NCBI RefSeq assembly: GCF_003987215.1
Contig: NZ_PIPW01000002.1
Location: forward strand, 310,001 to 374,000
DNA: 64,000 nt
Direction of reading: 5' to 3'
Source: Pseudidiomarina halophila
GTDB lineage: Bacteria; Pseudomonadota; Gammaproteobacteria; Enterobacterales; Alteromonadaceae
Of the stretch, positions 1-64,000 are shown one piece after another. How positions within the stretch are numbered: position 1 is the first letter of the stretch; every line of letters begins with the position of its first letter. Made by a program: the position numbers and the translations under genes. The notes beneath the pieces were generated by a model. That model did no database searches. It worked only from the letters and a program-made list of their open reading frames with translations, and was not told the origin of the DNA.

Positions 1-1
1 T

Positions 2-628
2 AAAGAACAAGGGCTAGCCGAATTCCGCCAGCGCTCAGGCTTTGGCGAAGCACTTGATACCCTGACCGATAACCCCTTACCTAACGTGTTGATTGTAGTG
101 CCACGCGAAGGTTACCGGACGCCGGCAGCGGCGGAGGAACTGGTGCGTAAACTCAGCGCAGAGCGCGAGGTTGAGCAGGCACGTCTTGATCTGGGCTGGT
201 TACAGCGCTTTCAGGCGATTGTGAACCTGGTACGGGACGGCTTTCTTGCGCTGGCCTTGTTGCTGTGTATCGCGGTAGTACTGATTGTCGGTAATACGAT
301 TCGGCTGAATATCAGTAGCAAACGCGATGAAATTATGGTGATGAAGCTGGTGGGTGCAACGGATGCCTATATTCAGCGGCCGTTTTTGTATACCGGTATC
401 TGGTACGGTTTAGTGGGCGGTATTATTACCTGGTTGGCGACCGGAGCTTTGTTATGGTGGCTAAGCGGCGCGGTACGAAATATCGCTGATCTTTATGATA
501 GTCAATTTCGTTTAAATGGTCTCAATTTGACTGAAATGGGCGTGGTGTGGGGCTTAGCGATTGGGCTTGGTTTGGTAGGCTCTTATATTGCTGTAAGAAA
601 ACATGTTAGCGCTATTGAACCGCGTTGA
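2..628 (+). CDS. ftsX: Cell division protein FtsX, C-terminal part (5' end outside window)
   Basis: FtsX is the membrane subunit of the FtsEX ABC-like complex, which sits at the septum and controls murein hydrolase activators such as EnvC. The open frame runs in from the left edge with no start, leaving about 208 residues. Visible are the end of the periplasmic loop and three hydrophobic segments (around DGFLALALLLCIAVVLIVG, GIWYGLVGGIITWLATGAL and VWGLAIGLGLVGSYIAV) with the FtsX-type KLVGATDAYI loop between them. An rpoH gene follows, matching the usual ftsE-ftsX-rpoH order. EnvC, the partner of FtsEX, is encoded nearby on the other strand. Confidence 0.93.
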   Translation, partial: KEQGLAEFRQRSGFGEALDTLTDNPLPNVLIVVPREGYRTPAAAEELVRKLSAEREVEQARLDLGWLQRFQAIVNLVRDGFLALALLLCIAVVLIVGNTIRLNISSKRDEIMVMKLVGATDAYIQRPFLYTGIWYGLVGGIITWLATGALLWWLSGAVRNIADLYDSQFRLNGLNLTEMGVVWGLAIGLGLVGSYIAVRKHVSAIEPR

Positions 629-669
629 TTTGTCCCCATGTAAGTTTTATGAAGATCATTAGGATCCCA

Positions 670-697
670 TTGTCAGCAGCGTCAGATTTGCTAGAAT
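670..697 (+). promoter_or_regulatory. Putative sigma70-type promoter of rpoH
   Basis: TTGTCA (670-675) and TAGAAT (692-697) are separated by 16 bases, close to the sigma70 consensus. The element lies 90 bases before the rpoH start in the ftsX-rpoH gap. Additional stress promoters, common for rpoH, cannot be excluded. Confidence 0.5.
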
Positions 698-732
698 GAG
701 GGAACTTCTCAGGCTAAAATCGGTCTGAAAGC

Positions 733-765
733 GTGACTGCACTATCAATTCGGAGATGCAGTCAC
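733..765 (+). promoter_or_regulatory. Stem-loop in the rpoH leader
   Basis: GTGACTGCA (733-741) and TGCAGTCAC (757-765) form a perfect 9-bp stem with a 15-base loop. It ends 7 bases before the Shine-Dalgarno AAAGGA (773-778) of rpoH. No T-run follows, so it is not an intrinsic terminator. A role in mRNA stability or translational control of sigma32 is possible but unproven. Confidence 0.5.
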
Positions 766-787
766 CAGCAAGAAAGGATGGTGTTGA

Positions 788-1654
788 ATGAGTACTGAAA
801 TGACAAAAATGGCACTAGCAGTTCCACAAGGCGGGGGAAGCCTTGAGGCCTACATTCAGTCGGTCAGTCGCACTCCTATGCTAACTGCAGAAGAAGAGCA
901 TGAGCTCGCTGTACGATTAACCGAAGAAAATGATTTAGAGGCTGCTCGCCAGCTCATCATGTCGCACTTACGCTTCGTGGTGCATGTGGCGCGCAGTTAT
1001 TCAGGCTATGGCCTGCCTCAGGCTGACCTGATCCAGGAAGGTAACATTGGCTTGATGAAAGCCGTACGTCGCTTTGACCCGTCGGTCGGAGTGCGTCTGG
1101 TGTCTTTTGCGGTACACTGGATCAAAGCAGAGATTCATGAGTATGTGCTGAAGAACTGGCGCATGGTGAAAGTTGCCACGACCAAAGCGCAACGCAAATT
1201 ATTCTTTAACCTGCGCAAGATGAAAAAGCGTTTAGGTTGGTTCACCCAGGAAGAGGTGAGCACTGTAGCTGAGACCTTAGGTGTCAGCACCAAAGAAGTG
1301 ATGGAAATGGAAGCTCGCATGAGTGCGCATGATCAGGCGTTTGAGCTAAGCTCTGACGATGACGACGCGCGCGAAGGCAGCAATTTCTCGCCAGCACAGT
1401 ATCTGGAAGATAAGCGCTCTGACTTAGCAGAAGAAGTTGAGCAGGAAGAGTGGCAGGACCACACGCAGAAGCGTTTATTCTCAGCGATCAAAACCCTTGA
1501 TGAGCGTAGTCAGGACATCGTGCGCGCCCGTTGGCTGGACGATGGCAACAAGACAACCTTACAAGAGCTTGCTGATAAGTATGAAGTTTCTGCAGAGCGT
1601 GTTCGTCAGCTCGAAGCCAACGCAATTAAGAAGCTGCGTATGGCAATGGCGTAA
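788..1654 (+). CDS. rpoH: RNA polymerase heat-shock sigma factor sigma32 (RpoH)
   Basis: This is an alternative sigma factor that directs RNA polymerase to heat-shock promoters. The 288-residue protein has the expected length. Region 2 is around residues 50-120 ([30 protein letters not shown]) and the diagnostic RpoH box QRKLFFNLR is at 135-143. Region 4, near the C-terminus, contains the helix-turn-helix ending in [17 protein letters not shown]. The ATG is preceded by AAAGGA at 9 bases. The gene follows ftsX as in most gammaproteobacteria and is followed after only three bases by a small Cys-rich gene. Regulation probably includes the leader hairpin and DnaK/FtsH-type control known for the family. 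Confidence 0.98.
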
Positions 1655-1657
1655 GCC

Positions 1658-1909
1658 ATGCAATGTCGTGCCGGTTGCGGTGCGTGTTGTATCGCACCCT
1701 CAATAAGCTCAGCAATACCAGGAATGCCAGCAGGGAAACCCGCTGGCATTCGTTGTATTCACCTCACCGAAAATCACCTCTGCGGTATTTTTAATCATCC
1801 TGATCGGCCGCAGGTGTGCGCCGATTTTGATGCTGAACCCTCAGTCTGTGGCAGCAGTCGTGACGAAGCAGTCATTCTGTTGACCCGCCTTGAACACGAG
1901 ACCTCTTAA
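1658..1909 (+). CDS. YkgJ-type cysteine-cluster protein
   Basis: This is a small 83-residue protein of the YkgJ/UPF0153 family, whose members carry a conserved cysteine cluster thought to bind zinc or an Fe-S centre; the function is unknown. Cysteines fall at positions 3, 7, 10 and 11 (MQCRAGCGACC), with further cysteines in RCIHLTENHLC and RPQVCADF. The start is three bases after the rpoH stop, so translation is probably coupled and the gene co-transcribed with the heat-shock sigma factor. It converges on yibQ with a 21-base gap. The family call is firm; the biochemical role is not. Confidence 0.8.
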   Translation: MQCRAGCGACCIAPSISSAIPGMPAGKPAGIRCIHLTENHLCGIFNHPDRPQVCADFDAEPSVCGSSRDEAVILLTRLEHETS

Positions 1910-1930
1910 AAGCTGCTGCAAAGGCCGCGA

Positions 1931-2728
1931 TTACTTGGTGGTCTGTAACAATTCCGACAGATAAACCAGTTGTACCGATTCTTGTGCGGCCAGCGCAGGC
2001 AGTTGTGTTTGTAGAAATTCCAGAGTGGCCGGGTAGGGATGACCGATGGCGACGGCGAAACCTTGCTGCTCAGCAAGGGTAATAAGACGTTGCCACTCGA
2101 GTAAAATTGCTTCGGGGTTCGGTTCGTTGTCTAAAAACACATGGCGGCGTGCGGATGACAAACCCGCTTCAATAGCCTGGGCTTCCGCCACTGTTGCGGT
2201 GGTGGTCCGGCTATCAAGAAAGTAGAGCTGGCGCGCTGCGAGTTCCTGCATCAACCATTGCATCGGCTGTTGTTCTGCCGTTAAGCGACTGCCCTGATGA
2301 TTGTTCAGACCACGCGCCTGTGGCAACCGCGAAAAGGCTGCACTTAGTGTCGCAATAAATTGCGCTTTCGTATCAAAGCGATCAAGTTCGCCCTGTTGTT
2401 GACGGTCGTGATGCTCAGGCTGCATTGGCATGTGGATCATGACTTCGTGACCATGCTCGCTGGCGCGTTCCGCCAGAGCTTCCGCTTTGGGGGTAAAGGG
2501 CATGATCGCCAGGGTTACCGGTAGCTCAAGGTCGGCAAAGGCGAAATGGTCCTGGTGATGGCCAAGGTCATCAATAACAATCGCGATGCGTGGAACCGGT
2601 TTGGGCTCTTCTACCGGCGGTACGGAGCTAGTTTCCGTATCGGCAAGAGCGGGGGATGTCATGATCAGAAAAATCATGAGAAAGGCCCCGAAACCTGCCA
2701 CGCCGAGTCTGGTCATTAGCGGCACCAT
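1931..2728 (-). CDS. yibQ: Divergent polysaccharide deacetylase family protein YibQ
   Basis: This 265-residue exported protein has an N-terminal signal peptide (hydrophobic stretch ending in SPALA around residue 29). The divergent polysaccharide deacetylase domain shows the characteristic IAIVIDDLGH near the start, then LPVTLAIMPF, VMIHMPMQP and FLDSRTT. It sits last in a gpmI-envC-yibQ run, the same order as E. coli gpmM-envC-yibQ, and overlaps envC by 13 bases. A role in periplasmic glycan or envelope metabolism is likely by context; the substrate is unknown. Confidence 0.9.
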   Translation of the reverse strand: MVPLMTRLGVAGFGAFLMIFLIMTSPALADTETSSVPPVEEPKPVPRIAIVIDDLGHHQDHFAFADLELPVTLAIMPFTPKAEALAERASEHGHEVMIHMPMQPEHHDRQQQGELDRFDTKAQFIATLSAAFSRLPQARGLNNHQGSRLTAEQQPMQWLMQELAARQLYFLDSRTTTATVAEAQAIEAGLSSARRHVFLDNEPNPEAILLEWQRLITLAEQQGFAVAIGHPYPATLEFLQTQLPALAAQESVQLVYLSELLQTTK

Positions 2729-3861
2729 TGCGCCGGATTTACCGCATCGCCCTTCACCCGAATTTCAAAATAGAGTGCCGGAGATGAGCGACCTCCGCTT
2801 TGCCCGACGAGGCCAATCTCCTCTCCGCGCCTGACCACTTCGCCAACGTTAGGCAAAATCGTCTGGTTATGGCCGTACAGACTCATGTAACCATCACCGT
2901 GGTCGAGCACCAACAGTAAGCCATAACCACGCATCCAATTCGCGAAAATAACCCGGCCATCGGCAATCGCCCGTACCGGACTGTCAGCTGGTGCGTCTAT
3001 CAAGATGCCTTTCCAATTGACGCCACCGCTGCGGGTGCGGCCAAACAAGTTTTGCACATTACCTTGAGCCGGCCAGTTTAACTTGCCTTTGAGCTTTGCC
3101 AGCCCATCCAACTGCGGCTCGTCGCGTAACGCCGCTATAATCGCGGCCAACACGTCTTCCAGCTCCTGTTGATCCTGCTCCAGTTGCGCCACCCGGGACT
3201 GATCCTGTTGCTGTTCCTGCTGCAGGCGACGGATCAAGTGCTGCTGTTCTTTCTGCTGTTCACGGAGCACGCCTTGTTGACGTTTCTGCTGGTTCTGTTG
3301 TGCTGCAATCTGATCCCGGGCACTAGCAAGCTCAGCGGAGACTTCGCGCAGTTGCGCCTGGGTCGCTTTGAGTTCATCAAGTTTCTGCAGGCGGGCACGG
3401 TTAAAATAGCCATAGTAGCCGTGTAAACGCTCAAAATCGGCAGGGTTTTCCTGATTTAAGATGAGCTTGATAAAGTCATGTTCCCCGATGCGATAAGCCA
3501 TGTTGAGCTGCTTTGCCAACCAGCGGGCTTGTTGCTTTTGCTCGGCTTCCAGCTGGGTCTGCTCGTGTTTAAGTGCGTCAATGCGCTGGTTGGTTTGCTC
3601 GAGCTGGGCGGTCGTTGCGGCTAACTCATTGGCAACGGTGTTAATTTGCATTTCTAATTGCTGCAGCTCCCGTTCAGTTAAACTCAACTGTTTGGATCGC
3701 TGCTGCATGGCATTCTGACGGCGTTCTAGTTCGCGCGTGATGGCATCGATGCGCGCCTGGGTTTCTGCCGCTGTCTCAGGGGTTGCCTGCTGCCACGCCA
3801 AAGCCACTCCGCTAGTGAGCAGCAGCGACGTCAGTAGCAGGCTTACCAGGATGCGCATCAT
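2716..3861 (-). CDS. envC: Murein hydrolase activator EnvC
   Basis: EnvC is a periplasmic activator of the amidases AmiA/AmiB at the division site and is recruited by FtsEX. The 381-residue protein has a signal peptide ([15 protein letters not shown]), a long Gln/Glu-rich coiled coil over roughly residues 25-245, and a C-terminal LytM/M23-like domain. The LytM fold is degenerate: the usual HxH zinc motif is replaced by YFEIR, as expected for an activator rather than an endopeptidase. The ATG overlaps the gpmI stop by 4 bases (ATGA), indicating translational coupling. FtsX, its membrane partner, is encoded at the left edge of the window. Confidence 0.95.
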
Positions 3862-5393
3862 TCGTCGAGGGTAACTATAGGTTTGCCGGTCATCTCTTTG
3901 GGTTGTGGTAACCCCAGCAGGTGCAGCATGGTCGGGGCAACATCAGACAAAACCCCGCCATCGCGGGCTGTTGCCTGACGGCCTACATAAATGAACGGCA
4001 CCAGTTCGCTGGTGTGTGCAGTATGTGACTGCCCGGTCTGATGGTCTTCCATCTGCTCTGCATTGCCATGATCAGCTGTAATTAAACACTCTCCATTGAC
4101 CTTGCGCAAGGCATCAACGACCCGGCCGACGGAACGATCAACGGCCTCAATCGCTTGCACTGCAGCGTCAAAATTTCCGGTATGACCGACCATGTCACCA
4201 TTGGGATAATTGCAAATGATGACATCATGCGCACCGCTTTCAATGGCTGCGACCAGCTTATCGGTGAGCTCTTCACTGCTCATCTCGGGCTGTAAGTCGT
4301 AGGTGGCAACCTGCGGCGAAGGCACAAGTACGCGGGTTTCTCCGGGAAACTCCTGCTCGCGGCCGCCACTGAAAAAGAAGGTGACATGGGCATACTTTTC
4401 CGTCTCGGAGATACGTAACTGGGTATAATCCTGCTTACCCAGCCATTCGCCCAGTACGTTATCCAGACTTTCCGGCGGAAAGGCTACTGTACTGTTGATA
4501 TCTTTGGCGTATTCGGTGAGTGACACGTAGCTTGCTAACTCAGGTCGGCGCGCTGCTTTAAAGCCATCAAAGTCTTCAGTGACAAAGGCGTGGCTCAGTT
4601 GGCGTGCCCGGTCGGCGCGGAAATTCATAAAAATGACACTGTCACCATCCACCACTGGCGCGGCATCGGCAATGCGGGTCGGTTTCACGAACTCATCATT
4701 TTCGCCGCGCTCATAGGCTTGCGCTAAAGCTGCACCGGCACTGGGACTGGTGAAAGGGGCTTCACCATCAACGATGAGTTGCCAGGCTTGTTCAATGCGG
4801 TCCCAGCGTTTATCGCGATCCATGGCATAGTAACGCCCGCATAAACTGGCAAAACGGCCGACGCCAAGCTTACTGAACAGTTGTTCGAAGCGTTCAAGTG
4901 TCGGTTTTGCTGAGCGCGGTGGGGTATCGCGACCATCGAGGAAGCCATGCAGGTAAATACGTTTTGCACCGCGTTGCGCAGCAAGTTCCACCATCGCCAC
5001 CAGATGATCTTCGTGGCTGTGTACGCCGCCTGGCGACAATAATCCCATAATATGGACGGCGCCATTATTCGCATTGGCTTTATCCACCGCCTGGGTCAGC
5101 GCTTCATTAGTAAAGAAGTCGCCGTCGTGAATCGCTTTACTTATCCGCGTGAAATCCTGATAGACGACCCGACCAGCGCCCAGGTTGACGTGACCGACTT
5201 CGGAATTACCCATTTGACCATCAGGCAGACCCACCGACATACCAGAGCCATCGACTAAGGTGTGCGGGTAGTTTTCCCATAAGTTGTCCATGTTGGGCGT
5301 GTGCGCCGCCGCAATCGCATTGTCGTCTGTTGCTTCACGATGGCCCCAGCCATCTAAAATTAACAGCGCCAGGGGAGTATGTGGCTTTGCCAT
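3858..5393 (-). CDS. gpmI: 2,3-bisphosphoglycerate-independent phosphoglycerate mutase
   Basis: This enzyme interconverts 3- and 2-phosphoglycerate in glycolysis and gluconeogenesis using two manganese ions and a phosphoserine intermediate. The 511-residue length fits the family. LLILDGWG near the N-terminus and MGNSEVGH place the catalytic serine at residue 64; [11 protein letters not shown] and the metal site [11 protein letters not shown] near the C-terminus complete the alkaline-phosphatase-like core. It is the first gene of the gpmI-envC-yibQ operon and is divergent from yibN across about 170 bases. Confidence 0.98.
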
Positions 5394-5566
5394 TTCGCAT
5401 CCTCAACTTGGTTGTTTGGGTTGTCATTGATTCGTCTTTAGTTTATGCGATTTTACATCGCAACGCACCCGCTGTCGGTCGAAATGCCGCCAAATTTTAC
5501 TGGTATCTGGCGTTTCAGCAGGTATACTCTGGTGCTTGATTTTTTCAGCAGGAGTAGTGAGCAATC

Positions 5567-5995
5567 ATGGATCAAATCCTAGCCTTTGCAGCTGACCACT
5601 ATTTGATGAGTATCTTATGGGTGGTGTTGCTAATCGCGATCATCGTTTCTTATTTTCAGGCAGCCACCTCGAAGGTGAAAGCGCTGACGCCGCAAGAAGC
5701 AACGTTGCAGGTGAACCGTAACGATGGCGTATTTGTTGACACGCGGTCGATTGACGAATTCCGCAAGGGACACATCCATGGCGCAATCAATTTGCCTGCT
5801 GAGCGGATCCGGAAAAATGACACGGCTGCACTTGAGAAATATAAATCTGCCCCCATCGTGGTGGTATGTGCAACCGGCATGACCGCAAAATCAGTGGCAC
5901 AAGAGCTGACCAAAGCGGGCTATGAAAACGTTGCCTTATTACAAGGTGGAATCTCTGCCTGGCAGGGTGCAAGTTTTCCGCTCGTTAAAAAATAA
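5567..5995 (+). CDS. yibN: Membrane-anchored rhodanese-like protein YibN
   Basis: The 142-residue protein begins with a single transmembrane helix (about residues 10-30, YLMSILWVVLLIAIIVSYF). A rhodanese domain follows: FVDTRSIDEFRKGHIHGAINLP and the active-site loop VVVCATGMTAKS with the catalytic cysteine. Rhodaneses move sulfane sulfur; the physiological acceptor here is unknown. The position upstream of secB and gpsA matches the E. coli yibN-grxC-secB-gpsA region, with grxC missing. A sequence like TATACT at about 5522-5527 may be its -10 element. Confidence 0.92.
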   Translation: MDQILAFAADHYLMSILWVVLLIAIIVSYFQAATSKVKALTPQEATLQVNRNDGVFVDTRSIDEFRKGHIHGAINLPAERIRKNDTAALEKYKSAPIVVVCATGMTAKSVAQELTKAGYENVALLQGGISAWQGASFPLVKK

Positions 5996-6030
5996 TTCGT
6001 AATATCAAATAATTAATAGGAAGTATAACC

Positions 6031-6537
6031 ATGGCTGATGAACAGCAAGTAAACGGCGCCGCTCAAGGCGACGCACAAGCACCACAAGAACAAGCCTTCG
6101 CAATTCAGCGTATCTTCACTAAAGACGTGTCTTTCGAAGCGCCAAATTCACCACAGATCTTCCGCCAGGAGTGGAAGCCGGAGTTGAATCTTGACTTGAA
6201 TGTGAAAAACACCAAGCTGGAAGACAACACCTATGAAGTGGTGCTGAAAATCACTGCAACGAACAAAGTAGGTGACGACGTAGCGTTTTTGGCTGAAGTT
6301 CATCAGGCAGGTATCTTTACTGTTGCTGATTCAATCGAAGAAGCACAGCGTGCACAATTGTTGGGTGCTTTCTGCCCGAACATCCTGTTCCCGTATGCTC
6401 GCGAGTGTTTATCAAGCTTGGTTAGCCGTGCAACTTTCCCACAATTGAACCTTGCACCGGTTAATTTTGATGCTGTTTTTGCACAGCACATGCAGCAGCA
6501 ACAACAGCAAGCTGCGCAGCAAGAAGCTGACGCATAA
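6031..6537 (+). CDS. secB: Protein-export chaperone SecB
   Basis: This is a cytoplasmic tetrameric chaperone that keeps preproteins unfolded and hands them to SecA. The 168-residue protein has the canonical core [14 protein letters not shown], the acidic and hydrophobic SecA/substrate surface [11 protein letters not shown], and the [17 protein letters not shown] segment. It ends in a glutamine/alanine-rich tail ([14 protein letters not shown]) somewhat longer than in E. coli. AGGAAG precedes the ATG. gpsA follows 22 bases later, the conserved secB-gpsA pair. Confidence 0.98.
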
Positions 6538-6559
6538 AAACGAAGTATAACGCCAACTC

Positions 6560-7561
6560 ATGCGTGATACTCAAGTAACAGTGCTAGGTGCTGGTTCTTA
6601 TGGAACCGCCCTGGCACTTTGTTTTGCGCGCAAAGGCACTCCAGTTTGCTTATGGGGTCGCGATGCGCAACAAACCTCAAAGATGGCTGAACAGCGTGAG
6701 AACAAACGCTATCTGCCAGGCATACCCCTTCCTGATGCACTGACCGTAACCAGTGATTTGGCCGAAGCCGTGACCGACGCCCGCAATATAGTGGTGGTGG
6801 TGCCCAGCGGTGGTTTTGCGCAAGTCCTTCGCGATATAAAACCGCTCATTCGCAGTGATGCGCGCGTGGCGTGGGCGACTAAAGGCTTAGAGCCTGATTC
6901 AGGTCGTTTGTTATTTGAGGTAGCGGAAGAAATCCTGGGCTCGGAACATGCATTAGCTGTGTTGTCAGGGCCTACTTTTGCCATGGAGATGGCGAAAGGT
7001 CTACCGACTGCCATTTCAATGTCGTCGACGGATCCCGAATTTGTTCATGAGTTATCAGAACTGTTGCATTGTGATCGTAGTTTCCGGGTTTACACCAATG
7101 ACGACTTCATTGGCGTGCAATTAGGTGGCGTGGTGAAGAATGTCATCGCTATCGGCGCTGGCATGGCCGATGGTATCGGTTTTGGTGCCAATGCACGCAC
7201 CGCACTTATTACCCGGGGCCTGGCTGAACTAACCCGGCTGGGATTAAAGCTCGGCGCTAAGCCGGAAACCTTTACTGGTATGGCGGGGCTAGGTGATTTG
7301 ATCCTGACCTGTACAGACAATCAGTCGCGCAATCGCAGATTTGGTCTGGCATTAGGTGAGGGAAAAACTGTCGAACAGGCAATGCGTGATATCGGCCAGG
7401 CAATTGAAGGTTATCGCAACACCAAAGAAGTCGTGCTGCTAGCCCGTCGTAATGGCGTTGAGATGCCAATTTGCGAACAGATCTACGATGTCCTGTACGG
7501 TGACACAACGCCCCAGCAGGCGGCAATCAACCTGCTGAGCCGGGCACGAACGTCAGAGTAA
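6560..7561 (+). CDS. gpsA: Glycerol-3-phosphate dehydrogenase [NAD(P)+]
   Basis: GpsA reduces dihydroxyacetone phosphate to sn-glycerol 3-phosphate, the backbone of phospholipids. The 333-residue protein starts with a Rossmann motif [11 protein letters not shown]. It carries [31 protein letters not shown] with the catalytic lysine, and [10 protein letters not shown]. The product feeds PlsB, encoded at 31.1 kb. The gene lies 22 bases after secB and probably shares its transcript; the Shine-Dalgarno is weak. Its end overlaps the end of slmA by 9 bases, tail to tail. Confidence 0.98.
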
Positions 7562-8137
7562 CTGATGGGCAATGGTCTGCCATTGCGTATCAAATTCACT
7601 CGTCGGTGCTTGTTTGAACTCCGAGCGCACAAACTGCGCAATTTTCCCGTCTGCATAAGCCATTAGCAAATTCGCCAGCACCGCTTCATCAATGCGGGTC
7701 GCAACGTTTTCGCGTAAGCGACGTTCGCGCAGCGCCTGTTTCAGATTGGCTTCAATTTTGGCAAATAAATTCTGCACCCGCGAGCGTAACCGGTCGTGTT
7801 CACCCATAAGCGCATCGCCGGTCAGAATCCGGGTGATGCCTGGGTTGCGTTCAACAAAGGTCAGCACCACGCGCAGTGTCATTTCGCATCGCACCAAAGT
7901 GTTCTTCTCAACTTCCATGACCTGATTAATGCGGGTTAAAACGGCTTCTTCGGTAAATTCGATGAGGCCCTCAAACATCCGTGCTTTCGACGGGAAATGG
8001 CGATACAGGGCGGCCTCAGAGACCCCCAGTTCGGCGGCCAGGTTCTTGGTTGTGATGCGTTGTCCGGGACTGGTTTCAAGCATCGCGGCAAGGGTGCCAA
8101 GAATTTGCTCTTTGCGATTCGGTTTCTTGCTGGTCAT
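7553..8137 (-). CDS. slmA: Nucleoid occlusion factor SlmA (TetR fold)
   Basis: SlmA binds specific chromosomal sites and blocks FtsZ polymerisation over the nucleoid. The 194-residue protein has an N-terminal TetR-type helix-turn-helix ([34 protein letters not shown], residues about 23-56, quoted in parts: [20 protein letters not shown]) and a helical C-terminal domain. It lies downstream of coaBC in the same orientation, as in E. coli, but the dut gene normally between them is absent. It converges with gpsA. Confidence 0.95.
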
Positions 8138-8161
8138 CGGTAATCTTCTCTCTTTATGTAG

Positions 8162-8180
8162 CCCGCAGTTCTACTGCGGG
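8162..8180 (-). repeat. Inverted repeat between coaBC and slmA
   Basis: CCCGCAGT (8162-8169) and ACTGCGGG (8173-8180) form a perfect 8-bp stem with a 3-base loop in the 83-base gap between coaBC and slmA. No T-run follows on either strand, so a simple intrinsic terminator is not indicated. It could be a processing or attenuation hairpin. Confidence 0.5.
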
Positions 8181-8220
8181 AGAAACTCTAACTGTTCAAA
8201 ATGCCGCAGCGCTACGACTT

Positions 8221-9462
8221 TTAACTGGACGTAGTATCCAGGAATGAGTGAACCTGCCGTAAAATAGCCTCGGCGATTTGAGCCTTTCCGGCCCGCGCCA
8301 ATTCACGTTGGCATAGCTGGCCATCTGCATCGTGCCAATATAACGTCATGGCATTGTCGTCGCTGTTAAAGCCAATGCTGGTATCACTCACATCATTTGC
8401 GGCAATTAGCGCCAGCCGCTTGCGCTTGAGCTTGTCTTCAGCGTACCCGGCGACATTTTGGGTCTCGGCTGCAAAGCCGACGCAGAGGGGCGGATTGACG
8501 CGGCTGGCTACGGTGGCCAGAATATCTGGATTACGGACCAACTGTAGCTGCATTGAATCCTGCTGTTTTTTGATTTTCTGCCCGGCAACTTCCGCGAGGC
8601 GATAATCAGCAACTGCGGCACAGCCGATAAAAACATCAGCAGTAGCAATAACGCTTTCAATTGCTGCCAGCATTTCCTGCGCACTTTCGACGTTAATAAC
8701 TTTTACCCCGGCGGGCGGTGCTAATTGGGTCGGCCCACTAACTAAGGTGACCTGAGCGCCCAGACGTTTGGCCTGAGTTGCCAGTGCGTAGCCCATTTTC
8801 CCGGAGCTGTGGTTGCTTAGGTAGCGCACAGGATCAATCGGCTCGCGGGTTGGCCCAGCAGTGATCACCAGGTGCTTGCCGGTTAAGAGGCCGTTGGCGG
8901 GCGCTAACAGCTCGACCACGGCATCACGCAGCTCAATTGGCTCTGGCATGCGACCGGCGCCGACATCGCCGCAGGCTTGCGCTCCGCTCGCCGGTTCAAG
9001 GATATGAAAGCCGAGCTCTTCAAGCTGACGCAAGTTGCGTTGCACCGTGGTTGCGGACCACATTTGTTGGTTCATTGCTGGAGCCACCATGATTGGCGCA
9101 GTGGTGGCCAAACATAAGGTGCTTAGCAAATCGTCCGCAAAACCATGGGCAAGGCGGGCGAGGGTATTCGCGCTCGCTGGCGCAATCAGGATCACGTCGG
9201 CCCATTTTGCCAGCTCAATATGTCCCATCGCAGCTTCGGCTGATGGATCCAGAAGATCATCGTGTACCGCATGGCCAGAAACCGCTTGTAGCGTCAGCGG
9301 GGTAATAAAAGCATGTGCGCCTTTGGTCATAACCACGCGCACAATGGCACCTACATCACGCAGGCGGCGCACCAGATCCGGGCTTTTATAGGCGGCGATG
9401 CCGCCGCTGACTGCTACCAGAACATGGCGACCAGATAACGATGTGATAGGGGTTTCCGTCAT
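8221..9462 (-). CDS. coaBC: Bifunctional phosphopantothenoylcysteine decarboxylase / phosphopantothenate-cysteine ligase
   Basis: CoaBC carries out two consecutive steps of coenzyme A synthesis: CTP-dependent joining of cysteine to 4'-phosphopantothenate, then FMN-dependent decarboxylation. The 413-residue protein has an N-terminal CoaC flavoprotein domain (VLVAVSGGIAAYKSPDLVRR, GHIELAKWADVILIAPAS with the catalytic histidine, PAMNQQMW). CACGDVGAGRMPEP-like residues mark the end of that half, and the CoaB half begins at ITAGPTREPIDPVRYLSNHS. It is divergent from radC, as in E. coli. Its product pathway is completed by CoaD, encoded at 38.5 kb. Confidence 0.97.
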   Translation of the reverse strand: MTETPITSLSGRHVLVAVSGGIAAYKSPDLVRRLRDVGAIVRVVMTKGAHAFITPLTLQAVSGHAVHDDLLDPSAEAAMGHIELAKWADVILIAPASANTLARLAHGFADDLLSTLCLATTAPIMVAPAMNQQMWSATTVQRNLRQLEELGFHILEPASGAQACGDVGAGRMPEPIELRDAVVELLAPANGLLTGKHLVITAGPTREPIDPVRYLSNHSSGKMGYALATQAKRLGAQVTLVSGPTQLAPPAGVKVINVESAQEMLAAIESVIATADVFIGCAAVADYRLAEVAGQKIKKQQDSMQLQLVRNPDILATVASRVNPPLCVGFAAETQNVAGYAEDKLKRKRLALIAANDVSDTSIGFNSDDNAMTLYWHDADGQLCQRELARAGKAQIAEAILRQVHSFLDTTSS

Positions 9463-9640
9463 AGTAAGTCCTCACCAATCAAGGACTCTTAGCCTAGCAT
9501 GAGATGTTGTCTTTACGGAACTTTAAAGATGTAAATTCACGTGCAAGTGGCGAAGTTTTCCGCAGCGGCGAAGATTTATCCTACCCATCGTTGGTATGCT
9601 TAGCGACCCTACTGATCGATGACAGGTTCAAGGAGGAACC

Positions 9641-10318
9641 ATGAGTACAGTCAAGTCCTGGCCGGCACACGAACGTCCGCGTGAGAAAATGACCGAAATG
9701 GGAGTGGCGGCGTTAAGTGACGCTGAGTTGCTGGCGATTCTGTTAGGCACTGGTGTGCGCGGTAAAGATGTGGTGACCTATGCCCGCGAGCTATTGCAGG
9801 CGTTCGAGGGCATCGGCGGTATGCTGGCAGCGCCGACTCAGGAGCTGCTGCAACAGCCAGGATTAGGGCCGGCACGAGTGATGCAACTGCAAGTCGTTAT
9901 GGAAATTTCGCGGCGTTATTTAGCCTGGCAGTTACGCCGCGATGAAGGTTTTACTCAGCCTGCTATGGTGCGTGATTACCTGACCGCGCAATTACGCCAT
10001 CAACAGCGCGAAGTGTTTGTGGTGTTGCTGCTTGATAGTCAGCATCGCTTACTCAAGTATGTCGAACTTTTTCACGGCACGATCAATGCGGCGCCGGTTT
10101 ACCCACGGGAAATCATTAAGCTGGTGATGCAACATAATGCGGCTGCGGTGATCCTTGCGCATAATCACCCCTCGGGCGTGGCAGAACCGAGCAATGCTGA
10201 TCAACGGGTGACGGACCGCCTGAAAAAGGCCCTGACAATGATCGACGTCGCCTTGTTGGATCACTTTGTGATTGGGAGCGGGGAGCCGGTTTCGTTTGCC
10301 GAGCGCGGGCTATTGTAG
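9641..10318 (+). CDS. radC: RadC family JAMM/MPN-domain protein
   Basis: The 225-residue protein has an N-terminal helix-hairpin-helix-like segment (LLQQPGLGPARVMQLQ, about residues 68-83) and a C-terminal MPN domain. The JAMM metal motif is intact: an upstream glutamate and AHNHPSGVAEPSNADQRVTD. Despite the name, a role in DNA repair is not established; the fold is that of zinc isopeptidase-like enzymes. A strong AAGGAGG precedes the ATG. The gene is divergent from coaBC and upstream of rpmB-rpmG, the conserved order. Confidence 0.95.
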   Translation: MSTVKSWPAHERPREKMTEMGVAALSDAELLAILLGTGVRGKDVVTYARELLQAFEGIGGMLAAPTQELLQQPGLGPARVMQLQVVMEISRRYLAWQLRRDEGFTQPAMVRDYLTAQLRHQQREVFVVLLLDSQHRLLKYVELFHGTINAAPVYPREIIKLVMQHNAAAVILAHNHPSGVAEPSNADQRVTDRLKKALTMIDVALLDHFVIGSGEPVSFAERGLL

Positions 10319-10374
10319 TAGAGTAGCGCGACCATCAAGACGATCAGAAAAGATCAAAAAAATGCGTCGATCAC

Positions 10375-10403
10375 TTGATTACCGGGCCAGATTACTGTAT
10401 AAA
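10375..10403 (+). promoter_or_regulatory. Putative sigma70-type promoter of rpmB-rpmG
   Basis: TTGATT (10375-10380) and TATAAA (10398-10403) are spaced by 17 bases, and a GCGC-rich discriminator follows, as is typical of ribosomal protein promoters. It lies 75 bases before rpmB. Confidence 0.6.
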
Positions 10404-10477
10404 ATGCGCCCTCGGAATCAAGGCAAGGCCGCGATGGGCGACAGGCGAGCTTGAAGCAATTTTTGGAGTAAAAAACG

Positions 10478-10714
10478 ATGTCACGAGTATGTCAAGTTAC
10501 AGGAAAGCGTCCGGTTAGCGGAAACAACCGTTCACACGCGCGCAACGCGACCAAGCGTCGTTTCCTGCCAAACCTACAATCTCACCGCTTCTGGGTTGAA
10601 TCAGAAAAGCGTTGGGTGAAGCTGCGTATTACCACTAAAGGTATGCGTATTATTGATAAAAACGGTATCGACTCAGTGCTCGCAGATTTGCGCGCACGTG
10701 GCGAAAAAGTGTAA
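10478..10714 (+). CDS. rpmB: 50S ribosomal protein L28
   Basis: This 78-residue large-subunit protein has the hallmark start [20 protein letters not shown], the basic central segment [16 protein letters not shown] and the C-terminal [22 protein letters not shown] precedes the ATG. rpmG follows 11 bases later and the pair ends at a Rho-independent terminator, so rpmB-rpmG is a compact operon. Confidence 0.98.
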
Positions 10715-10725
10715 GGAATTAAACT

Positions 10726-10881
10726 ATGCGCGATAAGATTCGTTTAGTGTCTTCTGCCGGTACTGGTTATTTCTACACTACCGATAAGAACAAGCGTAAC
10801 ATGCCAGAAAAGATGGAAATCAAGAAATTCGATCCAGTGGTTCGTAAACACGTGATGTTCAAAGAAGCTAAAATTAAGTAA
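10726..10881 (+). CDS. rpmG: 50S ribosomal protein L33
   Basis: This 51-residue protein is too short for many ORF cut-offs. It reads [20 protein letters not shown], then [20 protein letters not shown] and ends [11 protein letters not shown]. This is the zinc-independent L33 type: the CxxC pairs found in the zinc form are absent. TAAGGAATT precedes the ATG. It is the second gene of the rpmB operon and is followed after 19 bases by a strong terminator. Confidence 0.98.
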
Positions 10882-10900
10882 GCTTCGTTCTAGTATGTTC

Positions 10901-10927
10901 AAAACCCGGCCAAGTGCCGGGTTTTTT
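10901..10927 (+). terminator. Rho-independent terminator of rpmB-rpmG
   Basis: CCCGGC (10905-10910), loop CAAGT and GCCGGG (10916-10921) are followed by six Ts. The A-run before the stem gives a weaker T-run on the other strand, so it may also serve the convergent oxygenase gene that ends at 10931. Confidence 0.9.
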
Positions 10928-10930
10928 GTG

Positions 10931-11587
10931 TCAGCGGGTCGGGTCGATGACGCCTCCGATACTGGCATTCAAACGATACCAGCCGGTGATACTGAAGCGG
11001 TCACGTAAGCCCGCAAGTACCTCATGGACAAAAACATCACTGAGAAACACCACCAGTTTTCCTGCTTCAGGTAATATCGTCTCCAATACTTCGCCTTGCT
11101 CACCATAAATGACCAGTTGCCCACCATCTTGTTCCTGCCAATCCGGGTTCAGGTAAAACACCGTAGTGAGGATGCGGTTGCTGCGACCTTTAAAGGCGTC
11201 GAGGTGCTTCCGATAGAAAGCTCCCGGCGGATAATGGGCGAGATGACATTCGTAGTCGAACAGACCCATAAACAGCTCGCGGTTCAGTTCCAGACGCAGC
11301 TGATCCATCATTTTCAGGTAGGCGCTCTCGTACGGTAATTCGGGCTGTAACCAGCGGATTTTGTCCTGCCGTACTGCGCTGTTGGTGGTATAGCTGTCAG
11401 CACGGCCAATGCCCGCCTGTTGCCATGCCTGCGCATCAAGCTGCCGGGCGTAATGGTAAAGTTCTAAGCATTGTTCGCGGGCGAGAAAGTTGGGTACAAT
11501 CACATAACCTTGGGAAGCCAGCTGGTCGATAGCGATCGACTCCGTAGCAAAATCGGCAACCGTAAGAGCGGGGTCGGCGGTGATCAT
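10931..11587 (-). CDS. 2OG-Fe(II) oxygenase resembling HIF-type prolyl hydroxylases
   Basis: The 218-residue protein belongs to the 2-oxoglutarate/Fe(II) dioxygenases of the prolyl 4-hydroxylase class. The iron ligands are visible as H128 and D130 (YRKHLDAF) and H188 (DVFVHEVL); R197 (DRFSITGWYR) would bind the 2OG carboxylate. The segment ILTTVFYLNPDW followed by GGQLVIYG resembles animal PHD/EGLN catalytic domains and the Pseudomonas PPHD enzyme, which hydroxylates elongation factor EF-Tu. EF-Tu is therefore a candidate substrate, by inference only. The gene sits between rpmG and mutM, a place where E. coli has no such gene, and is divergent from mutM. Confidence 0.85.
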   Translation of the reverse strand: MITADPALTVADFATESIAIDQLASQGYVIVPNFLAREQCLELYHYARQLDAQAWQQAGIGRADSYTTNSAVRQDKIRWLQPELPYESAYLKMMDQLRLELNRELFMGLFDYECHLAHYPPGAFYRKHLDAFKGRSNRILTTVFYLNPDWQEQDGGQLVIYGEQGEVLETILPEAGKLVVFLSDVFVHEVLAGLRDRFSITGWYRLNASIGGVIDPTR

Positions 11588-11696
11588 GAGACTAAATTTC
11601 TCCTGTAGCTTCGGCGCGAAATATAGTGGACACCCGGATTAAAAACAAGCGCTAAACACGCGAGTCAGACCTTAAGTTAACGAGAAGAGCGAGCAA

Positions 11697-12512
11697 ATGC
11701 CAGAGTTACCAGAAGTTGAAGTCAGCCGTCTCGGGATAGCCCCCCACCTGGAAGGTGAGCAGATTGCCACAGTTGTGGTGCGCGATCGACGCCTTCGCTG
11801 GCCGATCCCAGACGCGGTTGAGCAGCTGGCGGGTGCTCGTATCAACGAAGTCGAGCGGCGGGCCAAATACCTAATTGTTCACACGGACAAAGGCTACCTG
11901 ATTCTCCACCTTGGCATGTCGGGCAAGTTGCGTGTGGTACCTGCAGATAGCTTAGTGGTGAAGCACGATCATTTCGATCTGGTCCTCAGTAATGGCCAGT
12001 GTCTGCGGTTCAACGATCCGCGACGGTTCGGCTGTGTGCTGTTTTCCCGGGAACATCCGGGGATTGCCCATCCGTTGTTGGTAGAACTTGGTCCCGAACC
12101 CCTTACCGAGGCATTTACTGCAAGTTACTTGCACACCAAAGCGCAGGGCAAGCAACAAGCGGTGAAGACTTTTATTATGGACAATCATGTGGTGGTTGGG
12201 GTTGGTAACATTTATGCCAACGAGGCGCTGTTTAAAGCTGGTATTCACCCCAAACGTGCTGCTGGTCGGGTTAGTTTGGCCCGTTACCAGCGGCTGGTAC
12301 CTATCATCAAGGAAACCCTCATCGCTGCGATAGCGCAGGGCGGTACGACGCTGCAGGACTTTACTCAGGCCGACGGTCAGCCCGGCTACTTTAAACAACA
12401 CCTGAATGTATACGGTCGCGGCGGTAAACAGTGCATGGTGTGTAAAACCGAGCTTACTGAAATCCGCCTGGGGCAACGCAGCACCGTTTATTGCAAAAAC
12501 TGTCAGCGTTAA
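11697..12512 (+). CDS. mutM: Formamidopyrimidine-DNA glycosylase (Fpg/MutM)
   Basis: This bifunctional glycosylase/AP lyase removes 8-oxoguanine and formamidopyrimidines from DNA. The 271-residue protein starts [14 protein letters not shown] with the catalytic Pro2 and Glu3 (counting Met1). The helix-two-turn-helix region includes [14 protein letters not shown]. The C-terminal zinc finger has two CxxC pairs (CMVC and CKNC). It ends 4 bases inside the convergent bioH gene. Confidence 0.98.
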
Positions 12513-13291
12513 CGCAGGCTGATAAAGAACTCCCGCCAGGCCTGCATAAACGCTTCAGGATCACTAATGAAGGGAGCGTGGCTGCAGCGGGGTGCGATAA
12601 AATGTTGGCTCTCCGGCGCCAGTTCATCGACGCGGGCGACCACGCTGCTCGGCACCAGGGCATCGAGCCGGCCGTAAATGCGGTAAAACGGCATAGTGAG
12701 ACGTTTCAGGTCATTGCGCAAATCCACCTGAGCGAGCATGTCGAGCCCGGCATCGAGGACCTCAACACTGGCCATCGGTTTGCTAAATAGCCATTCTTTA
12801 ATTGCCTTTACGTCTTGTTTTGCATGGGGACTACCAAGTGACTGTAGCGCCAGAAAACGCTCGACGGTACGGCGGAAGTCTTTACTGAGCTGCTTGCCAA
12901 ACTGACTGAGAATACTGGGTTCGATACCCGGCCAGTCTGGCTCTTGCGCCGGAAAATAGGGTGACGAGGCTACTGTGGTTAAACTCTGAACCCGCTGCGG
13001 CTCATCTAATGCGATCTGGGTCGCGACCAGACCGCCCAGCGACCAGCCAAGCAGATGGCAACGTTCCGGTAGAGCACTGCGGGTAAGTTCACAGAGTCTG
13101 GCGAAGCTAATGGGCTCGGCGACGGGCCAGGGTGATTCGCCGTAACCTGGCAAATCCACGCGGGTAAGCCGTCCGAGTGCAGCTAACTCCGCCTGAATGG
13201 GCGTCCAGATTGCACCGTTCAGCCCCCAGCCATGGAGTACGACAATATCCGCACCCTTACCACTGACGTCTGTCCAAACCTTGGCTACCAT
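12509..13291 (-). CDS. bioH: Pimeloyl-[acyl-carrier protein] methyl ester esterase BioH
   Basis: BioH cleaves the methyl ester of pimeloyl-ACP to end the disguised fatty-acid cycle that makes the biotin precursor. The 260-residue alpha/beta hydrolase has the oxyanion motif VLHGWGLNG, the nucleophile elbow [11 protein letters not shown], the acid in [10 protein letters not shown] and the histidine in [12 protein letters not shown]. It is divergent from comF, matching the E. coli bioH-gntX pair, which supports BioH over a generic hydrolase. Confidence 0.92.
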
Positions 13292-13323
13292 ATTGATTCC
13301 TGTTACCGCTCACGGAGGAGCTT

Positions 13324-14022
13324 ATGGTACCCCTGCAATCTTTCCTTGCCAAGCTTGGTGGAGGCTGTTGCTGGTTGTGTTTACTGCCCCTGACAAGTAC
13401 TGAGCAGCAAGGTTTCTGTCGCGCCTGCTATGCTGACTTACCACGGTTGCCGCCCACTTCACTGCGCTGGCGTGGGCCAGCACAAGCAGGAAGCTACGGC
13501 CGTAACTGGTTCGCCGCCCTGGCCTGGGGAGCGGAAAGCCGGCAGTTGGTTAAGCGTTTTAAGTTTCAGCGCTGTCCGGAATTGACCAAGGTTTTGGCGC
13601 CGTTGCTGGCAGCTCAGGTCTGTGCTTGTTACCGGTCGCAGCCGCAGGCCTGGCCAGATTTAATTGTCGCCATGCCAATGAGTCGTAAGCGCTGGCGTCA
13701 GCGTGGCTACAATCAGGCGGCTCTGCTGGCACGTGAGGTGGCTGGTCTGGTACAACTACCATTCGCCGCGGGGCTCTTACGCCGGCTTCATGATGAAGGT
13801 AAACAGCACCAGCTGAGTCGGCAGCAACGCTGGCAGGCAATGTCACGCGCAGTGCATTGTACCCGTTCAGTGCAAGGGCTGACCGTAGCTATAGTGGATG
13901 ATGTGTTAACAACCGGGGCTTCAGTAACAGCCGCCGCTGCAGCACTGCAACGGCGGGGAGCGAAAGCGGTCGATGTGTGGACATTGTGCTACACCGAACC
14001 GCATCGGGCGGGAGTACTTTAG
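13324..14022 (+). CDS. comF: ComF/GntX family phosphoribosyltransferase-like protein
   Basis: The 232-residue protein combines an N-terminal cysteine cluster (CCWLC and CRACYADLP, residues about 17-40, probably metal binding) with a type I phosphoribosyltransferase domain whose PRPP loop is VAIVDDVLTTGASVTAAA. ComF homologues help move incoming single-stranded DNA in natural transformation; the E. coli counterpart GntX is needed for use of DNA as nutrient. GGAGGAGC precedes the ATG. It is divergent from bioH and converges on the M14 peptidase gene with a 5-base gap. Confidence 0.92.
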   Translation: MVPLQSFLAKLGGGCCWLCLLPLTSTEQQGFCRACYADLPRLPPTSLRWRGPAQAGSYGRNWFAALAWGAESRQLVKRFKFQRCPELTKVLAPLLAAQVCACYRSQPQAWPDLIVAMPMSRKRWRQRGYNQAALLAREVAGLVQLPFAAGLLRRLHDEGKQHQLSRQQRWQAMSRAVHCTRSVQGLTVAIVDDVLTTGASVTAAAAALQRRGAKAVDVWTLCYTEPHRAGVL

Positions 14023-14027
14023 TCGTT

Positions 14028-16646
14028 TTAGTGTGCTGCTTCTTCAGCTTCCTCAGCGGCGGCAGCTGCGTCTTTATCGTCGCTGGCGAAAGCGTCAATG
14101 GCTGGCGCCATAAAGATCGCATTGCTAAGTAGCTTGGCGCTGCCCCAGAAGAAGGCGCGGAAGTTAACGTCATCGGCGAATGCAACCACACGGCCGTCGC
14201 CTAAACGATGGGCAACGATAGCTGCCTTGTCGGCGATGACTTCGCGGTTTTCTTTCGCGGCATAACCACTAAGTAACGGCTCTTCTAAATAGCGGGCTAC
14301 AGTAATGAATGGCGATTCAGGAACCGTCATGGCATTCAGACTATCTTTAAATACCGGTAACTGTTCGCGCGGGTAGCCAACCGTCAGTGGGTGGCTTAAG
14401 TCAAGATCAACGCCAAAGATTGCGCCTGCAACGCGACGTTTGCCGTAGTAGCTGTCGCGGTCATCGTAGCTGAGCGTTGAGCTGTCAAACTTCTCGTCGA
14501 ACGTCTCATCTTCAACAAACTTAGCTGCCAGGATTTCGTTCTTGGAAAGCCACTTGGCGCCACCTTGTTGGCCAATGATAACACCGCCGTCACGGACCCA
14601 TTCTTTCAGGCGCGAGACGCTGGTGTCGTTGAGATTACTATAGCTGCCATCAACCATGATGATGTGCGTGTAACGGCTCAAATCAACCCGGTTAACCCGA
14701 TCCGTATCGATCATCGACAACGGGATACCTACGTGACGATCAAGGTAATACCAGGCTTCGCCATTTTCGTACATATTCGCGCCATCACCGACCAGCATCA
14801 TGACACTTACTGGTTTGACGGGACGCAGGTTGCGACTACCCAGATCGATGCCTGATGGTGTCAAACCCGTAGTAATACTATGTACCTTAAGACCGTTACG
14901 AGCGGTAACTTCCTGCACAATTTGCTGGACTTCGGCCCAGGGCTTATCCTGGTATGCACGGGTAATAACCACGGCACCAGCATCAAACGCGTGGGTGCCA
15001 TCGCTTACTTTAGCAGTAAAGTCCAGATCCGCCTGGCGGACATAAACGTCTGCTTCCAGTAACTCCTGCAACGCCCGCGGAGCGAAATAGTTGTGCCAGT
15101 CGAAACCATAAGCATAGGCATTAGCTGTTATTGCAGCTTCAGATTGCGCCGCAGCGGGAGCCTGCCAGGCAGTGTCACTATGACGAACACGCGAGTCAGT
15201 GCGGGTGAAGTTCATATTAAACGCTAAGGGTAGCGTCCAGCCTGAGACATCGTAGAAGGTATTATCACGGAAGTCCTGCCGCGTACTGAACATGGCGCGG
15301 ATCAGACGATACTGCGGCTGATTTAGTGGCACGTAATAGCTGCTACCCGGCTTGAAAGTGACGTTGTTTTCTTTAACTTCACTGGTCAACGGATAAACTT
15401 GTACTTCGTGTTGTGCGAGAAGCTCAAGCAGACCCTCAAGCCGTGCTGGATCGGTCTCGTCGCCGAACAGGTAACCACGGAAGTCAGCGTCATCAGCTTC
15501 CTCTAACGCGCTATCAAAGAAACGCTGCTGGTAATCCAGCAACGCTGCTTTGTTGGCGTGTGCGCCATACATGGTAGTAAGTGATGTTGTAAACTGATTC
15601 TGGATAGTAAATGGAAACTTCACTACGCCGTTAATCGAGTCTTGCGCATGGCCACGACTTGATGCCTGTTCGAACAAAATACCAATCGCGCCTTGTACAT
15701 CCGGGTAGGTGGAACCTTTACCGACGTAAAAGTCATCGAAAGCTTCTTCAGTAAAATACAGACGGCCTTGCTCATCTAATGCTGCGGCATGACCTTCAGC
15801 AAGCTTGGCAGTAAGTGTTACGTTTTCTTCCGGGGTATTCGGATTACGTCGGGTCGGAATTCCTGGCTGGAAAAAGAAGGTGCTGTCGGTACCCATTTCG
15901 TGGAAATCGGTCAGTACATTCGGCTTCCATTTTTGGAAGTTGGCAATTCGCGCGCGTGATTCAGGGTGTTGTAATAACAACCAGTCGCGGTTGAGATCAA
16001 ACCAGTAATGATTGACCCGACCCCGTGGGGTGCCCTGCACGTGTTCACGGTGCTGCGGGTCAGCAACTAAATTCTGGCTGCGGTGTTGGTTCGCCCACTG
16101 CGCAAAGCGCGCAAGGCCATCAGGGTTAAGGCTGGGATCGAGCAAAATAATAGAATCACGTAATACGGCTTCAATTTTTTCGCCTTGTGCTGCTGCTAAG
16201 TAATATGCGTAGAGCAGGGCGGCGTTGCTGCCACTCGATTCATCACCGTGGATGCTATAACCCATATACAGTACCAGGGGAGCGGTTTCCGGGTCGCCTT
16301 CACGGGTTGGATCAGCTACGGCGAGGTGTTCGTCACGCAGCGCATCAATATTCTGATGGTTTTCTGGCGTTGTTACGGTGACCAAAACTAATGGGCGATC
16401 TTCGTGGGTGCGCCCGGCATACTCTAACTGGAAGCGATCACTCTTCTCAGCGAGCACTTCCATATAGCGGACCAACTGGTCATGACGTACGTGCCATTCG
16501 CCCACTTCGTAGCCCAACACTGATTCTGGCGTTGGAATACTTGGGTCGTAGGTCACATCTTGTGGGAGGTAATCTTTCAACGTAGCGCTGATGGCGCTCG
16601 TACTAAACACGAGTAGCGCAATAGCGAGTAACTTTAGATAACGCAT
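14028..16646 (-). CDS. Secreted M14 family zinc carboxypeptidase-like protein
   Basis: The 872-residue exported protein has a signal peptide (LLAIALLVFSTSAISA, cleavage near residue 21) and an N-terminal M14 peptidase domain. Zinc ligands are visible as H133 and E136 (YSIHGDESSG) and H249 (TDFHEMGTDS); the catalytic glutamate is probably in GILFEQASSRG. A long C-terminal part, including residues 620-850 (MMLVGDGANMYENGEAWYYL, YTHIIMVDGSY), looks like the glutamine-amidotransferase-like domain often joined to these peptidases. It ends in an Ala/Glu/Asp-rich tail. With the S9 peptidase at 44-46 kb it fits a protein-scavenging lifestyle. The substrate is unknown. Confidence 0.9.
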   Translation of the reverse strand: MRYLKLLAIALLVFSTSAISATLKDYLPQDVTYDPSIPTPESVLGYEVGEWHVRHDQLVRYMEVLAEKSDRFQLEYAGRTHEDRPLVLVTVTTPENHQNIDALRDEHLAVADPTREGDPETAPLVLYMGYSIHGDESSGSNAALLYAYYLAAAQGEKIEAVLRDSIILLDPSLNPDGLARFAQWANQHRSQNLVADPQHREHVQGTPRGRVNHYWFDLNRDWLLLQHPESRARIANFQKWKPNVLTDFHEMGTDSTFFFQPGIPTRRNPNTPEENVTLTAKLAEGHAAALDEQGRLYFTEEAFDDFYVGKGSTYPDVQGAIGILFEQASSRGHAQDSINGVVKFPFTIQNQFTTSLTTMYGAHANKAALLDYQQRFFDSALEEADDADFRGYLFGDETDPARLEGLLELLAQHEVQVYPLTSEVKENNVTFKPGSSYYVPLNQPQYRLIRAMFSTRQDFRDNTFYDVSGWTLPLAFNMNFTRTDSRVRHSDTAWQAPAAAQSEAAITANAYAYGFDWHNYFAPRALQELLEADVYVRQADLDFTAKVSDGTHAFDAGAVVITRAYQDKPWAEVQQIVQEVTARNGLKVHSITTGLTPSGIDLGSRNLRPVKPVSVMMLVGDGANMYENGEAWYYLDRHVGIPLSMIDTDRVNRVDLSRYTHIIMVDGSYSNLNDTSVSRLKEWVRDGGVIIGQQGGAKWLSKNEILAAKFVEDETFDEKFDSSTLSYDDRDSYYGKRRVAGAIFGVDLDLSHPLTVGYPREQLPVFKDSLNAMTVPESPFITVARYLEEPLLSGYAAKENREVIADKAAIVAHRLGDGRVVAFADDVNFRAFFWGSAKLLSNAIFMAPAIDAFASDDKDAAAAAEEAEEAAH

Positions 16647-16745
16647 AACAACTTCCTAAGCCAATGAAACATCAGTTTAAGCTAGCAAAATAACCGGCTA
16701 ACCCCAAGCTGCTTACTATGCAATGACCGATTTTTGCGATAAGAT

Positions 16746-16770
16746 ATACCCTACTAAATTACTCAAGTAT
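16746..16770 (+). promoter_or_regulatory. Putative IscR type-1 binding site upstream of nfuA
   Basis: The 25-base stretch begins ATACCCTACT, has AAATT in the centre and ends ACTCAAGTAT. Against the E. coli IscR type-1 consensus as I remember it (ATASYYGACT, RWWWY, AGTCRRSTAT) it fits at 23 of 25 positions; the exceptions are T for G at 7 and C for G at 17. It ends 20 bases before the nfuA start. Because nfuA is an Fe-S assembly gene, repression by [2Fe-2S]-IscR is the natural reading. IscR is not encoded in the window. Confidence 0.75.
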
Positions 16771-16790
16771 AGCAGTGAGGTGGTAAACCC

Positions 16791-17369
16791 ATGATTCGTA
16801 TTACAGAAAGCGCTCAGGCGCATTTTCGCAAATTGCTTGCCGAGCAGCCGGATAACACCAATATCCGTGTGTTTGTGGTGAACCCGGGTACCCCGAGTGC
16901 AGAGTGTGGCGTGTCGTACTGTCCGCCTGATTCAGTCGAACCGGATGATGAAACCTTGCCTTTTTCTGGCTTCGATGCGGTGGTAGATTCTGGTAGCGCA
17001 CCGTTTTTGCAAGATGCTGTCATCGACTTTGAAGAGCAGGAGCTGGGCTCACAGCTCACGCTAAAAGCTCCGAATGCGAAAGCACGTAAGGTTGCAGATG
17101 ATGCGCCGTTAATTGAACGTGTCGAATACATGATTCAGGCCGAAATCAATCCACAACTGGCTAGCCACGGCGGCAATGTTGCGATTAATCAAATTACCGA
17201 CGATGGTATTGCCATTTTACAATTCGGTGGCGGTTGCAATGGTTGCAGTATGGTTGATGTGACACTGAAGGAAGGCATTGAAAAAGAACTTCTGCAGCGT
17301 TTCCCTGATGAGCTCAAGGGCGTAAAAGATGCGACTGAACATCAGGCAGGCGAGCATTCGTACTACTAG
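16791..17369 (+). CDS. nfuA: Fe-S cluster carrier protein NfuA
   Basis: NfuA carries [4Fe-4S] clusters to target apoproteins, especially under oxidative stress or iron limitation. The 192-residue protein has an N-terminal degenerate A-type scaffold domain (residues 1-95) and a C-terminal Nfu domain whose CxxC (C149 and C152, [11 protein letters not shown]) holds the cluster. GAGGTGG precedes the ATG. The E. coli order bioH-gntX-nfuA is kept, with the M14 peptidase inserted. An IscR-type site lies just upstream. Confidence 0.97.
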
Positions 17370-17455
17370 GAAGTGGTGCTAATCCGGAAGGAGTGATCCC
17401 AAACATTTTGTTCCAGCGTAATGGTATTTGCGTATATCACAACGAGGAACAAACC

Positions 17456-18856
17456 ATGAATGGGATCACTAAGTACAGTATACCTGCTCTCGCAGTGCTA
17501 ATGCTAGCCGCGTGTGGCAGTGACAGTAACGAACCGGCTCCAATTGTCGAGCCACCTCCACCACCCCCTCCTGCTTCGACTTACGTGCGTGTGCATCACA
17601 GTGTTGCTGATGCACCCGACGTAAACGTATTGCTTGATGGCGATATAGCTCTTGAAGCCGTTCCGTTTGGCGCATCGTCAGGTGTGATTGAGCTTGAAGA
17701 GGCAACCTACAGTGTTCAGGTTGACGGAATTCTTGCTGACGAATCGACCGCGACGGTCATAGGCCCTGCTGATGTAGAGTTATCCGGAGACATGCGGTAC
17801 GAGATCTTTGCCGTTGGTAAAGTGGGGGACGAGAGCATCGCACCGCTCATTTTTGCGAACGATTTCTCTGCAGTAACCGAAGGTAACGTCCGTGTAGAAG
17901 TAGTGCATGCAGCACCTGATGCACCTCCTGTTGATGTCTATGTAACCGCTCCCGATGCCGAACTGAGTGCGGAATCTGCCCTGACCACACTGTCGTTTAC
18001 CGATAATTCCGGTCAGGTTGAAGTGCCGGCTGGAGACTATCAGGTGCGTATCACCTTAGCTGGTGAACCCGCGACTGTAGTCTACGATAGCGGTACGTTG
18101 ACGCTGGCCGATGGCGCTGATTTAGTTGTCGCTGCGGTGACCAATACCATGACGGGTGCTGCACCGGTCATGTTGCAGGTCGCTGATGGCGAAGGTGCTG
18201 TACTGGTGCCAGATGTGAACGCGGGAGCTGACATTCGCGTCATTCACGCCAGTGCCGATGCTCCTGCCGTCGATGTCACGGTCAATAACGCTGCCGAGCC
18301 AGCCATTCAGGATCTGGCATTTTTACAAGCGACCGACTTTATTAACCTACCTGCCGCAGACTATTTAATTGATGTCGCCGCTGCAGGTGGCACGCCGGTG
18401 GTTCTCGACGATGTGCCCTTGTCGTTAGCAACCAGTGACCAGCTTAGTATTTATGCGGTCGGCGCACTGGGTGATGGCTCATTGACTTTGGCCGCAGTCA
18501 GCGACATGCAACGGAGGATCGCGACAGAAGCACAGATCCAGTTAGTCCATGCTTCACCGAGTGCCGGTAACGTCGATATTTATGTCACCGCCAGCGAAGA
18601 CCTCTCAGGTGCGACACCGGCGTTTGCTGATGTTCCATTTAATGCAGAGGGGCTGGTTTCGACCGGCTATGTGTCGCTGCCACCAGGTGATTATGTGGTA
18701 ACTGTGACTGCGACGGGCACCACCACGGCAGCAATTGGTCCAGTGAATCTAAGCCTTGAGGGCGGTGGCATTTACACTGCGGCGGCAGTTGATGCGACCG
18801 GTGGTGGCTTGCCGCCACAGCTGATTCTGCTGGATGATCTTGCTCCTGCTATGTAG
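17456..18856 (+). CDS. DUF4397 repeat lipoprotein
   Basis: The chosen ATG (466 residues) follows GAGGAAC and opens a lipoprotein signal, MNGITKYSIPALAVLMLAAC, with the lipobox cysteine at residue 20. A GTG 63 bases upstream is in frame but would bury the signal. After a proline-rich spacer (PPPPPPP) there are four copies of a beta-rich repeat starting near residues 44, 145, 260 and 360, marked by VRVHHSVADAPDV, VVHAAPDAPPVDVYV, VIHASADAPAVDV and LVHASPSAGNVDIYV. These are DUF4397-type repeats found in cell-surface proteins. Function is unknown; envelope-anchored binding or adhesion is a guess. It overlaps the end of the MATE gene by 8 bases. Confidence 0.88.
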   Translation: MNGITKYSIPALAVLMLAACGSDSNEPAPIVEPPPPPPPASTYVRVHHSVADAPDVNVLLDGDIALEAVPFGASSGVIELEEATYSVQVDGILADESTATVIGPADVELSGDMRYEIFAVGKVGDESIAPLIFANDFSAVTEGNVRVEVVHAAPDAPPVDVYVTAPDAELSAESALTTLSFTDNSGQVEVPAGDYQVRITLAGEPATVVYDSGTLTLADGADLVVAAVTNTMTGAAPVMLQVADGEGAVLVPDVNAGADIRVIHASADAPAVDVTVNNAAEPAIQDLAFLQATDFINLPAADYLIDVAAAGGTPVVLDDVPLSLATSDQLSIYAVGALGDGSLTLAAVSDMQRRIATEAQIQLVHASPSAGNVDIYVTASEDLSGATPAFADVPFNAEGLVSTGYVSLPPGDYVVTVTATGTTTAAIGPVNLSLEGGGIYTAAAVDATGGGLPPQLILLDDLAPAM

Positions 18857-20225
18857 TTTCCGCGGCAAAAGGTTTAGCCCAATAGCGTAAGTACAGCCAT
18901 TGGCTAACACCGCGAGCAAGTAGGAACGCACTCAATGCCAACCACAGTCCGTGGTTGGCATTTTCATTACTGAACCACACCACGGCGAGTTGCCAAAGCG
19001 GTACAAACACCAGCAGGGCGCTCACTGCCATAGTGTCGCGCATGGCACGGGTGTAACCCAGACCAATAAACACGCCATCAAAATAGTAGCTCCAGTGGCC
19101 CAGCAAAGGTAAAACGTAAATCCACGGCAGGTAGTTCTGCGCGGTGCTAATCACTGCTGGCAGATCGGTCAGTAAGCGCACCACCGCGTCTCCGGCAAGC
19201 CAGAACAGCAGGCTGTAGGCCAGCGAAAAAATTATTGACCACAGTAGCGTTAAGCGCAGCCAGTACTGGACCTCATCCCGTCGCTTGCGGCCAACAGCAG
19301 CGCCGGCAAGCGCCTCGACCGCATAAGCGATACCGTCAAGCCCGAGTGAAATCAGCATCAGAAACTGCATTAGTACCGCATTGACTGCGACGTAAATGTC
19401 GCCAAACCGTGCTGCGTAGCCGGTCATTGTCGCCATACAAAGTTGCAGTAGTAACGAACGCAGAAAGACATCGCGGTTCATGCCGAAAAAGCGCGAGAAA
19501 TAGCGGCGCTGCAGTTCCCAGGAGCGACGCAGATGGAGCACATTGCGAATCAGATACAGCCCCAGTACGGCAGTGCTCACCTCAGCGGTTACCGAGGCCC
19601 ACGCAGCCCCGGCCACGTTCATATCCAGGCCGATGATCAGGATGATGTCGGCGATAACATTCACAGCGTTGGTGAAAATCACCAGCACCATGGCGCGCCG
19701 ACTTTGCTGGCGTCCTAATAACACGCCCAGTACAACCAGATTGACAAGCGCTGCCGGCGCCGCCCACATACGAATCTCTATGTATGAAGTTGCATAGGTT
19801 TGCAGGTCTGTACTTGGTGTAATCAGCCACCATGCCAGGTCGAGCAGGAATGGCGTCATTAAGAAGAGAATTATGCCCAGCACCACCGCAAAAGTGAGTG
19901 CATGTAAACTGACTTGCCGTTGCTCCTCGGGGGCTTCGCGTCCGAACGCACGGGCAATTTCACCGGTGGTGGTCATCCTCAGAAAAATCGCCAGCAAGAA
20001 AATAAAACTTACAACCATTGCTCCCAGCGCCACCGCACTCAGGTAGATTGCATCGGGCAGATGGCCTATTATGGCGGTATCAACAAGACCTAGCAGTGGC
20101 GCAGCGATATTAGAAATAATCATCGGCAGAGCAATCGCAAAAATTTTCCGATGCGCTGGCCACGACCCCCAAAAACTTTGGAGATCAAGAATGCGTTGTT
20201 TGCTTTTAGGCGTGATTTGGCTCAT
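18849..20225 (-). CDS. MATE family efflux transporter (DinF-like)
   Basis: The 458-residue integral membrane protein has about 12 hydrophobic segments in two similar halves, beginning IFAIALPMIISNIAAPLLGL with the MATE-type GLVDTAIIGHL just after. It lies in the DinF branch by overall pattern. MATE proteins expel cationic drugs or metabolites in exchange for sodium or protons; the substrate cannot be read. AAAGGG precedes the ATG. The first 35 bases of this gene overlap the start of the divergent deacetylase gene. Confidence 0.9.
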   Translation of the reverse strand: MSQITPKSKQRILDLQSFWGSWPAHRKIFAIALPMIISNIAAPLLGLVDTAIIGHLPDAIYLSAVALGAMVVSFIFLLAIFLRMTTTGEIARAFGREAPEEQRQVSLHALTFAVVLGIILFLMTPFLLDLAWWLITPSTDLQTYATSYIEIRMWAAPAALVNLVVLGVLLGRQQSRRAMVLVIFTNAVNVIADIILIIGLDMNVAGAAWASVTAEVSTAVLGLYLIRNVLHLRRSWELQRRYFSRFFGMNRDVFLRSLLLQLCMATMTGYAARFGDIYVAVNAVLMQFLMLISLGLDGIAYAVEALAGAAVGRKRRDEVQYWLRLTLLWSIIFSLAYSLLFWLAGDAVVRLLTDLPAVISTAQNYLPWIYVLPLLGHWSYYFDGVFIGLGYTRAMRDTMAVSALLVFVPLWQLAVVWFSNENANHGLWLALSAFLLARGVSQWLYLRYWAKPFAAETT

Positions 20226-21285
20226 GTGTTTCCCTTTCAGCCCCTCCGAGGGCCATGCTGCTCAGCATGGTGTGGTGATACTGCAATACCATCATGTCGG
20301 AGATGATACACCGCGGGTGACCTCAGTGACAGCCGATGAACTGGAAGCTCATTTTCAGTTCTTAGCAGATAACGGCTTCAAGGTGGTGTCTTTGGCTGAG
20401 GCTAAGCAACTGCTGGCAAGTTCTGAGCCGGTGCCAGACAAATTGGTGGCGATCACGTTTGATGATGGCTGGCGCAACGTCTATGACAATGGTCGGGACA
20501 TTTTTAAAGATTTTGGTTTTCCTTTCACCATATTTGTAAACCCGAAGCTAATGGAAGAGACGCCGCGGCTCTATATGGACTGGGAGCAATTGGCAGAGTT
20601 GGAAAACTATGGTGCGACCATCGCGAACCATTCCAACAGTCACGCGCACATGACCTGGCGCGAGCATGGGGAGACCAAGCAAGAATGGCTCGAGCGTCAA
20701 AAGTTCGATATTTTAAATGCCCAACAGCGGCTGGATAAAGCCCTAACCGGCGAGCAACCCAGACAGTTTGCTTACCCTTATGGCGAATACAACGCACAAC
20801 TATCAGAATTGTTGGCAGAACATGATTTCATTGCTTTTGGCCAGCATTCAGGGCCATGGGGACCGGACACTCCACTGACGGAGATACCACGGTTCCCGGC
20901 CTCAGCCCAGTATGCGGATCTGGCTACTTTGGTCACAAAATTATTAAGCTTACCACTGCCTGCTACCACTACGGCGCCGGTTGGAATGGTAATTGCCCAC
21001 GAAAGCGAGACCGTTGAAGTTGAAATTGAGGTGCGCAACACAGGTGACTTTTCAATTACCGGGCTGAATTGTTTTTATCAGGGCGATCGGCTGACGCCTG
21101 AGTGGCGCAAGCTTGACGCGACCGACGATGGTGAGCACTGGCAAGTTAATCTGGAACTACAACAGCCACCCATAGGTCGTTCACGGGTCAACTGCACGGT
21201 ACCGAGTCAGTCGGCGAAGGGTCGCTTTTATTGGTATTCAGTGCCGTTAGTGCGCCCCAATGAGCAGGGGCGCTGGCCGGATTAA
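20191..21285 (+). CDS. Secreted polysaccharide deacetylase (NodB/PgaB-like domain)
   Basis: Starting at the ATG at 20191 (GGAGATC upstream), the 364-residue protein has a signal peptide, MRCLLLGVIWLMCFPF followed by SPSEGHA. The carbohydrate esterase 4 domain then shows VVILQYHHVGDD, the catalytic AITFDDGW, the metal histidines in ANHSNSHAHM and the FAYPYGEYN motif. The C-terminal 100 residues form a separate beta-rich region. It probably removes acetyl groups from a cell-envelope or extracellular glycan; the E. coli PgaB N-terminal domain is a distant relative. The ORF extends upstream in frame to 20071, but that part is antisense to the MATE gene. It ends 4 bases inside the SCO gene. Confidence 0.88.
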   Translation: MRCLLLGVIWLMCFPFSPSEGHAAQHGVVILQYHHVGDDTPRVTSVTADELEAHFQFLADNGFKVVSLAEAKQLLASSEPVPDKLVAITFDDGWRNVYDNGRDIFKDFGFPFTIFVNPKLMEETPRLYMDWEQLAELENYGATIANHSNSHAHMTWREHGETKQEWLERQKFDILNAQQRLDKALTGEQPRQFAYPYGEYNAQLSELLAEHDFIAFGQHSGPWGPDTPLTEIPRFPASAQYADLATLVTKLLSLPLPATTTAPVGMVIAHESETVEVEIEVRNTGDFSITGLNCFYQGDRLTPEWRKLDATDDGEHWQVNLELQQPPIGRSRVNCTVPSQSAKGRFYWYSVPLVRPNEQGRWPD

Positions 21286-21908
21286 TCGTGGTACTGCTGG
21301 GTAATAAGCTGGAAATCTTCGAGCATTTGCTGCATATCGACGGTTGGCAGTTTGCCGGGCGTCTGACTTGATTTGAAAATAGCATGACGCTCACCTTGCG
21401 GATTCACCAGCACTATCGCTGAACTGTGGTTCACGAGATAGTCGACTTCGCCCTCATCGGGGATTGAATACATCAGACCTAAGCCGTTTACAAACGGGTA
21501 CAGGTCTTTGTGTTCAGCCCGGACACCCATGAATTCCGTACCAAAATAGGTGGTGTAATCTGCCAGCCGTTGGAGAGTATCACGTTGCGGGTCAACGCTA
21601 ATCATCCAAACTTTAACCGGCCGGTCGGCGACGGACGCCAGTTGCGGCAGTATCTTCTTGAAATCTGCCATAGTCGTAGGACAAATATCGGGACACGACG
21701 TGTAGCCGGTAAAGAGGAAGGTCCACTGCCCGGTTAAATCGGCATTCGTCACCGGCCCGCCATTGTGTGCCTCTAGAATAAAGGGTTCCATTTGCCGCGG
21801 CGGATTGTACACCAGAGCTTGCGGCTTAGGCTGCGGTAAACTGTTAAAGATCACCACACCAGCAACTACGGCTATTATAGCGACGACACTGAATATTAAT
21901 TTCTGCAT
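21282..21908 (-). CDS. SCO1/SenC family copper chaperone for cytochrome c oxidase
   Basis: The 208-residue membrane-anchored protein has an N-terminal helix (about residues 5-22) and a thioredoxin-like domain. The copper ligands are C72 and C76 in the CxxxC motif TSCPDICPTTM, with H161 in LVNHSSAIVLV. SCO proteins deliver copper to or reduce the CuA site of oxidase subunit II. It is the last gene of the oxidase assembly group, following cyoE/ctaB. A second, more divergent CxxxC protein is encoded at 23.9-24.4 kb. Confidence 0.95.
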   Translation of the reverse strand: MQKLIFSVVAIIAVVAGVVIFNSLPQPKPQALVYNPPRQMEPFILEAHNGGPVTNADLTGQWTFLFTGYTSCPDICPTTMADFKKILPQLASVADRPVKVWMISVDPQRDTLQRLADYTTYFGTEFMGVRAEHKDLYPFVNGLGLMYSIPDEGEVDYLVNHSSAIVLVNPQGERHAIFKSSQTPGKLPTVDMQQMLEDFQLITQQYHD

Positions 21909-21957
21909 AGTTTTCTGGAACCTCGCATCCTTGTTTTCCTGCTCTAACTTAAAGCAC

Positions 21958-22854
21958 TTAAAGCGCTGGTGTTACAACATAATGATCTACTAACAATAGC
22001 ACAAACAATGCCATCAGTTGCCAGATCGAAAAGCTGAACATCCGGTAAGCGGTATGCTTCGTGGCCGCAAATTTGAGTTTCCAGGCGTAGCCTAAAAACC
22101 AAATGCTCAAGATGCTTGAACCGACCAGATAAATAACCCCTGACATACCAACAATATAAGGAAGCAGGCAAATAATCGCGAGCAAAATCGTGTACAGCAA
22201 AATACAGGTTTTGGTGAACTCAATGCCGTGGGTCACCGGCAACATGGGTATGTTGGCTTTGGCGTAATCTTTCGCGCGGTGTACCGCCAGCGCCCAAAAA
22301 TGTGGTGGCGTCCAGGTGAAAACAATCATCACCAACAAAATCGCATGAGGGTGGATCTCGTTGGTAACAGCGGTCCAACCGAGCAGCGGCGGAGCAGCTC
22401 CGGCGAGGCCACCAATGACAATATTCTGTGGCGTCGCACGCTTCAGATACATGGTGTAAACGATGGCATAACCAACCAGACTGGCTAGCGTAAGCCAGGC
22501 GGTGAGCATATTGACCCATAGTGCCAGCACGGCAAAACCGAGCGCTCCAACGATAGTTGCGAAGGTCAGAACATGCCGCGGCGACAGTACGCCCGAAGGT
22601 AACGGACGACGCAGCGTGCGTGCCATCTGAGCATCGATGTGACGGTCAACCAGGTGATTGACCGCAGCAGCCGACCCAGACATCAGACCAATACCGATCA
22701 TAGCCGGTATCACCACGTGCCAGCCGACCCAGGTTGGACTCGCCAAACAGATGCCGACGAGTGCAGTAAGCAAAAGTAGCAATACCACGCGTGGCTTGGT
22801 CAGTTCCAGATAGTCACGCCAATGGGCATGCCTTTTGTAGGTTATCTCTGTCAT
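21958..22854 (-). CDS. cyoE: Protoheme IX farnesyltransferase (heme O synthase)
   Basis: This membrane UbiA-type prenyltransferase adds a farnesyl group to heme b to make heme O. The 298-residue protein has about eight hydrophobic segments. The first aspartate-rich site is in [20 protein letters not shown]; the second conserved loop contains [20 protein letters not shown]. It lies directly after the heme A synthase gene, so the two consecutive steps heme B to O to A are encoded together. The name ctaB applies equally. Confidence 0.97.
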
Positions 22855-22891
22855 ACAACTTACTTCCTTTTCGTACGCGTTTTTTATTATT

Positions 22892-23875
22892 TTAGGCGTG
22901 GCGCACGAGTTTATAGTTTAAATCTACCAAACTTAGTAGTAATAACGCACCTACCAGATTATGCGCTACTGCAACACCGAGCGGCAGCATAAACAGGACA
23001 TTGCTGAGGCCCAGTAAAATCTGCAGCACCAGCATCAGGCTGACCCAGGTCAGGCTAGTGCGAATCACTGCTGATTGTGCCATACGATACCCCCGCAGGA
23101 GCAAGATGCCTACTACTATTAGGGTTAGAATGGCGCCGATACGATGAGCGACATGCATGGTCATACGTTCAGCGTAATCATGAGCACCATACTGATAGGT
23201 CACAGCTTCAGGAACCGAGAATGCGCCGGCAACATCGAGCTGGTTTAGCCAATCACCTTCGCAAATGGGTAAGTCGGTGCAGGCAAGTGCGGCATAGTTG
23301 GCCGCAACCCAGCCACCAAGCGCGATCTGGCCGATCACCACCAGTAGCGCGAACAGCGCAAAACTGGACAAGCTGCGGACCTTCGGGTCGCCCATCGGCA
23401 GGTGTATGCGTTGCAGCCGTAACCGTAGCAAGTACAACAGGGCCAGGGTCGAGAAGCCGCCTAATAAGTGGCCCATGACGATAAGGGGTTGCAGGTTTAG
23501 TGTCACTGTCCACATGCCTAACGCAGCCTGAAAGATAACCAGCCCGAGCAGTAACACAGGTAGCTTAACCGGCGTTTCCGCATGTTTGCGCACCCGCACT
23601 ACAGCAGTGATTGCAATCACCAGAATAAAGATACCCAGGGTGCCTGCCGCGTACCTGTGGATCATCTCGTTCCAGGCTTTGTGGTGTTCCAGTGGCGCAT
23701 CTGGGAATAGAGCTTGTGCCGCCGCTGCTTTGTCAGCATCCATTGGCACACTGAGATGGCCATAACAGCCCGGCCAGTCAGGACAGCCTAAACCAGCGTC
23801 AGTCAGCCGGGTATAGGCCCCCAGCACAATCACGACAAGGGTTAGAACTAAACTTAAATTAACCAGAGTACGCAT
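22892..23875 (-). CDS. ctaA: Heme A synthase (COX15/CtaA)
   Basis: The enzyme oxidises the C8 methyl of heme O to a formyl group, giving heme A for the aa3 oxidase. The 327-residue protein has eight hydrophobic helices. Near the N-terminus is [20 protein letters not shown], typical of the family. The heme-liganding histidines are in [25 protein letters not shown] and AVAHNLVGA. It is followed by cyoE after 37 bases and preceded by the SCO-like gene. Confidence 0.96.
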
Positions 23876-23878
23876 AAA

Positions 23879-24424
23879 TCACCCAATTCGTGAAAGTTTC
23901 AATAATGTGCGTAAATCGGATAGAAGGTTTTTAGCCTCTGCTCGCATCTCTTCTTCATTACCGTAGGTATCGTAATGCAGCATCACGTTACCAAGGGGGT
24001 CGATAATAAACAGCCGATGCGGCGGTAGATCGGCAAATGCTGCCGGAAACTCTGGGTCAATAATGGCCTTTACCAGCGGTGTCTGGGCTAAATCGAAATC
24101 AAGTTGCTGGCGGCTAAAAACGATGGGTTTCACGCGACTGCTTTCTTTGCCGAGCGCCACGTCAAGTTGATTCATGGCATACAAACCTTGCTGGCATGGT
24201 GCGCCACAGTTGTTATCTGCGACTAAGCCAACGCGCCAGCCTTCCGGCAGACGAGCCTGTAACTCGTCACTGAGCTCAATAGGCGGCACTATCATGGTGC
24301 CTTTATTGGTGGCTGCGCCCTGATACCAGCTCTGGTCGAGCACAAATTTTGCACCAATCACTGGCAGTGCAAAAGCAAGAACCACGCCAATCAAGGTGGC
24401 ACGAGATTTTTTTACAGAGGTCAT
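23879..24424 (-). CDS. SCO-like thioredoxin-fold membrane protein with CxxxC motif
   Basis: The 181-residue protein has one N-terminal membrane helix (LIGVVLAFALPVIGAKFVL, about residues 11-29) and then a soluble domain with C73 and C77 in NNCGAPCQQG, the CxxxC spacing of SCO copper proteins. FIIDPLGNVMLHYD near the end resembles the SCO/thioredoxin beta-hairpin. It lies inside the oxidase assembly cluster between SURF1 and ctaA and is usually left as a hypothetical protein. The ATG at 24424 is chosen because AAGGA lies at a suitable distance; an alternative ATG at 24430 would overlap the SURF1 stop as ATGA. A copper or disulfide role in oxidase assembly is inferred. Confidence 0.75.
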   Translation of the reverse strand: MTSVKKSRATLIGVVLAFALPVIGAKFVLDQSWYQGAATNKGTMIVPPIELSDELQARLPEGWRVGLVADNNCGAPCQQGLYAMNQLDVALGKESSRVKPIVFSRQQLDFDLAQTPLVKAIIDPEFPAAFADLPPHRLFIIDPLGNVMLHYDTYGNEEEMRAEAKNLLSDLRTLLKLSRIG

Positions 24425-24426
24425 GC

Positions 24427-25146
24427 TCATTCCTTTTTTGTTTTCGTTATGGAACGTCGAGCGAAAAAGAACACAATTAAACAGGCTAGTGCCAGCGAAA
24501 ACCATTGCAGTGCATACGCCTGATGTTTTTCCGGAGTCATTACCTGAGGCTGCCATTGGCGTGGCCAACCGTAATTCGCAGCCTCTGAGAGTAGCACTAG
24601 ATAGTTAGCAATGGGAAGATCCAGAGCGGTGCTAATCGCCTCGAAATCAAGCTGCTGAACACGCCATGGTGAGCTGCCTGGCTCGACAATCTGATCAGCC
24701 AGCGTAAAGGCGTCTTCGGCAGGGTGGTAAAGCCAACCAATAACCTCTTGTTCAGCTTCAGGAAGTTCCAGGGCGGGGAGTTCGCGACGATCAGGGCCTA
24801 CCGGCACCCAACCCAGATTAACGGGTACCAGCTCACTGCGGTTGTTAGCATCAAGCAAGCCAATAACATGATAACCGACCTTGCCTTGATGAACTTGGTT
24901 ATCAAGTAGCAAGTAGGAGTCAACAAAAGTGCCGGTTACTTTTACGGGCGTGAAACGTGCATTGGTCGCGGGGTTTTGTGGCAGTGGTTGGAAGCTGTCC
25001 TGGGCGGCTTGTGTTTGCGCCACGGCGAAATCATCGAACAACGTTTCTTTTTCTGCAGCGCGATCAAGTTGCCAGAATCCTAACTTGACCAAAAAGGCAA
25101 TTGCTAGCACAGTTAGAAGTGTTGCTAATGTGGTGCCAACGCGCAT
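24427..25146 (-). CDS. SURF1 family cytochrome oxidase assembly protein
   Basis: SURF1 proteins assist insertion of heme a into oxidase subunit I. The 239-residue protein has the expected two-helix layout, one near the N-terminus (TLATLLTVLAIAFLVKLGFW) and one near the C-terminus (YALQWFSLALACLIVFFFAR). Between them is a periplasmic domain with LLDNQVHQGKVGYHVI, VNLGWVP and the conserved WQP motif. It is encoded with ctaA, cyoE and the oxidase subunits and is divergent from the DUF2909 gene. Confidence 0.93.
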   Translation of the reverse strand: MRVGTTLATLLTVLAIAFLVKLGFWQLDRAAEKETLFDDFAVAQTQAAQDSFQPLPQNPATNARFTPVKVTGTFVDSYLLLDNQVHQGKVGYHVIGLLDANNRSELVPVNLGWVPVGPDRRELPALELPEAEQEVIGWLYHPAEDAFTLADQIVEPGSSPWRVQQLDFEAISTALDLPIANYLVLLSEAANYGWPRQWQPQVMTPEKHQAYALQWFSLALACLIVFFFARRSITKTKKE

Positions 25147-25173
25147 CAGCTTTCACCCAAATAGGAGTTTGAT

Positions 25174-25389
25174 ATGGTCATTGTTGCAAAAATCATCCTG
25201 GTACTACTCATGTTATTTATGGTCTTTAATCTTATGCGCGCCTTGATGGCAATGTTACGCAATGATCCGACCAAACCACCGATGACACGTTTTCTTGGCC
25301 GCCGGGTTGGTGCTTCGGCGTTAGCTATTTTGATTATTATATTGCTATTGGCTAGTGGCGTGCTGGAGCCAAATCCGCGGCCGTACTAA
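25174..25389 (+). CDS. DUF2909 twin-transmembrane protein
   Basis: The 71-residue protein has two transmembrane helices (residues about 3-25 and 47-65) joined by a basic loop (NDPTKPPMTRFLGRRVGASA). Small proteins of this family are found in cytochrome c oxidase loci of gammaproteobacteria, generally between subunit III and SURF1, as here. TAGGAG precedes the ATG. It is the only plus-strand gene in the oxidase cluster. The function is unknown; help in oxidase assembly is suggested by location only. Confidence 0.85.
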   Translation: MVIVAKIILVLLMLFMVFNLMRALMAMLRNDPTKPPMTRFLGRRVGASALAILIIILLLASGVLEPNPRPY

Positions 25390-25403
25390 GCAAGGCTTAG
25401 TAC
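25383..25403. repeat. Inverted repeat at the DUF2909/ctaE junction
   Basis: GTACTAAGC (25383-25391) and GCTTAGTAC (25395-25403) form a perfect 9-bp stem with a 3-base loop. It includes the DUF2909 stop codon and lies 20 bases beyond the ctaE stop. No T-run follows on either strand. It could terminate or protect the two converging transcripts. Confidence 0.5.
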
Positions 25404-25422
25404 GACCACAGGGACACTCGGG

Positions 25423-26304
25423 TTAAAGAATATAAACAAAGATAAACAAGCACACCCAAACTACGTCAACAAAGTGCCAGTACCAGCTGGTGGCCTGAAA
25501 CGCGAAGTGACTTTCCGGAGTGAAATGTCCTTTCAATACCCGCAGGAACATCACGATCAGCATGATGGTACCTAAGGTAACGTGCATACCATGAAACCCG
25601 GTCAACATGTAGAAGGTATTACCGTAAATACCAGAGTCCAGGGTTAAACCAAGGTCCTGATAAGCATGCACGTATTCCGCGCCTTGCAGGTACAGGAAGA
25701 TGAGACCCAGCACAATAGTGATACCAAGCCACACTGTCAGCTGCTTCCGTTTGCCTTTCTCAAGGCCGACGTGAGCGAAATGACAGGTGAAGGACGAGGT
25801 GATCAGAATTAAGGTGTTGTACAGTGGTAGCCCTAACCATCCCATAGCACCAGACTCGGTACCTCCCGGGGTTAGGGTTAGCGGCCAGATTGCCTCAAAG
25901 CCGGGCCAGAGTACTTCGTTGGTCATGGCGTTGTTGCTGCTACCACCAAGCCATTCCACTGCAATTACCCGGGCGTAAAACAATGCGCCGAAGAAAGCCG
26001 CAAAGAACATGATTTCCGAAAAGATGAACCATGCCATGCCCTGGCGGTAAGATGCGCCTAATTGCTTGCTATAAAGGCCTGACATCGACTCATTGATCTG
26101 ATCGCGAAACCAGCCAACCAGCATGACTAAGATAACGATAATGCCAGCCAGGAGCACATTCACGCCCCAGCCGTCAGTGTCGTTGCTCATGTCGATGACG
26201 GTGTGTCCGGCACCAAAGGCGATTAGGCCCAGACCTATGGCACCAACAATAGGCCATGGACTTGATGCTGGCACATAGTATTTTTCGTGTTTTTGTTCTG
26301 CCAT
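25423..26304 (-). CDS. ctaE: Cytochrome c oxidase subunit III
   Basis: The 293-residue polytopic membrane protein of the heme-copper oxidase has seven predicted helices. Typical segments are FSEIMFFAAFFGALFYARV, LILITSSFTCHFAHVGLEKG, FYMLTGFHGMHVTLGTIML and the C-terminal TSWYWHFVDVVWVCLFIFVY. Subunit III stabilises the active oxidase and is required for assembly. It is the last structural gene of the ctaC-ctaD-ctaG-ctaE run on the minus strand. Confidence 0.98.
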   Translation of the reverse strand: MAEQKHEKYYVPASSPWPIVGAIGLGLIAFGAGHTVIDMSNDTDGWGVNVLLAGIIVILVMLVGWFRDQINESMSGLYSKQLGASYRQGMAWFIFSEIMFFAAFFGALFYARVIAVEWLGGSSNNAMTNEVLWPGFEAIWPLTLTPGGTESGAMGWLGLPLYNTLILITSSFTCHFAHVGLEKGKRKQLTVWLGITIVLGLIFLYLQGAEYVHAYQDLGLTLDSGIYGNTFYMLTGFHGMHVTLGTIMLIVMFLRVLKGHFTPESHFAFQATSWYWHFVDVVWVCLFIFVYIL

Positions 26305-26315
26305 TGCAAAAATCC

Positions 26316-26894
26316 TCAGTTCGCCGGCTGTACGAAAGCAGCCAGCGCATCAGGTGTAGCGTTCTCTGTCATATCGTACATGGTGTATGACAGGGTAACC
26401 GTGTGAATATGATCAGGAATTTCGGGGTCGAGATAGAACTGCATCGGCATTGCCGTTTTCGTACCCGCCGCCAGTGGCTGCTGGTTAAAACAGAAGCATT
26501 CGACTTTATTCAAGTACAGTGAAGCTTCGCCTGGCGCCACGGAAGGAATGGCTTGTGCCACCATATCGCTGCCGGTGGGATTGTTCGCCAGAAAATTAAC
26601 CACTTTGGTTTCGCCAGGATGAATTCGCACTGAACGAACCTCTGGCTCAAAACCCCATGGCATTCCTTGATTCACACGCGTAATAAATTGCACGTTTACG
26701 GTTCGACTGGTATCCACTGCTTTGGTGTTCGCAGCCGCTTGCCCATCGGTAAAGCGGCCATTAAAACCAGTAATATCACAGAACACGTCGTACAGTGGCA
26801 CCAAGGCAAAACCGAAGGCAAACATGCCGATCACCGTCAACAGCAGTCGACGGATGATCCGGGTATTGTCTGGTTTTCCTTGTTGTGCGCTCAT
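26316..26894 (-). CDS. ctaG: Cytochrome c oxidase assembly protein CtaG (Cox11)
   Basis: Cox11/CtaG inserts copper into the CuB site of subunit I. The 192-residue protein has one N-terminal helix (LLTVIGMFAFGFALVPLYDV) and a periplasmic immunoglobulin-like domain bearing the copper motif VECFCFNQQPL. The gene starts one base before the ctaD stop region and precedes ctaE by 11 bases, so it is within the oxidase operon. Confidence 0.97.
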   Translation of the reverse strand: MSAQQGKPDNTRIIRRLLLTVIGMFAFGFALVPLYDVFCDITGFNGRFTDGQAAANTKAVDTSRTVNVQFITRVNQGMPWGFEPEVRSVRIHPGETKVVNFLANNPTGSDMVAQAIPSVAPGEASLYLNKVECFCFNQQPLAAGTKTAMPMQFYLDPEIPDHIHTVTLSYTMYDMTENATPDALAAFVQPAN

Positions 26895-26895
26895 G

Positions 26896-28506
26896 TTACT
26901 TCACCTCAGGCGGCTTATCGAAGCCTTTAGGCGGAGTATCGAAGGTGTGATACGGAGCTGGTGACGGTACTGTCCACTCCAATCCGTCCGCACCTTCCCA
27001 CGGTTTCGCGGGGGCTTTTTCGCCACCTTTCACACATTTGATTACGACCCAGAGGAAGATCAGCTGTGATAAACCGAAAGCGAAGCCACCGATACTTACG
27101 ATTTGGTTAATATCGGCAAACTGCAACGAATAGTCCGGGATACGGCGTGGCATTCCCGCCAGTCCGGCAAAGTGCATTGGGAAAAATAGTACGTTGACAG
27201 AAATCAACGAGGCCCAGAAATGCAGCTTGGCCAAACCTTCGTCGTACATGTGACCGGTCCATTTGGGGAGCCAGTAGTAGGCTGCAGCCATAATGGAGAA
27301 TATCGCGCCACTTACCAAAACATAGTGGAAGTGAGCAACCACGAAGTAAGTATCGTGATACTGGAAGTCCACCGGCGTGATAGCCAGCATCAGGCCTGAG
27401 AAACCACCTATGGTGAAGAGAATCACGAAGGCCAGAGCGAACAGCATTGGCGTTTCAAAGGTAATCGAGCCACGCCACATGGTAGCGACCCAGTTAAAGA
27501 CTTTGACGCCGGTCGGTACCGATATCAGCATGGTGCAGTACATAAAGAAGAGTTCAGCGAAGACTGGCATACCGGTGGTGAACATGTGATGTGCCCAGAC
27601 CAGGAATGACAGTCCGGCAATTGCTGCGGTGGCATACACCATCGAGGCGTAGCCGAACAATGGCTTGCGCGCAAACGCCGGAATGATCGCTGAGACAATG
27701 CCGAAGGACGGCAAGATCATAATGTACACTTCGGGGTGCCCAAAGAACCAGAAAATGTGCTGGAACATGACTGGGTCACCACCTCCTGCGGCATCGAAGA
27801 AGCTGGTACCGAAGTACTTATCTGTCAATACCATGGTTACCGCGCCGGCGAGTACCGGCATAACCGCAATTAACAGGAATGCAGTGATAAACCAGGACCA
27901 TACGAACAGCGGCATTTTCATGTAGGTCATGCCAGGCGCACGCATGTTCATGATGGTGACGATCACGTTGATTGCACCCATGATCGACGAAATACCCATA
28001 ATATGTACTGAAAACACAAACAATGCTGTGGAATCACTACTATATGTGGTCGATAGCGGTGCGTAGAAGGTCCAGCCAAATGCCGGACCGCCGCCTTCCA
28101 TAAACAAAGAAGCTAACAGAATGGCGAACGCAAACGGCAGAATCCAGAAACTCCAGTTATTCATCCGCGGCAGCGCCATATCTGGCGCACCAATCATCAT
28201 CGGAATCATCCAGTTCGCTAAGCCAGTAAATGCCGGCATAACGGCACCGAAGACCATGATAAGGCCATGGACCGTGGTCATCTGGTTAAAGAAGTGTGGA
28301 TCTACAAGTTGTAGCCCGGGTTGGAATAATTCAGCGCGAATAACCATCGCCATTGAACCGCCAACCAGGAACATAATGAAACTGAACCACAGATACATCG
28401 AGCCGATGTCTTTGTGGTTCGTGGTGAATAGCCAACGGGTCAAACCCGACGGCGCATGGTGGTGATGATCGTCGTGCTGATCCATCTCGCCAACAACTGT
28501 GCTCAT
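26896..28506 (-). CDS. ctaD: Cytochrome c oxidase subunit I
   Basis: This is the catalytic subunit of the aa3-type oxidase, with heme a, heme a3 and CuB. The 536-residue protein starts with an unusual histidine-rich segment (MDQHDDHHHHAPSG). Twelve helices follow with the classical motifs WLFTTNHKDIGSMYLWFSF, the CuB region FWFFGHPEVYIMILPSFG with the cross-linked His-Tyr pair, the MFTTGMPV loop after AHHM, and the heme ligands in DTYFVVAHFHYVLVSGA. It pairs with subunit II encoded upstream and subunit III downstream. Confidence 0.99.
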   Translation of the reverse strand: MSTVVGEMDQHDDHHHHAPSGLTRWLFTTNHKDIGSMYLWFSFIMFLVGGSMAMVIRAELFQPGLQLVDPHFFNQMTTVHGLIMVFGAVMPAFTGLANWMIPMMIGAPDMALPRMNNWSFWILPFAFAILLASLFMEGGGPAFGWTFYAPLSTTYSSDSTALFVFSVHIMGISSIMGAINVIVTIMNMRAPGMTYMKMPLFVWSWFITAFLLIAVMPVLAGAVTMVLTDKYFGTSFFDAAGGGDPVMFQHIFWFFGHPEVYIMILPSFGIVSAIIPAFARKPLFGYASMVYATAAIAGLSFLVWAHHMFTTGMPVFAELFFMYCTMLISVPTGVKVFNWVATMWRGSITFETPMLFALAFVILFTIGGFSGLMLAITPVDFQYHDTYFVVAHFHYVLVSGAIFSIMAAAYYWLPKWTGHMYDEGLAKLHFWASLISVNVLFFPMHFAGLAGMPRRIPDYSLQFADINQIVSIGGFAFGLSQLIFLWVVIKCVKGGEKAPAKPWEGADGLEWTVPSPAPYHTFDTPPKGFDKPPEVK

Positions 28507-28519
28507 AGTCAGGTCTCCC

Positions 28520-29641
28520 TTATTGGTTCATGAATTCGTTAACATCAGAGGCTTGTACGGTTTCGCCGGTATCGTTACCCCAGGCATTACGCTCGTAAGT
28601 AATAACTGCCGCCAGTTCGCGCAAGCTCAACTGATTACCAAAAGCCTGCATCGAGGTGCCAGACTTACCGTTAACAACGATATCGATGTGAGCTTCCATA
28701 TCGTTAAGTGCCATAGGTGAGCCCTTCAATGCCGGGAACACACCAGGAACACCTTCACCGTTACCCTGGTGACATGCTGCACAGTTACCGAGATAAACCT
28801 GTTCGCCAAGATCCATCAGCTCGTCCATATCCATAGACATTGCCAGTAAGCGTTGCTCTTCTTCTTTGGCCTGACGTTGGGCGGCTTCTTGCTCAGCAAT
28901 CCACGCATCGTATTCAGCAGGCTCTTTGGCGATAACAACGACGGGCATAAAACCGTGGTCTTTACCACAAAGTTCAGCACACTGGCCACGATAGATGCCA
29001 GGCTCATTGACCTGAGTCCAGGATTCGTTGATAAAGCCTGGGTTAGCATCTTTCTTCACTGCAAAATCTGGTACCCACCAGGAGTGAATAACGTCATCAG
29101 AGGTGATGAGGAACCGCACTTTGCGATCGGTAGGAATAACCAAGGGGCGATCAACTTCAAGTAAGTAATTTTCGCCTTTCTCAAGCTTGTTTTCGATTTG
29201 TTGGCGCTGAGTGGCAAGCAAACTAAAGAATTCGACATCATTCTCGAAATACTTGTAGTGCCATTTCCATTGTGAGCCCGTTACCAGAATCGTAACGTCG
29301 GCTTCGGAACTGTCTTCCATCGCAATTAAGGTTGATGTGGCCGGAATAGCCATACCAATCAGGATCAAAAACGGAACCACAGTCCAGGCTATTTCAACCT
29401 TGACGCTCTCGTGAAAAGTAGCAGGTTTCCGGCCTTTAGATTTACGGTGACGAATCATAGACCAGAACATTGCGCCAAATACGATAACGCCAATCACACA
29501 ACAGATATAAAATATCGTCATGTGAAGATCGTACACGCGTTGGCTAATATCAGTAACGCCCTGAGTCAGGTTGAACTGCGATTGCGCTTGCACAGCTATG
29601 GGACTCATAGCTGTAAGCGCGGTGATGAGTTTAATACTCAC
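28520..29641 (-). CDS. ctaC: Cytochrome c oxidase subunit II with fused C-terminal cytochrome c domain
   Basis: The 373-residue protein has a signal peptide (ending SPIAVQAQ), two membrane helices (about residues 42-62 and 84-106) and a periplasmic cupredoxin domain with the CuA ligands H186, C221, C225, H229 and M232 (CAELCGKDHGFM). A Gln/Glu-rich linker leads to a class I cytochrome c domain with CAACH at 287-291. This makes the enzyme caa3-type, as in many marine gammaproteobacteria. The start is a GTG preceded by GAGGAGA. It is the first gene of the oxidase operon. Confidence 0.98.
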   Translation of the reverse strand: MSIKLITALTAMSPIAVQAQSQFNLTQGVTDISQRVYDLHMTIFYICCVIGVIVFGAMFWSMIRHRKSKGRKPATFHESVKVEIAWTVVPFLILIGMAIPATSTLIAMEDSSEADVTILVTGSQWKWHYKYFENDVEFFSLLATQRQQIENKLEKGENYLLEVDRPLVIPTDRKVRFLITSDDVIHSWWVPDFAVKKDANPGFINESWTQVNEPGIYRGQCAELCGKDHGFMPVVVIAKEPAEYDAWIAEQEAAQRQAKEEEQRLLAMSMDMDELMDLGEQVYLGNCAACHQGNGEGVPGVFPALKGSPMALNDMEAHIDIVVNGKSGTSMQAFGNQLSLRELAAVITYERNAWGNDTGETVQASDVNEFMNQ

Positions 29642-29893
29642 GCGACATCTCCTCTCATTCTTCCGACGCGGTCAAAGCCGCGAATACACCGAAGTGCGAG
29701 CCTGAAGAACAACGAGGCGAGCAGAAAAAGGAACAGCATTTCTTTGGAGAAAAATCGCTTTCCCTACTAACCCTTTGTTGTTATGTATCAATAGTTATTT
29801 TTATTTAATGTGTTAGCAGTAAGCTGCTGGAACAAAATACCATGAGTAGACGAAAAAGCCACCGCCAAAGTTAAGAATTTTTGGATTATTGCC
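29642..29893. other. Intergenic leader between ctaC and the lexA-sulA terminator
   Basis: This 250-base gap is the upstream region of the oxidase operon. Apart from the terminator at its right end I see no coding potential or RNA gene. A candidate promoter for ctaC on the minus strand is weak (a TTGATA-like hexamer near 29790) and is not claimed. Confidence 0.4.
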
Positions 29894-29917
29894 AAAAAAA
29901 AGGCTGCCGAAGCAGCC
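29894..29917 (-). terminator. Rho-independent terminator of lexA-sulA
   Basis: Read on the minus strand, GGCTGC, loop TTCG and GCAGCC (29902-29917) are followed by eight Ts (29894-29901). The UUCG tetraloop makes a very stable hairpin. It lies 20 bases beyond the sulA stop and separates the SOS operon from the oxidase operon. Confidence 0.92.
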
Positions 29918-29937
29918 TTGCAGGGAAACCTTCACAA

Positions 29938-30354
29938 TTAGTGGAGTGGGGATTGCGAAGGTTGTTTGTGGAAAATGAAGCTGTGGGTCTGACTAACTTT
30001 GGTTGCCATTTTCAAGCGCTGAGCCACCCGTGGCGAGGAAAAATCACCCAGAAAACTCAGGACAACACTGCTGGTGCCGGCAAGTAAGGCTTGTTCAGTG
30101 GCCCACTCGCGTTGATCGGCATCACGGCCAGCCACCCAGCGAATTCGCGAACGGCTGACACCAGCGTTCACCAGCTGTTGGATAGCCTCCCGGCTGCCGC
30201 CAATAACGGTTACCCATTGCTTGGTGCGTAATGCGAGCGACTGAATACGCGGCATCAGGCCGGCAAAGTCTTCGTTTGATAAGCTGCTGGTATCATTAAA
30301 GGCCAGCGTATCTATGGCAAGTTCACGACTTGCATGGGGGTAGTTGTATCTCAT
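29938..30354 (-). CDS. sulA: SulA-like cell division inhibitor
   Basis: The 138-residue protein is encoded immediately after lexA with a 4-base ATGA overlap, the lexA-sulA arrangement known from other gammaproteobacteria. The core [40 protein letters not shown] and [11 protein letters not shown] matches the SulA family pattern: a RecA-like fold in which SulA binds FtsZ and halts division during the SOS response. Sequence resemblance to E. coli SulA is modest, so the name leans on operon context. Confidence 0.75.
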
Positions 30355-30971
30355 AGCCAGGCTCCATTTCGAATCACGCCGACCGCTAAGCCTTCAATGG
30401 TGAAGTACTGGTGTGTCAGGTCGACTTGGATAGGTGAAAATTCTTCATTTTCTGGATGCAGTAGAATCAAATTCCCTTTTCGTTCGAAACGCTTAACTGT
30501 TACGTCATCTTCAACACGTGCGACAATGATCTGGCCATTGCGCGCTTCATGTGTTTTATGCACAGCGAGCATGTCGCCATCCAAAATTCCAATATTTTTC
30601 ATACTCATGCCATTCACGCGAAGAAGAAAGTCTGCGTGTGGGCGAAACAGGTTCTGATCGACCTGGTAATGGCTTTCAATATGCTGCTGCGCGAGGATAG
30701 GTTCACCCGCAGCGACTTGACCAATCAATGGCAGGCCCTCAGGAATATCCTCATCGTTAACACCGATTAAACGTAAACCGCGCGACATACCAGGCAGCAT
30801 TTCAATCACGCCTTTTTTGGCAAGGGCTTTCAAATGCTCTTCCGCGGAATTCGCTGAACGGAAACCCAGGCGGGTTGCAATTTCAGCACGCGTTGGCGGC
30901 ATACCTGTTGCTTCGATCGTATCTTTAATCAGGTCGAGAATTTCTTGTTGTCTGGGCGTTAACGGTCGCAT
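30351..30971 (-). CDS. lexA: LexA repressor
   Basis: LexA is the SOS repressor, a self-cleaving serine/lysine protease stimulated by the RecA filament. The 206-residue protein has a winged helix-turn-helix ([20 protein letters not shown], about residues 24-43). The cleavage site is A88-G89 (GQVAAGEP) and the catalytic S123 ([10 protein letters not shown]) and K160 (DVTVKRF) are present. Two SOS boxes precede the gene, so it is autoregulated. It is co-transcribed with sulA and divergent from plsB. Confidence 0.98.
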
Positions 30972-30979
30972 CTTTATAC

Positions 30980-30995
30980 CTGTTTATCTATACAG
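30980..30995. promoter_or_regulatory. LexA operator (SOS box) 1
   Basis: CTGT, eight bases TTATCTAT and ACAG match the SOS consensus CTGT-N8-ACAG. The box begins 9 bases upstream of the lexA start codon. Confidence 0.92.
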
Positions 30996-31000
30996 TAGTA

Positions 31001-31016
31001 CTGTGAGTATATACAG
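31001..31016. promoter_or_regulatory. LexA operator (SOS box) 2
   Basis: CTGT, GAGTATAT and ACAG form a second SOS box, 5 bases beyond the first. The 21-base offset equals that of the tandem operators of E. coli lexA. Both lie in the lexA-plsB divergent region. Confidence 0.92.
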
Positions 31017-31116
31017 GTGTTTTCAGATCGCAACTTTTTTGTGCAATTTTTTTCTAACAGCAAAGCAGAAAGATCAGTGTTATCCTTTAACAGGTTGAAT
31101 TTAGCAGGGGAATTCC

Positions 31117-33570
31117 ATGAGCTGGAGAGGCTTCGTCGCCAAATTAATGTATTGGCCGGTGCGTTGGTTAACGCGTTTTGAAGTGATTTTTGACGAAACT
31201 ATTAGTGCTGATGTCAGCGCTGATAACGGATCTCAGCATGTCGTCTATGTCATGCGATCAACGTCAATTACCGACCTGTTGGTGGCGCAACGCGCCCTGC
31301 TTAAAGCCGGACTTCCTGACCCGACTGAGCCGTTACTGATTAATGGTACCCGGCATGCGCGGGTGATGTATCTGGAGCAAACCCGCGCCGAAACGAACGA
31401 GATGGCGGTCGAAGAGTTTCAGCAACTACTGCAGAGTCATGAAAAGGAGCGTCAGTTAAATGTGCAACTGGTTCCTTTAGGTTTATTCTGGGGCCGTAAA
31501 GCAGGGCAGGAGCCGCGTGAAGGTAATACCATGGTGGCGGATCTCGATAATCCTGGTCGCTGGCGCAAATTCTGGTTAGTTATTTTCTCTGGTCGGCATA
31601 TCCTGGTGCGTGGCAGCCGCCCCGTCAGCCTGCGGCAAATGGCTGACCAGCACGGCGCGAGCCGGCGTATTGCGCAGAAGCTTGCGCGCGTCGCGCGGGT
31701 GCATTTTGTCCGTTTGCGACATGCCGTTGCCGGCCCGAAAATCGCCAATCGTGAGCGGGTTATCAGAGAGCTTCTGGCAAGCGACGCCCTGCAAAAAGCC
31801 ATTGCGGAAGAAGTTCGAAGTAAAAAGATCAGTCCTGAAAAGGCCCGTAAACGCGCCCATGATTACCTCGACGAAATCGCTGCAAATTACAGTGATACCC
31901 TGGTCCGGATACTTGATCGCTTCATGGGATGGATGTGGAGCCGCATTTATAACGGTATTCACGTTGAGGGTGGCGAGCGGATCCGCAGTCTTGCGCAAGC
32001 GGGTCATGAGGTCATTTACGTGCCGTGCCACCGTAGCCATATGGACTACCTGTTACTCAGCTATGTCATCTATAAAGAAGGCCTGGTGCCACCCCACATT
32101 GCGGCCGGTGTCAATCTGGACTTTTTCCCGGCTGGTCCGCTGTTTCGCCGGGGCGGCGCATTTTTCATCCGACGCAGTTTTAAGAGCAATAAACTCTATT
32201 CAGCGGTGTTCCGCGAGTACCTGAACCGTTTGTTCCAGAAAGGCTATCCGGTCGAGTACTTCACTGAAGGCGGGCGCAGCCGCACCGGGCGCTTGTTGAC
32301 GCCGAAAACCGGCATGATCGCGATGACCATCCACGGTATGCTGCGCGGACAGCAACGACCTATCTCTATTGTTCCGGTTTACCTGGGTTACGAGCACGTT
32401 ATGGAAGTAGGCACTTACCTGAAAGAGTTGAAAGGTAAGTCGAAAGAAAAAGAGTCCGCCTGGAAGGTGTTATCGAGCCTGCGTCATCTGCGCAACTTTG
32501 GTCAGGGTTATGTCACCTTCGGCGCACCTATTAATATCGGTCAGACACTGGATAAACTTACCCCGCAATGGCGCGAGTCGATCACCTATGGCGCGGAAGA
32601 ACCAGCACGGCCGAAATGGTTAACTCCAACGGTAAACCTGATCGCTGAGCAAATCATGCAGCGCATCAATGACGCGGCAGGTATGAACAGCGTCAATCTC
32701 AGTGCTTTAGCGTTATTAAGTGCTGAGCAACACACCTTATCGCGTGAAGAGTTGGTGACACAGCTTAATGTGTATACCAAACTGCTGCGCGACGTACCCT
32801 ATAGCAGCGATGCTTATGTGCCTGCTGAGTCCGGTGAGGAGCTTTGGCAACTGGCGAAGCGCCACGATAAATTTACTGTCGTGGCAGATAGTATGGGCGA
32901 GATGATCCGGCTGGACGGCACGTCAGCTATCGCCATGACCTATTACCGAAACAACATTATGCACATGGTGATCGTGCCCGCGATGATTGCAGCATTTGCC
33001 TGTGCCCACCAACGCTTCAAACTGGCAGATGTGGTTAAGTTATTAGAGCAGGTGCAGCCGCTACTGAAAGAAGAACTATTTATCAGTCATGCACGAGACG
33101 ACATGCAATTATGGGCACAGGCCATTATTGAACACCTGGTTAGTGCCGGTATGCTGAATACCGGGGCGGACGGCGAATACAGTACTGTGGCGCGGGAGAC
33201 GCCGGCCTACTTTCAATTACAGTTACTTGCCCGGGCTGCGGCGGAAACGCTGCAGCGTTACGCGATATTGTTTGAATTATTGCAACAGGGCGGGGCTCAG
33301 GGTCGCGCTGTGTTAGAGCAAGCAGCGGTGGAACTGGCCGAGCGTTTAAGTGCGATGCACGGGGTCAATGCACCGGAATTCTTCGATAAGAAACTGCTGA
33401 GTGCGCTTATTTCCACCTTAAAACGTGAAGACTTTATTGAGGTGAACAGCGAAGGTAACTTTGTTGCGCATGCCGATGTTGGTGAGCTCAGTGATACCAT
33501 CGACCGCTTGCTGGAACCTGCAGTGGTGCAAACCATTCGTCAGTCGGTGCAACGCCGGTTAGAACATTAG
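31117..33570 (+). CDS. plsB: Glycerol-3-phosphate 1-O-acyltransferase
   Basis: PlsB is an inner-membrane enzyme that acylates position 1 of sn-glycerol 3-phosphate, the first step of phospholipid synthesis. The 817-residue length is typical. The acyltransferase core has the HX4D motif VPCHRSHMDYLL (residues about 305-316), block II GGAFFIRRSF, the glycerophosphate-binding block FTEGGRSRTGRLLTPKTGM and block IV ISIVPVYLGYEH. The large C-terminal region is helical. AGGGGAATTCC precedes the ATG. It is divergent from lexA and converges with ubiA, overlapping it by 4 bases. Confidence 0.98.
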   Translation: MSWRGFVAKLMYWPVRWLTRFEVIFDETISADVSADNGSQHVVYVMRSTSITDLLVAQRALLKAGLPDPTEPLLINGTRHARVMYLEQTRAETNEMAVEEFQQLLQSHEKERQLNVQLVPLGLFWGRKAGQEPREGNTMVADLDNPGRWRKFWLVIFSGRHILVRGSRPVSLRQMADQHGASRRIAQKLARVARVHFVRLRHAVAGPKIANRERVIRELLASDALQKAIAEEVRSKKISPEKARKRAHDYLDEIAANYSDTLVRILDRFMGWMWSRIYNGIHVEGGERIRSLAQAGHEVIYVPCHRSHMDYLLLSYVIYKEGLVPPHIAAGVNLDFFPAGPLFRRGGAFFIRRSFKSNKLYSAVFREYLNRLFQKGYPVEYFTEGGRSRTGRLLTPKTGMIAMTIHGMLRGQQRPISIVPVYLGYEHVMEVGTYLKELKGKSKEKESAWKVLSSLRHLRNFGQGYVTFGAPINIGQTLDKLTPQWRESITYGAEEPARPKWLTPTVNLIAEQIMQRINDAAGMNSVNLSALALLSAEQHTLSREELVTQLNVYTKLLRDVPYSSDAYVPAESGEELWQLAKRHDKFTVVADSMGEMIRLDGTSAIAMTYYRNNIMHMVIVPAMIAAFACAHQRFKLADVVKLLEQVQPLLKEELFISHARDDMQLWAQAIIEHLVSAGMLNTGADGEYSTVARETPAYFQLQLLARAAAETLQRYAILFELLQQGGAQGRAVLEQAAVELAERLSAMHGVNAPEFFDKKLLSALISTLKREDFIEVNSEGNFVAHADVGELSDTIDRLLEPAVVQTIRQSVQRRLEH

Positions 33571-34412
33571 TACCAGTAGCTCGCAGCGATAGCCGCTGCG
33601 AGCACCCAGCCAACATGGTTATTATGCAGGAAGGCACGAAAACAGCGTTGCGGTTCGCGATACCAGATCAACCAGTGTTGCCAGACAAATAGCAGTGCGA
33701 TTAAGACCAACCCGGCCCAGTAAATCCAGCTGAAGTTTAAGTTGTAACCCAGCCAAAACAGCAAGCCCAAAGTCGCCAACTGCAATAAGGCAATGGCGAA
33801 ACGGTCATAGCCAGCAAACAATATTGCGGTCGACTTCACCCCAATCTTTATGTCGTCCTCCCGATCAGCCATCGCGTACTGAGTGTCGTAGGCTACAGTC
33901 CAGCAAATATTGGCGGCAAACAGCAGCCAGGCTGCGAGCGGTAAGCCTTGCTCCAACGCGGTAAATGGCATGAGAACACCAAAGCTGAAGGCGATTCCGA
34001 GTACCACCTGAGGCAGTTGGGTAAAACGTTTGCAGAACGGATAGAGTGTCGCCACACCTGCAGCGGCGAAACTGAGCAAAATGGTCGCTTTATTAAATTG
34101 CAGCACGATGAGAAACGCCACTGCCAGTAAACCAACAAAGAGTAGCAGCGCTTGCCAGCTCTTCACCTCGCCAGTGGCGAGTGGGCGTTGCCTCGTGCGG
34201 GTAACATGGCCGTCGATGTTGCGGTCAGCAAAGTCGTTTATTACGCAACCAGCCGAGCGCATCACAAAGGCGCCAAGCAGAAACAGTACCACGACTTTTA
34301 ATGGAGGATCACCGGCACCGGCAATGATGAGCGCGGCAAGCATCGGCCAGGCCAGCAGCAGCGTGCCAATGGGGCGGTCAGCGCGCATCAGGCGCCAGTA
34401 GGGGTTAGACAT
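33567..34412 (-). CDS. ubiA: 4-hydroxybenzoate octaprenyltransferase
   Basis: This membrane prenyltransferase attaches the polyprenyl tail to 4-hydroxybenzoate in ubiquinone synthesis. The 281-residue protein has about eight helices and both aspartate-rich sites: NDFADRNIDGHVTRTRQRP and YAMADREDDIKIGVKS. Its start overlaps the end of ubiC by 8 bases, so the two consecutive pathway steps are translationally linked. Confidence 0.98.
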   Translation of the reverse strand: MSNPYWRLMRADRPIGTLLLAWPMLAALIIAGAGDPPLKVVVLFLLGAFVMRSAGCVINDFADRNIDGHVTRTRQRPLATGEVKSWQALLLFVGLLAVAFLIVLQFNKATILLSFAAAGVATLYPFCKRFTQLPQVVLGIAFSFGVLMPFTALEQGLPLAAWLLFAANICWTVAYDTQYAMADREDDIKIGVKSTAILFAGYDRFAIALLQLATLGLLFWLGYNLNFSWIYWAGLVLIALLFVWQHWLIWYREPQRCFRAFLHNNHVGWVLAAAIAASYWY

Positions 34413-34992
34413 TGTTCTGCTCCTGTGCCAACGGTGAGGCCCCGATAAAAACCTCGGCGACTAAAACCTGTTGCCCGGCTGCGCTAAAGCAGCTCCGCCG
34501 ACCCCAGAGTGTAGCAGGTGGAAAACCAAGTTGCTGATGCAGTTGGCCCACTTTCGACCCCCTGCTAAAGCTGGAAATTTCGACTGCGCTGCGGGTCAAA
34601 TCAGGTTGCTTAAACAGATGTTCGCCCAGGGGCTTATCGCCCAGGTCTTGTAATCGCAGTTGTTGTTGAGCCAGCGCTTGCAATGGAAAAACGCTGCGAG
34701 CAAACACCCAGGGCTGGTCATCGCACCAAAGAATAACTTCACGCACCACACAGCTTTGCTGTTCACCCAGCCAGCGTCGTTCGTCGGTCAGCAAGGGCAC
34801 CTGATGCTGGCCTAACAGCTGCACAGCGAAATCTGATGTACGGGCTTTTAGTTTGGCTGTAAGGGAAGCTGGATCCAGTAACCAGTCGCGCGCACACGCT
34901 GACCAGGAAGCAGTATTCTGTGGTGTATGCCAGCGCGCTTCACCACCCAACTGCACAACGGGAAAACCAACGGCGGGAAATTCAGCTGCCAT
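34405..34992 (-). CDS. ubiC: Chorismate lyase UbiC
   Basis: UbiC converts chorismate to 4-hydroxybenzoate and pyruvate, the entry to ubiquinone synthesis. Starting from the ATG at 34992 the protein has 195 residues; an in-frame TTG at 35022 would add ten. Family features are the W-rich start (GEARWHTP), QLLGQHQVPLL, REVILWCDDQPWVFARSVFP, LGDKPLGEHLF and the C-terminal LWGRRSCF. It overlaps glpG upstream by 11 bases and ubiA downstream. Confidence 0.93.
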   Translation of the reverse strand: MAAEFPAVGFPVVQLGGEARWHTPQNTASWSACARDWLLDPASLTAKLKARTSDFAVQLLGQHQVPLLTDERRWLGEQQSCVVREVILWCDDQPWVFARSVFPLQALAQQQLRLQDLGDKPLGEHLFKQPDLTRSAVEISSFSRGSKVGQLHQQLGFPPATLWGRRSCFSAAGQQVLVAEVFIGASPLAQEQNNV

Positions 34993-35830
34993 GCGCGGTT
35001 TTGGTCTTATTGATATGTTCAATAATGCGAATGGCGATGCCCAGCACCAGCCCCGCTATGAGTCCAGCCGAGTGTGCGGTATTGGCAACATTGACCCAGA
35101 GCAGATCAGTGTAGCCAAGGAGTAACCACACCAGCATGAAACCTATTAATCCGATGGGCAAATACAATGGATGCCGGGGACGCTGCCAGGCGACGACAAC
35201 GGCGATGCCGAACAGGCCATAGACCACGCCGGAGAGACCACCAAAATAAGGACCACTGACCATAAACTGCATCACATTGGAGAACACTGCGCAGCTAAAC
35301 AAAGCGATAAGCAGGTATACCGAGCCATACGTGCGCTCAAAACGTCCGCCTAAATACCACCACCAGAACACGTTAAACAGAAAATGTAAGATGCTGAAGT
35401 GTAAAAGTGTGGGCGTCAGAAACCGCCACGGCTGTTGCCAGGGTAAGTCGCTGAAGGTATCGCTGATGCGCAGGTTTTCAAATAACGGCATCGCCAGTTG
35501 CGTATTAAGCGCGATAAAAACCAGACTCACTAGCACGGCATAAATAATGGTGACGATGCCTGCCTGCTGCAGTATCTGTTGTAGCAGTGACGCGTTTTTG
35601 CGCGGCGCCGTGGTGGCGGAGGAGGTGGATAACTCTGCCTCGGCACCTTCAGGGTCGGCTTTAAACTCAGCGATTAAATCTTTTGCCAGCGCGCTGTAAC
35701 TGGACTGCACCAGCCAGAGCTCGAGTTGATTACCATGCTCACTGACCGTTACCGGGACCCCGCGGCGTTGGAGAAAACTGTGCAGGCGTTTCATCATATC
35801 GGCGTTACGGGTGGTCAGTAGTTTCTGCAT
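34982..35830 (-). CDS. glpG: Rhomboid intramembrane serine protease GlpG
   Basis: GlpG cleaves transmembrane substrates within the membrane. The 282-residue protein has an N-terminal cytoplasmic domain (residues 1-80), a linker rich in Ser/Ala/Thr, and six membrane helices. The catalytic serine is in FGGLSGVVYGLFGI and the histidine in NTAHSAGLIAGL; the conserved FWWWYLGGRFERTYGS (WR-type loop) is also present. It starts one base after the glpE stop. A glpE-glpG pairing is conserved in E. coli (glpEGR), but here ubiC-ubiA follow instead of glpR. Confidence 0.97.
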   Translation of the reverse strand: MQKLLTTRNADMMKRLHSFLQRRGVPVTVSEHGNQLELWLVQSSYSALAKDLIAEFKADPEGAEAELSTSSATTAPRKNASLLQQILQQAGIVTIIYAVLVSLVFIALNTQLAMPLFENLRISDTFSDLPWQQPWRFLTPTLLHFSILHFLFNVFWWWYLGGRFERTYGSVYLLIALFSCAVFSNVMQFMVSGPYFGGLSGVVYGLFGIAVVVAWQRPRHPLYLPIGLIGFMLVWLLLGYTDLLWVNVANTAHSAGLIAGLVLGIAIRIIEHINKTKTAHGS

Positions 35831-35831
35831 G

Positions 35832-36155
35832 TTAGTTGCGCTCCACCGCTTCGGGGAAAAATTGTGCCCAGGCGGTAAAGCCGCCGTCGAGACTGCTCAC
35901 CGGCTCAACGCCCTGTTGCGCCAGATACTGGGCAGCACCCTGGCTGCTGTTGCCATGATAACAAACCACGACGACGGGCTGCTCATCGGCTAAGTCAGCA
36001 AGAAAGTCACTGAGTGAAGCATCGGTCAGATGGACGGAGCCAGGTATATGGCCCAATTCGAATGAGCGGGCATCACGTATATCAGCAAAGGCTGCTTGCC
36101 CACTTTGCCACAGCTCGTGTGCTGTCGCGGTGTTGATACGACTGAACTCGCTCAT
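35832..36155 (-). CDS. glpE: Thiosulfate sulfurtransferase GlpE (rhodanese)
   Basis: This 107-residue single-domain rhodanese is of the usual GlpE size. It has FADIRDARSFELGHIPGSVH and the active-site loop VVVCYHGNSSQGAAQYL with the catalytic cysteine. It transfers sulfane sulfur from thiosulfate to cyanide in vitro or to thiol acceptors such as thioredoxin. It is located between tdh and glpG in a six-gene minus-strand run. Confidence 0.95.
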   Translation of the reverse strand: MSEFSRINTATAHELWQSGQAAFADIRDARSFELGHIPGSVHLTDASLSDFLADLADEQPVVVVCYHGNSSQGAAQYLAQQGVEPVSSLDGGFTAWAQFFPEAVERN

Positions 36156-36193
36156 TGAATTGTCCTTCTTTTTGCTGATTTAGCTTTGCTGAC

Positions 36194-37222
36194 TTAGGCT
36201 TCCCAATCGAGAATAACCTTACCCGACTGCCCGGAGGTCATGATTTCGAAACCTTTTTCAAAATCGGCCACTGGCATGTGGTGGGTAAGAATAGGCGACA
36301 GGTCAAGTCCGGATTGCAACAAACTTGCCATTTTGTACCAGGTTTCAAACATCTCGCGGCCATAAATACCTTTGATCGTAAGACCTTTGAAAATCACCTG
36401 GTTCCAGTCGATCGCCACGCTCTGTGGTGGAATACCCAGCATAGCGATTTTGCCGCCATGATTCATGGTTTCGAGCATTTGGCTGAATGCTGAAGGCACG
36501 CCTGACATTTCCAACCCAACGTCGAAGCCTTCTTTCATGCCCAATTCGGTCATGACGTCACGGAGCTTTTCTTTGCTTACATCAACCGCGCGTGTGGCGC
36601 CCATTTTCGTCGCCAGCTCTAACCGGTACGGGTTCACGTCGGTAATGACCACGTGTCGTGCACCCACGTGCCGCGCTACCGCTGCAGCCATGATACCTAT
36701 TGGTCCGGCGCCGGTGATCAGTACATCTTCGCCAACCAGATCAAACGCAAGGGCGGTATGTACCGCATTGCCAAAAGGATCGAAAATAGCGGCCAGGTCG
36801 TCACTGATATCATCGGGCAATTTGAATGCGTTTTCCGCCGGGATCACCAGGTACTCAGCGAATGCTCCGGGGCGGTTTACCCCGACGCCTACGGTATTAC
36901 GACAGAGATGGCGTCGGCCCGCCCGGCAGTTGCGGCAATGACCACAGGTGATATGGCCTTCGCCCGAAACCCGGTCACCTTTTGCAAAACCACGGACGCC
37001 ATCGCCCATCGCAGCCACTTCGCCGACGTACTCATGACCGACAACCATAGGTACCGGAATGGTTTTCTGCGACCATTCGTCCCATTTGTAGATATGAACA
37101 TCGGTACCACAAATTGCAGTTTTCTTGATTTTGATTAAGAGATCGTTGTAACCGTACTCTGGCTTCTCGGTATCTGTCATCCAGATACCGGGTTCAGCAT
37201 GTAATTTTGCTAAAGCTTTCAT
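36194..37222 (-). CDS. tdh: L-threonine 3-dehydrogenase
   Basis: Tdh oxidises threonine to 2-amino-3-ketobutyrate with NAD+. The 342-residue zinc alcohol-dehydrogenase family protein has the catalytic zinc residues C38 ([10 protein letters not shown]) and GHEYVG. The structural zinc loop is [15 protein letters not shown] and the Rossmann segment is [26 protein letters not shown] precedes the ATG. With kbl, 15 bases upstream, it forms the threonine-to-glycine pathway. Confidence 0.98.
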
Positions 37223-37237
37223 CAGCTCCTCCGCGTT

Positions 37238-38431
37238 TTAAATAACGCCTAAATCTTTGCCAATACTAATGAACGCGGCAATGGCACGTTCCAGTTGTTC
37301 GCGCGAGTGGCCGGCTGACATCTGGGTGCGAATACGCGCTTTACCACGTGGTACCACCGGGAATGAAAAGCCGACGACGTAAATACCTTGTTCCAGCAAC
37401 CGATCCGACATCTCTGATGCCAGCTTCGCATCGCCAATCATAACCGGAATAATGGCATGGTCTGCACCACTTAAGGTGAACCCAGCTTTGGTCATTTCGG
37501 TGCGGAAAAAGTTGGCATTGTCCCATAAACGTTGACGTAACTCGTCACCTTCTTCAAGCATTTCTAATACGCGAATCGAAGCTTGAACGATCGCTGGCGC
37601 GACGGAATTAGAAAATAAGTACGGACGTGAGCGCTGGCGTAACCAGTCAATGACTTGTTTCTTGCCGGACGTGTAGCCGCCTGATGCACCACCAAGCGCT
37701 TTACCCAAGGTACCGGTAATGATGTCAACACGACCTAGAACGCCGCAGTACTCGTGAGTTCCTTTGCCGTTGGCACCTAAAAAGCCGGTGGCATGACAAT
37801 CATCCATCATGGTCAGGGCGCCATACTGGTCGGCAAGGTCACAGATGGCTTTCATATTCGCGATCACACCGTCCATGGAGAATACGCCATCGGTTGCAAT
37901 CAGGATGTGACGGGCGCCGTCGGCTTTTGCCTGTTTAAGCTGCGCTTCCAGGTCCGCCATATCGTTGTTCTTGTACCGGTAGCGCTTGGATTTACTTAAA
38001 CGGATACCGTCAATGATACTGGCGTGGTTGAGCTCATCACTGATAATGGCGTCTTCCGGCCCCATCAAGGTCTCGAACAAACCGCCATTGGCATCAAAAC
38101 ACGACGAGTAAAGAATGGTGTCTTCAGTGCCAAGGAAGTCACTGAGTTTGCTTTCCAGGGTTTTATGGATATCCTGAGTGCCGCAAATAAAGCGCACCGA
38201 GGCAGTGCCGAAACCATGCTCGTCCAGGCCCTGTTTGGCTGCCGAGATAAGATCCGGGTGGTTGGCTAAGCCTAAGTAGTTGTTGGCACAGAAGTTCAGT
38301 ACCGACTTGCCTTCACCTACCTGAATTTCGGCAGCTTGCTCGCTGGTAATAATACGCTCTTTTTTGTACAAGCCTTCTTGCTTAAGCTCTTCGAGCTGGG
38401 TATCTAGCTGTTGATAAAAATCGTTCTTCAT
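37238..38431 (-). CDS. kbl: 2-amino-3-ketobutyrate coenzyme A ligase (glycine C-acetyltransferase)
   Basis: Kbl splits 2-amino-3-ketobutyrate with CoA to glycine and acetyl-CoA. The 397-residue alpha-oxoamine synthase family enzyme has the PLP lysine at residue 244 (DIITGTLGKALGGASGGY), plus NFCANNYLGL, the MDDCHATGFLG aspartate-histidine region and YLFSNSVAPA. GGAG precedes the ATG. It is the first gene of the kbl-tdh operon and is divergent from coaD; an inverted repeat in that gap may be its operator. Confidence 0.98.
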   Translation of the reverse strand: MKNDFYQQLDTQLEELKQEGLYKKERIITSEQAAEIQVGEGKSVLNFCANNYLGLANHPDLISAAKQGLDEHGFGTASVRFICGTQDIHKTLESKLSDFLGTEDTILYSSCFDANGGLFETLMGPEDAIISDELNHASIIDGIRLSKSKRYRYKNNDMADLEAQLKQAKADGARHILIATDGVFSMDGVIANMKAICDLADQYGALTMMDDCHATGFLGANGKGTHEYCGVLGRVDIITGTLGKALGGASGGYTSGKKQVIDWLRQRSRPYLFSNSVAPAIVQASIRVLEMLEEGDELRQRLWDNANFFRTEMTKAGFTLSGADHAIIPVMIGDAKLASEMSDRLLEQGIYVVGFSFPVVPRGKARIRTQMSAGHSREQLERAIAAFISIGKDLGVI

Positions 38432-38472
38432 GTAATTCTCCGTGCTTTGAATAGCGTACGCGGATGTAATAA

Positions 38473-39031
<559 letters not shown>

Positions 39032-39043
39032 AACCTCCATAGC

Positions 39044-39061
39044 GCGGCGTCAATGCGCCGC
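39044..39061. repeat. GC-rich inverted repeat after coaD
   Basis: GCGGCG (39044-39049) and CGCCGC (39056-39061) flank a 6-base loop 13 bases after coaD. There is no T-run, so it is at best a weak terminator. Confidence 0.35.
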
Positions 39062-39168
39062 AGAAGCTACCAATTTTCATGGTTTCGGGTTAGAATCGCG
39101 CCCCAAAATTCGTTTCTTTATTTCGTTTCTATTTTTTTGCTCAGACTAGACCCGCAGGAGTCCGCCAC

Positions 39169-40770
39169 ATGACTGATCTGGATTTAAGCCAGTATGGCAT
39201 TACAGACGTCAACGAAATTATTCATAATCCTTCGTACGACCAGCTATTTGCAGAAGAAACGCGTAGCGATCTGCAAGGTTACGAGAAAGGTGTCGTTACT
39301 AAGCTTGGTGCCGTCGCCGTAGACACTGGTATTTTTACTGGTCGTTCGCCAAAGGATAAGTACATTGTGCGCGATGAGACAACCAAAGACACACTTTGGT
39401 GGGCTGATCAGGGCAAAAATGATAACAAAGCTATTAGCCCGGAAGTTTGGGCGGATTTGAAAGCAACGGTCACTGAACAGCTTTCTGGTAAGCGATTATT
39501 TATCGTTGATACTTTTTGTGGCGCCAATGAAGATACCCGTTTATCGGTGCGCTTTATTACCGAGGTGGCATGGCAAGCGCACTTCGTGAAAAATATGTTT
39601 ATCCGCCCGTCAGCGGAAGAGCTGAAGACTTTTAAGCCTGACTTTGTGGTCATGAATGGTGCCAAGTGCATCAATTCAAAGTGGCAGGAACATGGTTTGA
39701 ATTCGGAGAATTTTGTTGCCTTTAACCTGACTGAGCGAATTCAGTTAATTGGTGGTACCTGGTATGGCGGCGAAATGAAGAAAGGTATGTTCTCAATGAT
39801 GAACTACTTCCTGCCACTGCAGGGAATAGCGTCAATGCACTGCTCGGCCAATGTTGGTCAGGACGGCGATGTAGCGATTTTCTTTGGTTTGTCCGGAACC
39901 GGGAAAACCACGCTCTCGACGGATCCTAAGCGTGAATTGATTGGTGATGACGAGCACGGTTGGGACGACGACGGAGTATTTAATTTCGAAGGCGGTTGTT
40001 ATGCGAAAACGATTAATTTGTCGCAAGAAGCCGAACCGGATATTTATAACGCCATCCGTCGCGATGCGTTATTAGAAAACGTTACCGTACTTGAAGATGG
40101 TACTGTCGACTTTAATGACGGTTCTAAAACTGAAAACACCCGTGTTTCTTACCCGATTTATCACATCGACAATATCGTCAAACCAGTTTCTAAAGCTGGT
40201 CACGCGAAAAAAGTTATTTTTCTGACGGCTGACGCTTTTGGTGTGCTGCCACCCGTCTCAAAACTGACCAAAGAGCAAACCAAGTATCACTTCTTATCGG
40301 GCTTCACTGCTAAACTCGCGGGCACAGAGCGCGGCATTACGGAACCGACACCAACCTTCTCCAGCTGTTTTGGCGCGGCTTTCTTAAGTCTGCACCCAAC
40401 CCAGTATGCTGAAGTTTTGGGCAAGCGGATGGAAGACGCTGGTGCTGAAGCTTATCTGGTCAACACCGGTTGGAATGGTACTGGCAAGCGTATTTCGATT
40501 AAAGCAACCCGGGCAATTATTGACGCGATTTTAGACGGCAGCATTGAAGATGCTGAATTTGTGAATCTTCCTTACTTCAATCTTGCCATGCCAATGCAAT
40601 TGGCAGGCGTAGAAGATACGTCGATTCTGGATCCGCGTAATACCTACGCAGACGCATCAGACTGGGACATGAAAGCGCAAGATTTGGCCCGTCGTTTTGT
40701 CGCCAACTTCGAGAAGTTTACCGATAACGAAGAAGGTAAAGCACTGGTTGCTGCAGGTCCACAGCTTTAA
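39169..40770 (+). CDS. pckA: Phosphoenolpyruvate carboxykinase (ATP)
   Basis: PckA converts oxaloacetate and ATP to phosphoenolpyruvate, the entry to gluconeogenesis. The 533-residue enzyme has [13 protein letters not shown] (substrate loop), the kinase P-loop [16 protein letters not shown] (residues about 241-256), the metal-binding IGDDEHGW and the adenine-binding [23 protein letters not shown] precedes the ATG. With gpmI in the same window, this supports growth on amino acids and organic acids. It is transcribed alone and ends at a strong terminator. Confidence 0.99.
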
Positions 40771-40796
40771 GCCGGAAAGAAGTACCAATGCATACA

Positions 40797-40823
40797 GAAA
40801 CCCGCCCTACGGCGGGTTTTTTT
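40797..40823 (+). terminator. Rho-independent terminator of pckA
   Basis: CCCGCC (40801-40806), loop CTAC and GGCGGG (40811-40816) are followed by seven Ts. It lies 26 bases after the pckA stop. Confidence 0.93.
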
Positions 40824-40942
40824 ATATCCGTCTGTGCGTTTGAAATATTTGTAAACATAATATTAAGAATAGGAGCCTAGGTTTTTGACTTGCTTATGGA
40901 ATAATCGAGACCTGTCATTCAAAGTTCTGGAGCACCTAGCTA

Positions 40943-41866
40943 ATGCATGTTGAAGTTCATGAAGTCTGCAAAGATTACGCAACAGTCAGAGCGGTCAATC
41001 AAGTCAGCTTGGTGGCGAAAGGCGGTGAAGTACTGGCGCTACTGGGGCCAAATGGCGCCGGCAAATCATCATTGGTGCGGATGATGGTGGGCTTGACGCA
41101 ACCGGACTCGGGCCAGATTCGTTACCGCGCGGATGATACTCAACCAGCGCTGGCCACCCTTGAAACTACAGCTTTCGGCTATCTGCCAGAAGATCGTGGC
41201 CTTTACCAGGAGCGCACGGTTCTTGACAATTTGCGTTACATTGCGCGATTACGCGGATTGAATAAGGCGGTTGCGGACCGGAATACCAGCCGCTGGTTAG
41301 AGCGTTTTGAACTTAGCGATCGTGCCACCGAACCTATGCGTCAGTTATCGAAGGGTAATCAGCAGAAAGTTCAGCTGATAGCGACCTTGCTTCACGACCC
41401 GCAAGTTGTCATGTTGGATGAACCTTTTTCCGGGCTGGATCCGATGAATCAGGAATTTGTCCTGAGTGTGCTCAACGAGTTGCGCGAGGCCGGTACCACG
41501 GTGATTCTGAGTGCCCATCAAATGGCGTTAGTTGAGCGCATGGCAGATAAATTGGTGTTAATGAACAAAGGTAGTGTCGTCGCGCAGGGCAGTCTGCCAG
41601 AAGTTCGGCAACAGCTGTTGCAGCATCACCATCTGCAGGTTGAATTCGCCCACCCCGTAGCAATTGAAAAGCTCGCAGGGCTATCTGGTATCAATGACGT
41701 CTCGGTCTTAACTGACACGCTTTATGAGCTGTACTGTGATGAGCATTTGGCAACTGAGCAGTTGCTGAAAGAGCTACAGAAATTTGCCCCGGTTCGGCAA
41801 TTTAGCCGTCATCAACAATCATTACACGACTTGTACCTACAAGCTGTTCGCGCGGAGACGAGCTGA
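40943..41866 (+). CDS. ABC transporter ATP-binding protein (NatA-like)
   Basis: The 307-residue ATPase has Walker A LLGPNGAGKSSLV, the Q-loop region YLPEDRGLY, the signature LSKGNQQKVQ, Walker B VVMLDEPFSGLDP and the switch histidine in ILSAHQM. The C-terminal 80 residues form the extra domain common in ABC-2 type exporters. The stop overlaps the next ATG by one base. Together with the permease it resembles NatAB sodium exporters or related drug/lantibiotic exporters; the substrate is not readable. Confidence 0.92.
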   Translation: MHVEVHEVCKDYATVRAVNQVSLVAKGGEVLALLGPNGAGKSSLVRMMVGLTQPDSGQIRYRADDTQPALATLETTAFGYLPEDRGLYQERTVLDNLRYIARLRGLNKAVADRNTSRWLERFELSDRATEPMRQLSKGNQQKVQLIATLLHDPQVVMLDEPFSGLDPMNQEFVLSVLNELREAGTTVILSAHQMALVERMADKLVLMNKGSVVAQGSLPEVRQQLLQHHHLQVEFAHPVAIEKLAGLSGINDVSVLTDTLYELYCDEHLATEQLLKELQKFAPVRQFSRHQQSLHDLYLQAVRAETS

Positions 41867-43047
41867 TGCAACACTGGCAACAAATTATCCGTATTGGTGG
41901 TTTTGAATTCCGTCGCTTTTTTAAGTGGAAACAAGAAATTTTCTCATTGTTGTTAATGGCCGCCCTGTTTGGAGTGACTATCGGGTGGGGCGTATTAAAG
42001 AGCTCACTTGAGGAGACCCAGACGGTGGCGGTTGTCGCCCCTGTAACTTTACCCGAATTACCGAACATCCGCTGGCAACCGGTTACCGATGCTGCAGCGG
42101 CACAAGCAGAACTTGGCTCGGCTTATTCTGGGGTATTGGAGGTAAGTGCCAATCCGGAAGACGGGTATCACGCTGAACTTTGGGCAGCCAACAGTGGCGG
42201 TTGGCAAGAGCGTTTACAAACGCAACTACAAGGTTGGCTACAACAGCAAAAACTTCAGGCGTTACCCTTGAGCGACAGCCAAATCGCGATGTTAAATCAA
42301 CCCGTTGAAGTTACCCTTACGGTGCAACGTGGTGAGGAAGAAACCAGTCACTCAGCCAGTCAGGCAATTCCACTGATCATTCTGGTAAGTATTATGGTTG
42401 GCGTATTCGGCAGTTTTGGTCTGATGATGACCGCTATTACGCAAGAAAAACAGCAACGCGTAACCGAGCAACTGTTAACCATTATCCGACCTGCAGAATG
42501 GATAGACGGCAAAATTCTGGGTATTACCTTGCATTGCTTGAAAAGTATGGCGACGGTACTACTGATTATTGTCCTAGTCTCGACCTTAATGATGGTCATC
42601 GAAGGCGGTGCGTTTGAGCTGCCCGGCATCAATTGGACCGTACTGGGCGCGACCACGTTATTTGCGATAATTGGACTGGTTATGATTAACGCATTGATGG
42701 CAGGCTTTGCTGCGACTATAGATGACCCAAACCACTCGGGCCGGACCGCGATTATGTTGATCCCGGCACTTTTTGTTGGGGCCGGTTTTGGTGTGATGGA
42801 CAATTTGCAGGGAATTCTGGCGCAGGTTTTATCATGGTTCCCGCTGACTTCTTTTGCTGTCATGCCTTTGCGTATTGCCGATGGCAGCGTCAGTGGCTGG
42901 GAAGTACTGATAAGCCTGATACTCCTATTAGCCACAACCTACGTTATTCGTTCTGCGGCGATTCGCCTGTTCACTATGGGGATTACAATGTACGGCAAAG
43001 AGCCCTCGTGGCGGATGATGGGACGCGCCTTTATTGGGCGTCGCTAA
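41866..43047 (+). CDS. ABC-2 type transporter permease (NatB-like)
   Basis: The 393-residue membrane protein has one N-terminal helix (IFSLLLMAALFGVTIGWGVL), a large extracytoplasmic domain of about 150 residues and then a block of five or six helices from residue about 165. This is the ABC2_membrane_3/NatB architecture. It shares a TGATG junction with the ATPase gene, so the pair is translationally coupled. It ends 17 bases inside the convergent diguanylate cyclase gene. Confidence 0.9.
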   Translation: MQHWQQIIRIGGFEFRRFFKWKQEIFSLLLMAALFGVTIGWGVLKSSLEETQTVAVVAPVTLPELPNIRWQPVTDAAAAQAELGSAYSGVLEVSANPEDGYHAELWAANSGGWQERLQTQLQGWLQQQKLQALPLSDSQIAMLNQPVEVTLTVQRGEEETSHSASQAIPLIILVSIMVGVFGSFGLMMTAITQEKQQRVTEQLLTIIRPAEWIDGKILGITLHCLKSMATVLLIIVLVSTLMMVIEGGAFELPGINWTVLGATTLFAIIGLVMINALMAGFAATIDDPNHSGRTAIMLIPALFVGAGFGVMDNLQGILAQVLSWFPLTSFAVMPLRIADGSVSGWEVLISLILLLATTYVIRSAAIRLFTMGITMYGKEPSWRMMGRAFIGRR

Positions 43048-44089
43048 TGGTGCGGTTGCGGCCCTGGGCTTTGGCTGCATAAAGAGCTTTATCTACGCGT
43101 CGAATGATGCTCGAGGCGTCATCTTCGGCGCGATAGCTGGCGACACCAAAACTTGCGGTAATCCGAATACCAGCGTGGAACTCAAACGCGGCGATGACGT
43201 TACGGATGCGCTCGGCGTGCATGACGGCCTGTTGGCGCGTATGTTCAGGCAGTACCAATAAAAACTCTTCCCCACCCCAGCGGCCTGCGACATCGGTGCT
43301 ACGGACATTGCTACGCAACAACTGGGCGAGTTCTATCAAGATCAGATCACCAACCTGATGGCCATAGGTATCGTTAACTTTCTTGAAATGGTCGATGTCG
43401 AGCAGAGCAATGGCAAAATCGCGTTGTTCGCGCTGCGCGCGGGTGAGCGCGACACTTAGGGCATGGTCAAGTTTACTGCGGTTGCAGAGCCCGGTAAGGG
43501 GGTCTGTGACGGCAATATATTCGAGCCTTTGACTATGCTCCTCCAGAAAGTGGAATGCTTCCGCTCGGGTTCGTTCAATATGGCGCAGGATAACGATAAG
43601 TGCGGCGGTTGCGATCAAAATATTCAAAAATGAGTGAACAGAAAATGGTGCCGCTGCCCATTCCGCAGATACCCGGGATAGGTAGATAAAAATGCCGGTA
43701 AAAAAAGTAACACTTGTAAGGAAGCCCCATTTACCACCCAGTAAGAAGTAGCTTACTGGTGGGAAAATTGCGAGCCAATAAAGAGCGTAAGACTGTCCTT
43801 CGCTTAATGCCACATAAATACCTATGGCCAACGCGAGTATTGCAGTCACGATCCAGCTGATCACAATGACAGCCCCTGGCATGCGGCGCAACCAGATGTA
43901 GAGGCCAATCCCGCAAACGAACAGAAAGTACTCGAGTGCGACCATGGTCGGGTGCTGCTCGAACAATTGATTAAGCAGGGCAAGCAAAGGTGACACTACC
44001 ATGAGTACCCATAGTAGTGATCTTAAGAATTGGACCCGCCGATAACGCGGGTCCAATGGTGAGTTGACGCTAGTCGATGTGCTCAGCAT
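43031..44089 (-). CDS. Membrane-bound GGDEF diguanylate cyclase
   Basis: With the ATG at 44089 the protein has 352 residues; an in-frame GTG at 44122 would add eleven. About six hydrophobic segments occupy residues 25-175 (LLWVLMVVSPLLALLNQL, YFLFVCGIGLYIWL and others). A GGDEF domain follows with LDIDHFKKVNDTYGHQVGD and the catalytic GGEEF near residue 272. An RSTD inhibitory motif lies five residues before it, so product feedback is expected. It should make c-di-GMP from two GTP. The gene starts inside the end of the S9 peptidase gene, and a perfect 11-bp inverted repeat lies in its first codons. Neither start has a convincing Shine-Dalgarno. Confidence 0.88.
   Translation of the reverse strand: MLSTSTSVNSPLDPRYRRVQFLRSLLWVLMVVSPLLALLNQLFEQHPTMVALEYFLFVCGIGLYIWLRRMPGAVIVISWIVTAILALAIGIYVALSEGQSYALYWLAIFPPVSYFLLGGKWGFLTSVTFFTGIFIYLSRVSAEWAAAPFSVHSFLNILIATAALIVILRHIERTRAEAFHFLEEHSQRLEYIAVTDPLTGLCNRSKLDHALSVALTRAQREQRDFAIALLDIDHFKKVNDTYGHQVGDLILIELAQLLRSNVRSTDVAGRWGGEEFLLVLPEHTRQQAVMHAERIRNVIAAFEFHAGIRITASFGVASYRAEDDASSIIRRVDKALYAAKAQGRNRTISDAQ
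44029..44057 (-). repeat. Perfect 11-bp inverted repeat at the S9 peptidase / diguanylate cyclase junction
   Basis: ATTGGACCCGC (44029-44039) and GCGGGTCCAAT (44047-44057) form a perfect stem with a 7-base loop. On the minus strand it comes 13 bases after the S9 stop and is followed by TCTTAAG, a weak T-rich stretch. It therefore acts either as a terminator/attenuator for the peptidase transcript or as a structure within the 5' coding part of the cyclase mRNA. Confidence 0.7.
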
Positions 44090-46082
44090 GTGGTAACTCG
44101 TGGGGTGGTGCTTCGCTTGCACCTTCTTTCAGGAAGTGCTCCATCCAGCGCATCAGTCGCATACTGTAATCGAGTTTCGCAGCGACGCGACGGTTGCCAT
44201 GGCCTTCACCTGGGTAAAGTACCAGCCGTACAGGCACATTACCGTGAGTTTTCAGGTAGCGATACAATTCCATCGACTGACTTGGGTGGACGCGGGTATC
44301 TTCTTTACCATGCATGATTAAAATTGGCGTGCGGGCCTTTTCCGCGTGGTAGATCGGGCTGCGCTCAAGGTACCACTGCCATTTCTCCCACGGGTAGCTA
44401 CGGGCGTGTACCGCATGCATTTCTTTGGCGATATCTGTGGTACCAAATTTAGAAATATTATCGCTGATACCAACGAACATGACGCTTGCCGCCCAGTGTT
44501 CAGTTTGTGCTGTGGCGCCCCATGCCGACGCGAAACCACCGTAAGAACCACCGGTAATACCGGCACGGTCGTTGTCAACCAGACCACGCTCTACCAGGTA
44601 GTTTTTACCATCTACAATGTCGTCAAACTCTTTACCGGCATAATCGTTTTGGCCAAGTTTCGAAAACTCAACGCCACGACCAGTACTGCCACGGTAGTTC
44701 GGGAAAAATAACGCATAACCGCGCTGTGCTGCGTACTTAACCGGACTCGAATAACGATCCAGCCAACCATTGCTGTAATGTGACTCGGGACCTCCATGAA
44801 CCACAGTGATCAACGGATAGCGCGTTTCTTCCTGATAATCAGTGGGGTAAACCAGAATACCTTCGAGCTCAAGCCCGTCGCGAGCCTCATAGCGGACAGT
44901 TTCCTGTTTTGGCATGGTAATTTCTGTCAGCCAGGGATTGGAATCAGTGAGTCGGATCAAGTTTTGCATTTGCAGGCGGAAGAGTTCCGTTGGATGCTCA
45001 GGCCGGTGCGCCCGCACATAGACGCCAGACTGCCCTACGGTAGCTTCAATATCGACCACAATGGCTTCACCTGCCTCAAGTAGTGGACGAGTTTCCAGCC
45101 ACTGCATCGTGATCGCGTGAACTTCGGATTCGGTGCCGATGTGGCCGAGGTAAATCAACTCATCATCGTTACGCCAGTCGATGTCCTGCACGTGGCCCGG
45201 ATAGTCGGGTAACACGTCGCGCACGGTATTTTGGTTCTGCAGATCAAAAACCAGTAAACGGCCGGTTGCCGGGTCATTGTAATCAGCCGCAGCAATTACC
45301 GCGAGGTAGCGGCCATCGGGAGAGAACTCGGCTTTGCCTAATTTCCCAACGGTAGCAAAGCTCGACTCTTGCACTCCAGCAAAGGATATTAGTTCATACC
45401 GGCTGCTCATGTAACTGTCATCGACCAGTGGTGTTGGCGCAGTTCGAAGTAACAGCTGTTCCTGGTTTGGTCGGAAAGCTACCGAATAAACCTGGCGATC
45501 ATCCGTTAACTGCACAGCGATTTGACTTTCGGCACTCAGATCAACAAACCAGGCGTGGGTAAACTCGTGTTCTTCTTCGTAAACTTCAGCTTTAAAGCCT
45601 TTTTTTTCCAGTTCTTTTTCTTTCTTGTCAGCCTCACTGCGCGCAGTAAAGCTGAGGTAACGACCATCGGCACTGAGCGCATAGTCATAAATGCTGTTGG
45701 CATGTGAGAAGACTTGTTGCGCTTCACCACCATTAAGTGAAATTTTGTACAGGCTGGTATGCTTGTCATCATCGCGTTTGCTGGTGAAATAAATTGCGTC
45801 ACCGTGAATGCTCAAGTTACTGATGCCTTGCTTATCAGTGATGAAAGGTACGGGTTCACTTTCGCCACGGACGACATAAAGTTCGACGAAATTACCACCA
45901 TCCTCATCTACATAAGGGGTGCGAGGTATAACTTTGGTAAACGCGGCAACTTCGCCATCTGCGCTGACCGCAACACTGTTTATAGATTGGGTGGTCACCG
46001 TTTCTACCAGCGAGATGTCACGCGCTGAAACACTCAAGCTTAGTGCCGCAAAAAGTGCTGTTAGACCTATCCGAAGGAACAT
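44070..46082 (-). CDS. Secreted S9 family prolyl oligopeptidase-like peptidase
   Basis: The 670-residue protein has a signal peptide (GLTALFAALSLSVSA), a beta-propeller domain over about residues 25-400 and a C-terminal alpha/beta hydrolase domain. The nucleophile is in TGGSYGGFASAWGA, the aspartate in MHGKEDTRVHPSQS and the histidine in YPGEGHGNRR. These motifs place it with the dipeptidyl/acylaminoacyl peptidase group of S9. It probably trims peptides in the periplasm. It is divergent from the SLC13-type carrier gene and followed by the diguanylate cyclase. Confidence 0.93.
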   Translation of the reverse strand: MFLRIGLTALFAALSLSVSARDISLVETVTTQSINSVAVSADGEVAAFTKVIPRTPYVDEDGGNFVELYVVRGESEPVPFITDKQGISNLSIHGDAIYFTSKRDDDKHTSLYKISLNGGEAQQVFSHANSIYDYALSADGRYLSFTARSEADKKEKELEKKGFKAEVYEEEHEFTHAWFVDLSAESQIAVQLTDDRQVYSVAFRPNQEQLLLRTAPTPLVDDSYMSSRYELISFAGVQESSFATVGKLGKAEFSPDGRYLAVIAAADYNDPATGRLLVFDLQNQNTVRDVLPDYPGHVQDIDWRNDDELIYLGHIGTESEVHAITMQWLETRPLLEAGEAIVVDIEATVGQSGVYVRAHRPEHPTELFRLQMQNLIRLTDSNPWLTEITMPKQETVRYEARDGLELEGILVYPTDYQEETRYPLITVVHGGPESHYSNGWLDRYSSPVKYAAQRGYALFFPNYRGSTGRGVEFSKLGQNDYAGKEFDDIVDGKNYLVERGLVDNDRAGITGGSYGGFASAWGATAQTEHWAASVMFVGISDNISKFGTTDIAKEMHAVHARSYPWEKWQWYLERSPIYHAEKARTPILIMHGKEDTRVHPSQSMELYRYLKTHGNVPVRLVLYPGEGHGNRRVAAKLDYSMRLMRWMEHFLKEGASEAPPHELPHAEHID

Positions 46083-46192
46083 CGTTTTCTCCTATACATG
46101 TTATTTTTCTTCAACATAGTACCAGTAAAATAGTTGACTTCCCACGAAATCAAGCCACTCTAACTCTAGTGAATTTTGGGAGGAAGTATTAG

Positions 46193-47971
46193 ATGGCAGA
46201 TCAAATCTGGATTGGCATTATTCTGATCACAGCTTTGGTACTTTTTGTGGTGGATCGCTGGCGCTACGACTTTGTCGCAATGGGTGCGTTATTTGCCGCG
46301 TACATCGCAGGGTTAGTGCCACGGCAAGAGGTCTTTTCCGGATTTGGTAATGCTGCTGTAATTACTGTCGCGGCGGTATTAGTGATTAGCCATGCGCTAT
46401 GGCGGTCTGGTGTCGTTGACTCGATGGCCAGTAGTGTTAAGAAAGTAGGCGACAGGGTCTGGTTACAGATGATTGTGCTGACCGGGTTAACGACGTTTGT
46501 GTCTGCGTTTATTAGTAATACCGGCGCCATGGCCATTATGATCCCCGTCGCCCTTCACTTGTCGCGCAACGGCGCCGGCCATGCTTCTCTGATGTTAATG
46601 CCGATGGCGTTTGGTTCACTGCTGGGTGGTACCATCACCATGATCGGAACCCCGCCGAATATCATCATTTCAGATATACGGGCCAGCCATGGGGCGGAAC
46701 CCTTCGGTATTTTCGATTTCACTCCCGTTGGTCTAAGCGTGGCTGTCGCCGGATTGCTGTTGATGTGGCTCACCGCCCACTTTTTAGTGCCACGCAGTAA
46801 GAGTCGGGATACTTCGCACTCCCCCTATGATGTGAGTGCTTACTTAACCGAGTTATACCTGCCTGAAGGTGCCAGTTTAGTCGGCGATACGCTGTTTGAA
46901 TTCGAGTCAAAGATCAAAGAAAACTTCGCAGTGATTGCGCTAAAACGTGGCAAACAATTGATCACTGCACCGCCACGTTACCAACGCTTAAAAGCTGAAG
47001 ATGTTCTCATCGTTGAAGCGGATGCTGAAACATTGCAGCAAATTCTCGATATCACCAGGTTTGAGCTTAATGCTGAAGAAAAGCTGGATCCGCGTTTTCT
47101 AGTGTCCGACGAGATAAAAGTTATTGAAGGTATTGTTGGCCATGACTCGCGGCTGATCGGCCGCTCAGCGTCGGACTTGCGTTTACGCCATCGTTTCGGC
47201 GTCAACGTTCTGGCCGTAGCCCGTGAGGGGCAACCGCTAAAGCCGACGCTCGCCAATGTCAGGTTTAAACCCGGTGACGTACTGTTACTGCAGGGGGATG
47301 CCGAAGTTCTGAACGATGTGTTTAATCGATTTGGTTGCTTTCCGTTGGCACAGCGCAGTATGCGGCTAGGTAGCAAAAGAAAACTGATGTTGCCGCTGGC
47401 CATTTTTGCTGGCGCAATTGCTTTGAGCGCGTTTAACATCTTAAGTGTGCCGGTAGCGTTTACGATGGCTGCGGGGGCAATGGTGTTAGCCAATGTGATT
47501 CCGATCCGTGAGCTGTACGAGCATATCGAATGGCCAATTATTGTATTGTTGGCTGCGACCTTACCTTTAGGCGATGCGTTGGAGCGCAGCGGAGCTGCAG
47601 ATACTCTGGCCCATGCTGCGTTAATGGTCAGTGAAGGTGCGCCTGATTTTGTGGCTTTGAGCGTGTTGTTAGTGGTGACCATGCTATTGTCAAACGTGAT
47701 CAACAATGCCGCCGCCGCGGTGCTGATGGCGCCCATTGGTATCAGTATGGCCGAGACCCTTGGCACGTCGATGGACCCGTTTTTGATGGCGGTTGCCATT
47801 GGCGCAGCGTTACCATTTCTGACCCCCATCGGACATCAGTCGAATATCTTAGTCATGGGGCCTGGCGGTTATCGGTTTGCTGACTACTGGCGATTGGGGT
47901 TGCCCTTATCGGTGGGGATGTCGGTGGTTGCTGTGACTATGATTTCGCTGACCTGGCCAATGTACGGGTAG
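46193..47971 (+). CDS. SLC13/DASS-type permease with two RCK-C (TrkA-C) domains
   Basis: The 592-residue membrane protein has two blocks of helices (residues 1-205 and 400-592) separated by a cytoplasmic region with two TrkA-C/RCK-C domains ([20 protein letters not shown] and a second copy near [14 protein letters not shown]). The transport domain shows [19 protein letters not shown] and its repeat [19 protein letters not shown], the SNT-like motifs of DASS carriers. Likely substrates are dicarboxylates, sulfate or another anion, sodium coupled; this cannot be resolved. GGGAGGAAG precedes the ATG. It overlaps the end of fabR by 35 bases. Confidence 0.9.
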
Positions 47972-48560
47972 CTTCTGCGCCGCGTGCCACTATACGCACC
48001 TGCGCTATGGTCATTTCCAGCAGCTCCTGGCGTTCGGCGCCGGAAGCGTCCAGCACATCAGCTCCTGCGCTAAACACGATGCGCACGATGGCATCCGCCT
48101 GCAGTGCAGCGAGCTCACGCGGGAATTGCTGTTCGGCGACCAGGTAATCAGCGAGCTCTGCGGTAAAGTGTTCAACCTCCCGCTGTACAGCCAAGCGGAA
48201 CTCTTTGGAATTCCCCGATTTCTCCTGCAACAGAAGCCGGAAAATGGCGGTATTGTTGGCGACAAACTCCATAAAGGTTGTGACCGATGCGCGTACGATT
48301 GAGCCGCCTTTTGCGATTTGCTGGCGTGATTGCCGTAGTAATTGACGCAGGGCGAGACCACCTTCATCGACTAGGGTCAGTCCAAGTTCTTCCATATTCT
48401 GGAAGTGCCGGTAAAACGAGGTCGGCGCAATTCCCGCTTCCCGCGTGACTTCACGCAGACTTAATGATGCATAGCCGTGTTCAGCACTCAGCTGATTCAT
48501 CGCCGCCTGAATCAGGGCGCGACGGGTTTTCTCTTTCTGCGCAGCGCGAATACCGGCCAT
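47937..48560 (-). CDS. fabR: TetR-family regulator of unsaturated fatty acid synthesis, FabR
   Basis: FabR represses unsaturated fatty acid genes in response to the acyl pool. The ATG at 48560, with GAGGAAG upstream, gives 207 residues beginning [20 protein letters not shown], as in E. coli FabR; an in-frame TTG at 48596 would add twelve. The helix-turn-helix is [19 protein letters not shown]. It is divergent from an acyl-CoA desaturase gene, and two palindromes in the gap are candidate operators. The relative DesT of Pseudomonas, which controls an acyl-CoA desaturase, is the functional parallel. Confidence 0.92.
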
Positions 48561-48620
48561 AGATTGAACTTCCTCATGAGTTTTGTTGCCTAACAACTGT
48601 TAGCTGAAACGATTATGTCA

Positions 48621-48636
48621 GTGAACGCGTGTTCAC
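48621..48636. promoter_or_regulatory. Candidate FabR/DesT-type operator 1
   Basis: GTGAAC, GCGT and GTTCAC form an inverted repeat with a 4-base centre, 61 bases upstream of fabR. The pattern resembles DesT-type operators. Assigned from position and symmetry only. Confidence 0.6.
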
Positions 48637-48695
48637 GCAATTCATCGCTTTTTATCAAATAAACATTGCACGGAGAGTGGAATGTCGGTAAATTC

Positions 48696-48713
48696 AGCGT
48701 ACACATGTTCGCT
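48696..48713. promoter_or_regulatory. Candidate FabR operator 2
   Basis: AGCGTACACATGTTCGCT is an imperfect palindrome (arms AGCG/CGCT and ACA/TGT) that closely resembles the FabR sites I recall from E. coli fabA and fabB. It lies 45 bases before the desaturase start, in the fabR-desaturase gap. Confidence 0.7.
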
Positions 48714-48758
48714 AATTTGAAAATGCGCAACATGCCGATTTTTTTAAGTAGGTAATTT

Positions 48759-49895
48759 ATGTCGAAGTCGCAATCTGATAAACCAGGTATCATCTGGTTA
48801 AACACCCTCGTATTTGCCATCACCTTTGCGGTCGCCGCTATCGGTGTGCCTTGGTATGGGTTGACCCATGGCTTTTCCCTCGGCCTCTGGCTGGCGCTTA
48901 TCGGCACCATAGCTTTTGCCGGAATTTCTATTACGGCGGGTTACCACCGGCTATGGGCGCATCGCACTTATGATGCCCATTGGTCGCTGCGGATACTATT
49001 TGCTCTGGGTGGCGCATTGGCGGTGCAAAATAGCGCGTTGCACTGGTCATCAGACCATCGTGAGCACCACAAGCACGTTGATGACAACGACAGAGACCCT
49101 TATTCGGCAAAACGCGGCTTCTGGTATTCGCATATCGGCTGGATGCTGCGTGAGTATCAGGCATCGCGCTACCACGACTACAATAACGTGAAAGATCTGC
49201 AGAAAGATCCGGTCGTGATGTGGCAACACCGCCATTATCTGGCGTTAACACTGCTGACGAGTATCGGTTGGCCCATTGCGATTGGCTTGCTGCTCGGCGA
49301 TGTATGGGGTGCGGTGATCTTAGTTGGCTTTGCCCGTTTAGTGATTAATCATCACACAACCTTCTTCATTAACTCGCTGGCGCACATCTGGGGTAAACAA
49401 CCCTATACCGATCGCAATACAGCGCGTGATAATGGCTTCCTTGCGTTCCTGACGTTCGGTGAGGGCTATCACAACTACCATCATATCTTCTCGGCCGATT
49501 ATCGTAATGGTATCCGCTGGTGGCAGTTTGACCCGACTAAATGGTTAATTCGTAGTTGTTCGTGGTTGGGGCTGACAAGCAATTTGAAGCGCACGCATGG
49601 CTATCAGATTGAGAAAGCGAAAATCGAGATGCAGTTCAAGAAGCTGACCGCGAGAACACCAATTCGCTGTGAAACCACCTTGCAAAAGTTGCAGGACGAA
49701 TACGATGCGTTATTGCTGCGTTTACGCGAATACTATCAGGCCCGCAAACAGCTTCTCGATAATAAAACCAAAGCATTGACCGAACAAATGCCAACGCTGG
49801 AAGAGATGCAGGACAAAGTCACTGAATTGCGTGCAGCTTTCCTTGAGCATAAGCATCATTTCAAGATGTTATTACGGCATCCACAAGCCTATTAA
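48759..49895 (+). CDS. Acyl-CoA (delta-9 type) fatty acid desaturase
   Basis: This membrane di-iron desaturase introduces a double bond into an acyl-CoA chain, adjusting membrane fluidity. The 378-residue protein has four hydrophobic helices and the three histidine boxes: YHRLWAH, HREHHKH and GYHNYHH. The iron-ligand segment after the third box (FSADYRNGIRWWQFDPTKW) is also present. The last 95 residues are highly charged and look like a coiled coil (LQDEYDALLLRLREYYQARK), an extension beyond the catalytic core. It is divergent from fabR with two candidate operators between them. Confidence 0.95.
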   Translation: MSKSQSDKPGIIWLNTLVFAITFAVAAIGVPWYGLTHGFSLGLWLALIGTIAFAGISITAGYHRLWAHRTYDAHWSLRILFALGGALAVQNSALHWSSDHREHHKHVDDNDRDPYSAKRGFWYSHIGWMLREYQASRYHDYNNVKDLQKDPVVMWQHRHYLALTLLTSIGWPIAIGLLLGDVWGAVILVGFARLVINHHTTFFINSLAHIWGKQPYTDRNTARDNGFLAFLTFGEGYHNYHHIFSADYRNGIRWWQFDPTKWLIRSCSWLGLTSNLKRTHGYQIEKAKIEMQFKKLTARTPIRCETTLQKLQDEYDALLLRLREYYQARKQLLDNKTKALTEQMPTLEEMQDKVTELRAAFLEHKHHFKMLLRHPQAY

Positions 49896-49903
49896 CCGTT
49901 GAG

Positions 49904-49929
49904 ACGGAGCGTCTTTAAAGACGCTCCGT
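49904..49929. terminator. Bidirectional terminator between the desaturase and tex
   Basis: ACGGAGCGTC (49904-49913), TTTAAA and GACGCTCCGT (49920-49929) form a perfect 10-bp stem in the 48-base gap between convergent genes. Short T-rich tracts follow. It can stop transcription from both sides. Confidence 0.75.
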
Positions 49930-49943
49930 TACTTCCTTCCTCG

Positions 49944-52283
49944 CTACTTTTTCGCTTTCGCGAACGCGTCAGCAAAGGCTGAGCCCATCGCTGAATTGCC
50001 GACCGGAGCAGGTTTCTTTGCCGCCGGTCGTTTGCCAGTGGTTTGTGATTTTGGCTTGCTGGCGGCTTTGCCTGTGGCATTTTTAGGTTCAGTACCGGTG
50101 CCACTGGTGACCTCATCGTGCATGCGCATGGAAAGGCTGATGCGCTTACGTTGCACGTCTACTTCGAGTACTTTGACTTTGACGATATCGCCGGCTTTTA
50201 CAATTTCCCGCGGATCGCTGACGAAGCTATCCGATAGAGCGCTGACATGTACCAGACCATCCTGATGTACACCTACGTCAACGAAAGCGCCAAAGGCCGC
50301 TACGTTTGAAACTACACCTTCGAGGGTCATGCCCGGACGTAAATCCTGCAGTGTATCGACGCCTTCTTTGAAGCTTGCGGTTTTAAACTCAGGGCGAGGG
50401 TCACGACCAGGCTTATCGAGTTCGCGAATAATGTCGCGTACTGTCGGTAAACCAAAGTTCGCATCGGTGTAGGCTTGCGCATCAAGATTCTTCAGGAAAG
50501 TACTATCACCAATCAACTGCTCCACCTGCTTACCGTGATCGCTGGCCATGCGCTCGACTAAGGGATAGGCTTCCGGGTGTACCGCTGAACGATCCAACGG
50601 CTGATCGCCATCCATGATACGCAAGAAGCCAGCTGCTTGTTCGAAGGATTTGGGACCCATACGGCTAACTTTCAGGAGATTTTTGCGCTCGGCAAAACGG
50701 CCGTTGGCGTCACGGTGCGCAACCATATTCTGGGCAAGCGTTTTATTTAACCCAGCTACCCGCGCCAACAAGGCAACTGACGCAGTGTTGACATCAACCC
50801 CAACGGCGTTAACACAGTCTTCGACCACGGCATCAAGACTATGAGCCAGCTGTGCCTGACTGACATCATGCTGATACTGACCAACACCAATAGATTTAGG
50901 TTCAATCTTCACTAGTTCTGCCAGCGGATCCTGCAAACGGCGGGCGATGGATACCGCACCACGTAGCGAGACATCCAGATCAGGAAACTCTTGCGCGGCC
51001 AGTTCTGATGCTGAATAAACCGAGGCGCCCGCTTCGCTGACTATCACTTTACTCGCTTTTAGCTCTTGGTCGGCTTTCAGTAAATCGGTGATAAGCTTAT
51101 CGGTTTCCCGTGAATGGGTACCATTACCAATCGCTATAAGTTCGACTTTGTGCTGTTTACACATGCCGGCAATGGTGCGCATGGCCTTGTCGACCTGGTT
51201 TTGTGGTTGGAACGGGAATACTGTGTTGGTGCCGAGCACCTTGCCAGTGCTATCAACAACTGCAACCTTAATGCCGGTACGTACACCCGGGTCTAAGCCC
51301 ATGGTGGTTTTGGCACCTGCGGGTGCAGCCATTAACAGATCTTTCAGGTTATTGGCAAAGATCTTAATGGCATCCGCTTCTGCACGCTCACGCACTGTGC
51401 CAAACAATTCGGTTTCCATGTGCAGCAGCAGTTTGATGCGCCAGGTCCACTGAATCGTTTGCGCTAACCAGGCGTCCGCGGCGCGTGAGGCTGGGCTGAA
51501 CTGAATATGGTCAGCGACAATTTGCTCGCCGTAACTGCGCGCTTTTGGGTCTTCCTGCTGCGGGTCCGCATTCAGTTTGAGCTGCAGCATACCTTCATTA
51601 CGACCGCGGAATAACGCTAAGGCGCGGTGTGAGGGAATCTTTTTAATGGCTTCGTTAAACGCAAAGTAGTCGCGGTATTTGCTGCCTTCCTGCTCTTTCC
51701 CAGGCGCCACCACACTGGTGATTTCAGCGTTATTCCACAGGTAATCACGAACTTTTTTCAGTAACGCAGCATCTTCGGCAAAACGCTCCATTAAAATAAA
51801 GCGTGCCCCTTCTAAAACGGCTTTGCTGTCGGCAAAGCCGGCGTCGGCGTTGATATAATCCGCGGCGACTTGTTCTGGATCTTGCTCAGGATTATCCAGC
51901 AGACTGCTTGCTAAGGGTTCAAGCCCGGCCTCAATGGCGATTTGACCTTTGGTCCGGCGCTTGGGCTTGTAGGGCAGGTATAAATCTTCGAGTTCAGTTT
52001 TTGACTCAGTGCTGCGAATTTGTTGTTCCAGCTCCGGGGTAAGTTTTTCCTGATCCCGGATGCTGGCCAGAATGACTTCACGACGATCATTCAGTTCACG
52101 CAGATAAGTCAGACGCTGTGCCAGATTACGTAACTGGGTGTCGTCAAGGCCGCCGGTGGCCTCCTTCCGATAACGCGCAATAAAAGGTACGGTGGCGCCG
52201 TCGTCGAGTAGCGCGATAGCAGCTTGAACCTGTTGCGAGCTGACTGCTAACTCGTTCGCAATCTGCTGGGAAATCGAGCTCAT
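49944..52283 (-). CDS. tex: Tex family transcription accessory / RNA-binding protein
   Basis: Tex is a cytoplasmic nucleic-acid-binding protein of uncertain mechanism, related to eukaryotic Spt6. The 779-residue protein has an N-terminal helical domain ([20 protein letters not shown]), a YqgF/RNase-H-like domain ([20 protein letters not shown]), helix-hairpin-helix units ([20 protein letters not shown]) and an S1 domain ([20 protein letters not shown]) near residue 650. The C-terminal tail is rich in Lys, Ala and Pro. It follows greB on the same strand, the conserved greB-tex (yhgF) order. Confidence 0.97.
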
Positions 52284-52324
52284 GAATTCTCTCTCGTTTA
52301 GTTGAAGTCAAAAATGTGCGCGCC

Positions 52325-52333
52325 AGTATAGCA
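52325..52333 (-). promoter_or_regulatory. Putative extended -10 promoter of tex
   Basis: Read on the minus strand, TGCTATACT is an extended -10 element, 42 bases before the tex start, in the greB-tex gap. No good -35 is seen. Confidence 0.4.
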
Positions 52334-52357
52334 GTCATTGCGCGGAGGGTGCGACCT

Positions 52358-52852
52358 CTAGATGGATTCGGATTTGGTTCTTTGGTAACAAATAGCGGTG
52401 ATGTACCAGACATGAGTGCCGGTCGGCGTCTGAACTTTAACTTCATCGTCAACCTGCTTGCCAATGGCAGCCCGGGCCATAGGTGCATCAATTGAAATCA
52501 CGCGTTTGTCATCGTAAATTTCATCAGGACCGACGATAGTGAACTGCTTTTCATCGCCGTCATCATTTTCGATGGTAACCGTAGCGCCGAAAAATACTTT
52601 GCCTTCTTGCGACGGTGCGTAATCTACAATTTTTAACGCTTCCAGGCGTTTCCGTAAAAAGCGGATGCGCCGGTCAATCTGGCGTAGCTTTTGCTTATTG
52701 TACTTATAATCAGCATTTTCTGAGCGGTCACCGAGACTTGCGGCCCAGGTAACTTTTTCTGTGGTCTCGCGGCGCTCGACCCGCCATAAGTGATCGAGCT
52801 CCGACTGTAACTGGAAATAACCTTTGCGGCTAATTAGATTGGTTCGCGCCAT
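52358..52852 (-). CDS. greB: Transcription elongation factor GreB
   Basis: GreB rescues backtracked RNA polymerase by stimulating transcript cleavage. The 164-residue protein has an N-terminal coiled coil (residues about 1-75, including SLGDRSENADYKYNKQKLRQ with the acidic tip ENADY) and a C-terminal FKBP-like domain (VFFGATVTIENDDGDEKQF). The start MARTNLISRKGYFQLQSELD and length fit GreB better than GreA. In E. coli it is a neighbour of ompR; here five genes lie between. Confidence 0.96.
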   Translation of the reverse strand: MARTNLISRKGYFQLQSELDHLWRVERRETTEKVTWAASLGDRSENADYKYNKQKLRQIDRRIRFLRKRLEALKIVDYAPSQEGKVFFGATVTIENDDGDEKQFTIVGPDEIYDDKRVISIDAPMARAAIGKQVDDEVKVQTPTGTHVWYITAICYQRTKSESI

Positions 52853-52892
52853 GGTTGATTTAATCTTGGGGGCCAGACGCGAATGTTAGCAT

Positions 52893-53414
52893 TTATTCTT
52901 TACCGTGCCCAAGCCGGGCAAAGTGTCGAATAGCACCCAGCACGTGCAGTGCCAGCAGAGTACCAAGAACCGGTACAGCAAGGGTTTTGTGAACGGTCTC
53001 GGCTGTTTCATGCAGGGTCTCGAGTTCGCCGCTTAAAGGTGATGGCACAGTGAACAATCCAAACACAGGGATCCCTTCACCTTCGGTAAATAAGTAGGTC
53101 GGTCCGCTTAGCACCAGCCCCAGCAGAGTTAGCAATAACGCCACATGCACGATGCGGCTAAGTACCCGTTCCCAGGGCTGCTGATGAGCCGGTGCTTGGG
53201 CGAATCCTTCAAAAATACGAACTCCAACGCGCCAGAACACAAATAAAGCGGTCAGAAAGCCAAAGCTAAAGTGTAACGGCATAATGTAGTTTTCGTTTGC
53301 ATCGGTCGGTGCGTGATTACCGACGAGTCCTAGGGTCAGCATAATCGTGACCAGAATAACAGTTATCCAATGATTGATAATGCTATGTGTGCTGTAACGA
53401 GTTGCGGTTTTCAT
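52893..53414 (-). CDS. Cytochrome b561 family protein
   Basis: The 173-residue membrane protein has four helices and the prokaryotic cytochrome b561 features: TRYSTHSIINHWITVILVTI near the start, LHFSFGFLTALFVFWR, and two histidines in ETVHKTLAVPVLGTLLALHV near the end. These histidines would ligate two hemes b. It probably moves electrons from quinol; in E. coli CybB is a superoxide:ubiquinone oxidoreductase. It is divergent from the acyl-CoA dehydrogenase gene, and an FNR-like palindrome lies in the shared gap. Confidence 0.9.
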   Translation of the reverse strand: MKTATRYSTHSIINHWITVILVTIMLTLGLVGNHAPTDANENYIMPLHFSFGFLTALFVFWRVGVRIFEGFAQAPAHQQPWERVLSRIVHVALLLTLLGLVLSGPTYLFTEGEGIPVFGLFTVPSPLSGELETLHETAETVHKTLAVPVLGTLLALHVLGAIRHFARLGHGKE

Positions 53415-53522
53415 AACGACGTCCTTTGCGTTCGCGCAGTGTTTTCGTAAGTTTAACCATGGTCTAATTTTTAAATTAAGCCAAACTTAACTTAGACTTT
53501 TAGTCCAATACTCACTATCTTG

Positions 53523-53536
53523 TTGACATATATCAA
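53523..53536. promoter_or_regulatory. FNR/CRP-family palindrome between cytochrome b561 and the acyl-CoA dehydrogenase operon
   Basis: TTGAC, ATAT and ATCAA match the FNR consensus TTGAT-N4-ATCAA at nine of ten arm positions; GTTGA/TCAAC extends the symmetry. It lies 37 bases upstream of the dehydrogenase start and 108 bases upstream of cytochrome b561. TTGACA within it could instead be a -35, but no matching -10 lies 15-19 bases downstream. Confidence 0.55.
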
Positions 53537-53573
53537 CTGGTCAGATGAGCTGAGAGTTAAATGAGGTGAGCAC

Positions 53574-55241
53574 ATGACAGATTGGCAGCAAGCAGAGCGT
53601 TTCCTGGCAACGACCCACCAGGTCGAGAATCAGCCACCAGCACTGGAAAATTATAATTTATTCACGCAAGACGTTGCACTGCAGGAGGCGCTTAAACGTG
53701 AAGGTGCTGAATGGGCTAAGGCTTCGGTCCATGTTATGGGTGAGCTGGCCGGGCGTGCTGAGACTATTCGACTAGGCTTTCAGGCGAATGCCAATAAGCC
53801 GCAATTTGAGCCACAGGACCGCTTTGGCCACCGCGTTGATTATGTAGATTACCATGATGCCTATCACCAGTTGATGACACTTGCCACGGAACATGGCTTA
53901 CACGCGTCTCCGTGGGCGGATCCAAAGGCTGGTGCTCATGTCGCGCGTGCCGCGAAGTATTACTTACATACTCAGGTTGAAGCTGCCCACGGTTGCCCTA
54001 TCACAATGACTTTTGCGGCAGTTCCTGCGCTGCAGCACCAGCCAGATCTGGCGCAGTACTGGATCCCTAAGATTTTACACAACAGCTACGACCCAAGAAA
54101 CGTACCTGACACTGAAAAGCAAGCAGTGACCATTGGTATGGCTATGACGGAGAAGCAGGGCGGCTCGGACGTTCGCGCGAATACCACCCGTGCTTACCCG
54201 GTGGCAAAAGAAGGGCCCGGGCAGGTGTATGAGTTGGTTGGGCATAAGTGGTTCGTATCGGCACCTATGTGTGATGCATTTCTGGTGCTGGCGCAAACAA
54301 AAGCAGGCCTGAGTTGTTTCCTGTTACCACGTTGGCGTCCCGATGGCAGTAAAAATCCACTGCAGATCCTGCGCCTGAAAGACAAAATGGGTAATGTCGC
54401 CAACGCGTCCAGTGAAGCCGAGTTACGCGGAGCAATGGCATGGATGGTTGGTGAAGAAGGCCGCGGGGTACGGACCATCATTGAGATGGTGGCTATGACC
54501 CGCTATGACTGCATGATCGGCTCGGCGGCCGGGATGCGTCAGGCCACAGTGCAGGCGCTGCATCATTGTCAGCATCGCGCGGCATTCGGCGCGCGACTCA
54601 TTGACCAACCTTTAATGCAAAATGTACTTGCCGATCTGGCTATTGAAAGCGAAGCAGCGATGACGTTGACGATGCGCATGGCACGTGCGATGGACAGCCA
54701 GCAGGATGAACACGAGCGTATGCTGGCACGGATTGCGGTGGCGGCCGGCAAATACTGGATCTGCAAACGTACTCCGGAACATGCCTATGAAGCGATGGAA
54801 GTCATCGGTGGTAGCGGCGTGATGGAAAACTGTATTATGCCGCGGCTGTATCGCGAAGCGCCGATAAACGCGATTTGGGAAGGAAGTGGTAATGTGCAAT
54901 GCCTGGATGTGTTACGCGCTGTCCAAAAGCAGCCCGAGTGCTTCGCCGCTTTAATGACCGAAGTCAAGCGTGCCGCGGGCAGCCATAAGCAACTTGATGC
55001 CGCTATAGCGGCGTTACCCAAGCGTTTGGAACAAGCGCAGGAACAGCCTTTCTTCGCCCGGCAATTGGTCGAATTGATCGCGCGCACATTGCAGGGAGCG
55101 CTATTACAACAACATGCGCCCAATGAAGTGGCAGATGCGTTCTGTAACTCGCGCTTGGGCGCAAATGAGCATTTGGGGTATGGTAGATTAACTGACGCAG
55201 CAACGGCGAAACAGATCCTGTCACGGGCCTGGCCAAAGTGA
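53574..55241 (+). CDS. AidB-like acyl-CoA dehydrogenase
   Basis: The 555-residue flavoprotein resembles E. coli AidB along its length: VEAAHGCPITMTFAAVPALQ, the FAD-binding IGMAMTEKQGGSDVRANTTR, VGHKWFVSAPMCDAFLVLAQ and EVIGGSGVMENC. AINAIWEGSGNVQCLDVLR-type residues (NAIWEGSGNVQCLDVLRAV) follow. AidB belongs to the alkylation response, binds DNA and is also induced by anaerobiosis and acetate; its natural substrate is unclear. TGAGGTGAGCAC precedes the ATG. It is the first gene of a four-gene operon (45-, 14- and -19-base spacings) reaching to the PAS-GGDEF gene. An FNR-like site lies just upstream. Confidence 0.88.
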   Translation: MTDWQQAERFLATTHQVENQPPALENYNLFTQDVALQEALKREGAEWAKASVHVMGELAGRAETIRLGFQANANKPQFEPQDRFGHRVDYVDYHDAYHQLMTLATEHGLHASPWADPKAGAHVARAAKYYLHTQVEAAHGCPITMTFAAVPALQHQPDLAQYWIPKILHNSYDPRNVPDTEKQAVTIGMAMTEKQGGSDVRANTTRAYPVAKEGPGQVYELVGHKWFVSAPMCDAFLVLAQTKAGLSCFLLPRWRPDGSKNPLQILRLKDKMGNVANASSEAELRGAMAWMVGEEGRGVRTIIEMVAMTRYDCMIGSAAGMRQATVQALHHCQHRAAFGARLIDQPLMQNVLADLAIESEAAMTLTMRMARAMDSQQDEHERMLARIAVAAGKYWICKRTPEHAYEAMEVIGGSGVMENCIMPRLYREAPINAIWEGSGNVQCLDVLRAVQKQPECFAALMTEVKRAAGSHKQLDAAIAALPKRLEQAQEQPFFARQLVELIARTLQGALLQQHAPNEVADAFCNSRLGANEHLGYGRLTDAATAKQILSRAWPK

Positions 55242-55286
55242 AGAACAGCCACCTTTAGGCGAACGCGGTGAGGAGAAGACGAAACG

Positions 55287-56768
55287 ATGACGGTTTATCA
55301 AATGCTGGCGCGTAATGCGCGTAAATACCCGGATCAGCTGGCAATCAGCGACGATAAGCAGGAGTTGTCCTGGGCGCAGCTCGCTGACCAGGTCGAGCAG
55401 CTTGCCGCATGGCTACAGCAGGAATACGGCGTAAGGGCGGGCGACCGGGTTGCCTTAGTGATCCCTAACAGCATTGCGTTTGTGGTCGGATTTTTTGCAA
55501 TTCAACGGCTGGATGCGATTGCGGTTCCTATTAATGTTCGTCTTACCACACCAGAGCTCGAATATATTCTCGGCGATGCAGAAGCAGAGTTAGTACTTAC
55601 TAGCAAGATGACGGATGCGGCACTCAAGCCTCTGGTCGAACAAGGTTTAGCTGCGCTATGGCTGGATGATCTTAGTGTAAGTGCAGATGCTGCTACCGAT
55701 GGATTGCAGGAGCCGGCTGCTGATACCTCCAGTCCCTGCATTTTACTGTACACCTCGGGAACTACGGGACGGCCAAAAGGAGTACTGTTCCAGCAATCAG
55801 CTATTCATTCGGTCGCCACCATGATTGCTCTTGAAATGGCTATGACACCACAGAGTAAATTGCTGCATTTAATGCCCTTTACCCATTCAGCACCGCTCAA
55901 TTTATTTCTGCTGGCCGGTACTCTGGTCGGTGCTAGCCACGTGGTCGCGCCTACCTTTAGTCCGGATTTACTGCTGCAATTGGTGCCAAAACACCAGGTG
56001 ACTCACTTTTTTGGCGCGCCCGTTGCGTACTTATTGACCGCGCAACAGTCTGCCATAAAGACCACGGATTTAAGCAGTGTCAGCCACTGGATCTATGGTG
56101 GCGCAGCGATGTCGACCGAACATACGAAATTAGTCCAGCAGGCGTTTCGCTCCGACCAATTTTACTGTGTGTACGGACTTACCGAAGCCGGCCCCTCAGG
56201 CACCTTGTTATTACCCCATGAGCATGCGACAAAAGCCGGCTCGGTGGGACGCCGTGCGGCTTTTAACACCGAAGTTCGGTTGCGTACAGAAACCGGAACT
56301 GAGCCGCGTATTGGTGAGCCGGGAGAAGTAGAGATTGCCGGCGACGGCATGATGCAGTGTTACTGGCAAAACGCAGCGGCCACGGCGGAGACCTTTACTG
56401 CCGATGGCTGGCTAAAAACCGGCGATGTAGCGGTGCGTGATGAAGATGGCTTCTATTGGATAAAAGATCGCAAAAAAGACATTATCATTGCCGGTGGGGT
56501 AAATATTTATCCCCGCGAAATTGAAGATGCATTGTCGGAACATCCTGCAGTACTTGAGGCTGCGGTCGTAGGTGTGCCCCATAAAGATTGGGGAGAATCG
56601 GTAAAGGTTTTTGTGGTTTTACGCGACAAGCTGGACGATGCCCAGCAAACTCTTGCTGAGTTTTTACAGCAACGGCTTGCCGACTACAAACTACCGCGGT
56701 TTTATGAAATTATCGACGAGTTGCCCCGCAACGCCAGCGGCAAGGTGCTTAAGCATCAGTTACGTTAA
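55287..56768 (+). CDS. AMP-forming acyl-CoA synthetase / acid-CoA ligase
   Basis: The 493-residue adenylate-forming enzyme has the P-loop-like motif LLYTSGTTGRPKGVLF (residues about 152-167), the adenine-binding FYCVYGLTEAGPSGT, the hinge and AMP-ribose region LKTGDVAVRDEDGFYWIKDR, KDIIIAGGVNIYPREIE and the catalytic lysine in NASGKVLKHQLR. It activates a carboxylic acid, probably a fatty acid, to its CoA thioester. It follows the AidB-like dehydrogenase and precedes the RsbQ-like hydrolase by 14 bases. Thus acyl activation, dehydrogenation and a hydrolase-linked sensor are co-transcribed. Confidence 0.9.
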   Translation: MTVYQMLARNARKYPDQLAISDDKQELSWAQLADQVEQLAAWLQQEYGVRAGDRVALVIPNSIAFVVGFFAIQRLDAIAVPINVRLTTPELEYILGDAEAELVLTSKMTDAALKPLVEQGLAALWLDDLSVSADAATDGLQEPAADTSSPCILLYTSGTTGRPKGVLFQQSAIHSVATMIALEMAMTPQSKLLHLMPFTHSAPLNLFLLAGTLVGASHVVAPTFSPDLLLQLVPKHQVTHFFGAPVAYLLTAQQSAIKTTDLSSVSHWIYGGAAMSTEHTKLVQQAFRSDQFYCVYGLTEAGPSGTLLLPHEHATKAGSVGRRAAFNTEVRLRTETGTEPRIGEPGEVEIAGDGMMQCYWQNAAATAETFTADGWLKTGDVAVRDEDGFYWIKDRKKDIIIAGGVNIYPREIEDALSEHPAVLEAAVVGVPHKDWGESVKVFVVLRDKLDDAQQTLAEFLQQRLADYKLPRFYEIIDELPRNASGKVLKHQLR

Positions 56769-56782
56769 TTCTGGAGTTAGTA

Positions 56783-57598
56783 ATGAGCGAAACCGATTTA
56801 CAAATCATTTCCCGGAATCATGTACAGGAATTTGGCGAGGGCGATGAAACCATTGTCTTGTGCCATGGTTTTGGTTGTGATCAACAGATCTGGTTGCCGG
56901 TAATCGCACATTTGGGGTCCCGTCATCGGGTGATTACTTTTGATTTTGTTGGGTGCGGGCGTTCAGACTTTGCTGCGTACAGTATTGAGCGTTACCAAAC
57001 GCTCAAAGGTTACGTACAGGATTTGCTCGAGGTGCTTGATGCTTTAGGTTCTCCCAAGGTCACCTTAGTGGGACACTCGGTTGGTGGTTTAATTGGGTTT
57101 CTGGCCGCGATTCAACGACCGGAGTTGTTTCGACAGATTATCGCCATTGGACCATCGCCTCGATATTTAGATGATCCGCCGGAGTATGAGGGTGGGTTTA
57201 CTGCAGAAGATATTGGTCAGTTGCTGGCGATGATGGAACGGAACCACTTCGAATGGGCTGGCTATCTGGCACCTATTGTCATGAAAAATGCTCATCGGCC
57301 AGAGTTAGCAGAACGCCTGAAAGAGAGCTTCGCCAACTCTGATCCAAAGATTTCACGACGCTTTGCCGAAGCAACGTTCTACTGTGACCATCGCGAAGAA
57401 TTAAAACATGTTCCAGTTCCGGTGAAGCTGCTTTATTGTGAGCAAGACGTCATTGTGCCTACTGAGGTCATCGCTTTTATCGCTGATCATTTGCCTGATT
57501 GTGAATCGATTCAGCTAAATGCGGCAGGGCATTACCCCCACATGAGCCATCCTGAGCAGGTTGCAGGTACCATAAACCAATGTCTGAACAAGCATTAA
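56783..57598 (+). CDS. RsbQ-like alpha/beta hydrolase
   Basis: The 271-residue protein closely follows Bacillus subtilis RsbQ as I recall it: ISRNHVQEFGEG, HGFGCDQQIW, VITFDFVGCGRSD, YQTLKGYVQDLLEVLDALG, GPSPRYLDDPPEYEGGF and GHYPHMSHPEQ. The triad is S99 (LVGHSVGGLIG), D222 (CEQDVIVP) and H250, offset by three from RsbQ S96/D219/H247. RsbQ is needed to activate RsbP, a PAS-PP2C phosphatase, in energy stress, presumably by supplying a ligand to its PAS domain. Plant karrikin/strigolactone receptors share this fold. The next gene overlaps by 19 bases and encodes an RsbP-like PAS domain, so the pair is a sensor module. Confidence 0.92.
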   Translation: MSETDLQIISRNHVQEFGEGDETIVLCHGFGCDQQIWLPVIAHLGSRHRVITFDFVGCGRSDFAAYSIERYQTLKGYVQDLLEVLDALGSPKVTLVGHSVGGLIGFLAAIQRPELFRQIIAIGPSPRYLDDPPEYEGGFTAEDIGQLLAMMERNHFEWAGYLAPIVMKNAHRPELAERLKESFANSDPKISRRFAEATFYCDHREELKHVPVPVKLLYCEQDVIVPTEVIAFIADHLPDCESIQLNAAGHYPHMSHPEQVAGTINQCLNKH

Positions 57599-58566
57599 CC
57601 GGCTGGATTGACCGCAGCCCCGTAGCTGCACTTATAGTCGATGCCAGAAGCCAGGTTGTTGCGGCAAACGTAACGGTGGTTGAGTTGCTCGAGTCTTCCG
57701 CTGAAGACATCATGAAGCAACCTTTTGTGCAACTGTTGTCACGTTCGGGTCGAATGTTCTACCTGGGACATATCCTGCCATCTTTGCAACAACACGCGGC
57801 GGTTGATGAAATCTATTTACGGCTTCGAACAAAAGCCGGGCAGGAAATTCCGGTATTACTCAACGCGACCTATCATAATACTGGGGGCGTCGATTACTAT
57901 TATTTCGCAATGATGCCGATGCAACGGCGGAACATCCTTGAAGACCAACTGGTTGAAGCTAAGCAAGAAGCGGAGCACGCGTTGGCAGCAGAGCGTGAGG
58001 CACTGGCTGAGTTAGAACGCGCTAAGCTTGAACTGGAAAAACAACAAAGCGAATTAAAGCGCCTTAATACCCGGCTGGAACATCTGGCGACCACAGATCC
58101 CCTGACTAAACTTGCCAACCGGCGTGCCTTTGAAGCCCGCCTTGAAAACAATTTATCACTTGTTCGGCGGGACAGCATGGGGTTCAGCCTGTTGAGTCTG
58201 GATTTGGATCATTTCAAAGACATCAACGACCGTTATGGGCACGATACCGGAGATAAAGTGCTGGTAGCTATTGGCAGCTTATTGGCATCCATGTTCCGCA
58301 CAGCTGACTTAGCCGCTCGCACCGGTGGCGAAGAATTTGCGGTCATCCTGTCTGATGCAGATCTTAGCGTGGCGTTGGGTATTGCCGAGCGTTTGCGCGG
58401 GTCCATAGAAGCGTTAGAGTTTGACGACTTCAGGGTCACCGCAAGCATAGGGGTGACGACCGCTCAATCTGAAGATACCCGGGAAGACCTGTTGCGGCGT
58501 GCCGATCAGGCTTTGTACAAGGCAAAGCGCGCGAGCCGTAACTGCGTTAAGTATTTGACCGGTTAA
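57580..58566 (+). CDS. PAS-coiled coil-GGDEF diguanylate cyclase with RsbP-like sensor
   Basis: The 328-residue soluble protein has an N-terminal PAS domain (residues about 5-113). The PAS region MFYLGHILPSLQQHAAVDEI, EIPVLLNATYHN and MMPMQRRN, and the following coiled coil (118-168, EDQLVEAKQEAEHAL), resemble RsbP of Bacillus subtilis. The RsbP PP2C domain is replaced by a GGDEF domain: LDLDHFKDINDRYGHDTGD, GGEEF at 249-253 and an RTAD inhibitory site at 240-243. Active c-di-GMP synthesis with feedback control is predicted. It overlaps the RsbQ-like gene by 19 bases. The ligand is unknown. Confidence 0.92.
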   Translation: MSEQALTGWIDRSPVAALIVDARSQVVAANVTVVELLESSAEDIMKQPFVQLLSRSGRMFYLGHILPSLQQHAAVDEIYLRLRTKAGQEIPVLLNATYHNTGGVDYYYFAMMPMQRRNILEDQLVEAKQEAEHALAAEREALAELERAKLELEKQQSELKRLNTRLEHLATTDPLTKLANRRAFEARLENNLSLVRRDSMGFSLLSLDLDHFKDINDRYGHDTGDKVLVAIGSLLASMFRTADLAARTGGEEFAVILSDADLSVALGIAERLRGSIEALEFDDFRVTASIGVTTAQSEDTREDLLRRADQALYKAKRASRNCVKYLTG

Positions 58567-58609
58567 AACATTTGGATACAAAAAGCAGACCGATACGGAC
58601 CGCGGTTCG

Positions 58610-58638
58610 TTGGCAAAGTGGCACGCTTCTTTTATAGT
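58610..58638 (+). promoter_or_regulatory. Putative sigma70-type promoter of ompR-envZ
   Basis: TTGGCA (58610-58615) and TATAGT (58633-58638) are spaced by 17 bases, 36 bases before the ompR start. This gives ompR-envZ a promoter separate from the PAS-GGDEF operon. Confidence 0.6.
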
Positions 58639-58673
58639 TGCAACATTACTATGGCCATAGGAGCAGCTCAGGC

Positions 58674-59402
58674 ATGGCGCAAGAGACCTTTAAAATATTA
58701 GTTGTAGATGACGATGCACGGTTACGCAGCTTATTGGAGCGCTACCTGACGGAACAGGGATTTTATGTGCGATCAGCGGCCGAAAGTGAGCAGATGGACC
58801 GCCTGCTAGAACGCGAGAATTTTCATCTCATGGTACTGGATCTAATGCTTCCGGGTGAGGATGGCCTCTCCATTTGTAAGCGTTTGCGCCAGGCAAATAA
58901 TGACATTCCTATTGTGATGTTGACCGCTAAAGGTGATGAAGTGGATCGCATTATCGGGCTCGAGCTAGGAGCCGATGATTATCTGGCGAAGCCATTTAAC
59001 CCGCGGGAGTTATTGGCGCGGATTCGCGCAGTGTTGCGCCGACGCGGAAAATCTATTCCCGGTGCGCCATCAGCGGACGATGAAGAAATCAAATTTGGTG
59101 AATTCCGGCTGAACTTAGGCACCCGGGAGATGTTTCGTGGCGATGAGCCGATGCCCCTGACCAGTGGTGAATTCGCTGTACTGAAAGCGCTGGTGACCCA
59201 CCCGCGCCAACCCATGTCACGTGACAAGTTGATGAATCAGGCGCGCGGCCGCGATTACAGTGCCCTTGAGCGTAGCATTGATGTTCAGGTTTCACGGTTG
59301 CGCCGGATGCTTGAAGTTGATGCAGCTAATCCGCGGTACATTCAAACAGTGTGGGGTCTGGGTTACGTATTTGTGCCCGACGGCAGCAAAAAAGGCAGCT
59401 GA
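58674..59402 (+). CDS. ompR: Two-component response regulator OmpR
   Basis: OmpR is the DNA-binding partner of EnvZ and controls porins and other envelope genes in response to osmolarity and pH. The ATG at 58674 (TAGGAGCAGC upstream) gives 242 residues; the frame is open further up, but the family start [14 protein letters not shown] is here. The receiver domain has acidic residues 12-14 and the phospho-acceptor D56 ([13 protein letters not shown]), the conserved threonine in VMLTAKG and the lysine in [12 protein letters not shown]-terminal winged helix follows ([30 protein letters not shown]). Its stop overlaps the envZ start by one base. Confidence 0.97.
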
Positions 59403-60730
59403 TGCGCATTCTCCCGCGTTCTGCCTTTGCCCGCACGGTCGCATTAATCGCGCTGCTGTTGTTAATCAACCAGATTGTTTCTTACATCATGGTCGGTGTA
59501 TACGTGGTAAAGCCGACCATGCAGCAAATCAGCTCTGTTGTTTCCAAGCAGGTACAAGGCATTATCGTGCTTGATCAATGGTTGAGCAGCCATGAAATGT
59601 CTGCAGTTGAGAAACGCTCGCTGGCTGAACGTTACACACGAGCTGTTGGCATTGATGGATTCTCCGAGCAAGAAGCTATCGCGAACGGACTTGATCAGGC
59701 CACCACCTATAATTTCCTCTCAAATCAAATGAGCCAGCAGCTCGCGGCGACCACCGAAGTACGGATCTCGCAGCAGGACGTTTACTATGTCTGGATCCGT
59801 ACCGAATCTCTCGCTGGCTACTGGTTACGCGTAGAGCTTGAAACCTTTGATGAAGCACGATTTTCACCATTGTTGTTCTATCTTATTTTGATCGGTGCGC
59901 TCAGTGTTTTAGGCGGTATGCTTTTTACCAACTGGCAAAACAAACCATTAAAATCCCTGGAAGCAGCGGCGTTGCAAGTGGGACGGGGTGATTATCCTGA
60001 TGCGTTGCCGGAACGCGGTTCTACCGAAGTTATCGCAGTGACCAAGGCGTTCAACCAAATGGCCCAAGGGGTACGGCAGTTGGAGCAGGATCGGGTGTTG
60101 CTAATGGCCGGTGTTTCGCACGATTTGCGCACGCCGCTTACGCGAATAAGACTGGCAACAGAGATGATGCCGCCCAGCGAAGATTCTTTAGCGGAAGGCA
60201 TCATCAGTGACATAGACGATATGAATGCCATCATCGATCAGTTTATCGATTATGTGCGGCTTGATAGTCTGGCAGATAGCGACTGTGAGAACCTGAATTA
60301 TTTAGTGGAAGATGTGGTCGGGCATGTTCCGGAGAGTTGGCATGCGCAAATTAAGGTAGCATACGGCGATGTGCCGAAAATACCTGTGCGAGCTATCTCG
60401 ATTAAACGGGTACTGCTAAATCTGCTCGAGAACGCTGAACGCTACGGTGGTGGGCGCATTGTTATTGAAACCGGGTATAACCGCAGTCTGGAGCGTGTTT
60501 GGGTAACTGTCAGTGACAACGGTGAGGGAATTCCTGCCGGTCAAATTGAACATGTGTTGCAGCCGTTTACTCAGGGCGACAAGGCACGGGCATCGAAGGG
60601 GTCAGGATTAGGGCTGGCGATTGTTAAACGCATCGTAGAACGCCATGGCGGACGGATTTCTTTTGGTCGTAGTCAAAAACTGGGCGGCTTAGCAGTCCGC
60701 TTCGAACTGCCAAGCGCCAAACCCGAGTGA
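59402..60730 (+). CDS. envZ: Osmosensor histidine kinase EnvZ
   Basis: This inner-membrane sensor kinase/phosphatase acts on OmpR. The ATG at 59402, in a TGATG junction with ompR, gives 442 residues. Features in order are TM1 ([19 protein letters not shown]), a periplasmic domain (about 36-155), TM2 ([19 protein letters not shown]), HAMP ([20 protein letters not shown]), the H box with H240 ([20 protein letters not shown]), and the ATPase domain with N box [20 protein letters not shown] and [12 protein letters not shown]. It converges with sthA with a 1-base gap. Confidence 0.97.
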
Positions 60731-60731
60731 A

Positions 60732-62138
60732 TTACTCGCGGATCCGGTTAAGGCCGTTGAGCGCAGCTACGCGATATGCCTCAGCCATAGTTGGATAGTT
60801 AAAGGTGGTGTTGACGAAATACTCGATGGTATTGCCACCATTTTTCTGTTCCATGATGGCCTGGCCGATGTGAATGATTTCTGCTGCCCGCTCACCAAAG
60901 CAGTGAACCCCAAGAACTTCCTTGGTTTCACGATGGAATAACAACTTCAAACTACCTACTGCCATATTGGAAATCTGTGCCCGCGCTAAATGTTTGAAGT
61001 GCGCGCGGCCGACCTCGTAAGGTACTTTCTGATCGGTAAGTTCTTCTTCCGTTTTACCCACCGAACTAATTTCCGGGATGGTATAAATACCGGTGGGGAT
61101 GTCATTAATCAAACGCTGTGCAGAGTCGCCGTGAATAATCGCAGTCGCACTGATCCGCCCCTGGTCATAAGCCGCTGAAGCTAATGATGGGAAGCCCGTG
61201 ATGTCGCCTACTGCGTAGATGTTTTCAACTTCGGTCTGGTACTTACTGGAGACATCAAGCTGGCCGCGCGAGTTTGGCTTTAAACCAACCGCTTCGACAT
61301 TGAGGTCTTCAATGTTACCTGAGCGGCCATTAGCGTATAGCAAGCAATCAGCATCGATGCGTTTACCTGATTTCGTATAAAGTGTGACACCATCGTCACT
61401 ACCTTCAATGCGGTCGTACTCTTCGTTATGACGAATAACGACACCATTGTTACGAAGGTGGTAGCTCAATGCATCGGAAATTTCTGCATCCAGAAATGAC
61501 AGCAACCGATCGCGGGTATTGATCAAATCAACTTTTACCCCGAGGCCACGGAAAATACTGGCGTATTCACTACCAACCACACCTGCGCCATAGATGATAA
61601 TACTGCGTGGCTCATGTTTCAGCGAAAGTACCGTATCAGAATCGTAAATACGCTCATGATCGAAATCGACGTCGGGCGGATGATAGGGCCGCGAACCCGT
61701 TGCGATGACAATGTGCTTGGCGCTGACGTGTTCAATGGTACCGTCGGCCTGCGTAATTTTTATGGTATTGGCATCTTCAAAGGTTGCAGTACCATGGAGT
61801 ACGGTGACGTCGTTGCGCTGATAAAAGCTACTACGCATCTGCACTTGCTGCTGAATCACACCCTGGGCGTGGCGAAGAATATGCGAGAAGGTTAAACCGT
61901 TCTGAATATGTTCACCGGAAAACAGTGGGTTACCGTTGAATTCAATCAGTCGGCTCACAGAGTGACGGAGTGCTTTCGAAGGGATGGTGCCCCAGTGCGT
62001 ACAGCCACCGCCAAGTGATTTATGCTTTTCAATCATGGCAACATTGAGGCCATTTTTGGTCAGTTGCATTGCGGCGCCTTCGCCGCCTGGGCCGCTGCCG
62101 ATGACAACTGCGTCGAATTGTGTTGTCGTTTCGCTCAT
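60732..62138 (-). CDS. sthA: Soluble pyridine nucleotide transhydrogenase
   Basis: SthA is a FAD flavoprotein that transfers hydride between NADPH and NAD+. The 468-residue protein starts with the FAD fold [16 protein letters not shown]. The position of the usual redox disulfide reads [19 protein letters not shown]46 is present but the second cysteine is threonine 51, which separates SthA from lipoamide dehydrogenase. The NAD(P) fold is [23 protein letters not shown] precedes the ATG. It is divergent from nudE. In E. coli sthA neighbours fabR; here they are 12 kb apart. Confidence 0.97.
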
Positions 62139-62264
62139 GAAAAGCTCCTCTGTGTTGTACCGCTTGTTACAAGCCGTTATAGTAACCGAAACAGCAGTTC
62201 GGAAGCCAGTAACCTGGGCTTATTCTGGATATCAGTTTGACAGATTCCAAATGGTGGCGATGAA

Positions 62265-62822
62265 ATGGCGCGACAACCTATCCCGGAAATTCTTCAAAGA
62301 CAAATTGTAGCCCGAAGTCGTTTGCTGCGCATTGAAGCGGTTGACTTGCGCTTTAGCAATGGTGTCGAACGCCAGTTCGAACGCATGCAAAGCAGTGGCC
62401 GCGGTGCTGTTATGATTGTGCCCTTTGTTGACGATGAAACCTTAATGTTAGTGCGGGAATACGCGGCGGGTTTGCACAACTATCAATTGGGCTTCCCCAA
62501 AGGTTTAATTGATCCGGGCGAAACCCCGGAAGAGGCGGCTAATCGTGAGTTGAAAGAAGAAATTGGCTTTGGTGCTAAACAACTTATTCCGCTGAAAAGC
62601 GTAACTATGGCGCCACAATTTTTCTCGGCAACGATGCATATTTTTATTGCCCGCGATCTGTACCCCGAACAACTTGAAGGTGACGAACCTGAACCCCTGG
62701 AGCGGGTACCTTGGTTGCTAAGCAAAGCTGAAGCCTTGCTGGCACAGGATGATTTCACCGAAGCACGCAGCATTGCCGCACTACTCATGACGTTGAGGAA
62801 AATTGCTCGTGACTCCAACTAA
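62265..62822 (+). CDS. nudE: ADP compounds hydrolase NudE
   Basis: This Nudix hydrolase cleaves ADP-ribose, NADH and diadenosine polyphosphates to AMP. The 185-residue protein contains a full Nudix box, GX5EX7REUXEEXGU, read as GLIDPGETPEEAANRELKEE followed by IGF. The N-terminal part resembles E. coli NudE (IVARSRLLRIEAVDLRFSNG). cysQ follows with a 14-base overlap, so the two are an operon for clearing nucleotide waste. Confidence 0.94.
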   Translation: MARQPIPEILQRQIVARSRLLRIEAVDLRFSNGVERQFERMQSSGRGAVMIVPFVDDETLMLVREYAAGLHNYQLGFPKGLIDPGETPEEAANRELKEEIGFGAKQLIPLKSVTMAPQFFSATMHIFIARDLYPEQLEGDEPEPLERVPWLLSKAEALLAQDDFTEARSIAALLMTLRKIARDSN

Positions 62823-63651
62823 GCAACTGCAAAAGTGGTTGGAAAGCGCAGCTGCGATCGCCCAGCAGGCGGGCGATTTAATTATGGAAATCTATGAAGA
62901 GCAAGCGTACGACACCTACGAGAAGAGCGATAACTCCCCGGTCACCAGTGCCGATTTGGCGGCACACAAATTCATACTCCGCAAGTTACAGGAACTGACC
63001 CCGGACCTACCGGTTTTATCTGAGGAAGGCGCCCATCTGTCGTTAGAAGAACGGCAGAGCTGGCCGCGCTACTGGTTAATTGATCCCATCGATGGTACCC
63101 AGGAGTTCATAGCGCGCAGCGGCGACTTCACCGTCGTGATTGCGTTGGTCGAACAAAACCAGCCGACGCTGGGCGTGATCTATTGGCCGGCGGGCGACAA
63201 GCTGTACCTTGCCCAAAAAGGCGCGGGTGCGTTTCGGCGTGACATTAACGGCGAGCAGCAACTTGCTGTGCGTAAGTTAGTAGATCCGGACAATGATCCG
63301 GTGATCCTCGCGATAAGCCGCAGGCAACCCCGTGAGCGGGTGCTACAACGAATGAATCCAGAGCGGGAACTCAGTACCTTACCTGCTGGCAGTTGTTCAT
63401 TGAAAGCCTGTCTCATAGCAGAGGGACAGGCGGATTGTTTTTTGCGGGTGGGGCCCACAGGTGAGTGGGATACGGCTGCGGCAGATGTGATTGTCGGTGA
63501 AGCGGGCGGGAGGATCGTCAGCGAGAATTTTCAGCGCATCACCTATAATGAAGAGCAGGAACTGGGTAACCCGAACTTCTTAATTCTTGGTGATGCTGAG
63601 GTACCCTGGCGCGATGTATTTACCCATCATCGAAGCCATCCCGGGGCATGA
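62809..63651 (+). CDS. cysQ: 3'(2'),5'-bisphosphate nucleotidase CysQ
   Basis: CysQ dephosphorylates 3'-phosphoadenosine 5'-phosphate, a by-product of sulfate assimilation. The GTG at 62809, with GAGGA nine bases before it, gives 280 residues; a TTG at 62803 is less well placed. The inositol monophosphatase fold shows [14 protein letters not shown], the metal motif [28 protein letters not shown] and [17 protein letters not shown]. It overlaps nudE by 14 bases and overlaps the end of yheU on the other strand by 32 bases. Confidence 0.95.
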
Positions 63652-63841
63652 TGTTAACCGTCTCATGCAGTTCGGACCAAACCAGCACGGCGTCACCGCG
63701 TTCCAGCTGCGCTCGCACATCAGCAACCTTTTCTGCCAGTGACTTCTCTTCTAAGCCGTAATCCGTACCTTCACGTAACACGAAGGCTTCGATAATGTTG
63801 TCGAGCAGTTCTGCATCAAGTTGTTGCCAGGGAATCTGCAT
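63620..63841 (-). CDS. yheU: YheU family (UPF0270) protein
   Basis: The 73-residue protein matches the YheU family pattern: [32 protein letters not shown], the [20 protein letters not shown] segment and [13 protein letters not shown]. Function is unknown. It starts 3 bases after the stop of the upstream yheS-like gene, so they are co-transcribed; E. coli has yheS-yheT-yheU, so yheT appears to be missing between them here. Its last 32 bases overlap the 3' end of cysQ. Confidence 0.9.
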
Positions 63842-63844
63842 AAT

Positions 63845-64000
63845 TTAGAGTTCATCCTCCGCTTCTGCTTGTTGTAAGGCTTCTTCTGCCGTCATCCACT
63901 CTTCTTCCGCTTGCTGCAACGCCTGCTGGGTGCGCGCTTGTTGCTGCAACAGTTCCTGCAGCCGTGGTTTGTTCGCGTCCTCATATAAACTACTGTCACC
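63845..64000 (-). CDS. yheS: ABC-F family ATPase YheS, C-terminal end (rest outside window)
   Basis: The last 51 residues of a protein that continues beyond the right edge can be read on the minus strand. They form a Gln/Glu-rich coiled coil: LYEDANKPRLQELLQQQART, then QQALQQAEEEWMTAEEALQQ and a short acidic end. The LY..-K..L..LLQQQ...L...E..W pattern resembles the C-terminal coiled coil of E. coli YheS, an ABC-F translation factor. The position next to yheU supports the call. No ATPase motif is in view. Confidence 0.75.
   Translation of the reverse strand, partial: GDSSLYEDANKPRLQELLQQQARTQQALQQAEEEWMTAEEALQQAEAEDEL

Follow-up and report, generated by a model that had tools for sequence, protein, structure and literature searches.

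An RsbQ-type hydrolase paired with an RsbP-type PAS diguanylate cyclase in Pseudidiomarina halophila, and hints of a heptad rule in the linkers of its relatives

The two overlapping genes at positions 56783 to 58566, forward strand, of the DNA analysed here (64,000 nucleotides of Pseudidiomarina halophila contig NZ_PIPW01000002.1, positions 310,001 to 374,000; hereafter the window) form, on sequence evidence, a Q-PAS module, that is, an RsbQ-type hydrolase together with an RsbP-type PAS domain that has a cyclase output. The hydrolase is probably a dedicated signal-sensing partner of the PAS domain, driving the diguanylate cyclase through a switch in the register of a coiled coil. The arrangement as such was published in 2011, when Nadezhdin, Brody and Price described 45 pairs of RsbQ with an RsbP-PAS protein whose output is a phosphatase, a histidine kinase or a diguanylate cyclase (PMC3183031), and the pair in the window is a well-formed member of that published class, of modest interest and with one useful mechanistic regularity. 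What is new is the regularity: the distance from the arginine ending the PAS domain to the output steps in sevens, at one phase in the direct-linker cyclases, at another in the phosphatases measured and at several in the kinases, and this even stepping hints at how the signal travels. The identity of the two proteins, their pairing, their key residues and the geometry of the linker come from the present analysis.

The hydrolase gene (56783..57598, +, 271 aa) lies immediately upstream of the PAS-GGDEF gene (57580..58566, +, 328 aa), as is demanded of a Q-PAS pair, and the two overlap in different frames by 19 nt (57580..57598), just as a sequence-only reading of this DNA had placed them. That reading had also called the hydrolase RsbQ-type, with the triad S99/D222/H250, and the assignment is borne out. 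The best match in a PDB search is B. subtilis RsbQ (1wom; E=1.9e-83, 283.5 bits), to which the hydrolase aligns with 49% identity, and the next solved relative, Oleispira Olei00960, follows at 207.2 bits. The plant receptors score lower than RsbQ, with D14 at best 177.6 bits and KAI2 also below, placing the hydrolase nearer to RsbQ than to KAI2/D14 by bit score, the tree described below being without plant sequences. S99 sits inside a GHSVG motif, D222 and H250 are also present, and all three are invariant in 14 of 14 aligned sequences, B. subtilis RsbQ among them.

The PAS core occupies residues 14-117 of the second protein, ending at R117 (57619..57930, +; delimited by profile, alignment and model). 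Pfam finds only a PAS_9 match (E=1.1e-4, 22.9 bits), below the 27-bit cut-off. A further profile was built from 15 phosphatase-type RsbP-PAS domains of Bacillota and Streptomyces, with zero cyclases among them; over the window's genome it gives the window PAS 64.5 bits, and the sole other places that it matches reach 18.1 and 13.5 bits. Because this phosphatase-only profile ranks it so far above the other sites of its own genome, the PAS domain is specifically RsbP-like, as had been proposed from sequence. Nine residues, C10, L13, L48, Q53, F55, C56, Y59, E72 and P86, are given for the class in PMC3183031. In our own alignment (n=137), the residues of the window at these positions are V, L, L, R, F, Y, H, E and P, so that eight of nine fit: five are identical to B. 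subtilis, and R53, Y56 and H59 are common substitutes (R/K in 103/137, F/Y in 97/137 and Y/H in 127/137, respectively), the fit at these three being judged by that alignment and not by the published consensus figure. Position 10 departs, with Val in the window and Cys in 99 of the 137 sequences. By alignment and AlphaFold2 model, RsbP F55, Y59 and P62 correspond to F60, H64 and P67, within a predicted helix at residues 55-72 (R58, F60, Y61, H64, P67) that matches the F-alpha region of RsbP. A simple pattern search found the DIT motif after the PAS domain in none of the 137 aligned sequences, and a profile search of structures returned no solved relative of the PAS family at E<=0.01. Mean-field DCA between RsbQ and PAS over the 137 pairs (effective number 121) gave scattered top couplings, four of the strongest 30 falling in PAS 48-62, about what chance predicts, and so lent the docking site no support in an analysis that is underpowered at this size.

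Between the PAS domain and the output, the AlphaFold2 model of the PAS-GGDEF protein (mean pLDDT 95.4, pTM 0.69) has an unbroken helix at residues 114-171 (57919..58092, +). The distance from R117 to D173, the D of the DxLT motif, is 56 residues, or eight heptads. This predicted helix and its heptad pattern of leucines fit the coiled coil that Q-PAS proteins carry ahead of their output, and the residues preceding DxLT (L at -14, L at -11, N at -10, L at -7, L at -4 and A at -3) follow the axxdexx pattern, so that the window combines a 7n linker with axxdexx before DxLT, as register-switched cyclases do. The GGDEF domain starts at D173 (58096..58563, +) and is matched by Pfam at E=4.7e-45, in place of the PP2C phosphatase of RsbP, as the earlier reading had stated. 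Its signature GGEEF (249-253) and, five residues before it, the RxxD inhibitory site RTAD (240-243) are both present, features that fit an active, product-inhibited diguanylate cyclase. The RxxD site limits c-di-GMP synthesis in the diguanylate cyclase family.

Within the window's genus, the hydrolase occurs in 7 of 26 genomes and the PAS-cyclase gene adjoins it in each, one hydrolase copy (G163) looking broken because its match falls in two frames. The PAS-cyclase profile run over the same 26 genomes gives GGDEF matches in at least 25; among the matches listed, six cover the PAS domain, all of them in hydrolase-bearing genomes and none in the 19 hydrolase-free ones. The seventh, G149, is listed by its GGDEF part only, and direct alignment there covers residues 14-323 beside the hydrolase. 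In the window, greB and ompR flank the module, and they do so too in five of twelve fetched loci of relatives (G149, G150, G152, G131 and G163, the last carrying some 10 kb of inserted DNA); in G151 the module is found elsewhere. In the closest relative, G167 (GreB 91%, OmpR 97%), as in G157 and G156, the order is greB-ACAD-ligase-ompR and the module is absent, and in G070 greB adjoins ompR. Judged from these loci, hydrolase and PAS-cyclase seem to be gained or lost together in the genus. In the window, the downstream border is formed by genes for an OmpR-like regulator and an EnvZ-like kinase (58638..60730, +; ORFs, Pfam and locus comparison), which are flank only, and upstream lie an AidB-like acyl-CoA dehydrogenase (ACAD) gene and an AMP-binding, acyl-CoA ligase-like gene (53574..56768, +; ORFs and Pfam), which are not counted in the module.

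Across 147 genomes of the family, the hydrolase was found in 28 (E<=1e-40), a PAS match in 28 (E<=1e-6) and both in 23. The five hydrolase-only genomes do carry an adjoining PAS gene (L008, L010, L028, L031, L032). The five PAS-only genomes have matches of at most 42 bits in open frames of 869-1607 codons, and some genomes with both score as low, so that bit score alone does not separate the two groups.

A wider census was assembled from searches of the family, genus, order and phylum, from a contig scan (the best 80 of at least 591 relatives) and from nine of 67 plasmid records; RsbQ relatives occur on these 67 among 72,556 plasmid records (E<=1e-40), and 24 of the 67 are typed conjugative. 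One tree was made from 147 loci, leaving out weak paralogues (L002-L006), repeated loci and two modules, those of G149 and G163, for which the genus search gave no locus. Outputs were labelled from local profiles with hand corrections (L144 to kinase; L090, L109 and L114 to GGDEF, of which L109 and L114 have broken or ambiguous frames and L090 an intact PAS-GGDEF frame at 4805-5809). With these corrections included, an RsbP-type PAS gene adjoins 141 of the 147 RsbQ-type genes, one further locus lies at a contig edge and five lack such a neighbour (L080, L141, L145, L176, L180). The outputs are GGDEF in 76, histidine kinase in 44 and PPM phosphatase in 16; three loci have a PAS without output (L022, L038, L044), and three could not be assigned (L040, at a contig end; L048, with a broken frame; L071). 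The pairing spans named records of eight phyla.

On the RsbQ tree, which is quick and unrooted with support below 80 on 54 of 144 inner branches, output type changes at least nine times among the three main classes, and the starred branches alone force at least three GGDEF, four kinase and two phosphatase changes. The window groups with its genus and then falls in a nine-row starred set together with Zobellella L036, Marinobacter L080, L008 and L009 (the last three under a long-branch warning), separate from its family's larger cyclase clade. The tally agrees with the earlier suggestion of a general sensory cassette with swapped outputs, an idea in print since PMC3183031. The direction of rewiring that had been proposed with it finds no support; the ancestral output cannot be inferred, because an unrooted tree gives repeated changes and not their order.

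Several variant arrangements were seen. One genome (G002, locus L030) encodes a natural in-frame RsbQ-PAS-GGDEF fusion of 585 aa in a single open frame, with a second, unfused module beside it; those passages of PMC3183031 in which fusions are named do not include such a natural protein. Two Paenibacillus loci (L038 and L044) have RsbQ and a PAS-coil gene without output domain, with frames that end at the same place, and this output-less gene is under constraint (dN 0.061, dS 0.369). Paenibacillus turpanensis L098, a Gram-positive, is labelled kinase; kinase outputs are listed in Gram-negatives only in PMC3183031. In Bacillus L101, CheW/CheA were considered as partners and rejected, a divergent PAS-phosphatase gene adjoining on the other side. 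Gene junctions range from an overlap or short gap to divergent (L101), fused (G002) and reversed (L212), and because they overlap, gap, diverge, fuse or reverse in this way, the 19-nt overlap does not imply the fixed stoichiometry that had been read from it. Taken as a whole, the earlier interpretation was right about the hydrolase, the PAS domain, the cyclase and the cassette, and went too far on stoichiometry, on a PAS ligand and on the direction of rewiring; its main idea had already been published, since PMC3183031 describes 45 such pairs and PMC12143880 repeats it. Two of the conditions that it had named as refuting did not hold, for the hydrolase is nearest to RsbQ and the PAS domain is nearest to RsbP-PAS among the PAS domains of its genome.

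The regularity in the linkers emerged from measuring the distance from the residue ending the PAS domain (Arg in 135/137, His in 2/137) to a landmark in the output: the D of DxLT in cyclases, GGD in phosphatases and the phospho-His in kinases. Landmarks were located by pattern, some by eye, and the kinase subclasses were parted after the data were seen; L090, L109, L114 and L048 were excluded from the PAS alignment, which includes 73 of the 76 cyclases. Linkers were found in all 73, two of which (147 and 273 residues) have extra domains between. The remaining 71 direct linkers are without exception multiples of seven: 21 (n=1), 28 (n=31), 49 (n=1) and 56 (n=38). Linkers of 56 residues are found in the window, its genus, Zobellella and 32 Bacillota, and 30 of the 31 of 28 residues in genomes from the family, order or class to which the window belongs. 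In phosphatases, where the landmark was found in 15 of 16, the linkers are 65, 79 or 93 residues, all 7n+2 (15/15). Eleven of the 44 kinases have extra domains between; of the 33 direct ones, 19 measure 30, 37, 44, 51, 58 or 65 residues (7n+2), 11 from Bacteroidota all measure 61 (7n+5), two of HDFNN type measure 64 and 71 (7n+1) and L008 measures 67 (7n+4). Kinases span several phases, with 7n+2 the commonest.

The rule was written down before 27 further loci were examined. A PAS match was obtained in 19, with new cyclases at 7n in 5/5, new phosphatases at 7n+2 in 3/3 and direct kinases at the predicted 7n+2 in 8/9, the exception being L217, of HDFNN type, at 64; two more kinases have extra domains. 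Among the eight loci without a PAS match, the reversed-order cyclase L212 also has a linker of 28 (counted by eye), PAS is absent from the fetched stretch in L196 and L211, and the hydrolases of L200-L204 match more weakly. Two control lengths, across the PAS domain and from DxLT to the protein end, take all residues modulo 7, and the spacing between DxLT and GGDEF hardly varies (76 in 68/76). Because the sequences are related, the distinct lengths weigh more than sequence counts: 21, 28, 49 and 56 for cyclases, 30, 37, 44, 51, 58 and 65 for HisKA-type kinases and 58, 65, 79 and 93 for phosphatases. Were they independent, one phase per class would arise by chance at 7^-11, a figure for which the HDFNN, Bacteroidota and L008 kinases were set apart post hoc. 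The evidence for a heptad phase is more modest than that, because the tree needs only few length changes (a minimum of 3, 9 and 2 for cyclases, HisKA-type kinases and phosphatases in the first set).

The 71 cyclase linkers also share a sequence pattern before DxLT: in 71/71, position -7 is Leu, position -14 is Leu or Ile and position -3 is Ala, Ser or Thr, and a strong hydrophobic residue stands at -4 in 97% and at -11 in just 52%. By sequence, the linkers thus carry the axxdexx motif, the 'slippery' pattern on which the register switch of DgcR has been described (PMC8041772). Reports of heptad stepping already exist for cyclases linked to Rec, PAS, LOV and phytochrome domains: discretised lengths were noted for PAS- and LOV-linked cyclases too (PMC8041772), and in phytochrome cyclases steps of seven account for 54%, other lengths being common (PMC9587094). 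Since the stepping is known from other cyclases, it backs a coil switch generally, and not RsbQ specifically. A fixed phase of one input module with unrelated outputs was not found in the literature consulted.

By analogy with B. subtilis, the triad-intact RsbQ would bind or process a small molecule and would then dock on the PAS domain near the F-alpha helix and the first turns of the linker, where F60 corresponds to the RsbP residue whose substitution, F55A, abolishes RsbQ binding and signalling (PMC3183031). Docking, the requirement for the triad and activation are carried over from B. subtilis, and a 2025 eLife paper presents an AlphaFold2 model of two RsbP and two RsbQ chains with RsbQ between PAS and linker (PMC12143880). 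In the window, docking may shift the register of the linker, whose 56 residues (eight heptads) would form a parallel coiled coil, as heptad stepping and the axxdexx pattern suggest, and the two GGDEF domains would then meet and make c-di-GMP, as is established for the cyclase family, within a limit set by the RTAD site. That RsbQ switches the register, with which sign it does so and what part a ligand would play are our own inferences. Counted against this explanation are the Val at PAS position 10, the scattered couplings and the kinase phases, which are not uniform; so are the RsbQ-type genes without a PAS neighbour and the broken-looking G163 hydrolase.

It is possible, if doubtful, that RsbQ instead turns a precursor into a product that it passes to the pocket of the PAS domain, which would make the PAS domain the sensor and docking a delivery (Model 1 of PMC3183031). 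The invariance of the catalytic triad in the 14 aligned sequences favours such a role, as does the null effect of triad substitutions in B. subtilis RsbQ, but RsbP-PAS had yielded no ligand (PMC3183031). The pocket gives no help, for it cannot be judged from structure when the PAS-family profile matches no solved relative. Furthermore, the KAI2/D14 relatives need their triad yet act as receptors. In the sequence-only reading, the hydrolase makes or delivers the ligand of the PAS domain, a view that finds no support here, the two models of RsbQ action having been left open in 2011 (PMC3183031). A cyclase that is on by default and switched off by RsbQ binding is rather unlikely; sequence does not reveal the sign, and an axxdexx linker allows two registers, but RsbQ is needed for the activation of RsbP in B. 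subtilis (PMC3183031). That the module senses fatty-acyl compounds made or consumed by the acyl-CoA dehydrogenase and ligase of the same operon would accord with the ligase ending 14 nt before the hydrolase on the same strand, but is very unlikely: G149, G150, G152 and G131 have greB-rsbQ-pasDGC-ompR without ACAD-ligase (at this locus), and since each pair occurs without the other in relatives, the ACAD-ligase genes are not tied to the module. Neighbourhood by operon accident, with no joint function, is hardly credible, for against the five loci of 147 without a PAS neighbour (and L196 and L211, within the fetched stretch) stand the 141 paired loci in eight phyla, co-occurrence within the genus, the natural fusion and the two-hybrid and pull-down contact of RsbQ and RsbP in B. 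subtilis (PMC3183031).

The reading of RsbQ as a dedicated partner that works through the coil extends to a broader proposition, which might equally well hold or fail: that a single hydrolase-PAS receptor operates outputs of three types, cyclases, HisKA kinases and PPM phosphatases, by way of one register switch, the outputs being swapped and the coil changing only by whole heptads at a fixed phase for each (GGDEF 7n, HisKA-type 7n+2, PPM 7n+2). An exchangeable toolkit was proposed in the 2025 eLife paper (PMC12143880). If the proposition is true, the RsbQ signal, which had still to be found as of 2011 (PMC3183031) and of which a literature search returned no later report, could be read with any output by way of in-phase chimeras. 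The heptad rule forecasts which chimeras would signal, making the same receptor testable with three outputs. The two-gene cyclase version and its module-free close relative offer a simple c-di-GMP readout and a natural negative control.

Among known systems, the plant receptors KAI2 and D14 are related hydrolases, carry a triad of the same kind and serve as signal receptors for karrikin and strigolactone, but they match the window hydrolase more weakly than RsbQ does (177.6 bits at best versus 283.5) and act with F-box and repressor proteins, not PAS domains. The RsbQ-RsbP pair of the B. subtilis sigma-B energy-stress pathway is closer, with a hydrolase 49% identical and, in a close relative of RsbP, a PAS domain and most of a linker that align to the window nearly gap-free; its output is a PPM phosphatase, which acts on RsbV, whereas that of the window is GGDEF. 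Register-switched cyclases (DgcR, PMC8041772; phytochrome, PMC9587094) share lengths stepping by seven and axxdexx before DxLT, but take phosphorylation or light as input where the window has a separate hydrolase protein. Closest of all are the Q-PAS cyclase modules of PMC3183031, on whose cyclase-output members the literature consulted yielded no measurement: the window shares with them an RsbQ gene immediately upstream, an N-terminal RsbP-type PAS domain, a coil, a GGDEF output and no DIT motif, and differs in having Val for Cys at position 10, while its linker of eight heptads is that of 38 of the 71 measured cyclases, with four heptads in 31.

The content of the greB-ompR interval, whose end genes border the module locus, differs among genomes of the window's genus (window 52358-58680 compared with L182-L193). 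Nothing separates greB from ompR in G070, AidB-like acyl-CoA dehydrogenase and AMP-binding (acyl-CoA ligase-like) genes lie between them in G167, G157, and G156, the RsbQ module is found there in G149, G150, G152, and G131, and the window holds both. In G163, the RsbQ module of the interval is preceded by ~10 kb of inserted DNA, whose matches are GGDEF-like and response-regulator-like. RsbQ relatives occur on 67 plasmid records, and plasmids, conjugative ones among them, also carry the module, as in Sphingobium pSES220 (L179), Phaeobacter (L181), and Paracoccus (L175). Among the first nine of these 67 records examined, the output is a kinase in six and a cyclase in one, and the RsbP-type PAS neighbor is absent from two.

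No RsbP-type PAS gene was found within the fetched stretches of L080 (hydrolase at 2312-3124, Marinobacter maroccanus), L141, L145, L196, and L211, and it is possible that these RsbQ-type hydrolases are orphan receptors with other partners. In two Paenibacillus species, RsbQ is followed by a PAS-coil protein without an output domain (L038 4812-5303 and L044 4830-5303, both plus strand), the same end point in each. The output-less gene evolves under constraint, and its product may be a decoy or act in trans.

The PAS-GGDEF profile matched 39 places in genome G000 (E<=1e-5), with the GGDEF part mostly responsible among the matches listed; the c-di-GMP network is large for a 2.6-Mb genome. In G002, from the same family as the window, RsbQ, PAS, and GGDEF form a natural single-frame fusion (L030 577-2328, minus strand), with a short linker joining hydrolase to PAS, and a second module in that genome is unfused (L035).
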